Assembly: GCA_005116745.1 (NCBI GenBank)
Contig: SWDS01000009.1
Location: 187,509-251,508, forward strand
DNA length: 64,000 nt
Direction of reading: 5' to 3'
From: Nitrospira sp.
Lineage (GTDB): Bacteria > Nitrospirota > Nitrospiria > Nitrospirales > Nitrospiraceae
Part shown: piece after piece, positions 1-64,000 of the stretch
Position numbering within the stretch: the stretch's first letter is position 1
How the letters are laid out: every line of letters begins with the position of its first letter
Position numbers and translations under genes: made by a program
Notes under the pieces: model-generated
Told to the model about the DNA's origin: nothing
Database searches by the model: none
Seen by the model: only the letters and a program-made list of their open reading frames with translations

Positions 1-1452
1 TTTCCGCGCTATATTCGTGAAGATGCGTTTCTGCGCGATCGTCATCGGCGCGTGCTCGACGCCACACTTGGATTTAAGATCGATGAGAAACTGACGGCCT
101 ACGGAGAAGAGACCTTGCTCTTCCGCCTCTGTTGTCAGGCTCCCACTCAGCGACTCTACTTGTCCTATCAACGGGCCGATGAATCTGGCCGCATGCTGGC
201 CGCCTCTCCGTCTCTCGGCGACGCGCGCCGTCGGTTCGGCCAGGATGAGCAGCCGATCGATGTGGTGCCTCGTCGTCTGACGGATCGAGTCTCACAACAG
301 CCAACGATGACACGATTCCTGCCGCCGGCTGAACTGACTCAGTGGTTGGCTATGAATGGGCAAGACCCGACCGATCTGGTACGGGCGCTCGGACGTGATG
401 CGGAGACGTTCCACCATGCAGCGATGGCGCTCGATCGAATCGAAGACGACGGCGCGGCGCTCAATCTCTTCGATGGGATGACGGGGGCGGTCGAATCTCA
501 TTGGGTGCGGCTCATCGAACGGGGTCTCGCTCCGACGCCGCTCGAACGGTATGCGCGCTGTCCGTTCCAATATTTTTCCACAGATGTGCTGCGACTTGAG
601 CCGAGCCGGGTTGCGATGTCGCAGGAGCCAGATGCGGCGCTGGTTGGGACGCTCTGCCACGCCGCATTGCGTGGTTGCTATGAACAGCTCGTGCAGGTTG
701 GGTGGCCAACTCGACAAGTAGCGGACGACATGATGGACCAGACGATCCGTCGGTCGGTGGAACAGGCGGCGGCAGACCTGGAGTCACAACATCGAACAGG
801 CCACCATCTACTGTGGGAGTTGGCGAAAGAACAGATCGTGGCGCTGGTGATCGCGGCGGTGAAGGCGGACGAGGAGGAACAGGCCGAGCATCCGTACCAG
901 CCTCTTGCATTTGAAGTGGATGGTGAAGGGACGATTCCTGGAGTCCTCGACGAGGGATTGTTAAAGATCCGTGGTCGCATTGATCGTCTCGATCAGAACC
1001 GGTCCTCCGGCACGATGCGCGTAGTCGATTACAAGTTCAAAGTCGGCGCAGCGATGAAACCGGAAGACCGGAACTTGGCCCAGTCGGCGGTCCGTGGGTA
1101 TCGGCTGCAGCCACCGCTCTATAGCGGTCTCACGGTTCCTGGCCAGCCTACTCCGAGCCAGGTGCAGTTCCTGTTTCTCGCTCCTCAGTGGTCACCGACG
1201 ATCAGCCGTTCAAGCTTTGAGACGATGTCGTGGTCCTCCGATACCGGGGTACTGATCCAGAACACACTGAGAACGCTCGTGGACGGCATCCGTACCGGAC
1301 GCTTTTTCATTCTTCCAGACGGCTATTGCGATAGCTGTGACTTTCGTGTGGCGTGTCGGCGAGAGCATGCGCCGACGTGGTGGAGGGCTCATCGTGCGGC
1401 TGAGCCGAAAACGTTGAAGATGCTTCGTACACAGAAAATTGCCGATGAGTAA
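1..1452 (+). CDS. AddB/RexB-like PD-(D/E)XK nuclease, 5' truncated by window edge
   Basis: The reading frame is open from base 1, so the gene begins before the window; 483 residues are visible. A PD-(D/E)XK nuclease core is visible (IRGRIDRLD followed by VVDYKFK). It is flanked by cysteines in ARCPFQYF and CDSCDFRVAC that match the iron-sulfur staple of AddB and Cas4-type nucleases. The family is the second subunit of the AddAB recombination helicase-nuclease that resects double-strand breaks. The stop overlaps the start of the next gene, an AddA homologue, by 8 bp, which indicates translational coupling in one operon. The helicase-like N-terminal half cannot be judged because it lies outside the window. 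Confidence 0.85.
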   Translation, partial: FPRYIREDAFLRDRHRRVLDATLGFKIDEKLTAYGEETLLFRLCCQAPTQRLYLSYQRADESGRMLAASPSLGDARRRFGQDEQPIDVVPRRLTDRVSQQPTMTRFLPPAELTQWLAMNGQDPTDLVRALGRDAETFHHAAMALDRIEDDGAALNLFDGMTGAVESHWVRLIERGLAPTPLERYARCPFQYFSTDVLRLEPSRVAMSQEPDAALVGTLCHAALRGCYEQLVQVGWPTRQVADDMMDQTIRRSVEQAAADLESQHRTGHHLLWELAKEQIVALVIAAVKADEEEQAEHPYQPLAFEVDGEGTIPGVLDEGLLKIRGRIDRLDQNRSSGTMRVVDYKFKVGAAMKPEDRNLAQSAVRGYRLQPPLYSGLTVPGQPTPSQVQFLFLAPQWSPTISRSSFETMSWSSDTGVLIQNTLRTLVDGIRTGRFFILPDGYCDSCDFRVACRREHAPTWWRAHRAAEPKTLKMLRTQKIADE

Positions 1453-4400
1453 CGATCTCCTGATACCGGATCGTATGGCGCGCGAGTTGGCCGAGACGAC
1501 ATTCGATCGCAATGTCGTTGTTGTGGCCGGGGCCGGGACAGGCAAGACGACGTTGCTCGTGAATCGCCTCGTGTATCTGCTGATGAAGGAACCCGCTCCG
1601 GTCTTGATCACGCAGGTCATCGCCTTAACCTTCACCAACAAGGCGGCGACCGAAATGAAAGTCCGACTGCGCGAGCGACTCGTTGTGCTGGCTCGCCCAG
1701 AGACTGACCCGGTGCGAGCAGGTGACGGAGGGGCTGTCTCGCGGGAAGATCTGCGAGATCGCTATGGACTCAGCGCTGATGCAATTGCCGCGCGTGCGCA
1801 GGTCGCACTCAACGATCTCGAAAAGGCCCAGATCGGCACCCTTCATAGTTTCGCCGGACACCTATTGCGACTCCACCCGCTAGAGAGCGGAGTTGATCCT
1901 GATTTCAAGGAAGACGACGGCTTACGGTTTGAAGAGCAATTCACTGCAGCGTGGGATTGCTGGCTCGACCAGGAATTGAGCCGAGCTGGACAACAACATC
2001 GCCTCTGGCGATCGGTCTTGTCATCGACCACTCTTGACACGGTCAGAACGTTGGCCCGGTCCTTGTGCAGCGAATTGATCGACCTCGGCACGCTGCAACA
2101 ACAACTCGCATCGACAGCAGTGCCACCCGTTGTCTTGAGTTGGATACAACAGATGGGAGACCAGGCGGAGCAACTTTTGAAGACATACGATCGACCAAAG
2201 CGCCGGAAGGTTGAGCAGATGCTCGCCGCGACGGCGGCGTTGATGCGCCTCATGGCAGACAATGGGTTACCAGGCCGGCAAGGCCTGGCGATGGAAGAGC
2301 GAGAATGGTTCGGCAAGGATCTCGGGAGCGCCGTGGGTGGATGGGAGAAAGGTGATTTCAAAGAGGCGGCCGCGCTCATCCAGGCGGGGCAACAGCTCCT
2401 GGCGGTCGACCATGCGTTCTTAAACGATCTCGTGACGCTACTCATACCGCTTGTGCGGAACATTCGTGAAACCTTTGCTCGGCAGGGCTGGATTTCGTTT
2501 GATGGGTTGCTGGCACGGGCACGGACACTGCTCCTCGAACATCCGTCGGTCCGTGAACGGATTAAGCGGGACTATCGAGCCGTGTTAGTCGATGAATTTC
2601 AGGACACAGACCCGGTGCAGTACGAGATCATCCTTGCGGTCTCGGAGCGGCAGGGGAGCCAGGCGGCTCACTGGCATGAGATGACGCTCGAACCGGGGAA
2701 ACTCTTCATTGTGGGAGACCCCAAACAGTCGATCTATGCTTTTCGGCGAGCCGATATCGAAGCGTTCGACCGCGTTGTGGAAAAGGTCACGATGGACGGT
2801 GGAGTGGCTCAGACGTTGACCACAAACTTCCGGAGCGATGTGGCTGTGTTAGAGCCGGTGAATGAGGTCTTCGATCGGTTGTTCGAACGACAGCCGCTGG
2901 TTCAGCCAGCGAATGTTCGATTGGAGGTGCGACCCCAACGGCGTCAGGTGTCAATCGAACCGGGCGTTCGTCTCAGCGTGACCAGACCGGATGGTGAAGC
3001 AGAGACATTCGATGCAGCGGGGGCGACGAGAGCCGAGAGTGAAGTGCTGGCTCGCTGGCTGAACGACGAGGTCCTGAGTCGCCCTTCCGTGAAGCCGGGA
3101 CACATCGCGTTGCTCTTCAGGAAGCTGACGCAGGCTGATGCCTACCTCGATGCCTTGCGCCGGCACGATATTCCCTACGTCATCGAGGGAGAAAAGCATT
3201 TCTATCGTCGTCAGGAGGTGATTGACCTCGTGAATCTGTTGCGGGTTTTAGATCACCCTCATGACGAAATCGCGTTAGCCGGTCTCCTTCGCTCACCACT
3301 TGGAGGGTTAACGGATCGGGAGCTCTATGAGCTCAAGCAAGCAGGGCATTTCAATTACCTCCAGGCCGTGAGTCTCGGGTCGTGGTCCCATGACAGCGCG
3401 GCGGCTGTTCAGCGGCTGTACGAACATCTGGCATGGCTCCACCGGGTGATTGCCATGCTGCCATTGGCTGAGGCCATCGCGCTGATGTTTGACCGATTGC
3501 CGATCCTGGATCTGGCGGCTGCATCACTCCATGGCGAACAGGCCGTGGCCAACCTCCTGAAAGTCAAACAGACGGCTGCGTCATTGGCCGATCGACCTCA
3601 CATGACCTTGAGCGGATTTGTGGAGCTTATGATTGCCCGCCTTGATGAACAACCGGACGAATCGGAGAGTCCTCTCGCCGAGGAGTCGCTCGAAGCCGTG
3701 CACGTGTTAACGATTCATAAGGCCAAGGGGTTGGAATTCCCCATTGTTGTACTGCCGGGTCTTCACCAAGGGAGCGGGCGGGAGCGAAGCGTACCACAGG
3801 TTTCCTATGATTGGTCGAGTGGCATCTATGGCCTCTCCCTCGACCGTCATCGGTCTCTCGGTTCGTTGCTGGTCCAGCACAAACTGCGGCTGCGAGAAGA
3901 AGCGGAACGGCGACGCGTGCTCTATGTGGGGATGACGAGGGCCAAAGAGTTGTTGCTGTTGTCAGGAGGGATCACCGGCCGCTCAATCGGCGAAACGGTC
4001 TTTGACCTGCTGCAGAATATTGGGACGGGGGAGATCGGAACCGCCTCGACGGAGGCTCTGAAGATCGGCGCCAGCGCGATTCCTCATCGAGTGATCAAGG
4101 CACCGGAACGAAAGCGGCCACGCCGACGGTCGGATAGAGCAGCGAGTGCAGTAGTGCTTGATCCATATGAGGTTGCTGAACGGTGGAAGATCAGGACGGC
4201 TCGATGGACAGAGGTTTGTGAGACCCCCCATCATCTGACGCCGACAACGCTGGGTAAACGATTGGCGCGGGTTGTGCGTGAGACGACTCCGGCTCGACAG
4301 GATGTGGCGGTTGGACGGTTAGCTGGTGTGGTGGCGCATCGCCTACTTGAGCGATGGGACTTTTCACAGGACCCCTCTGGGTTATGCGCGCAGGTAGGAT

Positions 4401-4795
4401 TAGCCCTACAGGCAACCATTGGGCCGGACGACCAGCCTCATGCTGAAGCGATCACTGAATCCGTGAACGATCTTCTTGCGACGTTCGGTCGATCGGAAGT
4501 CTATGAACGTCTCCGGTCGTCCCAAATCCTTGGCCGAGAAGTCCCTTTCGTCATACCGTGGGGTGACAGGCAGGTCATGGAAGGGGTGATCGACCTCCTC
4601 TACCGGCTTGATGGAGAGCTGTGGGTCGCCGACTATAAGACGGATGCGATATCAGCCGATCAGGCAGCCGTGCGGGCTGAGCAGTACAGAACACAGAGTG
4701 AAGTCTATAAGTCTGCGATCAGGCAGAGCCTCGGGTGCGACTCAGTTCGGTTTCACTGTCTGTTTCTGCGATGTGCAACGGCAGTAGAATTGTAA
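1445..4795 (+). CDS. addA: AddA-like UvrD-family helicase-nuclease
   Basis: This 1116-aa protein starts at the ATG at 1445; a TTG two codons upstream is less likely. Walker A is AGAGTGKTT (residues 28-36), motif II is LVDEFQDTDPVQ, motif III/IV is GDPKQSIYAFRRAD and motif VI is YVGMTRAKELLLL. The C-terminus has a PD-(D/E)XK nuclease with VADYKTD. Helicase followed by nuclease, and the size, match AddA/RecB-type enzymes that unwind and degrade DNA ends before RecA loading. It overlaps the upstream AddB-like gene by 8 bp, so the two are very probably partners. The gene symbol is by family; subfamily assignment would need a tree. Confidence 0.9.
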   Translation: MSNDLLIPDRMARELAETTFDRNVVVVAGAGTGKTTLLVNRLVYLLMKEPAPVLITQVIALTFTNKAATEMKVRLRERLVVLARPETDPVRAGDGGAVSREDLRDRYGLSADAIAARAQVALNDLEKAQIGTLHSFAGHLLRLHPLESGVDPDFKEDDGLRFEEQFTAAWDCWLDQELSRAGQQHRLWRSVLSSTTLDTVRTLARSLCSELIDLGTLQQQLASTAVPPVVLSWIQQMGDQAEQLLKTYDRPKRRKVEQMLAATAALMRLMADNGLPGRQGLAMEEREWFGKDLGSAVGGWEKGDFKEAAALIQAGQQLLAVDHAFLNDLVTLLIPLVRNIRETFARQGWISFDGLLARARTLLLEHPSVRERIKRDYRAVLVDEFQDTDPVQYEIILAVSERQGSQAAHWHEMTLEPGKLFIVGDPKQSIYAFRRADIEAFDRVVEKVTMDGGVAQTLTTNFRSDVAVLEPVNEVFDRLFERQPLVQPANVRLEVRPQRRQVSIEPGVRLSVTRPDGEAETFDAAGATRAESEVLARWLNDEVLSRPSVKPGHIALLFRKLTQADAYLDALRRHDIPYVIEGEKHFYRRQEVIDLVNLLRVLDHPHDEIALAGLLRSPLGGLTDRELYELKQAGHFNYLQAVSLGSWSHDSAAAVQRLYEHLAWLHRVIAMLPLAEAIALMFDRLPILDLAAASLHGEQAVANLLKVKQTAASLADRPHMTLSGFVELMIARLDEQPDESESPLAEESLEAVHVLTIHKAKGLEFPIVVLPGLHQGSGRERSVPQVSYDWSSGIYGLSLDRHRSLGSLLVQHKLRLREEAERRRVLYVGMTRAKELLLLSGGITGRSIGETVFDLLQNIGTGEIGTASTEALKIGASAIPHRVIKAPERKRPRRRSDRAASAVVLDPYEVAERWKIRTARWTEVCETPHHLTPTTLGKRLARVVRETTPARQDVAVGRLAGVVAHRLLERWDFSQDPSGLCAQVGLALQATIGPDDQPHAEAITESVNDLLATFGRSEVYERLRSSQILGREVPFVIPWGDRQVMEGVIDLLYRLDGELWVADYKTDAISADQAAVRAEQYRTQSEVYKSAIRQSLGCDSVRFHCLFLRCATAVEL

Positions 4796-4806
4796 GGGTA
4801 GGGACA

Positions 4807-5190
4807 ATGGAAATGGCCAGGTGTGACCATGTCTCATTTGAGGATTTTGAAAAGCTGGTTCAGCAGGCGATCGCGGACCTACCTCTTCCCTACGCTACGC
4901 TCATGGAATCTATTGCCGTGGTTGTAGAAGAAGAGCCGCCGCAAGACGTGCGTGAAGATCTTGAGCTGGATAGTGAAGACGATTTGCTTGGACTGTACCA
5001 AGGTCAGTCACTCGCGGCTGATTCGTTCTTTGGGCCAGGAGGGGAGCAGCCGCCACGAATTTCCATTTACAGGGGGCCAATCCTCCGCATGTGTGAGAGC
5101 CCTGAAGAAGTGGTGCAGGAAGTGCGTGATACCGTTGTCCATGAACTGGGCCACCATGTCGGTCTCGACGATGACGACATGCCGTATTGA
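4807..5190 (+). CDS. Small zincin-type metallopeptidase family protein (PF06262-like)
   Basis: This 127-aa protein is taken from the ATG at 4807, 11 bp after addA, preceded by a purine-rich AAGGGTAGGGA. It is acidic and ends with VVHELGHHVGLDDDD, an HExxH zinc site with a third ligand region, as in the small PF06262 metallopeptidases. No signal peptide or membrane segment is visible, so it is cytoplasmic; the substrates of this family are unknown. It probably belongs to the addBA transcript. Its stop codon touches a 123-bp palindromic repeat, so the repeat may act on this mRNA's 3' end. Confidence 0.8.
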   Translation: MEMARCDHVSFEDFEKLVQQAIADLPLPYATLMESIAVVVEEEPPQDVREDLELDSEDDLLGLYQGQSLAADSFFGPGGEQPPRISIYRGPILRMCESPEEVVQEVRDTVVHELGHHVGLDDDDMPY

Positions 5191-5311
5191 GGATGCTGCA
5201 AAAACTCTCCAGCGTCATTCTCGCTTCGCTCAAGGCCTCAACGTACCAACCGCGTACGATTCGGCCTTTCGCTCACTGCGGCCTAGCTGGAAGAGATTTT
5301 CAAGCATCCTC
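5189..5311. repeat. 123-bp imperfect palindromic dispersed repeat, copy 1
   Basis: The ends are a perfect 9-bp inverted repeat (GAGGATGCT and AGCATCCTC). Inside are a second pair (CCAGC and GCTGG), the core CTCAACGTAC and a segment TCACTGCGGCC. The same architecture recurs at 52236-52359 in the same orientation. It sits between convergent genes (metallopeptidase and lgt). Short open frames across it are products of the repeat, not genes. The size and terminal inverted repeats suggest a REP/MITE-like element or a structured 3'-end element. Confidence 0.75.
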
Positions 5312-5349
5312 AATGCATTACGTGCATCCTTGCCCAGCACTCAGGACTT

Positions 5350-6162
5350 TCAAGCGTGCGCAGCCTTCTGCCTCGCGCGCTGGTAGCCTAGGACGAGCAT
5401 AATGAGTCCGATCGCCACCATCGGAATGGAAAGAATCTGGCCCATGGTAATCGGTCCGAAGATAAAGCCCAAGTGCTGATCCGGTTCACGGAAGAGTTCA
5501 ACGATGAGTCGGCTCATGCCGTATCCGGTGATGAAGGTCCAGAAGATCGTACCAGGCGGGGTCGAACGTCGATCGATCCACCAGAGCACCGCAAACAGCG
5601 TCAGCCCTTCCAGTGCGGCTTCGTACAATTGCGAGGGATGGCGGCAGGCGAAGCCCCCTGCCGGGAAGACCATGCACCAGTCCACATCCGTCGATCGGCC
5701 ATAGAGTTCCCCGTTGATAAAGTTGCCTATCCGGCCAAACCCCAATCCAATCGGCGTGACGGCTGTCGCTAAGTCCGCAATGGTATAGGTCGGAATGCCC
5801 TGCCGTTTACTGAACCAGATGAGTGCGATAGCGGTCCCGATAAGTCCACCGTGGAAGGACATGCCCCCTTCCCAGACCGCCAGAAGTTTCAGCGGGTTCT
5901 GGATGTAATAGGAAAAATTGTAGAACAGCGTATAGCCAATTCTGCCACCTAGAAATACACCGAAGGCCGCATAGACGACCATGTCATAGACCTGGTCTTT
6001 CCTGATCGCTAACCCTTTGTGGGCAACTTTTCGTTGAATAAGGAAGTACGCCGCAGTCAGGCCGATCAAGTACATCAACCCATACCAACGGAGCTGGATG
6101 GGGCCGAGTGCCACAAAAACTGGATCGATATTTGGGTAGGGGATGGCGGCTGGGGGGGGCAT
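5350..6162 (-). CDS. lgt: Prolipoprotein diacylglyceryl transferase
   Basis: This 270-aa polytopic membrane protein transfers diacylglycerol from phosphatidylglycerol to the lipobox cysteine of prolipoproteins, the first step of lipoprotein maturation. The family signature GRIGNFINGELYGR is present, with the conserved N-terminal LRWYGLMYLIGL. It also has YNFSYYIQNPLKLLAVWEGGMSFHGG-type loops (WEGGMSFHGG seen) and several hydrophobic helices of the usual number. Length is normal. It is monocistronic as far as can be seen and convergent with the addBA operon. Its substrates would include the five lipoproteins at 41.7-50.6 kb. Confidence 0.95.
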   Translation of the reverse strand: MPPPAAIPYPNIDPVFVALGPIQLRWYGLMYLIGLTAAYFLIQRKVAHKGLAIRKDQVYDMVVYAAFGVFLGGRIGYTLFYNFSYYIQNPLKLLAVWEGGMSFHGGLIGTAIALIWFSKRQGIPTYTIADLATAVTPIGLGFGRIGNFINGELYGRSTDVDWCMVFPAGGFACRHPSQLYEAALEGLTLFAVLWWIDRRSTPPGTIFWTFITGYGMSRLIVELFREPDQHLGFIFGPITMGQILSIPMVAIGLIMLVLGYQRARQKAAHA

Positions 6163-6525
6163 TACTGTGCTTCCAGAATAGTCCTTTGTAAGAGGGTACT
6201 TATATCACGAGAGGAACACGAATCTTGGATCATCCGTGGTACCCATTGCGCCGTACGGTAAAACTTGCCGATGGATCATACGGGGGCTCACGTGTCAATG
6301 CAAGGCAAGCGAGACAAGGATTAGAAATGGCTAAGGTTTGTCAGTGGTAAGTCAGCTTCCATGGCTGATTTTCAAGCACGCAGGAAGCTCAAGTGTTGGT
6401 TTTCTGAAACGACTGTGTCTCGGCCTGTTGAGAAAAAGAGACCAAAAATTAGTCACTTCTCATTGCCAAAAAACGCCTCCTGTGATTTTTCACGAGAATC
6501 GCCTCTCTTGCTCAGACTCAGATTC

Positions 6526-6541
6526 TGGCACAGAGCATGCT
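6526..6541 (+). promoter_or_regulatory. Putative sigma-54 (-24/-12) promoter upstream of the YtxH gene
   Basis: TGGCAC, five bases, then ATGCT matches the sigma-54 consensus TGGCAC-N5-TTGCW, with GG and GC at the required spacing and one mismatch. The preceding ~100 bp are AT-rich with T-runs, as is common upstream of such promoters. The ATG of the YtxH gene is 71 bp downstream. The rest of the 6163-6611 gap shows no convincing gene. Confidence 0.5.
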
Positions 6542-6611
6542 GAATGATCATGGCATAGGAAGCGTGCAGAAACGATCTTCCGGCTCATTTACCATCATGA
6601 GGAGGTTCACC

Positions 6612-6881
6612 ATGTCGGAGCAGGGGAATCAGGTCGCCAAGGCAGCAGCATTCATTGCCGGTGGGGCGGTCATTGGAGCAGGACTCGGGCTCCTCTTCGC
6701 TCCACAGACCGGTGTGGAAACTCGTCGAAGCATTGGCCGGTATGCCCGCAAGGCGCAGGTGCAGACCAGCCGATGGGGTCGGGCCGTCAAGTCTGGGGTG
6801 GAAGAAGTGCTGGACCGTAAATCGGCCAAAGCGAAGAGTACTGAAGAGTCGCGGCCGCAATTGACTGCGGTCTTGAACTAA
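6612..6881 (+). CDS. YtxH-like small protein
   Basis: This 89-aa protein starts at the ATG at 6612, placed 6 nt after a strong AGGAGG. Residues ~9-30 form a glycine-rich hydrophobic segment (AGGAVIGAGLGLLFAPQTG), followed by a basic helical tail. This is the YtxH (PF12732) pattern of a single N-terminal membrane span and charged tail. Family members are linked to general stress in other bacteria; the function here is not known. A possible sigma-54 promoter lies 71 bp upstream. Confidence 0.75.
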   Translation: MSEQGNQVAKAAAFIAGGAVIGAGLGLLFAPQTGVETRRSIGRYARKAQVQTSRWGRAVKSGVEEVLDRKSAKAKSTEESRPQLTAVLN

Positions 6882-6895
6882 GCTTCTCGACGATC

Positions 6896-6953
6896 ATCGG
6901 TAGCGGATCACCCCGTCGCTCTCCTCTGTCCGCACGGGCTGACTGCTACCGAT
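6896..6953. terminator. Nested hairpin at convergent junction (possible bidirectional terminator)
   Basis: An outer perfect 9-bp inverted repeat (ATCGGTAGC and GCTACCGAT) encloses an inner CCCGT/ACGGG pair between the convergent YtxH and DUF3365 genes. It lacks a clear U-tract, so intrinsic termination is uncertain; it could be an RNA-stabilising 3' structure. Confidence 0.35.
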
Positions 6954-7689
6954 GGTCCGAGGGGATCTGAATACTAATGGCCCCGGCCAGTCCTCCTGCC
7001 TGAGCACCTTCTCGCGGATAGCCGGACATATCAAGGATTCCCTTGGGGTTTCCATGGCAGACAAGACAATCCTCTGAATAATAGATCGGCACCACAGCTC
7101 TGAGTAACTGTCCACCGCCAAGCCACTCTACAATCGGGGTGGTCGAGGACGGTTGGCTCGCAAGTCGTTTCAAGACCATCTCCTCATACTCATCCGGAGC
7201 GTTCTGCAAATTCCTTGGTTCGAGGGCGGCCTGTTTAATCGTGACCTTCGACCGCTTCGAGAATTTCCGCGCGGCTTGGCTTCCGAATGTGGCCGGGATA
7301 AAGTTCTTATAGCCGATCCCGCGCTGATTAATCACGAACTGGGCGTCCGCCACCACTTCTTTGCTTGTGATGAGCAGCAGACTCAACAAGTCTTTCGCCT
7401 GCGAGGGCATAGCGGAGGACGCATGTGTCAGGTCGATCTGTGTTTGCTGGAGAAATTCATCGAGGATGAGCCGTTCAAACACCTCAGGTGTGAATCCCTT
7501 CTCGCCTCTCCCTGAATCGTTGATCAGCGGTTGGTTCCGCTCAATGACGACACGCCCTGCATTGAGGAGGGTCGCTAAGAGCGCTGCCGTTTGTTCGGCC
7601 TCCTTCTGGGAAGTTTGTGACCAGCCACTTTGGGGACAGAGAAGAACCAAGACCAAGCCAAGAGGTAGAAAGATTTTTAGGAGACGCAT
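6946..7689 (-). CDS. DUF3365 (Tll0287-like) periplasmic c-type heme protein
   Basis: This 247-aa protein has an N-terminal signal peptide (hydrophobic residues 4-18, then SGWSQ). A single c-type heme site CLVCH lies at residues 208-212 near the C-terminus, followed by GNPKGILDMSGYPREG, typical of DUF3365/Tll0287 domains. These domains often act as periplasmic redox or gas sensors, usually fused to kinases or cyclases. Here the domain stands alone, with no transmembrane anchor or output domain after it. It is the last of three minus-strand genes: barrel protein, solute-binding lipoprotein and this one, with a 21-bp gap before it. Confidence 0.8.
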   Translation of the reverse strand: MRLLKIFLPLGLVLVLLCPQSGWSQTSQKEAEQTAALLATLLNAGRVVIERNQPLINDSGRGEKGFTPEVFERLILDEFLQQTQIDLTHASSAMPSQAKDLLSLLLITSKEVVADAQFVINQRGIGYKNFIPATFGSQAARKFSKRSKVTIKQAALEPRNLQNAPDEYEEMVLKRLASQPSSTTPIVEWLGGGQLLRAVVPIYYSEDCLVCHGNPKGILDMSGYPREGAQAGGLAGAISIQIPSDHR

Positions 7690-7710
7690 CAGTATTCCTC
7701 CGCTTCTTCA

Positions 7711-8739
7711 TCATTTTCCAGCAAGACGACACTGTCCTTGGTCATAATGGTCAGGAACTTGCGTCACCTCAAGCGGCAGCCCTTCTGCCGTCGCTCGCCG
7801 AGTAGGGGCATACTCCGCTTCGATCCAGCGCGTTCTCATCTGTTTCAATCGTCCTGATTCCTCCAAGCGAAAGAGCAGATTGTTTAAGAACCATTGTAAC
7901 TGTCGATGCTCTTCGCTGGTCACGATGGAGAGATCCTCACGTGTGAGGAGGAGAGGCGACCCGTCCGGTTGTGTGAGTGGGTGCCACTCTTGCCAGACCC
8001 GTTTCGTCACATACTCGAGGATGGAATGGTTGGTCAGGATGACATCGATATTCAGATCCTTCGATTCAATGGAGGCGGGAAGCGAATCGCAGATGACCAT
8101 GCGAACCCGTTTGAGATTGGCTTTGGCATACTGGTGAGAGGATCGTCCCTTCTGAACGGCGACGGTTAAGCCGGCAAAGCCTTCTTGGACGGCTGTGAGC
8201 GTATCCCAATTCCCGTTCTGCTTTCCCAATTGCGTCCGCACACGCTCTGCCACCTCTGGCTTTCGGATGATGGCGGCGATTCCGTCGTCGCGCAGGTACG
8301 GAGCCGAAAACCAGAGGCCGGCCGGTCTTGTACCGGGAACAGTCCCACTCACGGACGAGACAAAGAGATCGAGCTGCCCTTCATTCATCTTGATGAAGAG
8401 ATCAGGGAACCGAGTGACGTGCAGGGTTGGAACAACGGGGGTCGATCGGCCGCAATGAGCGGTAAGTGCATCGGCAATCTCTCGGATCAGTTCGATGTCC
8501 AGACCTGTGACGCGAATACCTTCATTCGTGTAGACCGCGGGAAACACAAACGGACGAAACGGTTCTACCGAAATGCCGACGCGTAGCCGTCCGTGCGCAC
8601 AAATCTCGGACAGTTCATCATGACTCAGCGGGTGTATGAGCTCGACGGCGTCATAGACAAGACCGCATCCTTGCAGAAGAATGCAGAGCCCCGCCAGGAG
8701 AAGCGAGCCATGGAATCTTTTAACGGCACACACGCGCAC
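7711..8739 (-). CDS. Solute-binding lipoprotein, family 3 (SBP_bac_3)
   Basis: This 342-aa protein has a GTG start at 8739, an N-terminal hydrophobic stretch and the lipobox LQGC. It then reads as a family-3 periplasmic binding domain: GRLRVGISVEPFRPF, a GLDIELIREIADAL helix, GQLDLFVSSVSGT and an ALWFSAPYL-like segment. Such proteins bind amino acids or related small solutes for ABC transporters, or act as sensory or lytic-transglycosylase modules. No permease or ATPase is nearby, so a sensing role alongside the neighbouring heme protein is possible but inferred. The first 20 residues vary with start choice. Confidence 0.75.
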   Translation of the reverse strand: MRVCAVKRFHGSLLLAGLCILLQGCGLVYDAVELIHPLSHDELSEICAHGRLRVGISVEPFRPFVFPAVYTNEGIRVTGLDIELIREIADALTAHCGRSTPVVPTLHVTRFPDLFIKMNEGQLDLFVSSVSGTVPGTRPAGLWFSAPYLRDDGIAAIIRKPEVAERVRTQLGKQNGNWDTLTAVQEGFAGLTVAVQKGRSSHQYAKANLKRVRMVICDSLPASIESKDLNIDVILTNHSILEYVTKRVWQEWHPLTQPDGSPLLLTREDLSIVTSEEHRQLQWFLNNLLFRLEESGRLKQMRTRWIEAEYAPTRRATAEGLPLEVTQVPDHYDQGQCRLAGK

Positions 8740-8783
8740 GATTCATATCCCCCATGTCTCGATAGCTCATAAGTGCCATCGGC

Positions 8784-9428
8784 TTAAAACCGAAGGCCGA
8801 TGGTGAAGAGCCATTGTTTTGCCAAGTCGGACTTGTTCTGGGCATTGATCTCGAATCGCATGTACTGAAGTCCCATATCGACGGAAAATCCCTGAGCGAC
8901 AGGAAATCGTACACCGATCTGTCCTCCATACAGGTAGCCCGGTGAAAGTTCGCCTCGCCCCGGCAAGGTACCTCCCAGCATTGCGCCGACATAAGGTACC
9001 GCCCGATGCTCCAGCGGACCGAAGAGCACATGTCGCAGGATGCGACTGATGGGTTTGCTGCTTGGAAAGTCCAACACGTCGATGAAATTATTCCAACGTG
9101 GGTTCGCATAAAGAAGATGTTGGTCAGTAGTTATAATAGGATTATGCAGACTGAAATACTGGTAGATCCCTCTCACTTCAAGGGGGCCATAGCGAAGCGC
9201 GGTGAATCCGCCTTTAACGGAGATAAGTCTGCTTTTAGGTCCAAAGTTTTGTTGGTTGAAGGCTGCGTCGAAACTGAACGGACGGAGCGGAAGAATGTCG
9301 AGCACCGCCTCTTGGCTCACCGCTTCACCCGGCATCGCCGTTATGAGCAGGAACACAGCGACCAGAAATCGTGAAGCCTTGGTTTGCAGTGCGCCACCCC
9401 GCGACCGTATCGTTGCAAATTGCCGCAC
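8784..9428 (-). CDS. Secreted outer-membrane beta-barrel protein
   Basis: This 214-aa protein has a signal peptide (RFLVAVFLLITAMPGEAVSQ). Alternating amphipathic strands follow, and it ends in LFTIGLRF with a terminal phenylalanine, the classical BAM signal of outer-membrane barrels. The size and the C-terminal strands resemble the PagL/acyloxyacyl-hydrolase-like barrel group, but I cannot identify the catalytic His/Ser pair with certainty. It is the first gene of the minus-strand trio with the solute-binding lipoprotein (44-bp gap) and DUF3365 protein. Confidence 0.65.
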   Translation of the reverse strand: MRQFATIRSRGGALQTKASRFLVAVFLLITAMPGEAVSQEAVLDILPLRPFSFDAAFNQQNFGPKSRLISVKGGFTALRYGPLEVRGIYQYFSLHNPIITTDQHLLYANPRWNNFIDVLDFPSSKPISRILRHVLFGPLEHRAVPYVGAMLGGTLPGRGELSPGYLYGGQIGVRFPVAQGFSVDMGLQYMRFEINAQNKSDLAKQWLFTIGLRF

Positions 9429-9510
9429 GCTACATGATAGCGCAAGGCGAGGGTGGATTCTCTAGAGTTTTTCTGGAGTCTTGCTTAGGCGATCGCCAGG
9501 CATGCGATCC

Positions 9511-9535
9511 TGTGACAGATTCAGTCTGTCGCACA
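9511..9535. promoter_or_regulatory. Operator-like palindrome
   Basis: TGTGACAGA, five bases, then TCTGTCGCACA form a near-perfect inverted repeat in the divergent region between the barrel gene operon (minus) and tRNA-Leu (plus). It resembles a transcription-factor operator, but the spacing does not fit the CRP consensus. No T-run follows, so it is not an obvious terminator. Confidence 0.35.
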
Positions 9536-9622
9536 CGATGTCTGGGTATAGTACATGGGTAGGTACGGGGCCACGAGAAAAGTGGCGGTAGACCATCGTC
9601 GCTATGTTAAAATCCGCCTCGC

Positions 9623-9712
9623 GCCGGAGTGGCGGAATAGGCAGACGCAAGGGACTTAAAATCCCTCGGGCTCAAAAGGCTCGTACCGGTTCGATCCCGG
9701 TCTCCGGCACCA
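9623..9712 (+). tRNA. tRNA-Leu (anticodon UAA)
   Basis: The acceptor GCCGGAG pairs with CTCCGGC, and the CCA end is encoded. The anticodon stem AGGGA/TCCCT encloses the loop CTTAAAA, giving anticodon UAA (Leu). The long class-II variable arm (CGGGCTCAAAAGGCTCG) and the TTCGATCC T-loop are present. A likely -10 (TTAAAAT) ends about 10 bp upstream. No tRNA-end duplication marking an integration site was found downstream. Confidence 0.97.
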
Positions 9713-9786
9713 TATTCAACGGGTAAGGATCAGGCAGAAGCGACTCAGCGGGTTCTTTGACCTTCAATATAGCGAAAGAAGGATTT

Positions 9787-10035
9787 ATGGACGTCAAGAA
9801 AGGACTTGTGCTCGTCGGGAGCGTGGTTCTGGGTATTTTGTTCCTGGTCGGAGGAGCATGGGTGATTACTGCGCCTCCGGACAAGATAGAACCCTCGAAG
9901 GAGAAGCAATGTAACGAATACGTGGAGCAGTTGGAAATGCTCAATCGGTACAAACTCTTCTGGTCGTTTGTCCAACGGCGAGGGGCGTTTAACGATTGCT
10001 TAAAAAGGGTGGAGGAAAACGGCCAGAAACCCTAA
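9787..10035 (+). CDS. Small single-span membrane protein, unknown function
   Basis: This 82-aa protein starts at the ATG at 9787, preceded by an AGAAGGA ribosome-binding site. Residues 5-27 form one transmembrane segment (GLVLVGSVVLGILFLVGG). A short soluble domain with two cysteines follows (QCNEYVEQLEML and NDCLKRVEE). No family is recognised. It lies directly after tRNA-Leu and may be anchored at the inner membrane with the cysteines outside. Confidence 0.55.
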   Translation: MDVKKGLVLVGSVVLGILFLVGGAWVITAPPDKIEPSKEKQCNEYVEQLEMLNRYKLFWSFVQRRGAFNDCLKRVEENGQKP

Positions 10036-10165
10036 ATCAATCGACCGCCTATGGTCCTCGTGCTCTGCGCAGCATGACGTCCCGTCACGGCTCTCATGCC
10101 GACAAGGAATTGTGACTATCCTCCAACCAGGTGGCCAAAGTCTCGGCGATGGAAGGCAGTCGTGT

Positions 10166-10678
10166 ATGAGGTTCGGCCGAAGGTGCAAAGGGACCAGAGG
10201 AGCTAAGCCATGGTCTCCTACTCTCGACAAGCTCCTTTTTCGTGACGGATTGCTATTGTCCGCTGGTTGTCTCTTCCGCGCTGTTCCTCTGATTTTCTCG
10301 CTCCTGGTTGCGTTCCAATCGCTGAGTGAGGCTCCTGCGCTTGCGGAATGGCTTTTGGTCGATGGTAACAACAAGGCAAGGATCTATGTTGATTCCGAGA
10401 CCATCATCCGGAATGGTGAGCGGGTGAGTGTGTCGGTCTTGGATGATCTGAGGACCGCTCAGACACGATGGTTCAAGACATACTTGTCTTCGCGCGCCCA
10501 GGAAGAGCACGACTGTGCGAACGGGCGCTTTCGGCTGCTGGCCGTGGAACATTTCGCTGGGAACATGGGAACTGGTGACGTGGTGTATCAGAAGTCAGGC
10601 GAGTCGGCCTGGGCACCTATTCCCAAAGAGACCCTCGCTCAATCAGTCTGGAAATTTGTCTGCAAGAAGAAGCGATGA
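10166..10678 (+). CDS. Surface-adhesin protein E-like secreted protein
   Basis: The mature part (from AEWLLVDG) matches the surface-adhesin protein E-like domain (PF16747): W-x-L-V, a YVDSETI strand, VSVLDDL, a W..K segment and a late CANGRFRLLAVE followed by W.FVCKKKR, with two cysteines likely paired. A hydrophobic export segment (LIFSLLVAFQSLSEAPALA) precedes it. The start is unclear: the ATG at 10166 gives a long N-region, and a TTG near 10248 would give a normal signal peptide. Many copies of this domain occur in proteobacteria and Nitrospira with no assigned role. Confidence 0.6.
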   Translation: MRFGRRCKGTRGAKPWSPTLDKLLFRDGLLLSAGCLFRAVPLIFSLLVAFQSLSEAPALAEWLLVDGNNKARIYVDSETIIRNGERVSVSVLDDLRTAQTRWFKTYLSSRAQEEHDCANGRFRLLAVEHFAGNMGTGDVVYQKSGESAWAPIPKETLAQSVWKFVCKKKR

Positions 10679-10702
10679 ATGGGGAAGAAGATTGCAGGGA
10701 CA

Positions 10703-11020
10703 TCACAACGAGGGTTTGTCCTGTCCACACTTCCAGCAGACGCCAAACTGACCTTCGTGACGCTCGCCGCACCCTGAGCATGTCCAGAAGTCTTGGTTCA
10801 TCGGCGGCAACTCAGTTTCTTCTTCAAGTAGCTGACGGGCCTGATCGTAATCCTGATCTTGGAGTACCCACAGCTCCGGAAAAATCTCCACAAAGGGAAT
10901 CTCTCCGGCAAGTCCTGAGGAACGCTGGTTCTTGATCATGCACCGGATACCGGCCTGCTCAAGCTGCTCCTTGCGCATCTCCACCTCGATCAAGTTCTGA
11001 GAGACGAAGACTTGTTTCAC
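10703..11020 (-). CDS. DUF2007-domain protein with C-terminal zinc ribbon
   Basis: In this 105-aa protein, residues 1-65 follow the DUF2007 (putative signal transducer) pattern: MKQVFVSQNLIEVEMRKEQL, AGIRCMIKN and the PELWVLQDQDYDQARQLL end. The tail carries two CxxC pairs (CSGCGERH and CWKCGQ) forming a zinc ribbon. It is cytoplasmic. It converges with the adhesin-E-like gene. The fusion with a ribbon is common in this family; no partner is evident. Confidence 0.7.
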   Translation of the reverse strand: MKQVFVSQNLIEVEMRKEQLEQAGIRCMIKNQRSSGLAGEIPFVEIFPELWVLQDQDYDQARQLLEEETELPPMNQDFWTCSGCGERHEGQFGVCWKCGQDKPSL

Positions 11021-11120
11021 CCAAGTACCCTAGATCCCATCTGATCGTGAGTCAAGAATCCAGCTTCTGCCGCTAAGTTTGCCTTGACCTTCGGCCAATA
11101 CTCGTGTAACCATCGGCTAC

Positions 11121-11477
11121 ATGATGGATCGTGAAGAGATTACCCTCGGGGTCTACCTCCGGCAAACAGCCGGTGACCGGCCTGGGATTATCGCAGTTGT
11201 CCACCGGGTCGGGACAAGCTTGTCAGGGGAGTGGTTCTTTCAGTTGCGGTACCTTGGTTGTCCAGCGGGAACGAGGAAGAGGTCTGGTTCGGAATGGAGC
11301 GTGAATCTTCGAGAAATAGATCTAGCCTACTTCGACCTGATCGGACCATGGATCTCTGCACAGGCATTATTGGCATCGCGCCCGCCTTCCTCCAAACGAA
11401 AGAAGGAGCCCGCGCTTCTGGCCTGGAGACGAGGGACCCCACATCCGGACCAGCTTCGGATGTTTGAAGATTGCTGA
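11121..11477 (+). CDS. Hypothetical protein
   Basis: This 118-aa protein has no recognised family. The middle (VGTSLSGEWFFQLRYL, WSVNLREIDLAYFDLIGPW) looks like a mixed alpha/beta domain. The C-terminus is basic (SSKRKKEP) and ends RTPHP-type. The start may be the ATG at 11121 or the next ATG at 11124. It is probably real because the frame is open across the whole interval and neighbours do not overlap it, but there is no functional clue. Confidence 0.4.
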   Translation: MMDREEITLGVYLRQTAGDRPGIIAVVHRVGTSLSGEWFFQLRYLGCPAGTRKRSGSEWSVNLREIDLAYFDLIGPWISAQALLASRPPSSKRKKEPALLAWRRGTPHPDQLRMFEDC

Positions 11478-11569
11478 GCACAGCGCCACAAGGTTCCATC
11501 GGCTTCATAGGGCTTGTCTGACGTTGGCTCTTTGGCCATTGTTTTGAAATGGTTATCGGTAACCATTTC

Positions 11570-11896
11570 CTACAAGGATGTTGATTGCCTGTTTACCCAA
11601 GGTTTGGGCTTCATACCGGTGAGATTTCTCGCGCCATGGACGATCGCCAGAATCTGAGCAGACCCTTTCTTTAGCCGATAGATCACTCGATAGCTTTGGA
11701 CGAGGAGTTCACGAATCTTTGGATCGGAGGCTTCAGGAACAAGTCGGCCACTTTCAGGGAATGAGGCCAGCCGATCAACCGAGAGGATGAGACGCTCAAC
11801 GATGGCATCAGCATACTCAGCGGAGTCTCTGGCAATGTAGTCTTGGATATTCTCGAGGTCCGAAACAGCGGGCTCAGTCCACTCGATGCGGGTCAT
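11570..11896 (-). CDS. RelE/ParE-family toxin
   Basis: This 108-aa protein matches the type II RelE/ParE fold: IEWTEPAVSDLENIQDYIARDS, then LASFPESGRLVPE, IRELLVQSYRVIYRL and ILAIVHGARNL. Family members cleave mRNA at the ribosome or poison gyrase, and ParE-type is likelier from sequence. Its ATG overlaps the stop of an upstream 59-aa gene by the ATGA arrangement, the normal antitoxin-toxin order. It has a slightly long C-terminal tail (KPWVNRQSTSL). Confidence 0.85.
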   Translation of the reverse strand: MTRIEWTEPAVSDLENIQDYIARDSAEYADAIVERLILSVDRLASFPESGRLVPEASDPKIRELLVQSYRVIYRLKKGSAQILAIVHGARNLTGMKPKPWVNRQSTSL

Positions 11897-12072
11897 TTCT
11901 TGAGAAAGCGTTTTCTTACAGCGCCATGCGGTACCACTTTCCCTTCATCTGCCGCCTGAATACCGGCTTCAATCTTCTTCCGGACGTAAATCTCGTACAT
12001 GATATCGTCCCACGTGGATTTCTCCGGCAACTTCTTCATCATCTCCAGCGCTTGTTTCTTCACTGTCGGCAT
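11893..12072 (-). CDS. 59-aa antitoxin partner of the RelE/ParE toxin
   Basis: This short frame (below a 60-residue cut-off) begins with MPTVKKQALEMMKKLPEKST. It continues with WDDIMYEIYVRKKIEAGIQ and ends VRKRFLKK. The pattern helix-LP-WDDIMYEIYVRxKIEAG is that of small antitoxins found directly upstream of ParE-like toxins. The TGA stop overlaps the toxin ATG by 4 bp (ATGA). It probably binds the toxin with its C-terminal half and autoregulates the pair. Confidence 0.8.
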   Translation of the reverse strand: MPTVKKQALEMMKKLPEKSTWDDIMYEIYVRKKIEAGIQAADEGKVVPHGAVRKRFLKK

Positions 12073-12461
12073 ATGTGCCCTCTCAATACTTGGCCCAAAG
12101 TGTAGGCCCCACCTGGCAGAGAGTCAAGAATACCACTCAGCTACGTTGCCGATACCCATCAAGGATTGAGGTTGGAAACAGGTCGGAGCGGCGGCTCAGT
12201 TGGGGAGTAACTAAGCTTGAGGGGGTAAAAACTTCTGGTCGGTCAGATGGCGGGCTTTTCCATCGAACGCCTGGTGCATTTTCTTTCATTCCGGGCGGCC
12301 CATCGGGCATGAGGAGGAAAAGAGTACCGGCTCCTTTGCATGTCCATATCATGGTGTGTCACGGCGTTTGGGCATCACATTGTAGTAGGTCTCACATGCC
12401 GCAATAGGAAATAGCCGGGGAGTTATGCATCCAGAATCCTGCTGGCCAGGAATTAGTCGCT
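12073..12461. other. Gap without convincing gene
   Basis: A 389-bp interval between the TA module and the lipoprotein gene. Open frames on both strands (for example 12075-12407) lack a ribosome-binding site and family resemblance. No RNA gene, IR-bounded element or clear promoter is seen. Confidence 0.5.
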
Positions 12462-12866
12462 TCACGGTTTAATCTTCTCAATCACTGATAGCTTTCCATC
12501 AGAACCGTATGTGAGATGGTAGATTACCAATCTGTCTTTGGCCGCGATCTCAAGAGGGGTAAAGAGAAGTTCGGTGAGGCAAAGCGTAAAAAAATCACCT
12601 GCCGCGTAGAACACTCCTGTGAGGAGTTTGAGGGTCCAATGATGCGCATTAGGATCTAATTTGTACCGGTCATCGTATCCTCCACCTTCAGGAGTAGAGT
12701 AGTTGTCAGGTTCGCCGAGCGTGGCGATCACCACGGATCGTTGAACGCCAACTTGAATGACGTTGATATCACCTCGCTTAGACTCGCGACTGGATACCAT
12801 TAACACGGAACATCCCGACAGGCTTAAAATAAGCAGGCACGTGACAAACAGGTTTGGTCTGCGCAT
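12462..12866 (-). CDS. Small lipoprotein, unknown function
   Basis: This 134-aa protein has a lipoprotein signal peptide (LFVTCLLILSLSGC, lipobox LSGC). The mature part has GVQRSVVIATLGEPDNY, reminiscent of SmpA/BamE-like folds in which a Gxx(R/K).V...LG.P motif is typical. A hydrophobic helix (LLTGVFYAAGDFFTLCLTELLF) and a C-terminal strand pair (VIYHLTYGSDGKLSVIEKIKP) follow. A BamE-like fold is an inference; the hydrophobic insertion is atypical. Upstream, 12867-13158 holds nothing recognisable. Confidence 0.6.
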   Translation of the reverse strand: MRRPNLFVTCLLILSLSGCSVLMVSSRESKRGDINVIQVGVQRSVVIATLGEPDNYSTPEGGGYDDRYKLDPNAHHWTLKLLTGVFYAAGDFFTLCLTELLFTPLEIAAKDRLVIYHLTYGSDGKLSVIEKIKP

Positions 12867-13158
12867 TTCCCCCTCCTCCCTTTCTATGAGTAAGATCGCA
12901 ATGCGAGCAACTCTGCCTGCTACGTTAAGAATGGCAGAGGCTTATGAGACGAAGCATCGCATAAGGCTATAGAATCTCTTACAAAGTACAACGTAGTAAA
13001 AGAATGTCAAATAATATTAGGAAATGAGTGTAATGTGCGGGGCTGTAGGTGGAAGATTGCCTATTGTGTCTCTACAGAAACTGCATAGGACGGCACAAAA
13101 TGGTAGTTTCCGGCTGATGAAGTATCAGCGGCGATCGGTTCTCAACCACCCAGGCTCA

Positions 13159-13416
13159 CTACTTCTTAAAAATCAGCCTCGGCTCGGTCATGCTGCCCAT
13201 CGGGACCGCCACCAGTTCCCACCCGTTAGCGCCAAATTCGTTCAACTTGGTTTGCATATTCTGGGTGTCAGGGAGCACTTCAACGATCTTGTACTGAAAC
13301 CGCTTCGGCTCCTGTGCTTTCGCGTTGAACTGTTGCCCCGTGAGCAGCAGAAGCCCCAATGCGCTAAGACTGATACCTGCGATCACCCACGCAACTGAAA
13401 GACGTACCTTCTGCAT
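13159..13416 (-). CDS. DUF4177-like small secreted or anchored protein
   Basis: This 85-aa protein has an N-terminal hydrophobic segment (VAWVIAGISLSALGLLLLTG). A DUF4177-like domain follows: FQYKIVEVLP, LNEFGANGWELVAVP and RLIFKK. DUF4177 proteins are small, of unknown role. The membrane segment suggests it is anchored or exported. A purine-rich AAAAAGGAGG lies upstream of the ATG. Confidence 0.65.
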   Translation of the reverse strand: MQKVRLSVAWVIAGISLSALGLLLLTGQQFNAKAQEPKRFQYKIVEVLPDTQNMQTKLNEFGANGWELVAVPMGSMTEPRLIFKK

Positions 13417-13455
13417 ATCGGCCTCCTTTTTCTTCCCCAGTGAAGCCAGGAAGGT

Positions 13456-13756
13456 TCAGGTTAGGGATGCATCATGCGTCATTTTACACTGACGAGAGAA
13501 ACAGTTCTTGAGGGCAGAGAAAGCCCGAGGGAGAACAAGTCGGCTGATCGAATGTTTTCTTCGCGATGAGGCGCGAGCTTTTATAAGGGCCGGCGAATGG
13601 GCTTCAATTTTCCGCATGGCCTCACGATCATAGACCTTTTCGCCACAAGCTGGACAGTCGTGAAACTCTAGTCTTGGTACCGAGTACATCTGTCCATGAA
13701 ACTTGCCGGTCTATTTCTTTTTGACCTTCTTTATCTTGTTGCTTCCACAGGTAGGG
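13456..13756 (-). pseudogene. Degraded YgiT-type zinc-finger (antitoxin-like) gene
   Basis: Read on the minus strand, the frame gives ACPTCGSNKIKKVKKK, an amber stop, then TGKFHGQMYSVPRLEF, HDCPACGEKVYDREAM and RKIEAHSPA. The two CxxCG knuckles and DREAMRKIEA are those of YgiT-type zinc-finger proteins (MqsA N-domain-like antitoxins). No start codon lies in frame before the first knuckle, and a TAG (probably from TGG) splits the domain. The C-terminal continuation looks like frame noise. It is a broken antitoxin-type gene next to HicAB. Confidence 0.65.
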
Positions 13757-13792
13757 CATGCTGATAGTGTGTATCACGATAGCCTCTCACCA

Positions 13793-14002
13793 CTAGGCAA
13801 ATGCCAGTCTCCCTTTTGGTTCTGGGATTGGCCGCCCCAATTCCCTTGCCGTTTCAATCCACTCCCGGATGACGGTTTCAACATTTGCCAGCGCTTCTTG
13901 GTAGGTAGTGCCATCTGCCGCACAGCCTGCTAACTCCGGCACTTCGGCAATGAAGGCTTGATCGTCCTTGCTCCAATAGATGATGACCTCGTATTTACTC
14001 AT
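13793..14002 (-). CDS. hicB: HicB-family antitoxin
   Basis: This 69-aa protein has the HicB partial RNase-H fold signature: YEVIIYWSKDDQAFIAEVPELAGCAADG, then TYQEALANVETVIREWI. It neutralises HicA. It overlaps the upstream hicA by 8 bp. It lacks a long C-terminal DNA-binding extension, as in the short HicB class, so autoregulation may rely on other factors. Confidence 0.9.
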   Translation of the reverse strand: MSKYEVIIYWSKDDQAFIAEVPELAGCAADGTTYQEALANVETVIREWIETARELGRPIPEPKGRLAFA

Positions 14003-14255
14003 TGATGTTGCCTCCCAACTTGTACCGCAGGATCACCTGGCGTACCTGTTTCACCTGATACGGTTTGGCATGGGAGCCTCTTGGCTGTAGATTCAAAATC
14101 TCTTCGACTCCCGTTCTTGTAAAAATATGGTGGCTTCCTCGGATTCTCTCTTCAAAACCCAACTCGCCCAGCAAGTGCAGTAGTCCGTCGAACGGAATGT
14201 TCGCGTCCGATGTTCCTCGAAGCACACGCTCAAGCAGTCTATCTGATCGTGTCAC
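13995..14255 (-). CDS. hicA: HicA-family mRNA interferase toxin
   Basis: This 86-aa protein contains the dsRBD-like HicA core: LLHLLGELGFEERIRGSHHIFTR, with GSHHIF carrying the catalytic histidine, then ILNLQPRGSHAKPYQVKQVRQVI. It cleaves mRNA when free of HicB. The order toxin then antitoxin with an 8-bp overlap is canonical. The ~30-residue N-terminal extension (MTRSDRLLERVLRGTSDANI) is longer than the minimal HicA. Confidence 0.9.
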   Translation of the reverse strand: MTRSDRLLERVLRGTSDANIPFDGLLHLLGELGFEERIRGSHHIFTRTGVEEILNLQPRGSHAKPYQVKQVRQVILRYKLGGNINE

Positions 14256-14349
14256 TCAATTTTCTACTAAGTAAGTGAAGAAGCGGCAGCCAACCAGGCA
14301 AATTCTATAGTCGCCCAGCTATCCTGTCAAAACATCTGCTCTTGCTCGT

Positions 14350-17010
14350 CTACGGATGTGCCACTCGCCAATTCTTGCCGACGCCCAGATCTACTTTGAG
14401 CGGCACCGATAGGCCCAACTGTTTGCCCACGCCTTCCATTTCCTGTTTCACCAGCCGCTTCGCGTCCTCCAGATCGTGATCCGGCACTTCGAAGATCAGT
14501 TCGTCGTGGACTTGGAGGATCATTTTCACGTGCGGCAGCTCCTCATGGAGTTTCTTGTGCACGTTGATCATGGCCACTTTGATCAAGTCCGCCGCAGAAC
14601 CTTGGATGGGGCTGTTCACCGCCATACGCTCGCCAACGCCGCGCTGGGCAGGATCGCCGCTCTGTAGCTCAGGAATGGGCCGGCGGCGGCCGAGGATAGT
14701 GGTGGTGTAGCCCTCCTCTCGTCCTTCCGCGATGTTTCGACCCATCAATGCTCGCACGGCTGCGAAGCGCTCAAAGAAAGTGTCGATGTATTTCTTTGAC
14801 TCGGCCTGGGGTACGCCGAGGTTCTGAGAAAGACCGAACGGGCTGATGCCGTAGACGATGCCGAAGACGACGGTCTTGGCCGCACGGCGCATGTCCCTCG
14901 TGATCTGACTGGAGGGCAAGCCGAAGATTTCCATGGCCGTGGCCATGTGGATGTCTTCGCCTTTGGCAAAGACAGAGAGCAAGCGTGGATCTTGTGACAG
15001 ATGGGCGAGGATGCGCGGCTCGATCTGGCTGTAGTCGGCGCAGAGGAGTTCATGGCCTTTGGGCACGACAAAGGCCTCGCGGATACGCAATCCGTAGTCA
15101 CCCTTCACGGGGATATTTTGGAGATTCGGATCGGTGGACGAGAGCCGTCCGGTTGCGGCGACGGTCTGGTTCAAGGAAGTGTGGAGCCGTTTTGTCTCCG
15201 GATGCACCAGTTCTGGCAGCGCATCCACGTAGGTCGACTTGAGCTTGCTCAGGCTTCGATAGGTAAGAATCTGGTTTGGTAATTCGTGCTGCGTGGCGAG
15301 CTGGGTGAGGGTGTCTTCATCGGTCGAATAGCCGGTCTTCGTTTTTCGCATGGGTTTCAGGCCGAGCTTCTCAAAGAGGACCGTCGCCAGCTGTTTCGGT
15401 GAATTGATGTTGAACTCGCCACCGGCGAGTGCTGCAATGCTTATCATCATCTGGTCGAGGTCTCGCTCTAGCTCTTTGCTCAATTCATGCAGCCCGTCGA
15501 CATCCAGCAAGAACCCATTTCGCTCAATGTCGGCCAGGATCGGCACAAGCGGCATCTCCACTTCGGTGAAGAGTTTGACGCTCCCCTGATCCGTCAACCG
15601 TTCAATGAGGATTGGTTCGAGCTTGGCCAGGGCCGCGGCGGCTTCCGCGGTTTCCTCGCGAGATCCGGTATCGACTTCGAACAGCGACTGAGGTTGGGCT
15701 TTCTCCTGCTTACCGGACCCAAGTCGTTCACCGAGCCGTTCCAACATGATCGTGTCGAGGCTATGGTCGCGGCGGTTTGGGTTGAGCAAATAGTCCGCGA
15801 TCATGGTGTCCACGTATGGGGGTGCCAAGGTGATCCCGATGCGATGGAACGCCAGCAACGTCGATTTCAGATCGTGCACGGTCTTGGTGTGAGTGCGATC
15901 GTGCAGGAGTTCGATGATCGTTCGCATGTAGGCATGGACGTCGATGGGGATGAACGCCGTCTGGTTGCCGGTCGAGAGGGCCAGGCCAAGGACGTCGGCA
16001 TGGATGCCTGGTTGGCCGGCCAGCAAACAGTGCACACCGAGCGGTGCATTTGGGGGCACACCATCAATAAAGCGCTTTGCGGCTGTTTCATCCTCGATGA
16101 TGAGGGTCTCATGGGTCGTCGCCTCCAGGGGTTTCGGCGATGGCTGGAGACTTTTGAGGAGAGAGGTGAATTCCAGCTCGCGCAGCAGCTCGGCGAGTGG
16201 CTCCTCATGCGGCGGCTTGATCCGGTAGGATTCGGGATGAAACTCCACCGGGCTTTGTATATCGATGGTTGCCAGTTTCCGGCTGAGCCGAGCCTGGTCC
16301 GCCTGTTCAGAAAGGAGAGTCTTGATGCGGGTGGGCGTGACTTCATCCAGGCGGCGTAGCAGCTCATCGATTGTCCCGAACTGTGCGATGAGTTTCATCG
16401 CGGTCTTTTCACCGATGCCCTTCACGCCGGGAATATTGTCGCTCGCGTCGCCCATCAGGCCCATCACTTCGATGACACGGCTAGGCTCGACGCCGAACTT
16501 GGCGACGCATTCCGCGTTGCTGGACCACTTATCCTTGACTGGGTCGTAGATGCGGACATGTGACGTCACGAGCTGAAGCATATCTTTATCGCCGGTGACG
16601 ATCACGACGTCGTAGCCAGCCTGCTCCGCCTGCCGGGCCAACGTGCCGATCAAATCATCGGCTTCATAGCCGGCCTGTCTGGCCGCTGGAATATTCAGCG
16701 CCTCCACCACACGATGAATATAGGGAATCTGGGCCTTCATCCCGTCGGGCATCGGCGGACGCTGCGCCTTGTAGTCTTTGAATTCCTGGTGCCGGAGCGT
16801 GGGGCCTTTCTCGTCGAAGGCCACCGCAAGCCCATCCGGCTTGTGTTCGCGGATAATTTTGAGCAGCGTGGTCGTGAATCCATAGACCGCGTTGGTCTGG
16901 AGCCCCTTCGAATTGTTCAGCGCCGGTAAGGCAAAGAACGCCCGATAGATGTAGGCGCTACCGTCGATAAGGTAGAGGGTGGGGCGTCTGTTGGTTTGCA
17001 ACGATGTCAT
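14350..17010 (-). CDS. polA: DNA polymerase I
   Basis: This 886-aa protein fills gaps and removes primers in replication and repair. It has an N-terminal 5'-3' exonuclease (LIDGSAYIYRAFFALP, GYEADDLIGTLA, VTGDKDMLQL). A 3'-5' exonuclease-like middle and the polymerase domain follow (motif A DYSQIEPRILAH, O-helix RRAAKTVVFGIVYG, motif C QVHDELIFEVP). The DxE motif of the proofreading site is absent: the position reads GVHCLLAGQPG, so proofreading is probably lost, as in Taq and Bacillus enzymes. The O-helix has V where E. coli has N. Large plus-strand open frames inside this gene are shadows. Confidence 0.97.
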   Translation of the reverse strand: MTSLQTNRRPTLYLIDGSAYIYRAFFALPALNNSKGLQTNAVYGFTTTLLKIIREHKPDGLAVAFDEKGPTLRHQEFKDYKAQRPPMPDGMKAQIPYIHRVVEALNIPAARQAGYEADDLIGTLARQAEQAGYDVVIVTGDKDMLQLVTSHVRIYDPVKDKWSSNAECVAKFGVEPSRVIEVMGLMGDASDNIPGVKGIGEKTAMKLIAQFGTIDELLRRLDEVTPTRIKTLLSEQADQARLSRKLATIDIQSPVEFHPESYRIKPPHEEPLAELLRELEFTSLLKSLQPSPKPLEATTHETLIIEDETAAKRFIDGVPPNAPLGVHCLLAGQPGIHADVLGLALSTGNQTAFIPIDVHAYMRTIIELLHDRTHTKTVHDLKSTLLAFHRIGITLAPPYVDTMIADYLLNPNRRDHSLDTIMLERLGERLGSGKQEKAQPQSLFEVDTGSREETAEAAAALAKLEPILIERLTDQGSVKLFTEVEMPLVPILADIERNGFLLDVDGLHELSKELERDLDQMMISIAALAGGEFNINSPKQLATVLFEKLGLKPMRKTKTGYSTDEDTLTQLATQHELPNQILTYRSLSKLKSTYVDALPELVHPETKRLHTSLNQTVAATGRLSSTDPNLQNIPVKGDYGLRIREAFVVPKGHELLCADYSQIEPRILAHLSQDPRLLSVFAKGEDIHMATAMEIFGLPSSQITRDMRRAAKTVVFGIVYGISPFGLSQNLGVPQAESKKYIDTFFERFAAVRALMGRNIAEGREEGYTTTILGRRRPIPELQSGDPAQRGVGERMAVNSPIQGSAADLIKVAMINVHKKLHEELPHVKMILQVHDELIFEVPDHDLEDAKRLVKQEMEGVGKQLGLSVPLKVDLGVGKNWRVAHP

Positions 17011-17128
17011 GGGTGTTGTCGGCTATTGAAATTGTCTTGTAGAAAACTGAGAGCTGGGGACTCAGGGCTAGTTAGGGGCGTCAGTCCATGAGAGATCGTA
17101 GTCCCCAGTCCATTCATCTCAGTTCTGG

Positions 17129-17560
17129 CTAAGGATCCGGTGCGATCGAGAGCGGCGGTTTTCCGAACTTCTGACGCATGTTGTTGATGGTGTTCAGGAC
17201 AGCAGGCTGTCCGATCATTTTTGCCTCCAACCGGCGCTTGCCAGGAAAGTCCAGCATCGTCACCCCGATCAACATCGTGAGAATGCCCTGGCCTGGCAGG
17301 AACAGCATCAAGAAGCCTGCAAACAGAAAGATGACGCCCACCACGTTCTTGGCCAGGTGGCCCAGCCCCCGTAGTACGGGGTGATGATCCTCCATCCAGG
17401 GGCGTGGCACACGGATATCAAAAAAGTCTGTCGGGAGTCGGACAAGGATGAATGGGATGGCGATCAATGACCCAACAAAGAAGACAATCGACAGGGCCGT
17501 TAGGGTCACGAGGGTTTCCGTCGAGATATATTGCTGTACTGTTGAAAGGAGTTCATCCAT
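17129..17560 (-). CDS. PGPGW-type transmembrane protein
   Basis: This 143-aa protein is taken from the ATG at 17560 (an upstream start at 17587 is possible). Two to three hydrophobic segments are visible (TALSIVFFVGSLIAIPFILV and NVVGVIFLFAGFLMLFLPG), the latter leading into PGQGILTMLIGV. That is a variant of the PGPGW motif of PF09656 putative transmembrane proteins. The C-terminal ~40 residues are basic and cytoplasmic. Function is unknown. It follows polA upstream-wise with a 118-bp gap. Confidence 0.65.
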   Translation of the reverse strand: MDELLSTVQQYISTETLVTLTALSIVFFVGSLIAIPFILVRLPTDFFDIRVPRPWMEDHHPVLRGLGHLAKNVVGVIFLFAGFLMLFLPGQGILTMLIGVTMLDFPGKRRLEAKMIGQPAVLNTINNMRQKFGKPPLSIAPDP

Positions 17561-17622
17561 TGGTCGGCATCCTAGCACTGAGTCCATGACCCCCTCAAGG
17601 CGAACAGAGGAGCAGTCTTGGG

Positions 17623-17651
17623 TTTACGCGATCGTACTCGAACGTTATAAT
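17623..17651 (+). promoter_or_regulatory. Sigma-70-type promoter for the DsrE gene
   Basis: TTTACG at 17623 and a perfect TATAAT at 17646 are separated by 17 bp and lie about 110 bp before the DsrE-family ATG. Confidence 0.5.
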
Positions 17652-17768
17652 CATCTCGCATGGAGTCCCGATATGAATCGGCATGCTTCCTCGCCCCATG
17701 CCGTCGGATGAAGTCGATATTGCAATGACCAACTACGTGAATAGCGTGACAGCCAGAGCGCAAAAGAA

Positions 17769-18194
17769 ATGACTATGTCGACGAAGCCGAAATTCGTCAT
17801 CTTCGCCCACAACGCCACGTACGATAAGCTGCACCAGGTCGCGACGCTGGGGATGACGGCTGCGGCGATGGGCAAAGACGTGATCATTGTCTTGCTATTT
17901 TGGACGATCAAAAAACTCGCCGAAGGGAAGATCGATCAGATTGATTTCCCACCGGAGTATGCCGAGTCGGCTGAGGAAGTTGCTCGGTTGCTGAAAGAGA
18001 AAAAGGTGCCGAAGATCTCGGAGATGTTCCAAGATGCCAAGCATGTTGGAACACTTCGGCTGATTGCCTGCAGCGCCGGCTTAGAATACATGGGCGTGGA
18101 TGCCAGCGCGGTCGAAAAGAATGTTGACGAGGTGATGGGTCTGCCAGCTATCCTTTCCCTGACCGCTGAGGCTGAAACGAAGCTTTTCATATAG
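17769..18194 (+). CDS. DsrE/DsrF-like family protein
   Basis: This 141-aa protein starts KFVIFAHNATYDKLHQVATLGMTAAAMGKDV, the Rossmann-like DsrE fold. A hydrophobic strand (IIVLLFWTIKKL) and a C-terminal LRLIACSAGLEYMGV with one cysteine follow. DsrE-type proteins carry or relay sulfane sulfur with TusA. The cysteine in IACSAG is at the position of the reactive residue in this family. The ATG at 17775 is an alternative start. A second DsrE-like gene and tusA lie about 3 kb away on the opposite strand. Confidence 0.75.
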   Translation: MTMSTKPKFVIFAHNATYDKLHQVATLGMTAAAMGKDVIIVLLFWTIKKLAEGKIDQIDFPPEYAESAEEVARLLKEKKVPKISEMFQDAKHVGTLRLIACSAGLEYMGVDASAVEKNVDEVMGLPAILSLTAEAETKLFI

Positions 18195-18222
18195 CCCCTA
18201 AGCTCCCTCTCACTGCTTACCC

Positions 18223-18882
18223 CTAACGTGATTTCGTGACCCCTACGCGATCGCACATGTCCGCCAACTTGCACGTGCTGCACCGCGGTGAAACCGGTAG
18301 GCATAGGTTCTGCCCATAGGGGACGAGGAGATCGTTGTACATGATCCAGTATTGTTTCGGGAGCTTGCGCCGGAGGGCATCTTCTGATGCTTCCGGTGTC
18401 TTCGTGTCGATATAACCCCATCGATTGCTAATTCGGTGGACGTGAATATCTACACAGATTCCCGGCTTGCCAAATCCAAGCGTCACCACCAGATTCGCCG
18501 TTTTCCGACCGACTCCTGGTAAGGTGAGCAGTTCATCAATGGAGTCCGGGACCTTCCCGCCATACTCATCGATCAGGCGGCGGCAGATGTGGTGAATCGA
18601 TTTGGCTTTTGTCCGATAGAACCCGACCGGGTAAATGGCCTGTTCGACCTTCTTCAGCGGCAGCTCTAACATGGTTGCCGGTGTGCGAGCCAGGGCGAAG
18701 AGTCGGTCGCCGGCTTCCCTTGTCGTTTTATCTTTGGTTCGCAAACTGAGGAGGGTGGACATGAGGATGGGAAAGGGATCGCGGTTTGATTCCTTGGCTA
18801 CGACCCCGACGACCGGTTCTGGCCAGCGACAAATCTCTCGCTTGACTATGCGGATAGCGGCATGGATTTGCTGCTGACGCAT
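18223..18882 (-). CDS. nth: Endonuclease III (DNA glycosylase/AP lyase)
   Basis: This 219-aa protein removes oxidised pyrimidines in base excision repair. The helix-hairpin-helix LPGVGRKTANLVV carries catalytic Lys127, and Asp145 lies in VDIHVHR (more often VDTHV). Four C-terminal cysteines at 194, 201, 204 and 210 have the exact C-x6-C-x2-C-x5-C spacing of the 4Fe-4S cluster. Length is normal. It converges with the DsrE gene. Confidence 0.95.
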   Translation of the reverse strand: MRQQQIHAAIRIVKREICRWPEPVVGVVAKESNRDPFPILMSTLLSLRTKDKTTREAGDRLFALARTPATMLELPLKKVEQAIYPVGFYRTKAKSIHHICRRLIDEYGGKVPDSIDELLTLPGVGRKTANLVVTLGFGKPGICVDIHVHRISNRWGYIDTKTPEASEDALRRKLPKQYWIMYNDLLVPYGQNLCLPVSPRCSTCKLADMCDRVGVTKSR

Positions 18883-18933
18883 GTAAATGGTCGTAAACGA
18901 AGGGAGGCTGCTGGGAGGAGCAGAAGACCGTGT

Positions 18934-19128
18934 CTACTCAGGCTTCCGCTTTGACAACCACTTCTGACGGCGCCGTTGAGCTTCGCGTTGCTTTGCTTTC
19001 TTTCGCACGCTGGGCTTCTCGTAGAAACGGCGACGCTTCAGCTCACGGAACAGACCTTCTCCCGCGAGCTTCTTCTTGGCAACTTTCAGTGCTTTTTCAA
19101 CGTTGTTGTTGAAGACCTTGATTTCCAT
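18934..19128 (-). CDS. rpsU: 30S ribosomal protein bS21
   Basis: This 64-aa, highly basic protein has the bS21 pattern: MEIKVFNNNVEKALKVAKKK, GLFRELKRRRFYEKPS and a RKKAKQREAQRRRQK tail. It binds 16S rRNA near the anti-Shine-Dalgarno region and supports initiation. Length is typical. It lies between nth and ftcD as a separate small unit. Confidence 0.95.
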   Translation of the reverse strand: MEIKVFNNNVEKALKVAKKKLAGEGLFRELKRRRFYEKPSVRKKAKQREAQRRRQKWLSKRKPE

Positions 19129-19200
19129 CCCCGTGATTTTCGACTTTCTCAGGCCAAGTCAGCCTGCTGCATACGGTTTTCAATCATTCGGCGCCGGAGT

Positions 19201-20667
19201 CTAGCACAACACCCTGAGTTCCTCAAGGCTTTCTGTGGCCTTTACAATTCTGAGCCGTATGGAATGTATAAGTTTATGATTTTCTTGCATATTTGTATTT
19301 GTGTGAACCGTAATAAGACCTGCTTTGGCCGCTGCAATGACAAGAGTCAGTCCTACAGTAAGATCTGAGTGAATGGTCGGCTTTGCTCCCTCGCGTAACG
19401 CATAGAGCAACCGCGCAACCTCGCAGGACAGCTCCGTGATTTCTAGCGGTACTTCCGTAGCCCGTTGGAGCGCAATTAAAATCACCTGATGGCGATCAGG
19501 ATGGTGTTTTGGGATCTTGTACGCATCCATCAGCCCATTGTAGGCCTCTGCATCTGTTTGAACGAGTTGATGGAGCTGCCGGCTCAATTCGAGTAAGCGC
19601 TGTTCTCTGTCCGATTGTCCAGCGAGGCGTGCTCCCATCACCCCCAAGGAAGCCGCCAGGGCACCCACGAACGCCGTGACGCTGCCACCGGCTGGCGCTG
19701 GTTTGGCGTCAGCAACGGCGGCCAGGAAATGTGAGAGGGGGTGCGCCGGTTCGTGCTTGCTGCGCATCGCCTCGGCGATTCTAGTTTCGAGGACCTGGCT
19801 GGAATCTAATCGATCGAGCTGCAACGAGACAGCGGCTGCCTGGTCCAATGCCGCTTGAGGAGCAAGGCCGATCAATTCACTCCCCGCCACATCTATATTG
19901 CGTGTCGCGGCTTCGGTCTTGACGCGCTGAAACACAGTCAGAATGGGTGTCACGAGGTAATCGGTCACATTGATGGCGACCTGCACCATACCGCGACTGG
20001 ATAGCGCTACTCCGATCGCTTTGATAGAGGGCAACCCGCCGCTTGAGTGGCGGACGGCTCTGGCGATGGACCGGGCTTGCTCAACGTCCCTCGAGCAGAG
20101 GTTCACGTTGTAGGCGATCAGCGGAGGCCGGGCGCCGATGGCGATTGCTCCCGCGCGTTCATGCAGTCGAGGGGGACCGAAGTCTGGAATCCAATCGGGG
20201 TCTGACTCCATCCGGAACGCCAGGCCTTCGAGCCCTCCACGCCTGACTGACTCCAATGGAGCGTGGTCGGCATGGCCCGCGGCACGTTCGTACAAGAAAA
20301 CGGGGATTTCCAGCTCACGCCCCACTCGTTCTCCTAGTCGCTTTGCAAGCTGGACGCAGTCCTCCATTGTCGTACCCCTGATTGGGATAAACGGCACCAC
20401 ATCCGTCGCTCCTATCCGGGGGTGTACGCCGACATGTGTCCGTAGGTCAATGAGTTCAGTCGCGAGCCGAACGGCACGAAATGCAGCTTCAACGATTGCG
20501 TCCGGGGGGCCACAGAAGGTCAATACTGACCGGTGGTGGTCCGTATCCATCGAGTGGTCGAGCAGTGTCACATCGGCGGTCGACGTCACGGCGTCGATCA
20601 AGGCGTGAACCGTTCCTTGATCCCGACCTTCACTGAAGTTGGGGACACACTCGACGAGTTGGTCCAT
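19201..20667 (-). CDS. ftcD: Bifunctional glutamate formimidoyltransferase / formimidotetrahydrofolate cyclodeaminase
   Basis: This 488-aa protein is taken from the ATG at 20667. The N-terminal ~300 residues are the formiminotransferase (LVECVPNFSEGRD, DHHRSVLTF, VGVHPRIGATDVVPFIP). The C-terminal ~190 are the helical cyclodeaminase (PLSHFLAAVADAKPAPAGGSVTAF). It moves the formimino group of formiminoglutamate to tetrahydrofolate and deaminates it to methenyl-THF. No histidine-utilisation genes are nearby, so it may serve general folate one-carbon supply. Both domains look intact. Confidence 0.92.
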   Translation of the reverse strand: MDQLVECVPNFSEGRDQGTVHALIDAVTSTADVTLLDHSMDTDHHRSVLTFCGPPDAIVEAAFRAVRLATELIDLRTHVGVHPRIGATDVVPFIPIRGTTMEDCVQLAKRLGERVGRELEIPVFLYERAAGHADHAPLESVRRGGLEGLAFRMESDPDWIPDFGPPRLHERAGAIAIGARPPLIAYNVNLCSRDVEQARSIARAVRHSSGGLPSIKAIGVALSSRGMVQVAINVTDYLVTPILTVFQRVKTEAATRNIDVAGSELIGLAPQAALDQAAAVSLQLDRLDSSQVLETRIAEAMRSKHEPAHPLSHFLAAVADAKPAPAGGSVTAFVGALAASLGVMGARLAGQSDREQRLLELSRQLHQLVQTDAEAYNGLMDAYKIPKHHPDRHQVILIALQRATEVPLEITELSCEVARLLYALREGAKPTIHSDLTVGLTLVIAAAKAGLITVHTNTNMQENHKLIHSIRLRIVKATESLEELRVLC

Positions 20668-20689
20668 AGGTTCCAGCACGTGCCAACGA

Positions 20690-20726
20690 AAAAGCCGGAG
20701 GATCGATGACCGATCATCCGGCTTTT
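20690..20726 (-). terminator. Rho-independent terminator after tusA
   Basis: A perfect 10-bp stem (AAAAGCCGGA and TCCGGCTTTT) has a 17-nt loop and T-runs on both strands, placed about 30 bp after the tusA stop. It ends the dsrE-like/tusA transcript before ftcD on the same strand. Confidence 0.85.
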
Positions 20727-20757
20727 GGCGTAACCATCGTTCTCTGACGGGAGCTGG

Positions 20758-21003
20758 CTATTTCGTCTTCTTCACGAACGCTTTATAGATACGGCCAGAT
20801 TTGGCTTGTTCCTCTTCCATGCCTATCATTTGATGCCCGGTGTTTTCACACCAAGCCGGCATGTCTTTTTTGATGCCCTCATCATCGGAGACGACTTCCA
20901 GCACCTGTCCCAAGACCATTTCTTTGATTTTCTTGGAGGTGAGAATAATCGGCATGGGACAAAAGTACCCCAAGGTGTCGAGTTTGACATCGGCCTGCAT
21001 CAT
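20758..21003 (-). CDS. tusA: TusA/SirA-family sulfur carrier
   Basis: This 81-aa protein contains the TusA CPxP motif (YFCPMPII, Cys15), where sulfane sulfur is carried as a persulfide. KKIKEMVLGQVLEVVSDDEGIKKDM and a WCENTGHQ region follow. It relays sulfur to partner DsrE-type proteins or to tRNA thiolation and sulfur-oxidation enzymes. It lies 27 bp after a DsrE-like gene on the same strand and ends at a strong terminator, so the two form a small operon. The symbol is by family. Confidence 0.85.
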   Translation of the reverse strand: MMQADVKLDTLGYFCPMPIILTSKKIKEMVLGQVLEVVSDDEGIKKDMPAWCENTGHQMIGMEEEQAKSGRIYKAFVKKTK

Positions 21004-21030
21004 GAAAACACCCTCGCTTCAGTGGACGAT

Positions 21031-21561
21031 TCAAATGAACAGATTGACACTGCCCTGTTTGGCTTCCGCCAGATATGTGGTCACGCCGGCGAACTGATCA
21101 ATGCCGTCGATTAAGGTGTCCTTGGTAATACCCATGAGGCCCATTGTCGTCGTGCAGGCGATGAACCGCACGTCCAGTTCGAGGGCCGTTTGCATCAGCT
21201 CAGGCACACCGGGCATCCGGTTTTGCCTCATCACCGTCTGCATCATCTTCGTCCCCAACCCACCGAAATGGAATCGGGATAACGGAAGCGCATCGGCCCC
21301 ACCTCTGTTGAGCAGTCCGAACATCCGTCGAAGCCAATCTTTGGCCGAACTCGTAGCGCCCCTTCGTCGAATCGTATTCAGTCCCCAAAACGTAAAAAAC
21401 ATGGTCACATGCATGCCCATCGCAGCGGCACCCGTGGCGATAATAAACGCCGCCATGGCCTTATCGAGATCACCACTCAACAACACGATCGTCACTCGAT
21501 CAGGCTTGGATTCCTGCAGTTGTGCTAACGTCGCCGTCGGCTCTATCTGTGTGGCAATCAT
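21031..21561 (-). CDS. DsrE/DsrF/DrsH-like family protein (PF13686-type)
   Basis: This 176-aa protein is taken from the ATG at 21561, preceded by GAGGTGA. It reads RVTIVLLSGDLDKAMAAFIIATGAAAMGMHVTMFFTFWGL, the large DsrE-like fold. A basic loop follows, then MQTALELDVRFIACTTTMGLMGI with a cysteine at the expected reactive position. Proteins of this type accompany TusA and act as sulfur-relay partners. It is the first gene of the dsrE-like/tusA pair. Confidence 0.8.
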   Translation of the reverse strand: MIATQIEPTATLAQLQESKPDRVTIVLLSGDLDKAMAAFIIATGAAAMGMHVTMFFTFWGLNTIRRRGATSSAKDWLRRMFGLLNRGGADALPLSRFHFGGLGTKMMQTVMRQNRMPGVPELMQTALELDVRFIACTTTMGLMGITKDTLIDGIDQFAGVTTYLAEAKQGSVNLFI

Positions 21562-21743
21562 GATTTCACCTCGTGACTCTTTCACATTTTACGCATGAAC
21601 AGAATAGTATGTGATCCTTCGGGGTGTCAAGGAACTGAGTTATTGCGCGACGGTGTACGCATCGCTTGACCTATCTCCATCCTCTCGTTATAGTCGGAAT
21701 CCATTGTACTAGACCCGTCTTGCGAGTGTCCTCCCGATCTCGA

Positions 21744-22835
21744 ATGACCCTCATGATCGAACAGCCATCACCCGAAGTTGTGTCTTCCAGGAGCGCTCCA
21801 CTCTTTGGTTTTTGGTACCCAGCTATCCCGAGCCATACTCTGCGCCAAGGTACGATGAAAGGGCTGCAGATGTTGGGGTTGCCGATCGTCCTCTGTCGTG
21901 ATCGAACCGGTGGTCTTTCGGCGATGCGCGATATTTGCCCGCACCGTGGCATGCCTCTGTCATTCGGCCGGTTCGACGGTGAACGAGTGGAATGCTCGTA
22001 TCACGGATGGCAGTTCGATATGAAGGGGCGTTGCCGGTGCATCCCTGCCCTTCCCGAACAGGGGAGTCTACAAACCGACAAGATCGGCGTCACGACCTAT
22101 CCGGCTGAAGAAACGGACGGCATGATTTGGCTGTACCTGGCTGATGAACGCGGGAACATCGATCCGCTGCCGCCTGCTCCTCGCATGCCGCTTCCATCGG
22201 AACCTCGGCAGTCATTCCATATTTCGCTGACGTATACGTGTACCGCGGACGACGGCATTATCGGTCTCATCGATCCGGTGCATGGACCCTATGTCCATTC
22301 ATGGTGGCGCAGTGATGCGCGTATGCATGAGAAGACGAAAATCTTTGAACCGATCCCGAACGGCTTCCGGATGATTCCACATCGTCCCGCCAAGAATAGT
22401 GGGCCGTTCCATTGGGTGGAGCGAATCTATGGAGGGCCGCTATCGACCACCATCGATTTTGTGTTGCCGAATCAGCGGGTGGAGCTGATGCAATGTGGAC
22501 GGATGTGGATGGCCAATCGATTGATGGCCACGCCAGTGTCCGATATGGAATGTCGCATCGATTTTTCAGCCTATTGGCAGGGGCTCCATTGGCTGCCGTT
22601 CGGCAAGGTGATTTTTCGCACGCTGACAAAGATGTTTCTTGGCCAGGATGAGCGGGCGATGAAGCACCTGGCGGTGGGGCTTCGTCACAAACCCTCGTCG
22701 ATGTTTCTCGGCGATGCCGATATGCCGGCGAAATGGTACTACAAACTGAAGGCTGCCCATCAGGCATCGGTCCAAACAGGCCGACCGTTTGATCATCCTC
22801 TCAAAGAGCGAGTGACGCTGAGGTGGCGAAGCTGA
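21744..22835 (+). CDS. Rieske non-heme iron oxygenase, alpha-subunit type
   Basis: This 363-aa protein is taken from the ATG at 21744 (upstream starts exist). The Rieske 2Fe-2S site is CPHRG (Cys65, His67) and CSYHGW (Cys84, His87). The mononuclear iron site follows as DPVHGPYVH (Asp177, His180, His185; D-x2-H-x4-H). This is the pheophorbide/vanillate-type oxygenase layout. The substrate is unknown, and no ferredoxin or reductase lies beside it. The 3' end overlaps the start of a secreted Lon-like protease gene, suggesting co-translation. Confidence 0.82.
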   Translation: MTLMIEQPSPEVVSSRSAPLFGFWYPAIPSHTLRQGTMKGLQMLGLPIVLCRDRTGGLSAMRDICPHRGMPLSFGRFDGERVECSYHGWQFDMKGRCRCIPALPEQGSLQTDKIGVTTYPAEETDGMIWLYLADERGNIDPLPPAPRMPLPSEPRQSFHISLTYTCTADDGIIGLIDPVHGPYVHSWWRSDARMHEKTKIFEPIPNGFRMIPHRPAKNSGPFHWVERIYGGPLSTTIDFVLPNQRVELMQCGRMWMANRLMATPVSDMECRIDFSAYWQGLHWLPFGKVIFRTLTKMFLGQDERAMKHLAVGLRHKPSSMFLGDADMPAKWYYKLKAAHQASVQTGRPFDHPLKERVTLRWRS

Positions 22836-23482
22836 CTGTGTCGTTTCAACTGGTGTGCCTGCTGATGCTGGCGACCATGCCTGCGATGCCCGCGTATGCC
22901 GGGAGCTCCAACATCGTCTCCGTTCCGACTCTGGGCGTACAGGGTGAGGGACTTCCCGGTGTTGTGAACTACATCTTAGTCCAGCTCGATCACGTTGCCT
23001 CGCAAGATGGCCCTACCATTCAGTTCAATGAAGTCAACTTGGGGGGAGGGTCCCGCGTCGGTGAAGAATGGAAAGAGGGAGCCCGTCGAGCCGTGCGAGC
23101 CGTGCTCCATGCCGTGGGTGACAGCGGGCATGATTGGATGATCACGATCAAAAATCGCTCCGCGACGTCCTTGACCGACGGGATGAGCGCCAGCGCCGCC
23201 GTTGCCGTGGCAATCATGGCAGCCCATCGAGGAGGCGTGCTCAGATCGGATATGGTGTTATCCGGCCAGATCAGACCAGATGGTCGCTTAGACGTGGTCG
23301 GAGGGTTACCCGTAAAAATCGAGGCCGCCGCGAACGCGCATTACCGAGCCATCATCGTTCCGCTGGATCAGGGACTCACGGCGGACTGGATGAGCTCGAC
23401 GGATGTGGCCTCTCGCAGGAGGGTTCAGCTCATTCAAGCGGGCACACTCGATGAGGCTTACCAAGCCATGACGGTACGCTAG
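22823..23482 (+). CDS. Secreted stand-alone Lon-type (S16) serine protease domain
   Basis: This 219-aa protein has a GTG start inside the 3' end of the Rieske gene. The N-terminus is a signal peptide ending MPAYAG. Residues ~45-215 form a Lon proteolytic domain: DGMSASAAVAVAIMAA with nucleophile Ser122, then LSGQIRPDGRLDVVGGLPVKIEAA with Lys165. The 43-residue Ser-Lys spacing equals that of E. coli Lon (Ser679/Lys722). There is no ATPase or substrate-binding domain, so it is an ATP-independent periplasmic relative. Overlap with the Rieske gene suggests a shared transcript; a link in function is unproven. Confidence 0.8.
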   Translation: MAKLTVSFQLVCLLMLATMPAMPAYAGSSNIVSVPTLGVQGEGLPGVVNYILVQLDHVASQDGPTIQFNEVNLGGGSRVGEEWKEGARRAVRAVLHAVGDSGHDWMITIKNRSATSLTDGMSASAAVAVAIMAAHRGGVLRSDMVLSGQIRPDGRLDVVGGLPVKIEAAANAHYRAIIVPLDQGLTADWMSSTDVASRRRVQLIQAGTLDEAYQAMTVR

Positions 23483-25488
23483 CCGTCGCCCTTATTCGCG
23501 ACAATAAATCCCATCGCTCGCCTGATCTCATCGCGCGCTCCGAGCAGGACCACAATATCACCGGCGAGGAGCGTGGTTTTCTCCGACGGATTGGATTCTG
23601 TCACGCCGCTTCTGGTCAAGGCAATGATGGACGCACCCGTCCGTGGCCGTAGTGCCAATTGGACGATCGTCTTTCCTGCGGCCGGTGAGTCCTCCTCGAT
23701 TCGACAGGTTTCCACTTCGACGTCAGCGAGGGTTCCGCCTCGAAGGTGGTGGGCCAGTTCGGGAAGCTCACTCCGGCGGAGGAGCGCGTATCCCTCACGA
23801 CGCACTTGTTCCGCTTTTCGCATGACGAAATCTTGCGGCATGTTGTAGGTGCGGAGGACGAGGGCAAAGATTTCAATCGACGTTTCAAATTCTTCTGGCA
23901 CGACATCGTCGGCACCTAGCTGATGGAGCTCCTCTAGCTCACGCAAATAACGGGTTCTCACAACGATATGAATCTTTGGGTTCAAGGCTCGGGCCACCTG
24001 GACGGTTCGGCGGGCCATGAATGGATCGGAGATTGCGATGACCAGGACCCGCGCATCGTCGATTTTTACATGCCGCAGCACATTTGGATTCGTCGCATCG
24101 CCATAATAGAGCGGCAAGCCATGGGCAGCCTCGCGCTGCACTATGTCACCATCCAGATCTAAGGCGATATGTGGCACTTCCGTCTCGCTCAAGACTCGAG
24201 CGAGGTTGCGCCCATTCAACCCATACCCCACGATAATCACATGGTCCTTGATGCGGAGATGCCGTCCTTCCGCCTCAAGCACATGGGCGGTGGTCTGTCC
24301 GGGAAACCAGTGGCGAAGGCGTTGCACGGCTTCAACGCGTCGCGCGAGATGTGGGGACCACTGCATGAGAAGTGGTGTGATGATCATAGAGCAAATCGAG
24401 ACCGCCAGAAAGATTTGGTAGGGGGGGCCAGACAAGAGCTTATTCTCCAGACCAACTTGTGCCAGGATAAAGCTGAACTCACCCACCTGCGCGAGGGCAA
24501 TGCCGGTCATGACGGCGGATCGGGGTGGGATGGAGACTGCTAAGACGGCTCCCGTTCCAGCGATAAATTTGACAAGCAGGACGAGGAGCAACACACCGGT
24601 TACGACGAGCGGATACTCCAGCAGAATCCGCCAATCCATCAGGATGCCGATCGAGACAAAGAACAGACTGTTGAAACTGTCGCGAAAGGGTAGCACTTCG
24701 GCAATGGCTTGGTGGCTGTATTCCGATTCGGAAATCACGAGTCCGGCGATGAACGCTCCGAGAGCAAGTGAGAGTCCGCTGAGAGAGGTCAACCAAGCAA
24801 TGCCGAGGCACATAACAATGATGGTCAACAAAAAGAGTTCCCGGCTTCGGCTGCGAACGATGTGTTCAAGGAGTCTCGGGACCGCATACCATGCAGCCGC
24901 GACGATGCACGCGACCACCACCAGAGACTTGCCCAACGAGAACAGCACGGGCGTCAGCGTGCCCCCATCGGGACTGGCGAGAATGGGTGTCAGTAAGATC
25001 ATAGGGACGACGGCCAGATCTTGGAAGACCAGAATGCCGATGGTAGCTCGTCCGTGAGGAGAATCGCTGTCTCCGTTGGCGGCCAACGCCTTCAACACAA
25101 TGGCCGTGCTGCTCAGTGAGAGCAGAAAGCCCCAGAAGATCGCCTGCGAGGCTGGTAACCCGACCAACATCCCGCCGAGCCACGTGATCACGATGACTCC
25201 CCCGACTTGGATCGGAGCGGCAATCAGGAGCAGCCGACGAAGTGAGGTCAGTTGCCTCAGCGAGAATTCAATGCCGATGGTAAACAGCAGCAACACGATG
25301 CCGATTTCCGCCAGCACTTGTACCGTCGCGATGTCAGAAATCAGATTGAGCCCATGGGGGCCGATCAACGCTCCGGCGACGAGAAACCCGGCGATGGACG
25401 GCAGTCGGAATTGATGAAACAGAAACACCACGGCGATGGAGACGGTGTAGATCAGCAGTAAATTGCCGAGTACGCTGTAATCAGTCAT
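23479..25488 (-). CDS. Monovalent cation:proton antiporter-2 (Kef-type) with TrkA domains
   Basis: This 669-aa protein is taken from the ATG at 25488. About a dozen N-terminal transmembrane helices form the Na/H exchanger fold (HQFRLPSIAGFLVAGALIGPHGL, SLSSTAIVLKAL, FFVSIGILMDW). A TrkA-N nucleotide-binding domain follows (HVIIVGYGLNGRNLARVLSE) and a TrkA-C domain (GKTIVQLALRPRTGASIIALTR). Kef-type proteins export K+ or exchange cations for protons and are gated by NAD(H) or glutathione. It overlaps the 3' end of the S16 protease gene tail to tail. Confidence 0.9.
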   Translation of the reverse strand: MTDYSVLGNLLLIYTVSIAVVFLFHQFRLPSIAGFLVAGALIGPHGLNLISDIATVQVLAEIGIVLLLFTIGIEFSLRQLTSLRRLLLIAAPIQVGGVIVITWLGGMLVGLPASQAIFWGFLLSLSSTAIVLKALAANGDSDSPHGRATIGILVFQDLAVVPMILLTPILASPDGGTLTPVLFSLGKSLVVVACIVAAAWYAVPRLLEHIVRSRSRELFLLTIIVMCLGIAWLTSLSGLSLALGAFIAGLVISESEYSHQAIAEVLPFRDSFNSLFFVSIGILMDWRILLEYPLVVTGVLLLVLLVKFIAGTGAVLAVSIPPRSAVMTGIALAQVGEFSFILAQVGLENKLLSGPPYQIFLAVSICSMIITPLLMQWSPHLARRVEAVQRLRHWFPGQTTAHVLEAEGRHLRIKDHVIIVGYGLNGRNLARVLSETEVPHIALDLDGDIVQREAAHGLPLYYGDATNPNVLRHVKIDDARVLVIAISDPFMARRTVQVARALNPKIHIVVRTRYLRELEELHQLGADDVVPEEFETSIEIFALVLRTYNMPQDFVMRKAEQVRREGYALLRRSELPELAHHLRGGTLADVEVETCRIEEDSPAAGKTIVQLALRPRTGASIIALTRSGVTESNPSEKTTLLAGDIVVLLGARDEIRRAMGFIVANKGDG

Positions 25489-25946
25489 AACGAGTTGTAT
25501 CTCGTTGTGTGTTGTGCCTGACACCGATTCGGAACCTGGCGATCCAACGATCTGTCGAGGCTGGAGTCGGTCATCGCCATAAGAAGTCCTTTACGCCGAT
25601 CGGTAGATACGCAGGATACCTGAGGTTTGTACACCGGACAAGGCAAAGCCGCATGTTCCTATGCTCTTTTCTTTAAAAAGGCACTCGTTCGGCGTTTGGA
25701 GTGAGGGCGATTCCGCCGGCCTCCGGTGCGTGGCGATGAATGCCTGAATCATGAATCCACGATGCCTATCGTTGGCCCTGATCAGTTGATCAATCGTGGC
25801 TAAGCCGCTCCAGTCTTGGAGTTCTCCCCCTAAAGAGGCATAGACCGACGAATAAAGTATTGGGTAGGGTGCAGGCACAGCTTCATAGGAATGACCACGA
25901 GTGACGAGGCACTGAGTGCCGTCGCCACCGGATTTGGAGGTGCCCC
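25489..25946. other. Gap without confident gene
   Basis: 458 bp between the divergent antiporter and secreted-protein genes. A minus-strand frame at 25591-25878 (95 codons) has no ribosome-binding site or recognisable domain and is not called. The interval probably holds the two divergent promoters; I see no clear -35/-10 pair. Confidence 0.4.
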
Positions 25947-26510
25947 ATGCGGTCGACGCGGATGTTTACTTTCCTCGCTGCGATGCTGGCGGTGTTTTCC
26001 GCCGCTCCGGCATTCTCAGAGACTGAGTCCGAATCGGGGACGACTTGGGACTGTACCCAAACAGATGGCAGTTCAATCTACACGAACAAGGAGCGGGCTG
26101 GTTGTCGTGCCATGATGTTAAAGTCGCTTTCCGTCGTGCCTGATTTGGAGAAGATGCCGACAATTCCCAGAACCACGATCACCAGCGAACCCCAGTATCA
26201 GGTCCCTTCTTCCCAGGAACGTGCTTCTGGAGCAGGAGGACGTCAAGTGCCCGATTGGGCGCGTGACTGGCATGCGAGCAACACGTCTTCCGGCTCGGCA
26301 CAGGCTGAAGTGTGCATGTTATACATGGAATGGATACAACTTGTGCAGAAGACCCGTGGAGGGATGTTCTTCGGATCAGATCCATCCTATGGCGGGGATA
26401 TTACGGGACAGAATCAGAGAGGGCCAAGCTACGCTTTTTACGACAATACTCGCTATATGGCGCTCTCGAAGCTCTTCGGCAGGGGGTTTGTCCCGGTGGG
26501 GTGTTTCTAA
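25947..26510 (+). CDS. Secreted protein of unknown function
   Basis: This 187-aa protein starts at the ATG at 25947 after a good GGAGG. The signal peptide is FTFLAAMLAVFSAAPAFSET. Early mature residues (WDCTQTDGSSIYTNKERAGC) resemble the DUF4124 pattern of a cysteine-bounded domain with a SIYTNK strand. The rest is low in recognisable motifs and ends RGFVPVGCF with a further cysteine. It is likely periplasmic with disulfides. It converges with the epimerase gene. Confidence 0.6.
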   Translation: MRSTRMFTFLAAMLAVFSAAPAFSETESESGTTWDCTQTDGSSIYTNKERAGCRAMMLKSLSVVPDLEKMPTIPRTTITSEPQYQVPSSQERASGAGGRQVPDWARDWHASNTSSGSAQAEVCMLYMEWIQLVQKTRGGMFFGSDPSYGGDITGQNQRGPSYAFYDNTRYMALSKLFGRGFVPVGCF

Positions 26511-26529
26511 TACAACGTGGTCGAGTCCC

Positions 26530-27552
26530 TCACGCTCTGTAAAACTCGCGATACCACTTCACAAACTGGGGAATACCCACCTCGATCGGCGTGGTCGGCT
26601 TGAAGCCGACATCGTTGGTCAAATCATTGATGTCGGCATACGTTGCAGGGACGTCTCCAGGCTGTAACGGCATCAGTTTCTTCTCCGCCTTCTTCCCCAG
26701 CGATTGCTCCAATACCTCGATGAAGTGCAGCAGCTCGACCGGCTGATGGTTGCCGATGTTATAGATGCGCGCAGGAGCTGAGCTGGTTCCGGGATCTGGC
26801 TTCTCTCCTGACCATGCTGGATTAGCCGTCGCAGGATGATCCAGCGTCCGAATGACTCCCTCGACAATGTCGTCCACATAGGTAAAGTCGCGTTTCATCT
26901 TGCCGTGATTGAAGATTTCAATCGGTTGGTCCTCCAAAATGGCCTTCGTAAAGATGAAGAGGGCCATATCGGGGCGTCCCCAAGGTCCATAGACGGTAAA
27001 AAAGCGAAGGCCTGTGCAAGGCAGGTGATACAGATGCGCATAACAGTGGGCCATCAGCTCATTGGCTTTCTTACTGGCGGCATACAGTGAGACCGGATGG
27101 TCCACATTGTCATGCACGGAAAACGGCATAGACGTATTGCCGCCGTAAACAGAACTCGATGACGCATAGACGAGATGCTCGACCTGACTGTGCCGGCAGC
27201 CTTCCAGAATATTCATGAAGCCTTCGATGTTGCTCTCTGTATAAGCATGAGGGTTGACGAGGGAATAGCGCACGCCTGCTTGGGCTGCGAGATGAACGAC
27301 CCGCCGGATGGGTGTGTCGGCAAAGAGGTCCCGCATCCCTTGCCGGTTGGTGAGATCGAGTTTGACGAAGCTAAATCGTTCGTGCGGCGTCAATTGGGCG
27401 AGCCGAGCCTGTTTCAATCGCACATCGTAGTAGTCGTTGATATTGTCGAGGCCGATCACGTGATCGCCACGGTCCAAGAGGCGTTTGGCCACGTGAAACC
27501 CGATGAACCCCGCGGCGCCCGTGACAAGAATCGGCGGCTGCGTTCCAGTCAT
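26530..27552 (-). CDS. NAD-dependent sugar-nucleotide epimerase (UDP-glucuronate 4-epimerase type)
   Basis: This 340-aa extended SDR has the NAD motif [22 protein letters not shown] and the catalytic [27 protein letters not shown] and [16 protein letters not shown] are hallmarks of the UDP-glucuronate 4-epimerase (GAE) group. It would convert UDP-glucuronate to UDP-galacturonate for surface polysaccharide. No glycosyltransferases sit nearby. Its exact sugar is inferred from the motif set. Confidence 0.88.
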
Positions 27553-27579
27553 ATCTACTCCTTTAAGAAAGAAAAGATG

Positions 27580-29202
27580 CTACCGTTTTTTGCCAGACTT
27601 CATAAACGGCGGATCGCCGTGATCCAACCGATATAGAGTCAGTGGAGCGAGGGCATTCCCCGCGGCAATCACTTCAAGCTCACGGTTATCCGCTATTCGG
27701 TACAGATCCAGCGCGTGAGCATAATGATATCGACATTCCTGCGAAGCAAGAAGGTCTTTCAATTTCTCCGGTGGTTCCCAGTGTGCCGTCAAGAGCGCCG
27801 TTCTGGCGGGATTGCGGCGGCTGAACATGAAGGATAAGTGATCGGGGTACCAGTCAGCTCCACCGGTGGCGTAGGACACAAACAACCGTGCGTGGGCGGC
27901 CGCGCAGACGTCGGCTAAATACGCGTTCGTAAGATAACCGTTTTCGCCGACATCCAACCATGTGCCTGGGTGGGAGAGGGAGGCATGGGCGGCATGGCTC
28001 CGGATCTCACGTAGCTGCTGTTGTGAGGCGAACACCAGCGGAATCGGTCCGTATCGCCCGACCAATTGTTGAATGACATTGTCCTTGAGGGCGGATCGGC
28101 CATCGTTCGTCGGGCCGCTGTCCGCATGAACAAGCACATTGTATCCCCGATCCGAGATCAGGTAGCAATTCCGTGGCATGTTCAAGTCGCAAGGGTCCTC
28201 GCCATAGAAAGGTACGGACACGACCGCGCCACCTTCAAAGGCCCAGCTTTCGCCGTGCGCGAGCTCGATGACGTGCTCAAACCCTAATTCTGCTAGCAGC
28301 CCGTGATAATCGAAGAACAACTGCGTTCGATTACGCCGACTGGGCACAATGATTGGTGTGTCTTTCGGTAAATGGAGCAAAGTACGGGGATCGACGTGGT
28401 CATCGTGATCGTGGGTCAAGAACACCGCGGCAGGTCTTGGTAAGAGCCCTCCCCAAAGCGATGGTATCGATGACTCGGCGAACCACGGCAAAAGCCATGG
28501 GTCGAAGAGGAATATGGTCTCACGTTGTCGGTAGAGCAGGGCCGCGTGCCCCAGGTGGACCGTGTCCTGATCCTGAACGACATCGAACCAGTGTCGGCTT
28601 ATCGAAGCGGTGGCCGACGTGATCAAGCATCCCTGCAGCTGCAGGAGATCGAGGAGTCTCGTCAGTAGGCCCTGTGAGTCACGCGGTAGTGCTGACACCA
28701 CGGCGCGAATCTCGTCGGCCGTATGCGTCCCCTCGAGCTGGCCGAGTAATCTCCCAACGGCGGGGCCTAGGGGAAGTTGATTGAACCCGAACGGGATCGC
28801 TTGGTGATTGATCGCATGAAAGATGCGGAGCCCACCGTTGGTCACAGTTGCGGACTTGGTTGGATCAGTCGGGAAGTCCCACTGAAAGGTTCCGTCCGGT
28901 TGCCGGCCACAGTGAATGTGTTGTCTCAGGTAAGGCCGCGCGTTGACTAGCTCGGCATACGCATCTTCCAGACGGTGCCGACGATCGGGATCATCAAACG
29001 GCGCACGTTTGGAGAAGACATCGCTGATCGCCGTGTCAATTGCGCTGGAGAGGAGACTATGGGCCTCCTGGAGACTGGCAACGACCTCCGGCGCCACACC
29101 ACCGATGAAGGGGAAGGGACCCGGCGGCTCGGCACTCTCCAGTTGCACCCAACACCAGGGGGCGAGACTCACGTAGTGATTATTGGGAATGCCGGTCCAC
29201 AT
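27580..29202 (-). CDS. MBL-fold metallohydrolase with N-terminal PqqD-like winged-helix segment
   Basis: In this 540-aa protein, residues ~216-430 are a metallo-beta-lactamase fold with THDHDDHVD at 263-271 (HxHxDH). NMPRNCYLISDRGYNVLVHADSG follows. Residues ~143-193 (GPAVGRLLGQLEGTHTADEI then LLTRLLDLLQLQGCLI) look like a PqqD/RiPP-recognition winged helix. The first ~140 residues are unassigned. The combination suggests a hydrolase that binds a peptide, as PqqB/PqqD do, but no precursor peptide or radical-SAM gene is visible. The MBL call is firm; the PqqD likeness is by eye. Confidence 0.75.
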   Translation of the reverse strand: MWTGIPNNHYVSLAPWCWVQLESAEPPGPFPFIGGVAPEVVASLQEAHSLLSSAIDTAISDVFSKRAPFDDPDRRHRLEDAYAELVNARPYLRQHIHCGRQPDGTFQWDFPTDPTKSATVTNGGLRIFHAINHQAIPFGFNQLPLGPAVGRLLGQLEGTHTADEIRAVVSALPRDSQGLLTRLLDLLQLQGCLITSATASISRHWFDVVQDQDTVHLGHAALLYRQRETIFLFDPWLLPWFAESSIPSLWGGLLPRPAAVFLTHDHDDHVDPRTLLHLPKDTPIIVPSRRNRTQLFFDYHGLLAELGFEHVIELAHGESWAFEGGAVVSVPFYGEDPCDLNMPRNCYLISDRGYNVLVHADSGPTNDGRSALKDNVIQQLVGRYGPIPLVFASQQQLREIRSHAAHASLSHPGTWLDVGENGYLTNAYLADVCAAAHARLFVSYATGGADWYPDHLSFMFSRRNPARTALLTAHWEPPEKLKDLLASQECRYHYAHALDLYRIADNRELEVIAAGNALAPLTLYRLDHGDPPFMKSGKKR

Positions 29203-29207
29203 GGGGT

Positions 29208-29684
29208 TTAAAGGTTGGTACTGAAGCGCAGCCTACTGATCGCCGGTTCATAGAGCGCTTGGATCGCGTTGCCGTCAGGATCGGAAAAATAGAATGAATA
29301 ACTACCGTCCCGGTGCTGCTTCGGTTCTTTCATGATATGCCCGCCCATTGATGCGATCTTGGGGGCGATGTGTTGGTACAGCTGATCGACTGCTCCTGGG
29401 CTGTCGCAAATCACGCCCATGTGATCGAGTAGTTGGGTTTTCGTACGATCGTAAGAATCCATTTCACTCTTTGAGATCTGATGAAGGGCCAGGTTGTCGA
29501 CCCCAGAGCTGAAGTAGACGTTCTCTGAGTCCGGTTCCCACACCGCCTGAAAGCCGAGTAGCTCTTCATAGAAACGACGAGATCGAGAAAGATCGAGCAC
29601 GCGCAGTGCGAGATGGCGAAGGCCGCGATGGAGTGGAGTTGTCATAGCAAGCAACTTGTTCGTCAATGGATCCGAAGTTTCCAT
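29208..29684 (-). CDS. VOC-family (glyoxalase/dioxygenase fold) protein
   Basis: This 158-aa protein has two beta-alpha-beta-beta-beta modules of the vicinal-oxygen-chelate fold: LRHLALRVLDLSRSRRFYEELLGF and later FYFSDPDGNAIQALYEP. Metal ligands are probably the His in HLAL and the later Glu. The substrate is unknown. An internal ATG at 29645 may be the true start, as neither start has a good ribosome-binding site. It sits 5 bp before the MBL gene on the same strand, so the two may be co-transcribed. Confidence 0.8.
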   Translation of the reverse strand: METSDPLTNKLLAMTTPLHRGLRHLALRVLDLSRSRRFYEELLGFQAVWEPDSENVYFSSGVDNLALHQISKSEMDSYDRTKTQLLDHMGVICDSPGAVDQLYQHIAPKIASMGGHIMKEPKQHRDGSYSFYFSDPDGNAIQALYEPAISRLRFSTNL

Positions 29685-29766
29685 AGTAGGGAGATGACTG
29701 CCAGGCCGTCAATGGGAAATCAGCTCCAGCTTAAGGAGTGATGGCTATGGTACGATCAGTACATCT

Positions 29767-30594
29767 ATGGCATTCAATGGAATGACAGTTGCGGCGTTCG
29801 AACGTCGGATGGCCACCGAGATCACCCGGCTGATCGAGCGGTACGGCGGACGACCGCTGGTTGTTCCTGTGCTGCGAGAGATCCCGCTGGAAGACAATCA
29901 GGCAGCGCTGGAGTTCGGGGCGCAGCTCATGGCTGGGCGCATTGATCTGCTTATTCTACTGACGGGGGTGGGTACCACCTCGCTGGTTGATCTGTTAAAA
30001 ACTCGCTATCCCTGGGCGTCGCTTCTGATGGCCCTCCAACAGACGACGATTATTACACGGGGACCGAAGCCAGTTGCAGCCATCAAGGCGGTTGGTCTTC
30101 AGCCAACCATCACGGTGCCGGAACCGAACACCTGGGTCGATCTGGTTTCGGCTTTGGATCAGCATTGTCCCGTGAAAGGATTGCGAGTGGCTGTACAAGA
30201 GTATGGGGTCTCAAACCCTGATCTGTTGAGCGCACTGGAGCAGCGAGGAGCAGAGGTCTTCCCAGTTCCGATCTACAAATGGACTTTACCGGAAGATCTT
30301 GGCCCAGTTCGTCATGCACTCGATGAGATCATCGCTGGGCGTGTGCATGCGCTGCTGATCATGAACGCTGCGCAGGTGGATCATGTCATGCTGGTGTTGG
30401 AACAGGATGGAAAGATCGAGTCGTTTCGAGCAGCATTGCAGAAGATGCTCGTCGCATCGATCGGTCCCATTGCCAGTGAACGGCTGCGTCATCATGGCTG
30501 GCCGGTCGTCTTCGAGCCGTCACATCCAAAGATGGGGACCTTGATCAAAGAAGTGTCGGAGCGAGCCAATCCATGCAATGAATCAACACGTTGA
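29767..30594 (+). CDS. hemD: Uroporphyrinogen-III synthase (HemD family)
   Basis: This 275-aa protein folds into the two-domain HEM4 pattern: MATEITRLIERYGGRPLVVPVLREI, LLILLTGVGTTSLVDLL, VAVQEYGVSNPDLLSALEQRGAEVFPVPIYKW and MLVASIGPIASERLRHHG. It cyclises hydroxymethylbilane to uroporphyrinogen III for heme, siroheme and related pigments. No other hem genes are adjacent. The sequence is divergent, as usual for this family, but the two VxxxxY/VPVY halves are clear. Confidence 0.85.
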   Translation: MAFNGMTVAAFERRMATEITRLIERYGGRPLVVPVLREIPLEDNQAALEFGAQLMAGRIDLLILLTGVGTTSLVDLLKTRYPWASLLMALQQTTIITRGPKPVAAIKAVGLQPTITVPEPNTWVDLVSALDQHCPVKGLRVAVQEYGVSNPDLLSALEQRGAEVFPVPIYKWTLPEDLGPVRHALDEIIAGRVHALLIMNAAQVDHVMLVLEQDGKIESFRAALQKMLVASIGPIASERLRHHGWPVVFEPSHPKMGTLIKEVSERANPCNESTR

Positions 30595-30637
30595 TCACAG
30601 TGGTATCGTGAGAAGCATCCCACCTGGTCCTGGTATC

Positions 30638-30848
30638 TTACCCCAGAATGTCTACTTTGACGTGGCGATGCCCACGTCGGATGCAGTATCGGCGAAAGTC
30701 GGCAAGATCGAGCGTAAATACTTTTGTGATGCGCAGCGATTCCGCTGCAACCATGACCGACGCATCGGTGAGATCCATCGGGTGATCTCCATATTGTTCC
30801 ATCAGCTCGAAGGCTCGTGCTGCTGCTGTGTGGTCCATACACCTTGAG
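30638..30848 (-). pseudogene. C-terminal remnant of a PIN-domain (VapC-like) toxin
   Basis: The minus-strand frame gives ARAFELMEQYGDHPMDLTDA, SVMVAAESLRITKVFTLDL and ADFRRYCIRRGHRHVKV. That is the second half of a PIN domain, with acidic residues DLTDAS and TLDLADF. The N-terminal ~65 residues with the first catalytic aspartate are missing, and the frame runs into the left inverted repeat of the IS30 element. It is therefore a toxin truncated at the insertion. Confidence 0.75.
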
Positions 30849-31913
30849 TTCTAACTCCAAGTGCAACACTTCAAGCCCGGATGGGCTACGGTGTTGCCAT
30901 GCCCACGAGATCCTATCGACACCTGAGTGCCGAAGAACGTGAGACCGTCAGTCTGGGGCTGGCCCAAGGCCATTCGCTGTGGGCGCTGGCGCGGTGCTTG
31001 GGTCGGTCGCCCAGCACGGTGAGTCGCGAAGTGGCGCGTCATGTGACACGGGGCCGACCGTATCGAGCATGCAGGGCACACACGATCGCCTCCGGTCGAG
31101 CCTGTCAGCCGCGGCGCCGGCGGAAACTCGTGGATCCTTGGCTGTGGCAGTAGGTGCAGAACCATCTGGCTGAGGGCTGCTCGCCAGAGCAGATTGCCGG
31201 CCGCCTCCGACGCGCGTATCCTGGCGACATGAAGAAGCACTTCTCGGCAGAAACCCTCTATGCGGCGCTGTATGTGTTGCCACGTGGCACGTTGCGGAGC
31301 GCACTGCTGGCGTCGCTGCGTCAGGCGCGCAAGGCGCGTCGGCCTCGAGTGCGCGGCACGGATCGACGTGGCCAGATCCCTAATATGACGCCGATTGCTG
31401 AACGTCCGGCCGACGTGGCGACTCGCATCGTGCCGGGCCACTGGGAAGGCGACCTGATCAAGGGGGCACGCAATGGCTCGGCCGTCGGGATTCTGGTGGA
31501 GCGAACGACCCGCTTGGTCATTCTGGCCAGAATGGAGGGGACCGATGCGAGGAGTGCCCGCGAGGGGTTCACGAAGAAACTTCGGCACGTGCCTGCGCTG
31601 CTGCGCAACACGCTGACCGATGATCGCGGGAAAGAGATGGCCGAGCATGAACGCCTGACCGAACGCCTTGCGATCCAGGTCTTCTTCGCCGATCCCTACA
31701 GCCCGTGGCAACGCGGGACCAATGAGAACACCAACGGGTTGCGGCGCCAGTACTTACCCAAGGGCACGGACCTGTCGGGGTATACCCAGCGTGAGTTGAA
31801 TGCCATTGCTCATCGGTTGAATACGCGTCCCCGCAAATGTTTGGACTTCGCCACGCCCCTGGAGGTCTATGCGCACCTGCGCCATGATTCACCCGTTGCA
31901 CTTGGAACTTGAA
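30849..31913 (+). mobile_element. IS30-family insertion sequence
   Basis: About 1065 bp bounded by imperfect inverted repeats that share TTCCAAGTGCAAC-like ends (left TCTAACTCCAAGTGCAAC; right end reversed TTCAAGTTCCAAGTGCAAC). It carries an IS30 transposase with one in-frame stop. No target-site duplication was found, which hints at a later deletion or rearrangement at one side. It truncates a PIN toxin on the left, and an antitoxin remnant lies to the right. Confidence 0.85.
30899..31912 (+). pseudogene. IS30-family transposase interrupted by an amber codon
   Basis: The frame opens with RSYRHLSAEERETVSLGLAQ and an HTH (GRSPSTVSREVAR). It meets a TAG at 31151-31153 after DPWLWQ and then continues in the same frame with VQNHLAEGCSPEQIAGRL. 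The DDE core is preserved: GHWEGDLIKG, LTDDRGKEMAEHE and YSPWQRGTNENTNGLRRQYL. The full product would be about 338 residues. One nonsense change separates it from an intact enzyme, so the copy may be recently silenced. The stop codon lies in the right inverted repeat. Confidence 0.85.
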
Positions 31914-32004
31914 ACCGCCGGTTCATTACGGTTGGTCAGTATGGTCGGGTCTTGTATTGTGCATTGTGAGAGCCGAGTCGATTCTCGATGTTACGTCCCC
32001 AAAT

Positions 32005-32140
32005 CCAGACTGGCCAATAGGCCTGCCGCTCAGAGCAGCTGACGCATTTATGCCAGATGCAGGCTATCAGGCTTTGATAGGGGAGGCCTTCCTCGGCGGC
32101 GCGCTGTTTGAACAGCTCAAGGTCGGCGGTCGATAATAGA
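32005..32140 (-). pseudogene. Remnant of a CopG/BrnA-type antitoxin
   Basis: Minus-strand translation gives LLSTADLELFKQRAAEEGLP followed by YQSLIACIWHKCVS. This is the ribbon-helix-helix C-terminal part of CopG-type antitoxins (consensus DLE.-KRA.EEGIPYQTLI.SI.HKY.SG). A stop and frame loss precede it, no start codon is available, and the downstream end reads through. The 31914-32402 interval otherwise holds nothing clear. Confidence 0.65.
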
Positions 32141-32402
32141 AGAAGAAATTAAGGACGGGCAACTTCACCGCAGCCCTCAAAAGACTCAACACCAAGGTTC
32201 GGGCTGGATATGAAGAGATTGTGCTCTTCGTGTCGAATCCGACCGACGGGCTCACTGCTCCAACCACGCCGGAGGGCGTGTCGTTCAGGGCTGTTTCCAC
32301 CCTCAGCGCACACAGCGCTGGGTGACTAATCCCTCTATGTGTGGAAAAGCTTGGGAGCATTCGTTATCATGGCGATGGTTGGCTCTCTGGAGATCTCGAC
32401 CG

Positions 32403-32741
32403 ATGGCTGGTATCCTCACATTTCCACCGGTCACTGACCAACTTCTTATCGAAGTAGTCCGCCGCATTCTCACCATTGGTTCTCCTCGCAAGATCCTGTT
32501 GTTCGGCTCCCATGCCAAGGGGACCGCCCGTTCGGACAGCGATTTGGACCTGCTGATCATCGAAGAGTCCGACCTGCCGCGCTATCAGCGTTCAGGACGA
32601 TATCGGCGCGTGCTCTGCGGGGTGTTTCCAGCCAAGGATATTGTGGTCTGGACTCCTCAAGAGGTGGACGAATGGCAGACCGTGCCCAATGCCTTCATCT
32701 CCACCGTGTTGGCCGAAGGCAAGCTGCTCTATGAAAGGTAG
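32403..32741 (+). CDS. MNT-type minimal nucleotidyltransferase antitoxin
   Basis: This 112-aa protein is taken from the ATG at 32403. The nucleotidyltransferase core is ILLFGSHAKGTARSDSDLDLLII (GS motif then DxD). VVWTPQEVDEW and a C-terminal helix follow. MNT proteins paired with HEPN toxins inactivate the toxin, in some systems by adenylylating it. The partner HEPN gene follows in the same frame after 18 bp. The GS/DxD residues appear intact. Confidence 0.85.
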   Translation: MAGILTFPPVTDQLLIEVVRRILTIGSPRKILLFGSHAKGTARSDSDLDLLIIEESDLPRYQRSGRYRRVLCGVFPAKDIVVWTPQEVDEWQTVPNAFISTVLAEGKLLYER

Positions 32742-32759
32742 GTCGGCTCTGGCACGAGG

Positions 32760-33128
32760 GTGGTTCGGAAGGCCGACAGCGACCTGGCAGATGCCCGGCG
32801 GACTACTGCCAGTGAAGGTCCCTACGACACCGCCTGTTTCCACGCCCAGCAGGCTGTTGAGAAGTATTTGAAAGGTGTTCTCGCCTGGAGAGGCCTTGAC
32901 ATTCCCCGCACGCACGACTTGGAGGAACTTCAGCGTTTGTGCATTCAGCTTGAGCCATGGCCTGAGCTTGGGACGTGTGACCTCACGGATCTGACGGCGT
33001 ACGCGGTCGAACTTCGGTATGATGCGGAATTCTGGCCGCCCCAACCAACGGCTGTCGATGCTGTCAAGTTGGCCGAGCAAGTGCGCGCCTGCGTGCTCGC
33101 TCGTATGCCGCCAGACACCCGACCGTAA
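32760..33128 (+). CDS. HEPN-domain protein (PF05168 type), MNT partner
   Basis: This 122-aa protein has ADSDLADARRTTAS, CFHAQQAVEKYLKGVLAWRG, PRTHDLEELQRL and YAVELRYDAEFWPP, the helical HEPN fold of PF05168. It pairs with the upstream MNT gene as a likely toxin-antitoxin or nucleotide-binding module. The start is problematic: the only in-frame option is GTG at 32760 with no clear ribosome-binding site. An out-of-frame ATG at 32731 would fit better if one base had been lost, so the 5' end may be damaged. Confidence 0.75.
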   Translation: MVRKADSDLADARRTTASEGPYDTACFHAQQAVEKYLKGVLAWRGLDIPRTHDLEELQRLCIQLEPWPELGTCDLTDLTAYAVELRYDAEFWPPQPTAVDAVKLAEQVRACVLARMPPDTRP

Positions 33129-33276
33129 CTCTGACAATCAGCATTTCGCAGTCAGTTTTTACCCTGAGAGCACGCAGTGTTGCCCGAGCAGCGGGAGTGA
33201 ATACTGGGACTATGCTGATCGCTTTTGGTAGGTCGACTTGTGTCTGTCGCGGAGACCTAGCTGAGGTTAGGCACGA

Positions 33277-34275
33277 TCACATCGTCAGCACCGCGGCACC
33301 TTGAAAACTCCCCGCTTTCAATTCTTGTAGTGCGCGGTTTGCCTCTTCTAGCGGAAAACGAACTGTATGCGGTTTGATGGGAATGGCTGCGGCTTCGCGT
33401 AAGAGATCGATGCCATCCTGTCTGGTGTTGGCTGTCACGCTACGGATGACCCGCTCGCCGAAGACGTCTCGATCGTAGTCTAGCGAAGGAATTGGCGACA
33501 TGTGGATGCCAGCCAGGGCGAGTGTCCCGCCTCGGTCGAGCGCTCTCAAGGCTGGAGGCACGAGTTCACCAGCTGGTGCAAAGATGATTGATCCGTGCAG
33601 CTTCTCCGGCGGCGTATCGGTTGCCCCGCCAACCCAGGCTGCTCCCAGCTGTCTTGCTAACTTCTGATGTTCTGGTTTGAGCGAACTGACATAGACCTGG
33701 CAACCCCAATGGCGTGCAATCTGGATTGCGATGTGTGCTGACGCGCCGAATCCATAGAGACCGAGGCGTTGGCCTGGCTTGATGCCGCTGAGCCGCAACG
33801 CCCGATAGCCGATAATGCCGGCACACAACAAAGGGGCGGCTTCCTCGTCAGAAAAGATTGATGGGATTGGGTAGGCAAACCTCGCTGGAACGACCGCGTA
33901 CTCAGCATAGCCTCCATCGACCTGATAGCCGGTGAACGTCGCTTCTAAACAGAGGTTCTCTCGGCCGCTTGTGCAGAAGTCACACTGTCCGCAAGTTCCT
34001 TGAAGCCAGGCGATCCCAACCCGGTCTCCTTCATGGAGATCCGTGACTCCGCCGCCGGCTTGCGTCACCGTGCCGACTGCCTGATGTCCTGGAATCAATG
34101 GGAGGCTTGTGTTGGGAAGTTCTCCCTCCACCACATGGAGATCGGTGCGACAGACCCCGCAGACGTGAATGTTGACGAGAACCTGGCCTGCCTGTGGAAC
34201 AGGAATCAACAGATCTTGGAGATGTAAGGGACTGTGGGAGACATCGCCCGTATGATCGAGCACCATGACTCTCAT
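33277..34275 (-). CDS. Zinc-dependent alcohol dehydrogenase family protein
   Basis: This 332-aa MDR protein is taken from the ATG at 34275. Catalytic zinc ligands are in CGVCRTDLHVVEGEL and the GHQAVG motif (Gln where Glu is usual). The structural zinc loop is CGQCDFCTSGRENLC with four cysteines, and the nucleotide fold is LGLYGFGASAHIAIQIA. It matches the AdhA/propanol-preferring group with GHQxVG and PIPSIFSDEEAAPLLCAG. It probably interconverts alcohols and aldehydes with NAD(P). It begins 13 bp after yceI on the same strand. Confidence 0.88.
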   Translation of the reverse strand: MRVMVLDHTGDVSHSPLHLQDLLIPVPQAGQVLVNIHVCGVCRTDLHVVEGELPNTSLPLIPGHQAVGTVTQAGGGVTDLHEGDRVGIAWLQGTCGQCDFCTSGRENLCLEATFTGYQVDGGYAEYAVVPARFAYPIPSIFSDEEAAPLLCAGIIGYRALRLSGIKPGQRLGLYGFGASAHIAIQIARHWGCQVYVSSLKPEHQKLARQLGAAWVGGATDTPPEKLHGSIIFAPAGELVPPALRALDRGGTLALAGIHMSPIPSLDYDRDVFGERVIRSVTANTRQDGIDLLREAAAIPIKPHTVRFPLEEANRALQELKAGSFQGAAVLTM

Positions 34276-34288
34276 CGGACCGTACCGC

Positions 34289-34903
34289 TTATGAGGTTTT
34301 CTGAGCTTTGATACACTCGATATCGAGATGGATCTGTACCTCGTCTCCGACGACGAGTCCTCCGGTGTCGAGGGTCTTGTTCCACACCATCCCAAAATCC
34401 TTGCGGTTCAGTGTCCCATCGGCGCTGAAGCCGGCCCTGGTGTTTCCCCAGGGATCTTTCGCCACGCCGTTGAAGGTGACGTTCAGCGTCACGGATTTGG
34501 TGAGACCATGCAGGGTGAGATCTCCGACCACGGTATAGCTGTCTCCCTGTTTCTGATAGTTTTTCATTTTGTAGGTGATCGTCGGGAACTGGTTGACATC
34601 CAAGAAGTCGGTATTGCGCAGATGCGCGTCGCGCTTGTCTTGATTCGTGTTGATCGATTCAGCCTTGATTGTGGCCTCAATGGTCTTGAAGGTCTTCGCG
34701 TCCGCGTCCATCTCGACAAAACCCTGATAGTCCAGAAAGCGTCCCGATGTTTTGGACACCACCATATGGGCGACGCGGAACTCGATTACCGAGTGATCTG
34801 GATCGATGGTCCAGCGAGCTGTTTCGGCCTCGGCAGAGAGGGGGAGCAATCCCAACAGACCCACCATGACGATTTTCCGTATCCAATTTGTCCTGGTTTT
34901 CAT
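34289..34903 (-). CDS. YceI-family periplasmic lipid-binding-like protein
   Basis: This 204-aa protein starts at the ATG at 34903 with AAGGTGAAG upstream. The signal peptide is IVMVGLLGLLPLSAEAE. The YceI lipocalin-like barrel follows: WTIDPDHSVIEFRVAHM, GRFLDYQGFVEMD, HLRNTDFLDVNQFPTITYKM, GDLTLHGLTKSVTL and FSADGTLNRKDFGMVWN. Members bind polyisoprenoids or amphiphiles in the periplasm. It is the first gene of a probable pair with the downstream alcohol dehydrogenase. Confidence 0.92.
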   Translation of the reverse strand: MKTRTNWIRKIVMVGLLGLLPLSAEAETARWTIDPDHSVIEFRVAHMVVSKTSGRFLDYQGFVEMDADAKTFKTIEATIKAESINTNQDKRDAHLRNTDFLDVNQFPTITYKMKNYQKQGDSYTVVGDLTLHGLTKSVTLNVTFNGVAKDPWGNTRAGFSADGTLNRKDFGMVWNKTLDTGGLVVGDEVQIHLDIECIKAQKTS

Positions 34904-35055
34904 ATCTTCACCTTTTGGTTGCTCCCTGTTGGCCGGTGTCAACCGATTCGTTGCCTCTTGGTCGATTTCACGAGTTGAGTTGGCATCCTACCTATCGCTG
35001 GGATGTCCGTGCAACCTGTTCTTTCATTGAAACACGGGTGTCAACCGATTGAATT

Positions 35056-35063
35056 GGTATAGA
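35056..35063 (+). promoter_or_regulatory. Extended -10 promoter next to the tdh start
   Basis: TGGTATAGA is an extended -10 (TG-N-TATAGA) that ends 8 bp before the tdh ATG at 35072. The expected start point is at or within two bases of the ATG. No Shine-Dalgarno is present, so tdh may be read from a leaderless mRNA. Confidence 0.45.
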
Positions 35064-35071
35064 ATACGTTC

Positions 35072-36106
35072 ATGCAGGCACTCGTCAAAGCGACTGCCGG
35101 ACCGGGCCTTACCCTTACCGAGTGGGCGGACCCAACTCCGGGACCACATGACGCGGTGGTGAAGGTGGCCGCGACCTCGTTATGTGGAACCGACGCCCAT
35201 ATCTACCGTTGGGACGAATGGGCACAACAGCGGATTCATCCGCCACGGATCATCGGACATGAATTATGTGGCCATGTCGTGGAGGTTGGTCGCGAGGTGT
35301 CTTTGGTCAAGGTTGGTGATTACGTCGCAGCCGAATCACACCTCACGTGTGGTCGTTGCTTTCAGTGTCGCACCGGACAGGCGCATGTGTGCAAGAATTA
35401 CAAGATTCTCGGGATCGATCGGGATGGGTCGTACGCCCAGTATGTTGCATTGCCTGAAGGGGTCTTGTGGCACACGGCTTCGGACATTCCTCCGGAGTTA
35501 GCCTGTGTGCAGGAGCCGCTTGGGAATGCAGTCGATGCTGCGCTTGCTGAAGATCTCACCGGCCATACGGTGTTGATCACGGGGTGTGGCCCGACCGGTT
35601 TATTTGCCGCAGCCGTCGCGCGAACAGCTGGTGCTGCCACCATTATCGCGTCCGATGTCAGCGACTATCGGCTTGGTTTGGCGAAGCAGGTGGGGGTGGA
35701 TCATGTCCTCAACGCGAGGACCGAGTCATCGGAGCAGGTGGCAGCGGCCATCCTTGAGATGACGGATGGGGAGGGAGTCGATGCCTCGTTGGAGATGTCG
35801 GGAGATCCTACGGCGTTACATCAAGCCTTTCGTGCGGTGAAGAACGGCGGTCGAGTCACCTTGTTCGGCATCCCGACCGGTCCCGTGTGCTTCGATCTGC
35901 CGAACGAAATGATTTTTAAGGGGATCCGCGTCTATGGGATCACCGGCCGTCGCCTGTTCAGCACATGGTACCGGCTGGCAGGACTCTTTAAGGCGGGTCT
36001 CGATATTCGGCCAGTTGTGACCCATTCGTTTCCTTTGAAAGAGTTTGCGACCGGGTTTGAGTTGATTCAGTCGGGTCAGTGCGGAAAAGTAGTCTTGATT
36101 CCATGA
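35072..36106 (+). CDS. tdh: L-threonine 3-dehydrogenase
   Basis: This 344-aa zinc MDR oxidises threonine to 2-amino-3-ketobutyrate. The catalytic zinc set is Cys38 (SLCGTDAHIYRWDEWA), His63 and Glu64 (GHELCGHVVEVG). Structural zinc cysteines are 93, 96, 99 and 107. CGTDxHIYxWDxWA and PxxxGHE are Tdh-specific signatures. The next gene is kbl, which cleaves the product to glycine and acetyl-CoA. The gene lacks a ribosome-binding site and may be leaderless. Confidence 0.95.
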   Translation: MQALVKATAGPGLTLTEWADPTPGPHDAVVKVAATSLCGTDAHIYRWDEWAQQRIHPPRIIGHELCGHVVEVGREVSLVKVGDYVAAESHLTCGRCFQCRTGQAHVCKNYKILGIDRDGSYAQYVALPEGVLWHTASDIPPELACVQEPLGNAVDAALAEDLTGHTVLITGCGPTGLFAAAVARTAGAATIIASDVSDYRLGLAKQVGVDHVLNARTESSEQVAAAILEMTDGEGVDASLEMSGDPTALHQAFRAVKNGGRVTLFGIPTGPVCFDLPNEMIFKGIRVYGITGRRLFSTWYRLAGLFKAGLDIRPVVTHSFPLKEFATGFELIQSGQCGKVVLIP

Positions 36107-36124
36107 GCGAAGCATGCGCTGATT

Positions 36125-36180
36125 TGTTGATCTAATGATCTGTTGAGTTTTCGGAAATTTATCAGACCGACAGATCAACA
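36125..36180. other. Inverted repeat between tdh and kbl
   Basis: TGTTGATCT at 36125 and AGATCAACA at 36172 are a perfect 9-bp inverted repeat in an AT-rich 98-bp spacer. An additional ATCTGTTGA/TCAACAGAT pairing overlaps it and could form an alternative hairpin. It may lower read-through or stabilise the mRNA between the two genes; no U-run is present. Confidence 0.4.
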
Positions 36181-36204
36181 GATTCCAAACCACATCCTTT
36201 CAAG

Positions 36205-37395
36205 ATGGCTTACGACTCACTCAAGCAGGTTCTCAGTGCCCAACTCGCCGACATCCGCGCCAAAGGCCTCTACAAGTCCGAGCGTCGCATTCTTGGTCCG
36301 CAAGGCTCGGACCTCCTGGTGTCGCAAGGTACCGTTCTGAACCTCTGTGCAAATAATTATCTCGGGCTTGCGAATCATCCGGCCATTGTGCAGGCGGCTC
36401 AAAATGGGCTGAAAACCCATGGCTATGGTATGGCTTCCGTGCGGTTTATTTGTGGTACGCAGGATTTGCACAAGCAGCTGGAACAGGCCGTCAGCGACTT
36501 TCTCGGTACCGAGGACACCATCCTCTACAGCTCCTGCTTCGATGCGAACGGGGGACTATTTGAAGTGTTGGTGGGTGAGAACGATGCTGTCATCAGCGAC
36601 GCCTTGAACCATGCCAGCCTGATCGACGGCATCAGACTCTGCAAGGCCAAACGATTTCGCTACGCCCATTCCGACATGGCAGACCTCGAAGCGCGACTTC
36701 AGGAAGCGGGTGGATGCCGCGTGCGGCTGATCGTCACCGATGGGGTGTTCTCGATGGATGGCGATCTGGCCAAGCTGGACCAGATCGTGGAGCTGGCGGA
36801 ACGGTATGATGCGGCAGTGGTGGTTGATGATAGCCATGCCACAGGGGTTCTTGGTCCGAAGGGCAGGGGGACACCGGCTCATTTTGGTGTAGCAGGGAAA
36901 GTCGACATTGTCACCAGCACATTGGGAAAAACGCTCGGTGGCGCGACCGGCGGGTTTACATCCGGCAAGGCCGAGGTGATCGAGTTGCTGCGTCAGCGAT
37001 CACGACCCTACCTATTCTCGAACTCGCTTCCTCCGCCCATCGTAGCCGGTGCATTGTGCGCGCTCGATCTCGTAAAACAGGGTGACCATCTCAGAGAGGC
37101 GCTTCAGGCTCACGCCGTCTACTTCAGAAGCGAGCTGACCACGCTCGGCTTTCGGCTTATCCCGGGTGAACATCCCATCATTCCGGTGATGTTGGGCGAC
37201 GCCTCGCTTGCGACCTCCATGGCGGAGGCCCTACTGAAAGAAGGGGTTTATGCCGTTGGATTCAGTTATCCCGTGGTGCCACTAGGGCAGGCGAGGATTC
37301 GGACTCAAATGTCGGCAGCCCATACAAGGACTCAGTTGCAACAAGCCGTAGCGGCGTTTGCGAAGGTGGGTCGTGCGCTCGGCGTGATCCAGTAA
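36205..37395 (+). CDS. kbl: Glycine C-acetyltransferase (2-amino-3-ketobutyrate CoA ligase)
   Basis: This 396-aa PLP enzyme of the alpha-oxoamine synthase family cleaves 2-amino-3-ketobutyrate with CoA to glycine and acetyl-CoA. Signatures: [50 protein letters not shown] and the PLP lysine Lys242 in [13 protein letters not shown]. Length matches E. coli Kbl. It follows tdh, forming the two-step threonine-to-glycine route, and glyA lies 0.6 kb downstream. Confidence 0.97.
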
Positions 37396-37420
37396 CCTGC
37401 CTTGATTCAACTTCTCAGAA

Positions 37421-37449
37421 TTGACATTTCACAATCAGGTCAGTATCCT
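37421..37449 (+). promoter_or_regulatory. Sigma-70 promoter of rplI
   Basis: A perfect TTGACA at 37421 and TATCCT at 37444 are separated by exactly 17 bp and lie 31 bp before the rplI ATG. GAAGGAG serves as the ribosome-binding site. Confidence 0.75.
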
Positions 37450-37480
37450 CGGCTACTTTATCTAGTGAAGGAGTACGGGT

Positions 37481-37951
37481 ATGAAAGTCATTCTTCAAGA
37501 GACCCTGGAAGGGGTAGGGCATCTCGGCGATCTCATTAACGTCGCCGATGGGTTTGCGAGAAACTATCTGTTACCGCGCCGGAAGGCCGTTGAGGCGGAT
37601 GGTCGGAGCATCAAGGCTTTCGAGCATGCCAAGCGAGTGGCAGCCGAGAAGGCCAAGAAGGAAACGCTGGAAATTGAATCCTACGCCAAGAAGGTGTCGG
37701 CTGTTGAGCTGACGATCGAAGCGCAGGTCGGCAAAGACGACAAGATGTTCGGCTCTGTCACGACCAAAGACATCGCAGAAGGATTGGCGGCGCAAGGTGT
37801 CACGGTGGATCGGCGAAAGATTCAATTGGCGCAACCGATCAAGGAACTTGGGACGGTGGCCGTGCCCATCAAGATGCCTAGAGATGTGGTGGCGACGGTG
37901 AAGGTCCACGTGGTGAAGAAGCAAGAGGCAGAAGAACCTTCCGCTTCATGA
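37481..37951 (+). CDS. rplI: 50S ribosomal protein bL9
   Basis: This 156-aa protein has the N-terminal bL9 signature MKVILQETLEGVGHLGDLINVADGFARNYLLPRRKA and a long connecting helix. The C-terminal domain (GKDDKMFGSVTTKDIAEGL, DRRKIQL, IKELGTVAVPIKM) is also present. It binds 23S rRNA at the L1 stalk base. The usual rpsF/rpsR partners are not adjacent; here it heads a cluster with glyA and nrdR, 18 bp before glyA. Confidence 0.97.
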   Translation: MKVILQETLEGVGHLGDLINVADGFARNYLLPRRKAVEADGRSIKAFEHAKRVAAEKAKKETLEIESYAKKVSAVELTIEAQVGKDDKMFGSVTTKDIAEGLAAQGVTVDRRKIQLAQPIKELGTVAVPIKMPRDVVATVKVHVVKKQEAEEPSAS

Positions 37952-37969
37952 TGAAGGGGTGATGACAGC

Positions 37970-39235
37970 ATGATGCAGGACGCGATCGGCTCACTGGATG
38001 CACTGAAAGCGGTAGATCCCGATGTCTATGCCGCGATTGAGTCGGAAGCGGTCCGGCAACGTGAAAAGTTGCTCTTGATTGCCTCGGAGAATTTTGCCAG
38101 CCCGGCGGTGCTTGCCGCCCAGGGGTCGTTGCTCACCAATAAATATGCCGAAGGCTATTCGGGTAAGCGGTATTACGGCGGCTGTCAGCATGCTGATGCG
38201 GTCGAAGACTTGGCCATTCAGCGGTGCAAGCAGATTTTTGGTGCCGAACACGTCAATGTCCAGCCGCATTCTGGGTCACAGGCCAACATGGCGGCCTATC
38301 TGTCGGTCTTAAAACCGGGCGATACGATTCTCGGGATGGATCTGGCTCAGGGCGGCCATTTGACGCATGGCAGCAAGGTCAATTTCTCCGGCATCCTCTT
38401 CCGCGTGTTTTCCTATGGCGTTGATCGCCAGACGGAACGGATTGACTACGATGCCGTGCAGAAGGTGGCAGAGGAATGCCGTCCGCGGATGATCGTAGTC
38501 GGGGCCAGCGCGTATGCCCGCATACTTGATTTTCCTCGATTCCAGCAGATCGCCAAGTCAGTCGGCGCGTATCTCTTGGTCGATATCGCGCATATTGCTG
38601 GGCTTATCGCAGCGGGTCTTCACCCGAACCCTGTTCTCTATGCGGACTTCGTGACCACGACGACCCATAAAACTCTGCGTGGCCCGCGTGGGGGTGTGAC
38701 GATGTGCAAAGCCGAGTACGCCAAGGGAGTCGACAAGCTGGTGTTTCCTGGATTACAAGGCGGACCGCTCATGCACGTGATCGCGGCAAAAGCTGTGGCG
38801 TTTCAAGAGGCCCTCTCTCCAGGGTTCAAGCGCTATCAGCAACAAGTGTTGGCCAATGCGAAAGCCTTGGCGCAGGGATTGGTCGAGCGCGGATATAAGA
38901 TCGTCTCCGGTGGGACCGATACCCATCTGATGCTCCTCAACTTATCGAATAAAGGTATTACGGGGAAAGATGCCGATGCGGCGCTCGATGCTGCGGGGAT
39001 TATCGTCAACAAGAACGCTGTGCCGTACGATGAAAAACCACCGGCCGTGGCCAGTGGAATTCGCCTTGGAGCGCCAATCGTGTCCACGCGCGGCATGCGC
39101 GAGCCCGAGATGAAGCAGATCGTGGGGTTAGTCGACCGCGTGCTGCAACATCGGCAAGAGCCAGTCGTGCTGGAGGAAGTACGGGCTGAGGCGAAGGCGT
39201 TGAACAGTCGGTTTCCCTTCATCTATCAATACTAA
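37970..39235 (+). CDS. glyA: Serine hydroxymethyltransferase
   Basis: This 421-aa PLP enzyme interconverts serine and glycine with tetrahydrofolate and is the main one-carbon source. It shows [36 protein letters not shown], the PLP lysine in [13 protein letters not shown] and a C-terminal RIGAP-like [14 protein letters not shown]. It lies between rplI and nrdR. Together with tdh-kbl it can turn threonine-derived glycine into serine and methylene-THF. Confidence 0.97.
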
Positions 39236-39268
39236 CCAGCCACGAGCAAGAGGGCAGGGTCGCCACCG

Positions 39269-39733
39269 GTGAAATGTCCGTTCTGCGATGAACTCGAAGA
39301 CAAGGTGGTCGATTCTCGTATGGCCAAGGAAGGCGAGGTCATCCGCCGCCGCCGCGAGTGCCTTGGGTGTAAACGCCGCTATACCACCTACGAGCGAGTT
39401 GAAGAAATACTCCCGGTCGTGGTGAAGAAGGACGGTCGCCGCGAGTCGTTTGACCGCAACAAGATTCTCGTCGGACTGAAAAAGGCCTGTGAAAAGCGGC
39501 CGATCAGTATCGGCACCATTGAGGCCGTCACCGACCGGATAGAAAAACGGATTCAGGAGATGGGCGAGACGGAGATTCAAAGTCGGGTTGTCGGTGAGGA
39601 AGTCATGAAGGAGTTACATCAGCTGGATCAGGTCGCCTATGTCCGGTTTGCGTCCGTGTATCGAGAGTTCAAGGGCATCGACCAATTTATGGACGAGTTA
39701 CAAACGCTTGCTCAGCACCGGCATGAGAGTTAA
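39269..39733 (+). CDS. nrdR: Transcriptional repressor NrdR
   Basis: This 154-aa protein has a GTG start ([21 protein letters not shown]). An N-terminal zinc ribbon (CPFC and [15 protein letters not shown]) is followed by an ATP-cone ([29 protein letters not shown]). It senses ATP/dATP and represses ribonucleotide reductase genes. The position after glyA is common in bacteria. Length is normal. Confidence 0.96.
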
Positions 39734-39842
39734 GACGTAACGTCTGGATCCCTCAGCCTCTCTCCCAGCCTCGTTCAGGTTCTCCGATTCGATCGGTGTT
39801 CGTCGTGCATTCGGACAAGCCCAGTGCAGGAAGTGCCTCTTG

Positions 39843-40937
39843 ATGAAGAAGCCCCTCTCTCAGCGTGCTCGGCGAAACCCGCCAACCTCCGGGGCGACGA
39901 ACGTCGCCATTATCGGCGCCGGTCGTGGAGGGGCCGCGCTGATGGAGATCTTTGCAAACGATCCCCTCGTGCGGATTGTCGGTGTGGCGGAGCTTGATCC
40001 AAAAGCCCCAGGGCTAGAACTGGCGCAACAGTTCGGAATCCCGATCACGCACGACTATCGGCAGCTCCTCGCGATGGAGCGTGTCGATCTGATCATCGAT
40101 GTGTCGGGTGATGCAGAGGTCAGGAGGTTTCTTGAGGATTTCCATCGAATGGGTGTCACTATCATCGGCGGCGCCAGTGCAAAATTCATGTGGGAGCTGA
40201 TCGGCGCTCGTATTCGCGCGACGGCGGAGATCGAGAAGACGCTGAACAAATATCAATCCTTGTATCGGTTGTATGTGAAAGAGACTGGGGCGGCAGTGAC
40301 GGAGGAGCGGACCAGAATCGCTTGCGAGATCCACGACGGCTTCGTGCAGAGTTTGGCGGGGGTGAATTTCAAGCTGGATCTGTGCCAGGAACTCATCCGG
40401 AAGAAATCACGGGCTAGTTTGGCCACCATCAAGGAGAGCAAGGCTCAGCTGAAGTTGGCCATCCAGGAAGCCCGCCAAGTGATTTTCAACCTGCGTCCCC
40501 TGCACTACGACAAGATGGAATTGATTCCGGCCCTGACGAATTATTTCAAGTCGTATCAGCTTCAGACCCACATCACCACGAATTTTTCCGTGAGCGGAGA
40601 TGAGCAGATTCTCTTCCCACGGACGAAGATCTTTCTCTTTCGCATTATTCAGGAGGCTTTAAGCAACGTACAAAAACATGCACGGGCTGATCGAGTCTCG
40701 ATCAAGCTGGACATCGAGATGGAGCTGTTGCACGTCACCATTGCCGACAATGGAATCGGATTCGATCTGGAGGCCGTGCTGCGCGACCCTGAAAAGTGGG
40801 ATCATTTCGGAATCAAGGGCATCTTAGAACGAGCTCGACTGGTGGGAGGAGAGGGGCTCGTCCAATCGAAGCCGGGGAAGGGCACGAAAATCATCGTCAA
40901 GGTGCCGCTGGGGCATCGAGAGGAGAGGGAGGAGTAA
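39843..40937 (+). CDS. Histidine kinase (HisKA_3 type) with N-terminal Rossmann nucleotide-binding domain
   Basis: This 364-aa protein is taken from the ATG at 39843. Residues ~20-120 form a Gfo/Idh/MocA-like Rossmann fold: NVAIIGAGRGGAALMEIF (GxGxxG), VRIVGVAELDPKAPG and VDLIIDVSGD. A helical linker leads to the H-box EERTRIACEIHDGFVQSLAG with His164. The HATPase follows (IIQEALSNVQKHA, ADNGIGFD, KGTKIIVKVPL). No transmembrane segment is present, so it is a cytoplasmic kinase likely sensing a dinucleotide or a related ligand. It overlaps the next response-regulator gene by one base (TAATG). Confidence 0.88.
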   Translation: MKKPLSQRARRNPPTSGATNVAIIGAGRGGAALMEIFANDPLVRIVGVAELDPKAPGLELAQQFGIPITHDYRQLLAMERVDLIIDVSGDAEVRRFLEDFHRMGVTIIGGASAKFMWELIGARIRATAEIEKTLNKYQSLYRLYVKETGAAVTEERTRIACEIHDGFVQSLAGVNFKLDLCQELIRKKSRASLATIKESKAQLKLAIQEARQVIFNLRPLHYDKMELIPALTNYFKSYQLQTHITTNFSVSGDEQILFPRTKIFLFRIIQEALSNVQKHARADRVSIKLDIEMELLHVTIADNGIGFDLEAVLRDPEKWDHFGIKGILERARLVGGEGLVQSKPGKGTKIIVKVPLGHREEREE

Positions 40938-41608
40938 TGGAGAAAATCAAGGTGCTGATTGCCGACGATCACCGAGTGGTTCGGGAAGGCTTGGCAGCCA
41001 TTCTGAAGACCAAAGAGGACATTCACGTCATCGGCGAAGCACAAGACGGTGCAGAGGCCGTCGAAAAAGCCCGCGCCTTGCTTCCGGATGTGATCCTGAT
41101 GGATGTCAGCATGCCACGGATGGGAGGCGTCGAGGCCACCAGACAAGTCAAACGTGAGTTCCCGCACATCGGCATCGTGGCGTTGACCATGTACGAAGAA
41201 CAACAGTACATCTTCGATCTTGTCCGTGCGGGCGCGACAGGCTATCTCTTGAAAGACTCTGAATCGTCACAAATCGTGGCGGCCATTCGAGCGATCTCTC
41301 GAGGCGAATCGCTGATCCATCCGTCTGTTGCTAGTAAAATCTTGGCGGAGTTTTCATTAATGGCCCAAAAGAAGGGGAAAAAGCCATCCTGGGCTGAGCA
41401 TGATCTGACGGAGCGGGAGATTACGGTGTTACGATTGGTGGCCGACGGGAAAACCAACAAGGAGATCGCCAATACCCTTGATCTGAGCGAAAAGACGGTC
41501 AAGAATCACGTCCGGAACATCTTCCATAAACTACAAGTCTATGACCGCACGCAAGCGGCCATCACCGCCATCCGCAAGGGCCTGATCGAGCTGGATCCGA
41601 AGCGGTAG
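40937..41608 (+). CDS. NarL/FixJ-family response regulator
   Basis: This 223-aa protein starts at the ATG at 40937, overlapping the kinase stop (TAATG) with GGGAGGAG upstream. The receiver has phospho-acceptor Asp56 in VILMDVSMPRMGG, plus Thr84 and Lys106. The LuxR-type HTH is LTEREITVLRLVADGKTNKEIA through LSEKTVKNHVRNIFHKL. It is the cognate partner of the Rossmann-domain kinase. Targets are unknown; the nearest convergent genes are the lipoprotein array. Confidence 0.95.
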   Translation: MEKIKVLIADDHRVVREGLAAILKTKEDIHVIGEAQDGAEAVEKARALLPDVILMDVSMPRMGGVEATRQVKREFPHIGIVALTMYEEQQYIFDLVRAGATGYLLKDSESSQIVAAIRAISRGESLIHPSVASKILAEFSLMAQKKGKKPSWAEHDLTEREITVLRLVADGKTNKEIANTLDLSEKTVKNHVRNIFHKLQVYDRTQAAITAIRKGLIELDPKR

Positions 41609-41701
41609 GATTGAGGTCCTGGTAGGAAGGTTTCTAAACCGCACATCCTCCTTTAAGAGGCCCTCACTCGGATTTAAATAGAATTGCTTGCAGTGGCATG
41701 C

Positions 41702-42703
41702 TCAGCGCGCATCTCTAAAGACGTTGATCGTGTATGGTCTTGTACCCACTCCATCCTGTGCAATCACGGTAATCGTGAACAAGGTCGTGGTTCCCAAGCC
41801 GAGTGCACTGCTCACGCTTCCGGTTAAGACTCCTGCCGACGCGATCACGGACCCAGCTGCGGACATCACCGCATTCAGATCAGACTTGGTCGCCGTCACC
41901 GTCAGGCTGTCGACGCTGGCGGGGACAGTGACCGTATAGTTCAGTGTGCCGGCAGCAAATCCTGGATTCAGGGTGCCTGCAGTCACCGTCAAGGCCGACA
42001 GTGCGGCATTGCTCGAAGGCAGCGGTCGTTTCACGGTGACTGTGTAGGTCTTTTCAGCGCCACTGGGTGTTTGCACGAGGATGGTAATGAGCGTGTTCGA
42101 CCCTGGGGGCGCCAGCGGTGAAATCTCGCGTGGTTGACCGGAGCTGATTCCTTGTCCATTGATCATCAAGCTGGCATTTGAATCCTGAACCGTCGCAGTG
42201 ACGGTGAGACTGGAGGCATCGGTTGCCACGTCCACGGTGTAGTTCAGCGTGCCCGGTGAAACCCCTGGGGTTAAACTACCTGAGGACACAGTCAGGTTCG
42301 ACAAGATATTGTTGTCCCGGTGCACCGTGATGACGTAGGGGCTTTGACTTCCGCTCTGCTCAGTGAGGGTGATGATGATGAGTGTGTCCAATCCTGGATT
42401 ATTGAGGGGCTTTGAAAGACTTCGGGTCGGGGTCCCATCGATCGTGATGTTGGTGCTGCTATTTTCTGGTGTGGCTGTTACCGTCACGCTTGCGACGGTT
42501 GGCGGTACATGGAGCGTATAGGTGGTGATCGCGCTTGAAAAAGCCGGTTGGAGTCCTGGTTCAGAGACTGACAAGCTAGAGAGCCTGACCTGTGGTCCTT
42601 CCGAGATCGACCCCGCATCTTTGCAGCCGGAGGCACTGAGGACGGCGGTCAGGGAAAGAATACTGGCCAAACATTGTCCCATGACGGTGACTGTACGGTG
42701 CAT
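41702..42703 (-). CDS. Cadherin-like beta-sandwich lipoprotein 1 (three domains)
   Basis: This 333-aa protein has a signal peptide ending SASGC, followed by KDAGSISEG. Three ~95-residue tandem repeats follow, each starting LS.L.V..G.L.P.F and ending PYVITVHR or KTYTVTVKR, the PF12733 cadherin-like beta-sandwich pattern. The second half (two domains) is nearly the same, by eye, as the C-terminal 195 residues of lipoprotein 3. It is probably exposed at the cell surface. It has its own leader with an AAGAAAGTGA ribosome-binding region. Confidence 0.85.
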   Translation of the reverse strand: MHRTVTVMGQCLASILSLTAVLSASGCKDAGSISEGPQVRLSSLSVSEPGLQPAFSSAITTYTLHVPPTVASVTVTATPENSSTNITIDGTPTRSLSKPLNNPGLDTLIIITLTEQSGSQSPYVITVHRDNNILSNLTVSSGSLTPGVSPGTLNYTVDVATDASSLTVTATVQDSNASLMINGQGISSGQPREISPLAPPGSNTLITILVQTPSGAEKTYTVTVKRPLPSSNAALSALTVTAGTLNPGFAAGTLNYTVTVPASVDSLTVTATKSDLNAVMSAAGSVIASAGVLTGSVSSALGLGTTTLFTITVIAQDGVGTRPYTINVFRDAR

Positions 42704-43028
42704 ATGATATCGGTCACTTTCTTAAGTAAGAGGAACAAGCCTATGGATTGGGTGAACCCAAACGGTAGATGTCGCGACTACGAGAGGGTTCAAAATCGGC
42801 CTGTCAGGATTTTCATGAGGCCGAGCAGCTGTTCATTCTATAGCCGATCCAATCAGTCGGGTCAACAGATCAGATCAGAGATATGAAGATTGTGAATGGT
42901 GCGAGAGAGGCGGTTGACGAACAGCCTTGTCTCGCGGGTCTCTCACTCACTGCGGAGACAAATTGCTTTGATGTGTGCGTGAGAGAAAAAGTCTTGTGCT
43001 CGCTCAGGTTTGAAGCGCGGGCTACGGT
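42704..43028. other. Intergenic leader of lipoprotein 1
   Basis: 325 bp with no gene. It holds the shared leader box GACTACGAGAGGGTTC (42776-42791), the paired GGGTTC/GAACCC repeat of the array and the AAGAAAGTGA ribosome-binding region of the minus-strand gene. The rest shows nothing. Confidence 0.55.
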
Positions 43029-44039
43029 CTACCGGCGAGCGCGGATGATAGTGATGGTGTAGGGCGTTGAACTCACACCGTCTTGTGCCGTAACGGTAAT
43101 GTCCGCGTCGGTGCGTTTCCCACTCAGTGGGACGGATACTTGTCCTGTCTGTGTCCCTGCCGCGGCGATCACTGATCCAAACGCGAACATCATCGCATTT
43201 GGATCAGACTTCGTTGCGGAGATGATCACACTGTCCACATTATTAGCCACATCAACTTGGTAGTCCAAGATTCCCGATGCAAAATCTGGATCGAGGGAAC
43301 CTGAGCTCACAGTCAAGCCAGATAGAGCATCGTCGCTCGAAGGGGCCGCTCGTACGACGGTGACGGTATAGGTCCTTGAGGTTCCATTCGGCGCAGTGAC
43401 GACGATCGACACAACCTTCGTTGTTCCTGGGCCGTTGAGTATGATTGTCGCTCGTCCTTCGTTTGGCACATCACCCGATATCACGGCATTTGCATCAGAC
43501 TTGGTTGCGGAGACGGTCACTTCGGTAACAACGGTGGCGACGTTCACACGGTAGTTCTGAGTTCCTGCAGAAAAAGGAGGAGATAAGGTACCTGGCGACA
43601 GGGTCAAACTCCTAAGAGTGTTATCCCCGCCAAGGGTGATCGCTCTCAGGGTCATCGTGTATATCTTGGCTCTTCCATCTGGGGACGTGACGGTCAGTGA
43701 GATATCTTTGGTCGATCCAGGGCCAGGGGGTGAAATCGTTGTTTGTCCGGTGGCTTGCCCTGCTGGGGCAGTGATCGCACCAGACAACACGTCATTCGCA
43801 TCAGACTTCGTTGCCGAGAGGGTGAGGTCAGGAGTGGCACTGGGTAGGTCAACAATGTACCCGGTCGTTTCACTAGCGAACGGAGGTTGGAGCGATGCGC
43901 TGGAGACTGAGAGGCCGGCGAGTTGAGGGCCTGGATCAATCGATCCTGTATCTTGACAGCCATACAGACCCAAGCCCATGGCTCCGGCGAAAAGAGTGAT
44001 GGCCACATGTCGTATTGGGATGAGGTAGAAGCGTTGCAT
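43029..44039 (-). CDS. Cadherin-like beta-sandwich lipoprotein 2 (three domains)
   Basis: This 336-aa protein is taken from the ATG at 44039; the GTG at 44054 lies inside the ribosome-binding site. The signal peptide ends GLGLYGC with canonical LYGC and continues QDTGSIDPG. Three PF12733-like domains follow, linked by GGDNTLRSLTLSPG and PSSDDALSGLTVSSG. Several share the ATKSDANAV and SGAITAPAGQATGQ variant of the repeat seen in lipoprotein 5. The protein ends ITIIRARR. Confidence 0.85.
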   Translation of the reverse strand: MQRFYLIPIRHVAITLFAGAMGLGLYGCQDTGSIDPGPQLAGLSVSSASLQPPFASETTGYIVDLPSATPDLTLSATKSDANDVLSGAITAPAGQATGQTTISPPGPGSTKDISLTVTSPDGRAKIYTMTLRAITLGGDNTLRSLTLSPGTLSPPFSAGTQNYRVNVATVVTEVTVSATKSDANAVISGDVPNEGRATIILNGPGTTKVVSIVVTAPNGTSRTYTVTVVRAAPSSDDALSGLTVSSGSLDPDFASGILDYQVDVANNVDSVIISATKSDPNAMMFAFGSVIAAAGTQTGQVSVPLSGKRTDADITVTAQDGVSSTPYTITIIRARR

Positions 44040-44147
44040 GATGGACCCAATCACTTTCTTGTGCTGCGTAGACTGTTGGGTCCAGCCGCCTGTGTGAACC
44101 AGAAGGGTAGAGGCAGATATTACGAAAGGGTTCCTGAATAGATCTAT

Positions 44148-44173
44148 CCCTACTTGCGTATGGAGAAGTAGGG
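44148..44173. promoter_or_regulatory. Operator-like palindrome CCCTACTT/AAGTAGGG
   Basis: A perfect 8-bp inverted repeat with a 10-bp spacer in the 44040-44372 spacer, upstream of lipoprotein 2. The related CCCCTA/TAGGGG palindrome at 48888-48907 suggests a shared regulator site. The rest of the 333-bp spacer contains the leader box at 44115-44132 and no gene. Confidence 0.4.
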
Positions 44174-44372
44174 CGCGTGCAGGGTGGCCTCTAACTGGCG
44201 GAGGTCAACGGATGGATCGAAAGATTAGGAAGGGTAGCAATGGTGCGAGAGGGAATACCCGTCGGTGATGGAGAGCTATTCCTATGCCGGTTCTCCTTGC
44301 CGTCGTCGGCCTGTTCGTTCACCGGATTTCACAACCCCCTGGGAAAAACCATGAGGGTAACTCGCATGATGT

Positions 44373-45998
44373 CTAGCGAGAATCTCTGAAGACGTTGATC
44401 GTGTACGGTCTTGTAGTCACTCCATCCTGTGCGGTCACGGTAATCGTGAACAGGGTCGTGGTTCCTAAGCCGAGTGCACTGCTCACGCTTCCGGTTGCAA
44501 CGCCTGGTGGGGCGATCACGGACCCTGATGCGGATGCCACTGCATTCGGATCAGACTTGGTCGCCGTTACCGTTAGGCTGTCGACGCTGGCCTGGACGTT
44601 GACCGTATAATTCAGTGTCCCGGCGGCAAAGCTGGGATTCAAGGTGCCTGCGCTCACCGTCAAAGCCGAGAGCGCGGCATCGCTTGATGGCAGCGGTCGT
44701 TTTACGGTGACCGTGTAGGTCTTTTCAGTTCCACTGGGTGCTCGCACGAGGATGGTGATGAGCGTGTCCGATCCTGGGGGCGCCAGCGGAGAAATCTTGC
44801 GTGGTTGACCGGAGCTGATTCCTTGTCCATCAATCATCAAGCTGGCATTTGAATCCTGAACCGTTGCGGTGATGGTGAGACTGGAGACACCGGTGGCTAC
44901 GTCTACGGTGTAGGGCAGCTGGTCCTGAGCAAAGGCAGGAGCCAGGGTGCCTGGTGTCACGCTGAGAGTTTTCAAGTTGTTATCAGCCGAAAGCGCTGCT
45001 CGGTTCATAGTGATGACGTACGGCTGCCGACTGCCATTCTGTGCTATCACGAGAACTTCTATGTCTGTGGGCAAGCCAGGATCTTGAAGGTCGATGGTAC
45101 GTGCCTGACCTGAATTGGCAACTTGTCCATTCACCTGTAGAGTTGAGCTTGATTCCTGTGGAGTTGCGGTCACCACCACGCGGTCAGTGCCGCTGCCGAC
45201 ATTGACCGTATATCTCGTGGTGTTCGCCGTAAAGGAAGGGTCCAGCGTACCCGGCGACACGGTCAGCTTCCCAAGATTGAAATTTCCTCCGAGGGCGGCT
45301 CGCACCACAGTCACAAGGTACGACTTTAGACTCCCATTCGGGGCTGTCACGACAATGGTAATGTCCTTACTCGATCCAGGATCTCCAAGGTCGATGGCAC
45401 GGGCTTGCCCAGAAATAGTGCCCTGGCCATCCACGTCGAGCGCCGCTGTTGGGTCCTGAAGAGTTGCGGTGACGCTGACTCGAGCCGTGCCGCTGCCGAC
45501 CTGTGCCGTATACTTTGTTGTGCCAGCCCTAAACGCAGGGTTGAGGGGGCCCGGCGACAGGGATAAACTTCGGAGATCGGTATTGCTTGAGGCCGGTCTG
45601 GTTACAATGACCACATACGTGGTCTGCGCTCCGCTTTGGTCCGTGATGCGGATAAAGATGCTCTTCGTCGAGGGGGCCGAATCTAACGTGACTGAGATCC
45701 CCTGGGCAGTGCCGGCCGGCTGCCCATCGATCGTCATCGAGGCAGTGCTACTTTCAGGGGTGGCTCTTACTATGACACTGCTATCGGTCGTCGATATCGT
45801 GGCTCGGTAATCCGTGACGTTGGAGGAAAAAGCCGGTTGAAGGGCTCCAGGAGGGGTGACCGCTAAGCTAGAGAGTCTTACGGGTGGCCCTTCCGAGACT
45901 GTGGCGGAATCGCCACACCCATACGTGCCCAAACCAAGTGCGATAAAAACAATGGCGGCTAGGTATTGCACGGCAATGGTGAACGGACGTCCCATCAT
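44373..45998 (-). CDS. Cadherin-like beta-sandwich lipoprotein 3 (five domains)
   Basis: This 541-aa protein is taken from the ATG at 45998. The signal peptide ends GLGTYGC (Thr at -3, a weak lipobox) and continues GDSATVSEG. Five tandem PF12733-like domains of ~95-100 residues follow. Domains 4-5 are nearly identical to domains 2-3 of lipoprotein 1, while domains 1-3 differ. Both proteins end TTRPYTINVFRD-type. It lies in the same orientation as its neighbours with its own leader. Confidence 0.85.
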   Translation of the reverse strand: MMGRPFTIAVQYLAAIVFIALGLGTYGCGDSATVSEGPPVRLSSLAVTPPGALQPAFSSNVTDYRATISTTDSSVIVRATPESSTASMTIDGQPAGTAQGISVTLDSAPSTKSIFIRITDQSGAQTTYVVIVTRPASSNTDLRSLSLSPGPLNPAFRAGTTKYTAQVGSGTARVSVTATLQDPTAALDVDGQGTISGQARAIDLGDPGSSKDITIVVTAPNGSLKSYLVTVVRAALGGNFNLGKLTVSPGTLDPSFTANTTRYTVNVGSGTDRVVVTATPQESSSTLQVNGQVANSGQARTIDLQDPGLPTDIEVLVIAQNGSRQPYVITMNRAALSADNNLKTLSVTPGTLAPAFAQDQLPYTVDVATGVSSLTITATVQDSNASLMIDGQGISSGQPRKISPLAPPGSDTLITILVRAPSGTEKTYTVTVKRPLPSSDAALSALTVSAGTLNPSFAAGTLNYTVNVQASVDSLTVTATKSDPNAVASASGSVIAPPGVATGSVSSALGLGTTTLFTITVTAQDGVTTRPYTINVFRDSR

Positions 45999-46240
45999 GC
46001 GGCGGTCACTTTCCCTTAATACGTGAAGTGATGAGCCTGTGTACTCTGGCGAACCCAAACGCTAAGGCGGAAACGACGGGAGGGTTCGAGTGTCTACTGA
46101 GGCGAAGCAGGAGTGACAGATATAGCCAATCCGACCGGTGAGGTCAAGACGTCAAATTGGGCGAGTAAAACTGGTGCGTCGGAGTTAGTTGCTGCCGAAA
46201 CAGTCGCGCTGTCGGTGTGGCCAACACCGTGCCCCAGGGG

Positions 46241-48784
46241 CTATGGCCCAGGGGCTACGGTGTCGATGGTCACAGTCAAGGACGCACTCTGGGGAGATTC
46301 AAGGCCCCCTGCATTAGTCACGGTACTGGTAATTGTGTGTACCCCGTCACTCAATGCTGCTGTCGGTGTGAGGGTATTGGCGCCCGAGTCAAATCCTTGC
46401 TTGGCTATGCTCCCATCAACATAGAGGGTTGGGGTTTCTCCTGCTGCTGGCTGGGCCACGGTGAAGCTCGGCGCTGTGACGTTAGTGACGTTGTCATCCT
46501 TACTAGTGCCCGGGGCACACACAGCAGGATCAGGAATACCAGGTTCACAGGAGTCATCCTCTGGTATCAGGTCCGGTGCACTTGTCGGTGCTGGTGGTGA
46601 AGCGGGCGCTGGTTGGTTGACGGTAATGGAGTACGTCTTATCATTGCTGTTTGGCGCAATCACACGAACGTCTATTTCGGTTTGGGATGGGCCAGTTGGG
46701 AGAGAGATGGAACGGGAGCTCCCCCCTTGTCCATTGATCGTCACGCTTGCGCTTGAATCCTGGGGAGTGGCGGTCACAGTGATATTGGTATCGCTGCTGC
46801 CGACGTTGTTTACGGCATAGTCAGTCCTAGTCCTGGTTGCGCTAAACGGGGGACTCAGGGTGCCCGGTGATACGGTCAATGCCGACAGATTGTTGTTTCC
46901 ACCAAGGGCGGCACGCTCGACAGTGACGGCATAGGGTTTCTGGCTGCTATTGGGTGCGGTCACTACGATATTGATCAAGGTATTCAATCCTGCTCCATTC
47001 AACGTAATGGAACGGCCCTGACCAGACGTAGCGGGTGTCCCATTCACGGTGATCGTTGCATTAGGATCCTGCCGCGTAGGCGTGACCGTTATGCTGGATA
47101 CACTGCTCCCCACCTCCACCGTATAGCTCAGATCGTTTGCATTGAAGGTAGCGTCCAAGGAACCTGGTGATACGGTTAGCGCCGACAGATTGTTATTCCC
47201 ACCAAGGGCGGCACGATTGATACCCACTGTGTAAGTTCTCTGAGTGCCGTTCTGTGCCGTCACAATAATAATGACGGAGGTGTTCGAACCCGCTGGACCC
47301 AATTGAATGGTTTGAGCTTGTCCGGAGGTGGAGGGTTGTCCATTGACGGTCATGCTGGCAGTGCCATCCTGCACCCTGGGCGTGACTGTCACGCTGGTCA
47401 CGGTGCTCGCCACATTCACCGTATAGCTCGTTCTGTTCGCGCTAAAAGTCGGGTTCAAGGTCCCCGGTGAAACGGTCAAGCTCTGCAGAGTATTGTTACT
47501 GGAGACTCCACGACTCACAGTAATCAAATAGCTTTTCGCATTTCCGTTCTGTGCCGTTACGACGATGGGGACGTTAGTGTCTTGACCTGCAGGGTTGAGG
47601 GATACTGTGCGGGACTGCCCTGAGCCGATGGCTTGCCCATTCACCGTCATTGTGGCAGTGGAATCGTCGGGAGTAGGAGTTACATTGATGGTTCCGACGT
47701 TGTTGGCCACATCGACTGTATAGGTTAGTAGGCCCTCATCGAATGAGGGGGTCAGGGTCCCGGGCGACACAGTTAAGATCCTGAGGTTGTTGTTTCCATT
47801 ACGGGCGGCACGGTTGATACCCACTGTGTAGGTTTTCTGGGTGCCGTTCTGTGCTGTCACAGTAATAATGATAGGTGTGTTCGAACCCTCTGCACCCAAC
47901 TGAATAGTTCGAGCTTGGCCGGAGTTGGTGCCTTGCCCATTCACGGTCATTGTTGCAGCAGGATCTTGCACCCTGGGCGTGACGGTGATGTTGACCACGG
48001 TGCTCGCCACATTCACTGTATAGCCCGTCCGGCTCGCAAGAAAGGCGCGGTCCAGGGTGCCTGGTGATACAGTCAAACCCTGCAAGTTATTATTACCGGA
48101 TACTCCACGACTCACCGTTACCTGGTATGTTTTCGGGGTTCCGTTCTGCGCGGTCACAACAATCGGGATGTTAGTGGGTTGGCCTGCAGGATTGAGAGTT
48201 ACCGTACGGGCCTGCCCGGAGTTGGTGGCTTGTCCATTCACCGTCATCGTCGCGGCTGGATCGGAAAGCGTGGGGGTCACTCTGATACTTCCGACAGTAT
48301 TGGCAACGTCGACTGAATAGTTGAGATCGTTCGCAGTGAATTCGGAATCCAGGGTCCCGGGCGACACGCTCAGGTCTTGTAACGAGTTGTTCCCAGTTAA
48401 GCCAGCTCTCACGAAAAGGACAGTGTAGGTTCTCGAATTCGTGCCTGTCTCTGACACGACGATGTTCACGGGAGTTGTTATCCCCGCCGCGCCCAGCGGA
48501 ATCACGCTGCTGGTCGTGGCCTGTCCGTTGATCGTCACGCTGTCGCCAGCCACAGCAGGCTGAGCGGTTATGGTCGCGCTCGTGATGTTGTTGGAAATAT
48601 CAACAGTGTATTGGGTGGTTCCCCCGCTGAAAGCTGGTTGGAGCGTGCCGGGGTCGACCGTCAGGCTCGCAAGTTCCACCACGGGGTTTACCGTCGCTGA
48701 GTCGCCACAGCCATAGGCGATCACACCGATCACAAGGAGAAACGCGGCAGCGAGATACTGTCTCACGACGGTCAAGGTACGCAT
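46241..48784 (-). CDS. Cadherin-like beta-sandwich lipoprotein 4 (seven domains plus Ig-like tail)
   Basis: This 847-aa protein is taken from the ATG at 48784. The signal peptide ends VIAYGC (Ala at -3) then GDSATVNPV. Seven cadherin-like domains follow, with domains 2-3 and 4-5 forming an A-B-A'-B' pattern (VSRGVS then GINRAA ends). A proline-rich linker with two cysteines (DSCEPG, AVCAPG) leads to an Ig-like domain ending LTVTIDTVAPGP. The stop codon lies in a 14-bp tandem duplication (46233-46260), and the same frame is open for 48 codons beyond it, so the C-terminus may be truncated. Confidence 0.82.
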   Translation of the reverse strand: MRTLTVVRQYLAAAFLLVIGVIAYGCGDSATVNPVVELASLTVDPGTLQPAFSGGTTQYTVDISNNITSATITAQPAVAGDSVTINGQATTSSVIPLGAAGITTPVNIVVSETGTNSRTYTVLFVRAGLTGNNSLQDLSVSPGTLDSEFTANDLNYSVDVANTVGSIRVTPTLSDPAATMTVNGQATNSGQARTVTLNPAGQPTNIPIVVTAQNGTPKTYQVTVSRGVSGNNNLQGLTVSPGTLDRAFLASRTGYTVNVASTVVNITVTPRVQDPAATMTVNGQGTNSGQARTIQLGAEGSNTPIIITVTAQNGTQKTYTVGINRAARNGNNNLRILTVSPGTLTPSFDEGLLTYTVDVANNVGTINVTPTPDDSTATMTVNGQAIGSGQSRTVSLNPAGQDTNVPIVVTAQNGNAKSYLITVSRGVSSNNTLQSLTVSPGTLNPTFSANRTSYTVNVASTVTSVTVTPRVQDGTASMTVNGQPSTSGQAQTIQLGPAGSNTSVIIIVTAQNGTQRTYTVGINRAALGGNNNLSALTVSPGSLDATFNANDLSYTVEVGSSVSSITVTPTRQDPNATITVNGTPATSGQGRSITLNGAGLNTLINIVVTAPNSSQKPYAVTVERAALGGNNNLSALTVSPGTLSPPFSATRTRTDYAVNNVGSSDTNITVTATPQDSSASVTINGQGGSSRSISLPTGPSQTEIDVRVIAPNSNDKTYSITVNQPAPASPPAPTSAPDLIPEDDSCEPGIPDPAVCAPGTSKDDNVTNVTAPSFTVAQPAAGETPTLYVDGSIAKQGFDSGANTLTPTAALSDGVHTITSTVTNAGGLESPQSASLTVTIDTVAPGP

Positions 48785-48887
48785 GGCGATGTAGTCTCTT
48801 TCTCCAGAGGCGTGATGTGGCAGGTCCATTAGCATGAACCTCAATATAAATGGGTTGGATAATACGAAACTGCTAAAGGTTGGTCTA

Positions 48888-48907
48888 CCCCTACTTTGGT
48901 ATAGGGG
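48888..48907. promoter_or_regulatory. Operator-like palindrome CCCCTA/TAGGGG
   Basis: A perfect 6-bp inverted repeat with an 8-bp spacer, upstream of lipoprotein 4 in the 48785-48981 gap. The leader box (TAATACGAAAC) lies at 48859-48870. Compare 44148-44173. Confidence 0.4.
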
Positions 48908-48981
48908 AAATAGGACACGTCCTTATGGACCATCCTCGGATCATGATGGAGCGAAGCGGTCTAGGCGGATTTGAAGCGTCG

Positions 48982-50619
48982 CTAGAAGAATGCGCGAGTG
49001 ATCGTCACAGAGTATATCTTTGAGTCTCCATTCGGAGCCGTGACAGTGATCGATACTGTTCTGGGAAACAGTGGTATGAGTAGAAAGGTCTCTTGACCTA
49101 TTGGAACCCCGGTCCCGGCTGTTAGGTCACCTGACATCACGGCATTCGAGTCGGATTTTGTGGCCGAGACGGTCACGCTGTCGACACTGAATGGAACATC
49201 CAGTGTGTAGATCGTGGTATTGGCAGCAAAGTCAGGAACCAAGGGGGCTCCTGTCACAGTCAATGCCGCCAGGTTGGCGTCGCTCGATGGCGCCGCTCGG
49301 TTTACTGTGACGGTATATGTTTGAAAGGTTCCACTTGGTGCAGTGACGGTGATCGATATCGAGGTGGGTGTTCCTGCTCCGTTCAGAGAAATGGTTGCTT
49401 GACCGGTCCCTTGCCCTGCTCCAGGATCTGCGATCGACCCGGACAGAACAGCATTTGGATCCGATTTGGTTGCCGTGACAGTCACTTCCGTGACGTCGGT
49501 GGCTACGTTTACCGTGTAGGGTAAGTTGTTCGCATTAAAATCTGGAGCCAACGGTTGCACCACGGCATTCGCTGTTACCGTCAAGGCCGACAGATTATTG
49601 TTGCTCGATGCGGCGCGATTTACGGTGATGGTGTAGGGTTTAGAGGCTCCACTGGGTGCAGTGACGGTGATCGATACCACCTTGCTTGTCCCTGGCCCAT
49701 CGAGCGGGATGGTCGCTTGGCCTGTGGCAATTCCAGTTCCGGCTGTGACGTCACCGGACATCACGGCATTTGCATCGGCCTTGGTTGCCGAAACATCAAC
49801 GCTGGTGACAGTGGTTTCCACATTTACCGTGTAGCTCAGTGTATTCGCAGCAAAGGTGGGGTCTAGGGTACCCGGCGTTACGCTCAAGGCCGACAGATTA
49901 TTGTTGCTCGAAGGCGCCGCTCGGTTCACCGTGATACGGTAGGTGTTTGCGCTGCCATTCGGAGCGGTTACGGTGATTGTCACAGGGGTGGAGGTCCCTG
50001 GCACGCCAAGTGCATTGGTGGCTTGTCCTGTCGCGACTCCTGCCCCTGCAGTTAGCGAGCCAGTCATCATGGCATTCGAGTCTGATTTAGTTGCGGAGAC
50101 GGTCATGCTGGTGACGGTGGTTGCCACGTTCACCGTGTAATCCAAGGTGCTCGATGTAAAGGTGGGAGTCAAGGAGCCTGGTGTCACCGTTAAGGCGGAC
50201 AGATTGTTGTCGCTCGATAGGAGTCTCGTAACCGTGACGGTATAGGTGGTCTCAAGTCCAGTCTGTGTTTCCACCACAATGAGGATGGTCGTGGTCGATC
50301 CCGGAGAGCCGAGCGCGACAGATCGTCCCTGCCCCGCAGCGGTTACAATCCCATTGATCGTGACCGTGGCCGTATTGTCTTTGGGGACGGCGGTCACGGT
50401 GACGCTGGTCGCGGATGTCGGCGCATTGACCGCGTAGTTCGTGGTATTGGCCAAAAACCCAGGTTGGAGGGTTCCAGGGGTGACCGTCAGGTTGGACAAG
50501 GGTGCTGCGACGTCTTCCGATACCGACGCCGTGTCTGCGCAGCCGTAGGCACTTAAGCCGATGACAAGGAACAGGGCAGTGACGAGCCATTGTCCTGGGG
50601 ATATGAAGTTCTGTTTCAT
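48982..50619 (-). CDS. Cadherin-like beta-sandwich lipoprotein 5 (five domains)
   Basis: This 545-aa protein is taken from the ATG at 50619. The signal peptide ends GLSAYGC (Ala at -3) then ADTASVSED. Five PF12733-like domains follow with linkers such as PSSNNNLSALSVTPG. Domains 2-5 carry the ATKSDSNAVMSGDLTAGTG variant in place of the NGQ...SGQAR variant used in lipoproteins 3 and 4, showing two repeat subtypes in the array. It ends YSVTITRAFF. It is probably a surface-exposed lipoprotein. Confidence 0.85.
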   Translation of the reverse strand: MKQNFISPGQWLVTALFLVIGLSAYGCADTASVSEDVAAPLSNLTVTPGTLQPGFLANTTNYAVNAPTSATSVTVTAVPKDNTATVTINGIVTAAGQGRSVALGSPGSTTTILIVVETQTGLETTYTVTVTRLLSSDNNLSALTVTPGSLTPTFTSSTLDYTVNVATTVTSMTVSATKSDSNAMMTGSLTAGAGVATGQATNALGVPGTSTPVTITVTAPNGSANTYRITVNRAAPSSNNNLSALSVTPGTLDPTFAANTLSYTVNVETTVTSVDVSATKADANAVMSGDVTAGTGIATGQATIPLDGPGTSKVVSITVTAPSGASKPYTITVNRAASSNNNLSALTVTANAVVQPLAPDFNANNLPYTVNVATDVTEVTVTATKSDPNAVLSGSIADPGAGQGTGQATISLNGAGTPTSISITVTAPSGTFQTYTVTVNRAAPSSDANLAALTVTGAPLVPDFAANTTIYTLDVPFSVDSVTVSATKSDSNAVMSGDLTAGTGVPIGQETFLLIPLFPRTVSITVTAPNGDSKIYSVTITRAFF

Positions 50620-50853
50620 AGAACGCCGATCACTTTCTTGTGATGGAGGAGTGACGGACTGGTTCATGCTTATACAGCCTGACTGTAGGTGCTGATACTA
50701 CGAGAGAGGTCGTATTCGGTCGAGCCCTACATAGGTAAGGGTTTGCCGTCATTGTGAGGCGAAGAGGCTAGCTGCTGAACCTATGATTGCATGGCGGTGG
50801 CATTGCCATTGTCGGTCGGCGCGCGTGTGTAGGATATGCTTCGCGTTGAGCGG

Positions 50854-52233
50854 TCAGTGCCCGGATTGTGAAGCGCCCTGCGATTTGGCGAGGAGCTCGG
50901 CCTTGGAGGGGATCTGTGTGAGGAGATCCGGGCGTACCTGAAAGACTCCTTGCAGACGTTGGCCGGTGGCATAGAGGAGATTGCCTGCCTTGTTGCCGAG
51001 AGTCAGTTTCCCTGTGGTCTGGCCGTCCTTGCCCGTCACCACAAATTCTGCGGCGGGCGCAAGTAGCCCGTAAGGGGCCAGTGGTGCGGATTGTTTCATG
51101 ACGCGTTCTTCTGCGGGAAGATTCGCGACCCGGCTGACAAAGAGATCTGCCGCTTCTTGGCTAATCTTCTCGGTGGGCTGATCTTCGAGCAGCCATTCGC
51201 CAGTTTGGTTGATCAAGACATACTGATGTTCTCTCGTCTTCACCGACAACACGGCGATGTCGGTGGAGTCGAGGCCGAGCAGCCGTTTGTCCTGGAGCGT
51301 GAAGAGTTCTTTCGTGAGATCTCTGATCAGTATAGGGTTGATGCGATAGAGCGGGCCGTCGGCGGTGGTCTCCGCGATGGCTTCTCCGCTCTGGGGGTCC
51401 GGTTGATACAGCCGGACGGACTGATCACCGGCTGCCGTATGCAGCGTGATTTTTAGCTTGGGGGTCGTCAGAGTCTTGGCCACGCTGTCTCGTTCAGGAC
51501 CTGGATCGATGATGCCGAGTGCTTTCAGATCTTCCAACCGAAACATCAAGGAGCGGACTTCGTTCTGGTCGGCTTCGGCTTCGATGGGATAGCGGATCTT
51601 CCACGACGGCTTCGGCTTATCCTTGGCCATGTTGTAGAGCACGACTTCGGTGGTGGCATAGGTCAAGCGGACCCGTTCGATATCATTCTGGACAAACCGC
51701 AAGAGCTCTTTTCGACGGAATGCCATCAACGACTTATTGATGAAGTCCTTCGGCGCCAGGTTGGTCAGTAACACGCTCCGGTCCGATGCCCGAAGCACAT
51801 AGAGGGTATTGGACAGCGGACCACTGTCGCCGATTGAAATTGTCTCGTGTTGTGTCCCGGCCATGACGGTGAGGGTGGTCACCGGCTGTTCAAGCCCGAA
51901 GGCCGCCAACTGTGTCGCCTGCTCCTCGACCATTCTGGTGACGGTTCCTGTCACGAGCGCTCGAATCAGCGCCTGCACTTCGCGATGATCGGCATCTGCT
52001 TGAAGCGGAGCCACAATCGACCATTTACCAGGTTCTGCCAGCTTTAATTCGATAGGCCCCTGCGCGGTGGTGATCCTGAGTCCGGTGATGGCGGTTTCGG
52101 GGAAGGGCAGGACTTGTTTCTGTGCACGGTCCTGTTTTTCTTCTCGCTGCTGGGCGGGAAACTCCACGAGATAGAGATAGCCTCCGAGGCCAGCCAGCGC
52201 GAGGAACATGAGTAGAGTCGGCCAGTAGCGCAT
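50854..52233 (-). CDS. DUF4340-domain protein
   Basis: This 459-aa protein has an N-terminal transmembrane segment (MRYWPTLLMFLALAGLGGYLYLVEF). Repeated DUF4340 modules follow: ITGLRITTAQGPIELKLAEPGKWSIVAPL, VVLYNMAKDKPKPSWKIRYP and VLINQTGEWLLEDQPTEKISQ. DUF4340 proteins commonly accompany the GldA/F/G-type ABC systems upstream here. It is the last gene of that operon, separated from gldG by a 150-bp gap containing the second palindromic repeat. The role is unknown. Confidence 0.85.
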   Translation of the reverse strand: MRYWPTLLMFLALAGLGGYLYLVEFPAQQREEKQDRAQKQVLPFPETAITGLRITTAQGPIELKLAEPGKWSIVAPLQADADHREVQALIRALVTGTVTRMVEEQATQLAAFGLEQPVTTLTVMAGTQHETISIGDSGPLSNTLYVLRASDRSVLLTNLAPKDFINKSLMAFRRKELLRFVQNDIERVRLTYATTEVVLYNMAKDKPKPSWKIRYPIEAEADQNEVRSLMFRLEDLKALGIIDPGPERDSVAKTLTTPKLKITLHTAAGDQSVRLYQPDPQSGEAIAETTADGPLYRINPILIRDLTKELFTLQDKRLLGLDSTDIAVLSVKTREHQYVLINQTGEWLLEDQPTEKISQEAADLFVSRVANLPAEERVMKQSAPLAPYGLLAPAAEFVVTGKDGQTTGKLTLGNKAGNLLYATGQRLQGVFQVRPDLLTQIPSKAELLAKSQGASQSGH

Positions 52234-52235
52234 AT

Positions 52236-52359
52236 CAGGATGGTGAAAATTGCCGCCAGCTGCGTTCTCGCATCGTTCAGACCCTCAACGTACTCCAGAG
52301 AGTACGCCTCGGCCCTTCACTCGCTGCGGCCTTGCTGGACAGCCATTTTGACCATCCTG
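52236..52359. repeat. 124-bp imperfect palindromic dispersed repeat, copy 2
   Basis: The ends are CAGGATGGT and ACCATCCTG, a perfect 9-bp inverted repeat. The internal CCAGC/TGCTGG pairing, CTCAACGTAC core and TCACTCGCTGCGGCC segment match the copy at 5189-5311 in the same orientation. It lies between two genes of one minus-strand operon and could modulate read-through or mRNA stability. Confidence 0.75.
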
Positions 52360-52383
52360 CAGAAGATATGTGACGAAGGCCTA

Positions 52384-53907
52384 TCATAATCGTCGGCGTT
52401 TTCTCCACACGATGATGCCGGTAAGCAGCGTCACGAATGGAAGGAACACAACTTGGATGTAAATCAGCGCCCGTTCTTGGGTGGGGTTGGGCGTGAACGG
52501 GTGCAACGCCGGTTCCTTTGGCGCGATGGACATCAAGTCCCGTTCCTCAGCCAGCCATCCGATCGTGTGGAGAAAAAAGTCGCTGTTACCGGGGAAATTG
52601 AAAAAGGCGTTGGAGACGAAGGTGGAGTTCCCGATAACCACGATAGCAGGTCGAGGTGTGCCCTCCTCCGGGGCTTTCTTCGGTGCCAGCGCGGCCGCCA
52701 TAGGTAGCGGTCCTTTCACGTCTTCCTTTTCGTTCAGGCTCACGACCCGGCCTTGCATGTTCATTTCAGCCCAGCTATTCGGCGAAGTACGGGCCAGTGG
52801 TACAAAGTCCCAGTCTTTTCCGACCTGCTCGTCGAACGTCACGTGCCGGGATAACGGTAACAGCACAGCGGAGTTGAGGTCTTGCGTGATCTCATGCTCG
52901 GTAAACGTTCTGACCAACAGCGCGGTGAGATCTCCCTGGGCCAACCGATCTTGCAGATCGACCAACACCCCCGACCCCAGACCTAGTCCCCAATGGGCGA
53001 GCAATGATTCCAGTCCAGTCTGTGTATCGGGATCGGCCAACACCAAGAGGTGGCCGCCCTTCTCGACGTAGGCCTGAATACGGTCCTGCTCGTCTTTCAT
53101 CACGGCGCGGCGGGGGCCTGCCACTATCAGTACAGCGGTATGATCCGGCACGGCTGATTCCTTAAGAAGCGAGAGTGTGCCGACCTCATAGCCCTGTCGG
53201 ATGAGCGCTTCTTTGGCAGCGGAGAGCCCATTGCGGTCCTTGTCCTCGACATTCAATTCGCTGTGGCCCTCGACGAAGACGATGCGTTTCTTGGCATCTT
53301 TGGAGATACGGATCAGCGCACCGGTCAGCTCAACCTCTGAGGGAGAGGTGACGCGGATCGTCTGGCCATTGCTCTCGAAAATGGCGGTGTCTGTCCGGAA
53401 GATTCCATAACTTTGAGCGATCTTCGGCTGTTTCTCCGGGTCGATGAATTCTACGCTGAGCTTGGGAGACGCTTGCCGATAACTCTCCAGTCGTTCTTTG
53501 AATGCTTGATAGCCGGGATCTTTTTCTCTCGTGAAGACGGTAATTTTAATGTCGTGGGGCAGGCCGCGAAGTACGCGGTAGGTTTGTGGGGCGAGCGTAA
53601 AATTCTGATTTTCTGAGAGGTCCCAACGTATCGAGTGTCGAGAGGCCAGAAAGTTCACAATGATCAAGATGCCGGTGAACAATACGATCATCAGAAAGCT
53701 GTTCAGCCCCATCCTTGTCGAGCGTCGACCGGAGAACGCCTTGACTGCCTCAAAATGAAAAACGAAGAACAGGACGAGGCAGACCAGCGCCAGCCCTTCC
53801 ACGATCGTGACGGCCCACAGCCAGTCAGGGCGAAGGCTGTACGTGATCATGCCGCCGAGGCCAAGCACGACTCCGAGAATGCCGAGAGGAAAGGACTTGA
53901 GGCTCAT
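52384..53907 (-). CDS. GldG-family ABC-associated protein
   Basis: This 507-aa protein starts with two transmembrane segments (SFPLGILGVVLGLGGM, SFLMIVLFTGILIIVNFLA). A GldG-like extracytoplasmic domain follows (FTLAPQTYRVLRGLPHDIKITVFTREKD, GHSELN, LLVLADPDTQTGLESLLAHWGL). The C-terminal helix is LIYIQVVFLPFVTLLTGIIVW. GldG proteins partner with GldA/GldF ABC exporters. The ATG overlaps the permease stop by 4 bp, indicating coupling. Cargo is unknown; gliding is not implied. Confidence 0.85.
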   Translation of the reverse strand: MSLKSFPLGILGVVLGLGGMITYSLRPDWLWAVTIVEGLALVCLVLFFVFHFEAVKAFSGRRSTRMGLNSFLMIVLFTGILIIVNFLASRHSIRWDLSENQNFTLAPQTYRVLRGLPHDIKITVFTREKDPGYQAFKERLESYRQASPKLSVEFIDPEKQPKIAQSYGIFRTDTAIFESNGQTIRVTSPSEVELTGALIRISKDAKKRIVFVEGHSELNVEDKDRNGLSAAKEALIRQGYEVGTLSLLKESAVPDHTAVLIVAGPRRAVMKDEQDRIQAYVEKGGHLLVLADPDTQTGLESLLAHWGLGLGSGVLVDLQDRLAQGDLTALLVRTFTEHEITQDLNSAVLLPLSRHVTFDEQVGKDWDFVPLARTSPNSWAEMNMQGRVVSLNEKEDVKGPLPMAAALAPKKAPEEGTPRPAIVVIGNSTFVSNAFFNFPGNSDFFLHTIGWLAEERDLMSIAPKEPALHPFTPNPTQERALIYIQVVFLPFVTLLTGIIVWRKRRRL

Positions 53908-54677
53908 TTCCAGCGTGTCGACTCCACGACCCGATGTGTGAGAAACAGCATGAGTACCAATCCGCTTCCGAAGTACAGGAGATCGCTTGTGTCGATCAAT
54001 CCCCGCACCAGACGCTCATAATGTTCCATGTAGGAGACATACGAGATGACGCGGCCTGCCGTGGTATCACCGAAGAGACTCCCCAATCCAGCGATTAACC
54101 AGATGGTCAGGAGTAGGCCGAAGCTCACAAAGGCGGCGACGATTTGATTTTCCGTCAGCGCCGAGGCAAACAGGCCCACGGAAAGAAACAGGGCTCCCAG
54201 CAGCACCATGCCCACATAGCCGGTCCAGATGGGATTCCAGTCGAAGTCGCTGAACAGCATCAGTACTGTGGGAACCAATACCGTGAGCCCGACGAGGCCG
54301 AGATAGATTAGGAACACGCTGACGAATTTGCCGACGACGATTTCATGAATCCTGATCGGTGAGGTCATCAAAAACTCAAAAGTCCGCAGCTTGCGCTCTT
54401 CCGCGAACAATCGCATGGTCAGGATGGGCAGAATAATCACGAGGACGATCCGCATGCTCGCGAACAGATTTCGGAAGACCAGATCGTTCAAGTTGATTTG
54501 GGCCATTCCCCCCTGCTGCATCTGCATCAATTGGATGGCTTGCGCTCCAGCGAAACCAACGTAGAGGTAGGAGAGCAGCCCGAAGATGAACAGAAAGACC
54601 GCGCCGACCACATAGACAATGGGGGAGACGAAGTAACCGCGCAGTTCTTTGGCGATGATGGCCTGCACCGGTGTCAT
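53904..54677 (-). CDS. ABC-2 type permease subunit (GldF-like)
   Basis: This 257-aa polytopic protein has six hydrophobic helices and the ABC-2 pattern ELRGYFVSPIVYVVGAVFLFIFG, RLFAEERKLRTFEFLMTSPIRIHEIVVGKF and GALFLSVGLFASALTENQIVAAF. RLFAEERKxxTxELL is characteristic of GldF/NosY-type permeases. It forms the transport channel with the ATPase encoded 6 bp upstream. Confidence 0.9.
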   Translation of the reverse strand: MTPVQAIIAKELRGYFVSPIVYVVGAVFLFIFGLLSYLYVGFAGAQAIQLMQMQQGGMAQINLNDLVFRNLFASMRIVLVIILPILTMRLFAEERKLRTFEFLMTSPIRIHEIVVGKFVSVFLIYLGLVGLTVLVPTVLMLFSDFDWNPIWTGYVGMVLLGALFLSVGLFASALTENQIVAAFVSFGLLLTIWLIAGLGSLFGDTTAGRVISYVSYMEHYERLVRGLIDTSDLLYFGSGLVLMLFLTHRVVESTRWK

Positions 54678-54683
54678 AATAGG

Positions 54684-55670
54684 CTACGCCTCTGTCTTTT
54701 CGGCTGAGACCATGCTGACGGCGGCCTCAGGCGGTTCGGAGAGGTGGTCTTCGTGGCGCGTGAGCTGGAGGAAGACGTCTTCCAACGTCATCGACACGGT
54801 GCGGAGCTCAAGCAATCCCCACTGGCTCAACACGGCTACACGTGCGATCTCGTCCCGCAGATCACGGCCCAGCTCGCATTCGAGAAGAAAGCTCCCTCCT
54901 GCCTGTCCGGGAAAAACATTGAGCACGCCGGGAATCGCGCGAAGTTTCATCTCGCAGTCCGCTGGGCATGCCTTGAGGGTAATCGAAACTTTCTCCGATT
55001 GACGCAATCGGGCCGATAACTGTTCAGGGGTATCTTCCGCAACGATACGGCCTTGATTGATGATGACAACCCGTTGGCAGACTGCGGTCGCTTCCGGAAG
55101 GATATGGGTGCTGAGAATTACGGAATGCGAGCCGGCCAGGCTCTTGATGAGCTCTCGGATTTCAATGATCTGCTTGGGGTCAAGGCCGACCGTTGGTTCG
55201 TCAAGGATCAACACCGGGGGATCGTGTAAGAGCGCTTGCGCCAGCCCTACGCGCTGACGATAACCGCGAGACAGGTTGCCGATCAACCGATGGCGGACGG
55301 AGCCCAGCTCAAGTCGTCCAATTGATTGGTCGAGCGCAGACGAGAGTTTCGGTCCCGTGATTCCACGGAGTCGGCCGACAAAAGTCAGATATTCCGCCAC
55401 TGTGAGTTCTTGATAGACCGGCGGTGTTTCCGGCAGGTAGCCGATTTGCCGTTTCACTTCCAATGGCTGGTCGGCGCAATCAAACCCCGCTACGCGTGCC
55501 GTGCCTTCGGTCGCCGGCATGAAGCACGTTAAGATCCGCATGGTGGTTGTTTTGCCCGCCCCGTTGGGACCAAGGAACGCCAGCACCTCGCCCTTGGCCA
55601 CCGAGAAGGTGACGCGATCAATGGCGGTGTGATGCCCGTAGCGCTTGGTGATGTTGTGAACGTCGATCAC
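54684..55670 (-). CDS. ABC transporter ATP-binding protein (GldA-like)
   Basis: This 328-aa protein is taken from GTG at 55670 (MIDVHNITKRYGHHTAIDRV); longer starts up to 55778 are possible. Walker A is GPNGAGKTTT, the signature is LSRGYRQRVGLAQAL, Walker B is VLILDEPTVGLD and the switch histidine is in STHILPE. The ~110-residue C-terminal extension with GLLELRTVSMTLEDVFLQLTR is usual for ABC-2 exporters. It drives the GldF-like permease and is the first gene of the four-gene operon. Confidence 0.92.
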   Translation of the reverse strand: MIDVHNITKRYGHHTAIDRVTFSVAKGEVLAFLGPNGAGKTTTMRILTCFMPATEGTARVAGFDCADQPLEVKRQIGYLPETPPVYQELTVAEYLTFVGRLRGITGPKLSSALDQSIGRLELGSVRHRLIGNLSRGYRQRVGLAQALLHDPPVLILDEPTVGLDPKQIIEIRELIKSLAGSHSVILSTHILPEATAVCQRVVIINQGRIVAEDTPEQLSARLRQSEKVSITLKACPADCEMKLRAIPGVLNVFPGQAGGSFLLECELGRDLRDEIARVAVLSQWGLLELRTVSMTLEDVFLQLTRHEDHLSEPPEAAVSMVSAEKTEA

Positions 55671-56096
55671 GAATGTGGTATCGGTGTGAACAATTGCGGA
55701 GAATGGAGTGGTACCGCTCTCGAAACTACACCATATTCCTTGACGGAGGATCTTACTCACTCCGTTCAAAGCAGTCAATATAGGGGTAGTAGGATGAGTA
55801 TCACGCCTGATGGGTCATCTACGCAATGTCGGGAGCCTGATCGCTGAACGATGTCTCCCTGTCGTTTCCGGATCCGTATGATCTACACAGGTGTTGAATT
55901 TAAATCCTGGCTCGTTTATATAGAAGCCTATCCGTTGAATTTTCCCCACAGTCATCCTCTCGCTTACAGAGAGGAGCTCCATACGGAAGTGGGGGAGCCG
56001 AGTACTCCAGTCGGTATTGTCGAAGTCCCATACCTTTTATACCCTGACTCGACCAGTGGTCTCGTTGTTACCGTCAAGAGGGAGGGGATACCCAGC

Positions 56097-56735
56097 ATGC
56101 AGACTGAGCTTCATCACAGTCGGCTTTCGTCGTCGTCCACATCCTTTGCGATCATCCTATGCTTATCATTGGGGGCCTGCTCGTGGGTTCCCAAAGGGGA
56201 TATGCAATTGGATATTGGGATCAAAGATCGAGGAGTCGCTTCGTGGTACGGTGAACAGTTTCATGGCAGACAAGCGGCGAACGGCGAGTTGTTCGATATG
56301 GAAGCGCTGACGGCTGCTCATCGGACCATGCCTCTCGGCAGCGTGGTGCGTGTGGTGAATTTGACGAATGGTAAGCATCTCTATGTCCGGATCACGGACC
56401 GTGGTCCTTATGAGAAAGGGCGGATTCTCGATCTTTCCCATGGTGCGGCTGTCCAGTTGGGTGTGGAGCATAAAGGGGTGGCCTATGTGCAGGTTGAGAT
56501 TGTCGGCGAACGCCGCCCGGAGCTGATGCTGCTATCAGAACAATTCTCAGATCGAACTGCCTCGCTTCTTGTTGGTGCGCAGCCGTGGACCCATCGGGCG
56601 TCGCCTGGGATGGCTTCTCCGGCTAGAAATTTCCTTGGCGATCTCTGGATTGCAAGGCGGAATCGCTGGGCTGTTGCCATGCTCGCGGTCACTCATCCTG
56701 TCGGCACTCCGGTCGCCTCGTTGCTCCTCAACTAA
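56097..56735 (+). CDS. rlpA: RlpA-family septal lipoprotein
   Basis: This 212-aa protein is taken from the ATG at 56097, with AGAGGGAGGGG upstream. The signal peptide has lipobox SLGAC. The double-psi beta-barrel RlpA domain reads GVASWYGEQFHGRQAANGELFDM, LTAAHRTMPLGSVVRVVNL, VRITDRGPYEKGRILDLSHGAA. RlpA proteins cleave denuded glycan strands at the septum. The catalytic Asp and His of the DPBB appear kept (TDRGPY, TAAHRT). No SPOR domain follows, unlike E. coli RlpA. The frame extends upstream to 55851 but that part lacks family resemblance. Confidence 0.85.
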   Translation: MQTELHHSRLSSSSTSFAIILCLSLGACSWVPKGDMQLDIGIKDRGVASWYGEQFHGRQAANGELFDMEALTAAHRTMPLGSVVRVVNLTNGKHLYVRITDRGPYEKGRILDLSHGAAVQLGVEHKGVAYVQVEIVGERRPELMLLSEQFSDRTASLLVGAQPWTHRASPGMASPARNFLGDLWIARRNRWAVAMLAVTHPVGTPVASLLLN

Positions 56736-56933
56736 GGTCTATCTGGATGATTACCATCAGCGGACCTCCCGGCCCGCTGGTTTGTCGGCCACGCACTCCT
56801 GTAATTGTATACGCGCGATGATGACCATACTGGTCTCATCCAGGTTGACAGTGTGCAAAGCTCTCCACTAGACTGCATCGTTCCCATCAGTAGCTGACAA
56901 TACGTGAGTTTATCGAAGGGGAGGCATGGAGCG

Positions 56934-57143
56934 ATGGCCAAGAAGCGCGCAGAGGAACCAGATGAAGTGAAGTTGAAGAAGAAGATCGGCGTAAAGCTGA
57001 CCGATCAAGGCAACCAGGAGGGAGGCGCCGATCTCCGCTCACTGAAGAAACGATTGAAGAGGGAACAGCGTAAACGGCGGGCACTGGTGCAGCGGAAGAA
57101 ACGAGCGGCCGGAAGCAAAGGCGCAGCAGCTACCTCTGCATAG
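56934..57143 (+). CDS. Small highly basic protein, unknown function
   Basis: This 69-aa protein is taken from the ATG at 56934 with GGGGAGG upstream. It is almost entirely charged: KKRAEEPDEVKLKKKIGVKL then SLKKRLKREQRKRRALVQRKKRA. The composition suggests nucleic-acid or ribosome association, but no family is recognised. It is followed after 14 bp by a HEAT-repeat gene in the same orientation. Confidence 0.5.
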   Translation: MAKKRAEEPDEVKLKKKIGVKLTDQGNQEGGADLRSLKKRLKREQRKRRALVQRKKRAAGSKGAAATSA

Positions 57144-57156
57144 GCCTAGTCTTTTC

Positions 57157-58005
57157 GTGGTGACAGTCATGCCAGGCTCTGATTCCATGGAAGAAGAACC
57201 GAAACATCCTCCCCAGGGCATCAACCCTCTCACCCAGCAAGCTGGTGACGAGCCGCTGGCCGGTGGTGTAGCCGATCAGATGCTGGCTGTGTCTTCCGCT
57301 ATCGATGAGAGAGCGGGTAGTCAAGATACGGTCGCGCTTGATGAAGAGCAGGTCAAGGATGAGATCGACATTCAGGTCGATCTGCTGAGTGATCCTGACT
57401 GGGTGGTCCGCCGCGAAGCGGTCATTACTCTGGGCGAGATGGGTGATGAACGGTGTGTCGAACCGCTGGCCCGCGCGCTACGCGACGGTGACTGGCAGGT
57501 TCGAGAGGTCGCTATCGAGGCGATGGGGCAGGTAGGCTCTCCCGCCGTCGAGACTCTTCTCAAATTGCTCCGCGACTGGGAAGTACGAAAATACGCGATT
57601 GCTGCGCTCGGGAAAATCCGTGACGAACGGGTCCTTGATCCCTTGATGCTTCAGCTTCGGAACGATGAGTTTAAAGACGATGCCATTGATGCTTTGGTCG
57701 TACTGGGTGAGCCGTCCGTCGAGAGGCTGATCGGTGCCCTTCGTGATAAGGACGAAAATGTCCGTAAGTGTGCCGTCCTCGCGTTGGGGCGGATCAAGAG
57801 CGGTGAGGCCATTGATCCCCTGATCGGGATGCTCGGTCATAAAGACTGGTTTACGCGGTTGACGGCTGCCGCCGCGTTGGAGTCGATCGGTGACGAGCGG
57901 GGCCGCGAGGCGATGAAGCCCTTGCTCAAGGATTCCGATATGGTGGTTAAGATGCGGGTGGAGCGAATTCTAGCGAAGTGGAAGACTCAACCGGCCAACG
58001 CCTGA
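57157..58005 (+). CDS. HEAT-repeat (PBS lyase-type) protein
   Basis: This 282-aa protein has an acidic, disordered N-terminal ~70 residues. Six or so HEAT repeats follow, each like DPDWVVRREAVITLGEMGDERCVEPL, DGDWQVREVAIEAMGQVGSP and DKDENVRKCAVLALGRIKS. Such solenoids are protein-protein scaffolds or, in phycobilin lyases, chromophore handlers; there is no sign of the latter here. No signal peptide is present. Partners are unknown; a second HEAT protein lies 0.5 kb downstream on the other strand. Confidence 0.85.
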   Translation: MVTVMPGSDSMEEEPKHPPQGINPLTQQAGDEPLAGGVADQMLAVSSAIDERAGSQDTVALDEEQVKDEIDIQVDLLSDPDWVVRREAVITLGEMGDERCVEPLARALRDGDWQVREVAIEAMGQVGSPAVETLLKLLRDWEVRKYAIAALGKIRDERVLDPLMLQLRNDEFKDDAIDALVVLGEPSVERLIGALRDKDENVRKCAVLALGRIKSGEAIDPLIGMLGHKDWFTRLTAAAALESIGDERGREAMKPLLKDSDMVVKMRVERILAKWKTQPANA

Positions 58006-58006
58006 G

Positions 58007-58462
58007 TTATTTATTCAAGAGTTGATTCATATTCTGCTGGAGATCGTCCAGCTTTTTCATTGACACCTGTTTTCCCGTCACAATTTCCAACTTCACCTCC
58101 CGCAGCGATCCGGCCATGTCTCGTAGCGCATTGGTTGCATCGTCGGACTTGGTTCCTTTTGTGGCGGCTTCCACGGCTGTGATAGCTTCGGCTATTTCTT
58201 TCGCTGCGTCACCGAAATTACGATCGACGAGGTGCGCCTTCGCTTGGACCAATCGAGACTTCGCATCCACGAGTCCCTGACGCCTGCGGAGATCGCGCTC
58301 GATTCCAAGGGTCGTATCCAACACGTTTCTGGACATATCCTTCAATGACTGTTGCAGTTCTGCGACGGTTCGCTGAAGCGTTCCGACGGGCCGTTGTCCG
58401 AGATAGTAGCCCGCTCCGAATGCCCCAATGAGCAGCAAGACAACAGCAAAAAATTTAACCAT
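58007..58462 (-). CDS. Membrane-anchored coiled-coil protein, unknown function
   Basis: This 151-aa protein has one N-terminal transmembrane segment (FFAVVLLLIGAFGAGYYLGQ). Helical, coiled-coil-rich sequence follows (LQRTVAELQQSLKDMSRNVL, AKEIAEAITAVEAA, KKLDDLQQNMNQLLNK). It probably projects into the periplasm. It follows the HEAT-repeat gene by 12 bp on the same strand and is likely co-transcribed with it and glgP. Confidence 0.6.
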   Translation of the reverse strand: MVKFFAVVLLLIGAFGAGYYLGQRPVGTLQRTVAELQQSLKDMSRNVLDTTLGIERDLRRRQGLVDAKSRLVQAKAHLVDRNFGDAAKEIAEAITAVEAATKGTKSDDATNALRDMAGSLREVKLEIVTGKQVSMKKLDDLQQNMNQLLNK

Positions 58463-58474
58463 CGCGGTCCTCGG

Positions 58475-59818
58475 TTAGTGGCGACGTTTGGATGAGCTTA
58501 ACCGGGTCAACTGTTGGAGCAGGCTGTTCGCACTCGCAATACGCACGGCCTCATCCGAATCTTGTAAGCCCTTTACTAGGAGCGGGATGGCACTCTCGCT
58601 GCTTTTCCGCAATCCCTTGGCGGCCATCAGGCGAGGAAGTGGCTGCTGGTCCTGTAAGAGCGTGTGGAGAACCGCCAGGGCGTCTTTCTCGGAGGAAGCA
58701 CTCAAGGCCTGTGCCGCTGCGCCACGGATAGAAGGGTCGGAATGCCCAGCCAACTCTGTGGCTAGCGTGAGGGCGGAGGGATCGCCCAGGCGAATCAATC
58801 CCTCTGTGGCGCTGGCACGGACATGACTATTCGGGTCTCTCGTGAGTGCCTGCAGCAAGGGCCGATTGTCCTTGATGCCGAGCCTTCCAAGACTTGCCGC
58901 AGCGACACCGCGAACCATCGCTATCTCGTCCCCGATTGCGTGGGTGAGCGGAGCCACGCCGCTAGCGGAGCCAAATTCTCCCAGTGCTCCGGCAGCGAAC
59001 GCGCGTACCGATGGATCAGGATCATACACAGCTTGGGAGAGGATCGCCAGGCTGGCCGGACGTTTGAGGCGTCCCAATACCCCCAGTGCGGCCATCCTCG
59101 TCTCTGGGTCCGGCAGGGTCGCGGCGCTGGTGATATCGTCCAGCTTTTCCGTATGCCCCAGTTTGAACAGGGCGGCGTAGGCGAAGATGGCCTCAGGCCC
59201 ATCTTCAGTTCGAGCGATATCCAGAAACGGCTGCTGAACGTCAGTGGCTTGTGCTTCCCCGAGCGCCGTCATCGCAGCGATACGGACGGTCGGCATGTCA
59301 TCCCGCAACGCGCGACGCACGGCGCCGGATTTCGCTGCGAGTCCGGCTTTTCCGATCGCCTCGACCGCGCGCGCGCGTACGACTACCGACGCGTCCAGTA
59401 AGCCATCCTCTAAAATTGCCGAGGTCTCAGGCAAGCCCAATTCCGCAAGAGCCGAGTAGGCCGCAATACGAACATGCTCTTTTCGGTCTCGAACGTGGCC
59501 GGTGATCACTCCGAGTGCCAATGGGCGAAGCAGCGAAGCATCGGAGGGTTGCCCCGTCTGGTTCAATTTCGCATGGATGGCCAGGGCTTCGTCTGTTCGT
59601 CCAAGTCGGACATAGCTCAGCAAGGAGAGCCGGAGGAATGCGGTCGAGGGTGTCACGTCCGGTGGAAGACCTCGGTAGAGAGCGGTCACTTCGGGGTAGT
59701 CGCCGGCCTTGAAGAGGGCCGCGGCTTTCGATTCGACCGTGGCAGGGGCTCCTGCCGATGCAGGAAGGAGAGGCGCTGTGCTGAGAATCAGCATGAGCGC
59801 GCCAATGATACGCGTCAT
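58475..59818 (-). CDS. Exported HEAT-repeat protein
   Basis: This 447-aa protein is taken from the ATG at 59818, with a signal peptide (IIGALMLILSTAPLLPASAG). An alternative ATG at 59884 would overlap the glgP stop (ATGGTGA). A TPR-like segment (ESKAAALFKAGDYPEVTALY) precedes about ten HEAT repeats such as DPDPSVRAFAAGALGEFGSA and DPNSHVRASATEGLIRLGDP. It is probably a periplasmic scaffold. It lies between glgP and the coiled-coil gene on one transcript. Confidence 0.75.
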   Translation of the reverse strand: MTRIIGALMLILSTAPLLPASAGAPATVESKAAALFKAGDYPEVTALYRGLPPDVTPSTAFLRLSLLSYVRLGRTDEALAIHAKLNQTGQPSDASLLRPLALGVITGHVRDRKEHVRIAAYSALAELGLPETSAILEDGLLDASVVVRARAVEAIGKAGLAAKSGAVRRALRDDMPTVRIAAMTALGEAQATDVQQPFLDIARTEDGPEAIFAYAALFKLGHTEKLDDITSAATLPDPETRMAALGVLGRLKRPASLAILSQAVYDPDPSVRAFAAGALGEFGSASGVAPLTHAIGDEIAMVRGVAAASLGRLGIKDNRPLLQALTRDPNSHVRASATEGLIRLGDPSALTLATELAGHSDPSIRGAAAQALSASSEKDALAVLHTLLQDQQPLPRLMAAKGLRKSSESAIPLLVKGLQDSDEAVRIASANSLLQQLTRLSSSKRRH

Positions 59819-59877
59819 GGCAGTCGGGGTGACGCCCTGGTCGCGTATCAGCGAGCGATCCGCTGCGTCGAACCGAG

Positions 59878-62046
59878 TCACCATGTCGTCGGTGGCCGCG
59901 CCGTGGCGGCGCGGTACATCAGACCAACATAGTCCTTCAGCATGCGCGTGGTACAGAACTGGGGCGCGATGGTACGGATACATTCCTTGACCATCTGGAG
60001 CCAGCCTCGAGGGATCCCGTCACGATCACGCTGATAGAACAGCGGCACAGCCTCTTGTTCCAATACGCGATAGAGCTGTTCGGCATCATGATCATCCTGC
60101 GCCTTCGTGTCGGCCTGTTCGCTGAGTGGCTGGATGCCCCACCCGTTGGCTCCATTATATCCTTCCACCCACCAGCCATCGACGACGCTGAGATTCAACA
60201 CGCCGTTCAGGGCGGCTTTCATGCCGCTGGTGCCGCTGGCTTCCATCGGAAAGCGTGGGGTGTTCAACCAAATGTCGACGCCCTGGACAAGATATTTCGC
60301 CATATGCATCTCGTAGTTTTCCAAGAACGCAACGCGACCGCCTAGCTTGTGGTCATGGCAGAAGTTCAGTACTTCGTGAATGAAGTATCGCCCCGGTTCA
60401 TCGGCCGGGTGGGCCTTTCCGGCGAAGATGAGTTGGACCGGCCGCCAGCGGTCTTGGAGGAGTGCTTTCAGTCGTTCCAGGTCTCGAAAGAGCAAGGTGG
60501 CCCGTTTGTACGTCGCAAACCGCCTGGCAAAGCCAATGGTCAAAGCCTCGGGATCCAGGAGTGTGCCGCGTGTGAGTACTTGAGACGGCTGAAGATGTCC
60601 ATGCATCCAGCCACCTCGAGCTCGTTCACGGATAAACCCCATCAGTTTCCGCTTCATCGCTTGTCGGGCCGCCCACAGCTCGTGGTCGGGAACGTCCATC
60701 ACCCGCTGCCACATGGCTGGATCATCGCAGGTATCGGTCCAGGTTGGGCTGAGCGACTTGCTGTAGAGATGGTGTAGCTCCGGCGAGACCCACGTTGGCG
60801 CATGAATGCCGTTGGTCACGCTGCGGATGGGGACTTGGTCGGCCGGCAACCCCGGCCAGAAGTGTTGCCACATCTCTCGTGAGACGCGGCCATGTTCGCG
60901 GCTGACGCCGTTGACGTGGGCCGACAGGCGCATGACTAGCGCCGTCATATTAAAGCCGTGTCCGTGCGACTCGGGAGTTTCTCCAAGGCGGAGGAACTCG
61001 TCACGCGAGAGGCTCAGTTGTTCCCAATAACCGGCAAAGTATCGATCCATCAGATGGTGCGGGAAGACATCGTGCCCGGCCGGTACAGGGGTGTGCGTGG
61101 TGAAGACGGTGCTCTGACGGACCAGCTCGCAGGCTTCGGCATGGGACGACCCCTTTTGAACAAACTCACGTACCCGCTCCAAGGTGAGGAAGGCCGAGTG
61201 CCCTTCGTTGGCATGCCAGATCGATGGCGAGATATTGAGCGCGCGTAACATGCGCACGCCGCCGATCCCCAATAAGATCTCCTGACAGAGGCGCATTTCT
61301 TGGTCCCCACCGTAGAGACGGGCGGAGAGGGCCCGATCCTCCGGGCTGTTTTCCGGCACGTCCGTATCGATGAGAAAGAGCGAGATTCTCCCCACCAGCA
61401 CTTTCCAGACAGTCGCGGTCACCCGGCGGCCGCCCATCTCGACGGCAAACCGGCACGGCTCTCCCGACGGAGTCAGGGCCAGATGAACCGGAGATTCGTC
61501 GCGGTTGAACGGGGCATAGGCCGCCTCTTGCCACCCTTCTGGCGTGATTCGCTGGCGGAAATATCCCTGCGGGTACATGAATCCGATTCCGACGAATGAC
61601 AAGCCAATGTCGCTCGCCTCCTTACAATGGTCTCCGGCCAAGATTCCGAGACCACCGCTATAAATGGGTACGGAGGCATGCAATCCAAATTCGGCCGAGA
61701 AGTACGCAATCGTCGACTTCGTCAGATTAGTATGGTGTGTCCCGACCCAACTTTTCTTGTTGGCCAGATATTCGTCAAACAGGCGGAACACTGCCGAGTA
61801 TTGGCGGAGAAACGACGGGTCTTCGGCCAAGTGCGTGAACCGGTCTGGACTGACATCGGACAGAAGCTTGACCGGATTATGGTGCGTGAGAAACCACAGA
61901 GTCGGATCGATCACCTCGAACAGTTGGCGAGCTTCCAACGTCCAGCTCCACCAGAGATTTTGTGCTAGCTCGGGTAGACGATTGAGGGTTTGCGGGAGAG
62001 AGCTGTTTACCGCGTTAGAAGAATCCACAAGCACTCCTTTGGTCAA
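59878..62046 (-). CDS. glgP: Alpha-glucan (glycogen) phosphorylase, GlgP2-type
   Basis: This 722-aa protein has an N-terminal DUF3417 segment (LPELAQNLWWSWTLEARQLF). The GT35 catalytic core follows (YFSAEFGLHASVPIYSGGLGILAGDH, WHANEGHSAFLTLER, RSVTNGIHAPTW, GFARRFATYKRATLL). The PLP lysine is in PMEASGTSGMKAALNGVLN. It releases glucose-1-phosphate from glycogen or maltodextrin. The length, about 100 aa below E. coli GlgP, fits the shorter DUF3417-containing class. No other glg genes are near. Confidence 0.93.
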   Translation of the reverse strand: MTKGVLVDSSNAVNSSLPQTLNRLPELAQNLWWSWTLEARQLFEVIDPTLWFLTHHNPVKLLSDVSPDRFTHLAEDPSFLRQYSAVFRLFDEYLANKKSWVGTHHTNLTKSTIAYFSAEFGLHASVPIYSGGLGILAGDHCKEASDIGLSFVGIGFMYPQGYFRQRITPEGWQEAAYAPFNRDESPVHLALTPSGEPCRFAVEMGGRRVTATVWKVLVGRISLFLIDTDVPENSPEDRALSARLYGGDQEMRLCQEILLGIGGVRMLRALNISPSIWHANEGHSAFLTLERVREFVQKGSSHAEACELVRQSTVFTTHTPVPAGHDVFPHHLMDRYFAGYWEQLSLSRDEFLRLGETPESHGHGFNMTALVMRLSAHVNGVSREHGRVSREMWQHFWPGLPADQVPIRSVTNGIHAPTWVSPELHHLYSKSLSPTWTDTCDDPAMWQRVMDVPDHELWAARQAMKRKLMGFIRERARGGWMHGHLQPSQVLTRGTLLDPEALTIGFARRFATYKRATLLFRDLERLKALLQDRWRPVQLIFAGKAHPADEPGRYFIHEVLNFCHDHKLGGRVAFLENYEMHMAKYLVQGVDIWLNTPRFPMEASGTSGMKAALNGVLNLSVVDGWWVEGYNGANGWGIQPLSEQADTKAQDDHDAEQLYRVLEQEAVPLFYQRDRDGIPRGWLQMVKECIRTIAPQFCTTRMLKDYVGLMYRAATARPPTTW

Positions 62047-62093
62047 GATCAGGTAATCAGGATCGGCTCATGACGGGCGATCACCGGTTGCGA

Positions 62094-62930
62094 TCAGGCG
62101 TGCCCAGCCTTATGCCACGAGGCCCAGTCTTTGGAGAATGCCACGGCGGCATAACGTTCGCCAAGGATTTTTGCAACCCGGTTCAGGAGTTTAGAGAGTT
62201 GCTGCAGCTCGGATGTGGTGAGGTCCTCACGGAACCGGGGGTGGAGTCCCCACCGGGTCTCCACTTCTTCGCCCGACACGCTCGACATCAAACTGACCAG
62301 CTTGATCTCCTGGCCGGTCGACTTATTCTGTTCCGTCGATATCTCGACAGCTGGAAGCACAATCTGCGACGGTTCCTGAGAGGGAGGAGCTTGTCCTTGC
62401 AGGACTGCGCTGAGCGCCGGCACGACCGCGCTGGCGCAGAGCGTCGCCGCGGAACTGAGCCGCGCGTTGCCGGCTGCGCCGAGGCCCTCGGCGACTTTGT
62501 CGCCGAAGTCGCGGAACATCTCGTTCTTCGTCTTGGAGTCTTCGGTGATCAGGAACTTGTAGTGCTCGTACGCCTGCCGACTCTCCGATACGGTCGTGCC
62601 GATGGTCATGACGATTTCCATCTGATCCGCATTGTTCCCGAACGCTGGTTCCAGCGCACGTTTTAGCTGTTGGGTGACGGCATCTTCCAGCCCGTTCATG
62701 AACTCCAACTGGTCTTTCAACGGGATGTGCAGGGCCACCAGCCGGTCCGTGAGATTGAACATAATCTTGAGGAATTCGAGGTAGATGCCCCACTCCTCTT
62801 GCCGCTTGAGCTTGAGCGCCTGCTCAGGCGCCGTGCGCTTCATCATCGTGACCGACTCGCCTGATACGGCGAGCATCAGTTCAGCCAGCTGGCGAAGTTG
62901 GTCTTGGTATGCAGTATTAGCGGTGGCCAT
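62094..62930 (-). CDS. Hypothetical cytoplasmic helical protein
   Basis: This 278-aa protein is taken from the ATG at 62930; the upstream TTG at 62942 is less likely. The first ~150 residues are amphipathic helices (EFLKIMFNLTDRLVALHIPLKDQLEFMNGLEDAV). A short Ala-rich linker follows, then a C-terminal part (SELQQLSKLLNRVAKILGERYAAVAFSKDW). No signal peptide or membrane segment is clear, and no family is recognised. It lies 47 bp upstream of glgP on the same strand. Confidence 0.5.
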   Translation of the reverse strand: MATANTAYQDQLRQLAELMLAVSGESVTMMKRTAPEQALKLKRQEEWGIYLEFLKIMFNLTDRLVALHIPLKDQLEFMNGLEDAVTQQLKRALEPAFGNNADQMEIVMTIGTTVSESRQAYEHYKFLITEDSKTKNEMFRDFGDKVAEGLGAAGNARLSSAATLCASAVVPALSAVLQGQAPPSQEPSQIVLPAVEISTEQNKSTGQEIKLVSLMSSVSGEEVETRWGLHPRFREDLTTSELQQLSKLLNRVAKILGERYAAVAFSKDWASWHKAGHA

Positions 62931-63143
62931 AGGTTTGCTCAAGAGCAGGGGGGATTATAGCGGAGACGAGAGTGGTATTTAAAGCGAGGAAGGAATGGAT
63001 GAGCTACCAGGGTGTGAACGGTACAGGCTGTGAAGCTCCTGTAAGATCGCTTTTTGCCTTTTTAACTGGCACACATCCATCTGTGTTGCCCTTGCTCACC
63101 CCATCCGATAGAGTGAGCCCTGCGGAATCAGAGGGCTCTCCAA

Positions 63144-63671
63144 ATGGAATTCAGCTCAGTGCGAAATGCGGAGTCGGAGCCTCGGGTTCAGGTCTTGCCG
63201 CGTGATGAGGCGCGCGAGCATCTGATCACCATTGCGGACATGCTCGCCAAGGTGATGGATACCACGATCAGGATTCCCGGTACGTCGTGGCATATCGGGT
63301 TGGATCCGTTGCTCGGACTGATTCCCGGCATCGGTGATGTTCTGGCCAATCTCATCGGCACGGTGATTCTCGGGCTGGCGACGCGCTTGCAACTTCCTCG
63401 GATTGTCCTGGCCCGCATGAGTCTCAATCTGCTCATCAACGGGACGATTGGGGCAGTGCCAATTGCCGGAGATCTGTTCTCAATCTGGTTTAAGAGTCAC
63501 ACGAGAAATGCTGCACTGCTTCGTGAAGCCGCCATGAAGCTGGATCGCGAAACCCATGCTGATTGGTTTTATGTGGCCGGTATCATCGGGGGCACGGTGG
63601 TGCTCTTGCTAGCAACTATTGCCTTTGTCGTGTGGTTGACCTTTAACATTTGGGCAATGGTCGCTGGATAG
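63144..63671 (+). CDS. DUF4112-domain membrane protein
   Basis: This 175-aa protein reads MDTTIRIPGTSWHIGLDPLLGLIPGIGDVLANLIG, then LPRIVLARMSLNLLINGTIGAVPIAGDLFSIWFKS, and a C-terminal transmembrane helix (VAGIIGGTVVLLLATIAFVVWL). This is the DUF4112 pattern with its two GLxPGxGD-like turns. Function is unknown. The start is the ATG at 63144. Confidence 0.85.
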   Translation: MEFSSVRNAESEPRVQVLPRDEAREHLITIADMLAKVMDTTIRIPGTSWHIGLDPLLGLIPGIGDVLANLIGTVILGLATRLQLPRIVLARMSLNLLINGTIGAVPIAGDLFSIWFKSHTRNAALLREAAMKLDRETHADWFYVAGIIGGTVVLLLATIAFVVWLTFNIWAMVAG

Positions 63672-63749
63672 GAAAGGGAAGTCGAGTGTGGTATACAACG
63701 ACCTTTTCTGAATAACGAAAATTAGCGGCTACTCTCTTCGAATACCTTC

Positions 63750-64000
63750 ATGGAACGAGACGTCAAAACCTATGTACTGAAGCGACCTACTGAGGACGCC
63801 GTGCCGCGCAAGTTGTCGATCGACTACGCAGCGGCGCTGAATTCTCAGCAGCTGGCTGCGGTGACGGCGGGTGATGGGCCGTCGTTAGTCATTGCGGGAG
63901 CTGGGAGTGGCAAGACGCGCACGCTGGTCTATCGCGTCGCGTATCTGATCGACTCCGGCGTGGATCCGTCGAACATTCTCTTGCTGACGTTCACGCGCAA
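63750..64000 (+). CDS. UvrD/PcrA-like DNA helicase, 3' truncated by window edge
   Basis: The ATG at 63750 opens a frame running off the window end, with 83 residues visible. [37 protein letters not shown] is the Q-motif/Walker A region of superfamily 1A helicases. [11 protein letters not shown] is motif Ia. These enzymes unwind DNA in repair and replication restart. The N-terminal 30 residues ([20 protein letters not shown]) are an extension. Assignment to PcrA or UvrD needs the remainder. Confidence 0.88.

Follow-up and report, generated by a model that had tools for sequence, protein, structure and literature searches.

The window, a 64,000-nucleotide stretch of a Nitrospira genome, contains an array of five adjacent minus-strand genes (p1-p5, 41702-50667) coding for lipoprotein-like proteins. 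Pfam assigns to them 3, 3, 5, 7 and 5 PF12733 domains, in agreement with the counts of PF12733-like domains that the original prediction had given for these ORFs. Thus, p1 (41702..42703) has three domains (42317-42583, 42026-42304 and 41714-42001, likewise on the minus strand), p2 (43029..44054; likely start at 44039, MQRFYLIP) also has three, and p3 (44373..46058; likely start at about 45995-45998, MMGRPF) has five. The longest protein, p4 (46241..48844; likely start at 48784, MRTLTVV), has, besides its seven copies, a linker rich in proline and, at the C-terminus, Big_13, an Ig-like domain missing from the earlier description. The p5 ORF (48982..50667) has five domains and reaches 50667, while the boundary proposed earlier, 50619, is its likely true start (MKQNFISP) and recurs as the start in relatives. 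The 23 domains score up to 74.3 bits against PF12733; the weakest, at 25.6 bits, is above the curated cut-off of 24.2, and the others are far over it. A search of the whole 3.86-Mb assembly recovered 23 PF12733 domains, every one of them inside the array, and the same search in 14 control genomes returned none. Pfam detected no catalytic domain in any of the scanned syntenic array proteins and reported no RTX domain in the array proteins.

The N-termini of these proteins show a charged start, a hydrophobic stretch and then a cysteine. The lipobox and following residues read ASGC-KDAGSIS in p1, LYGC-QDTGSID in p2, TYGC-GDSATVS in p3, AYGC-GDSATVN in p4 and AYGC-ADTASVS in p5; hence the xYGC form is present in four of the five genes, p1 alone having ASGC, and not in three as first counted. 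Across the genus we collected 104 array genes, possibly including near-identical orthologues at a few loci. The residue before the Cys is G in 102/104, and Asp occupies Cys+3 in 100/104, followed mostly by S/T at +4, A/G/V at +5, and then S/T and V/I. In comparison with the pattern [LVI][ASTVI][GAS]C, the lipobox is off-consensus: position -3 is often A/T/S, and 58/104 have Y at -2. The post-cysteine motif shared by the array was also borne out at the DNA level: the degenerate pattern encoding G-C-x-D-[ST]-x-[ST]-[IV] matches six places in the genome, four of which lie in the array, and the remaining two translate to GCYDW.. and GCID-stop and are not protein starts of this kind. Lipoproteins of Bacteroidota bear an export signal with two acidic residues after the Cys, namely K-(D/E)2, Q-A-(D/E)2 or an SDDDD-like motif (PMC5080379). 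The array proteins resemble them in their lipidated-Cys-type N-terminus, closely followed by a conserved acidic residue. However, none of these three motifs is found behind the Cys in the 104 genes; instead, a single conserved Asp at +3 is followed by [ST]-[AGV]-[ST]-[VI], SusCD neighbours are lacking and the phylum is different. In light of the predicted signal peptide, the invariant Cys, the lack of Asp at +2 and the extended all-beta rods of the models, a surface location is plausible. Since the Nitrospira periplasm is unusually wide (PMC4070959), even long rods could remain inside the cell.

AlphaFold models of p1 and p4 support the predicted beta-sandwich architecture. The p1 model has three sandwiches (mean pLDDT 86.5, pTM 0.65), and that of p4 has seven plus the Big_13 region (mean pLDDT 80.7, pTM 0.31), with inter-domain angles being undefined in both due to the low overall pTM. 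Each modelled domain is a cadherin-like sandwich of 7-8 strands, and many domain cores reach a pLDDT of 90 or more. Foldseek matches include an Aeromonas RTX adhesin and cadherins, and the top VIA matches are a domain of a Bifidobacterium galactosidase (Z 12.3) and a levan-utilisome chain (Z 10.2). A sequence search of solved structures with p4 returned no match. We take the middling-score fold matches, which are to other rods of beta-sandwiches, to reflect only a common beta-sandwich arrangement and not to be evidence of function. Further, the consensus sequences for domains in first, interior and last position were inspected and showed none of the calcium motifs of cadherins (LDRE, DxNDN, DxD at linkers). 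All 23 domains behave as members of the PF12733 family (PMC2824669) in scoring over its cut-off, and the models show its sandwich. In previously known proteins this domain is fused to enzymes, SLH or Fn3 domains, whereas here it forms strings of PF12733 alone, plus one Big_13, in an array of lipoproteins. RTX- and SiiE-type adhesins are giant single proteins secreted by type I systems. The array proteins share with these large adhesins (structural matches 6xi1 and 2yn3) a predicted rod of tandem beta-sandwiches, which in those adhesins lies outside the cell, but they are short, with a signal-peptide-like start and a Cys anchor.

The original prediction had distinguished two repeat subtypes. 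Such subtypes do exist, but they are better described by position, as the sequences fall into distinct first, interior and last classes, whose order is conserved. In a set of 267 PF12733 domains from 17 loci sorted into these three classes, domains were paired with their closest counterpart from another protein encoded in that genome; in 202/258 cases the two belonged to the same positional class, against a mean of 104 (sd 8.8, maximum 131) when positions were shuffled within proteins.

The array is bounded upstream by an operon of DUF4340, GldG-like (ABC_transp_aux), GldF-like permease and GldA-like ATPase genes (50854..55778, minus strand), and downstream by a convergent histidine kinase and NarL-type response regulator pair (39840..41608, plus strand). 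Both flanks lie outside the array and are kept in genomes with and without it, which rules out either as a dedicated partner. Within the array, sites upstream of each gene suggest that each has its own predicted promoter, of one of two classes that recur across array-bearing relatives. Class A precedes p5 (50718..50730, minus strand; GTAGGGCTCGACC, 17 nt before TAGTAT), p4 (48882..48894, minus strand; GTAGGGGTAGACC, 17 nt before TATTAT) and p2 (44141..44153, minus strand; GTAGGGATAGATC), with the consensus TAC-N4-GTAGGG-N-T(A/C)GA(C/T)C, 17 nt and then a TAnTAT-like box. It is found in 17 array genes of the genus at a near-constant distance from the Cys codon, with the TAC...GTA letters invariant. 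Elsewhere in the genome the class A pattern matches twice more, apparently by chance: one match is inside a glucan-synthase-like gene, and the other has neither the palindrome nor a -10. Class B consists of promoter-like sites matching the consensus upstream of p3 (46119..46147, minus strand; TTGACC-N17-TATATC) and p1 (42837..42865, minus strand; TTGACC-N17-TATAGA). The class A palindrome (TAC-N4-GTA) could suit the neighbouring NarL-type regulator, a lead for which nothing yet links the two.

In every relative with an intact locus the array occupies the identical position between the ABC/GldG/DUF4340 operon and the kinase-regulator pair, and contents vary. Listed from the regulator end, the domain numbers per gene are 3,3,5,7,5 in the window, 3,5,7,5 in CG24B (on a 1.76-Mb contig), 3,7,4 in G019, 3,3,5,5,6 in G013, 3,5,3,5,6 in G006, 3,3,5,8,5 in G016, 3,6,5,6,3 in G018 and, in two single-contig genomes, 3,3,5,6,5 (G114) and 3,5,7,3 (G130). 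G007 has 3,3,5,8,5,6, with two genes frameshifted, possibly through assembly errors. The array of G012 is spread over two contigs, and a DDE transposase gene lies close to one of the broken ends. Array proteins of syntenic relatives have 2-8 PF12733 domains. Counts across relatives had been named beforehand as a test, single-copy genes with invariant domain numbers being the outcome that speaks against a shuffled repertoire; the opposite was found, with three to six genes per genome and varying domains.

A tree of seven flanking proteins parts array-bearing from array-less genomes by one split with a support of 1.000, and every sampled genome on the array-bearing side has the array, none having lost it. 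This history fits one gain or one loss at a fixed site; as the tree was built without an outgroup and its root is not fixed, gain cannot be told from loss. In the array-less sister group, which lives without these genes, the site takes several forms: it is empty in G021 (99% complete), with the flanks side by side about 170 bp apart; a PAS hybrid kinase gene occupies the gap in G017; and in G022 and G014 the flanks lie on separate stretches, with about 88 kb between them in G022, and Tn7-like tnsA/B/C genes come after the regulator. Neither a shift in composition nor inverted repeats mark the array, and we rule it out as a horizontal element; no relatives of its proteins were found in viral contigs, and those on plasmids are only distant. 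The host encodes an AmoA-family gene, which makes it a comammox-type Nitrospira. A tie of the array to ammonia oxidation is ruled out, as array-bearing and array-less genomes alike have AmoA-family genes.

Gene number, domain number and gene content vary even among genomes with 92-99% identity in their flanking genes. Comparison of the window with G007 or G019 gives a DNA identity of 92-95% in the flanks and of mostly 70-87% in the array, where entire genes are also extra or absent. The second gene of G019 is a p4::p3 chimera, having a p4-like 5' end and a 3' half 93-98% identical to p3 of CG24B, pointing to a deletion that fused p4 and p3. In p3 of the window, the C-terminal part is shared with other p3 genes (87-94%), while domains 1-3 have been replaced relative to CG24B and G007 and find matches in G073 only. 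Exchange between paralogues is also evident from domains 2-3 of p1, which are 87% identical in DNA to the last two domains (4-5) of p3 over 545 gapless nucleotides. The best copy of this unit is in the p3 gene of G007 (89.9%) and not in the orthologous p1 gene of G007, which matches it in the last domain only. Interior domains duplicate within proteins too, with identity up to 0.99. The p1, p2 and p5 genes give dN/dS values of 0.21-0.49, and flanking genes 0.02-0.16 at a similar dS (0.30-0.44 for the three array genes, 0.11-0.40 for the flanks); for p3 and p4 compared with CG24B dS exceeds 1, as expected if parts of them are non-orthologous. As all dN/dS values are below 1, they do not demonstrate positive selection, and relaxed constraint would raise them as well. 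In sum, the varying counts, chimeras and raised dN/dS bear out that part of the original prediction which saw a recombining repertoire and not a housekeeping function, and we regard this as well supported. The surface-adhesin part of the same claim is, on the predicted fold, consistent with the data, as would be carbohydrate or EPS binding or a structural role.

Members of Nitrospira sublineage II grow as dense micro-colonies of a single species, enclosed in EPS (PMC4070959). Together with anchored rods, fast shuffling and clade-wide retention, this lifestyle is best matched by a contact repertoire, and we lean, by a little, towards the array encoding a clade-specific, diversifying set of outer-membrane-anchored, rod-like proteins for contact with cells or matrix. 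The Cys would be lipidated and the protein carried to the outer membrane, from which the rods would project outward, their variable domains touching a surface, exopolysaccharide or neighbour cells; the likeliest setting for this is the dense clonal micro-colony. Recombination between paralogues exchanges, fuses, adds and removes array genes and domains, and the resulting variation would be maintained by selection for change arising from contacts with kin, partners, phages or predators.

The main rival to contact proteins is carbohydrate binding, by which these would be outer-membrane lipoproteins binding the cell's own EPS or external glycans, with their diversity following glycan variety and not cell-cell contact. 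Anantharaman and Aravind proposed such binding for PF12733 on the grounds that it is found fused to glycosidase, SLH and discoidin domains (PMC2824669), and the galactosidase and levan-utilisome domains are the best structural matches. Yet the scanned syntenic proteins are devoid of catalytic domains, no glycosidase or SusCD-like genes are among the conserved neighbours, and glycan harvest is unexpected in a chemolithoautotroph. We accordingly judge this rival rather improbable as a separate explanation, though it overlaps the contact reading and, with EPS as the ligand, the two might coincide. A second proposal, that the proteins are periplasmic or outer-membrane spacers whose rods of differing length tether or space envelope layers, would draw on the lipoprotein-type anchor, the extended multi-domain rods, the wide periplasm (PMC4070959) and the adjoining envelope-type ABC/GldG/DUF4340 operon. 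Spacers, however, should hold their length and sequence, whereas close relatives have diverged rapidly in domain and gene number and in sequence, and array-less species keep the operon; we hence consider them unlikely. Mainly neutral churning by unequal crossing-over, gene conversion and weak constraint, without selection for variety, would agree with the ready recombination of tandem repeats and with dN/dS raised yet below 1, but is very doubtful given that no sampled genome on its side of the tree has lost the array, that conservation extends to the start motif, the domain grammar and the promoters, and that most genes are intact, the frameshifts of G007 excepted.

Returning to the contact repertoire, it has analogues in the opa, vls and tprK families, which are antigenic or phase-variable multigene surface families. 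The array parallels them in having paralogous putative envelope proteins diversified by inter-copy recombination, which are mosaic and vary in copy number, but no silent cassettes, invertible promoter or repeat-tract switch were seen in it, and its changes are seen between species. More speculatively, and as a long shot, each lineage might carry a rod combination of its own, and matching combinations might serve kin or partner recognition and hold clonal micro-colonies together, in a loose parallel to the clustered protocadherins of animals. We know of no proteins that hold Nitrospira micro-colonies together, and the literature that we searched offered none, nor anything relevant on cadherin-like proteins in Nitrospira. 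The array, which is undescribed in that literature and built from known parts, is a concrete candidate for the micro-colony cohesion proteins of Nitrospira, including comammox forms, being fast-evolving and retained throughout its clade.

Apart from any function, the array is an unusually clear natural record of repeat-domain shuffling in bacteria with fixed first and last units. Similar protein arrays with a different lipobox (CIP) occur at other loci in two genomes outside the genus, G050 and G059, indicating that the theme is broader than the Nitrospira clade.

In two array-less genomes (G022 and G014), the Tn7-like genes tnsA, tnsB and tnsC lie immediately downstream of the response regulator. 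These genes were identified by Pfam, which was run on G022 only (L084:7081-11999), and were assigned in G014 (L088) by sequence likeness. Given this placement, the site beside the regulator may be an insertion hot spot. The histidine kinase that adjoins the array in the window (39840-40937) has a Gfo/Idh/MocA-like Rossmann domain as its N-terminal part, in place of the usual sensor domain. The empty site of a third array-less genome, G021, contains GGTTTAGCCCTACTTAT (L079:4930-4960), which resembles, in reversed orientation, the class A promoter element, a palindromic TAC-N4-GTA pattern seen upstream of p2, p4 and p5; it could be either a remnant or a chance occurrence.

Among the array-bearing relatives, the array of G012 (L047, L048, L094) is divided over two contigs, with p5-like genes that are alike at both sides of the split and a DDE transposase close to one of the breaks. 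Two array genes of G007 are disrupted by frameshifts (L041:7707-12027), reflecting either assembly error or genuine inactivation.

Arrays of PF12733 lipoprotein-like genes also occur in other genera of the family, namely in G050 (L116) and G059 (L117 and L118). Their proteins have 3-9 domains and a CIP-type lipobox, and they are situated elsewhere in the genome, with the genes flanking the window array not adjoining them. We also observed PF12733 repeats joined to a TIR_2 domain in one protein of G007 (L042:4895-6871) and in a second from another genome, G123 (L124:4430-6898), which additionally contains an FGE-sulfatase domain; such a combination of cadherin-like repeats with a signalling or defence domain is an unusual pairing.
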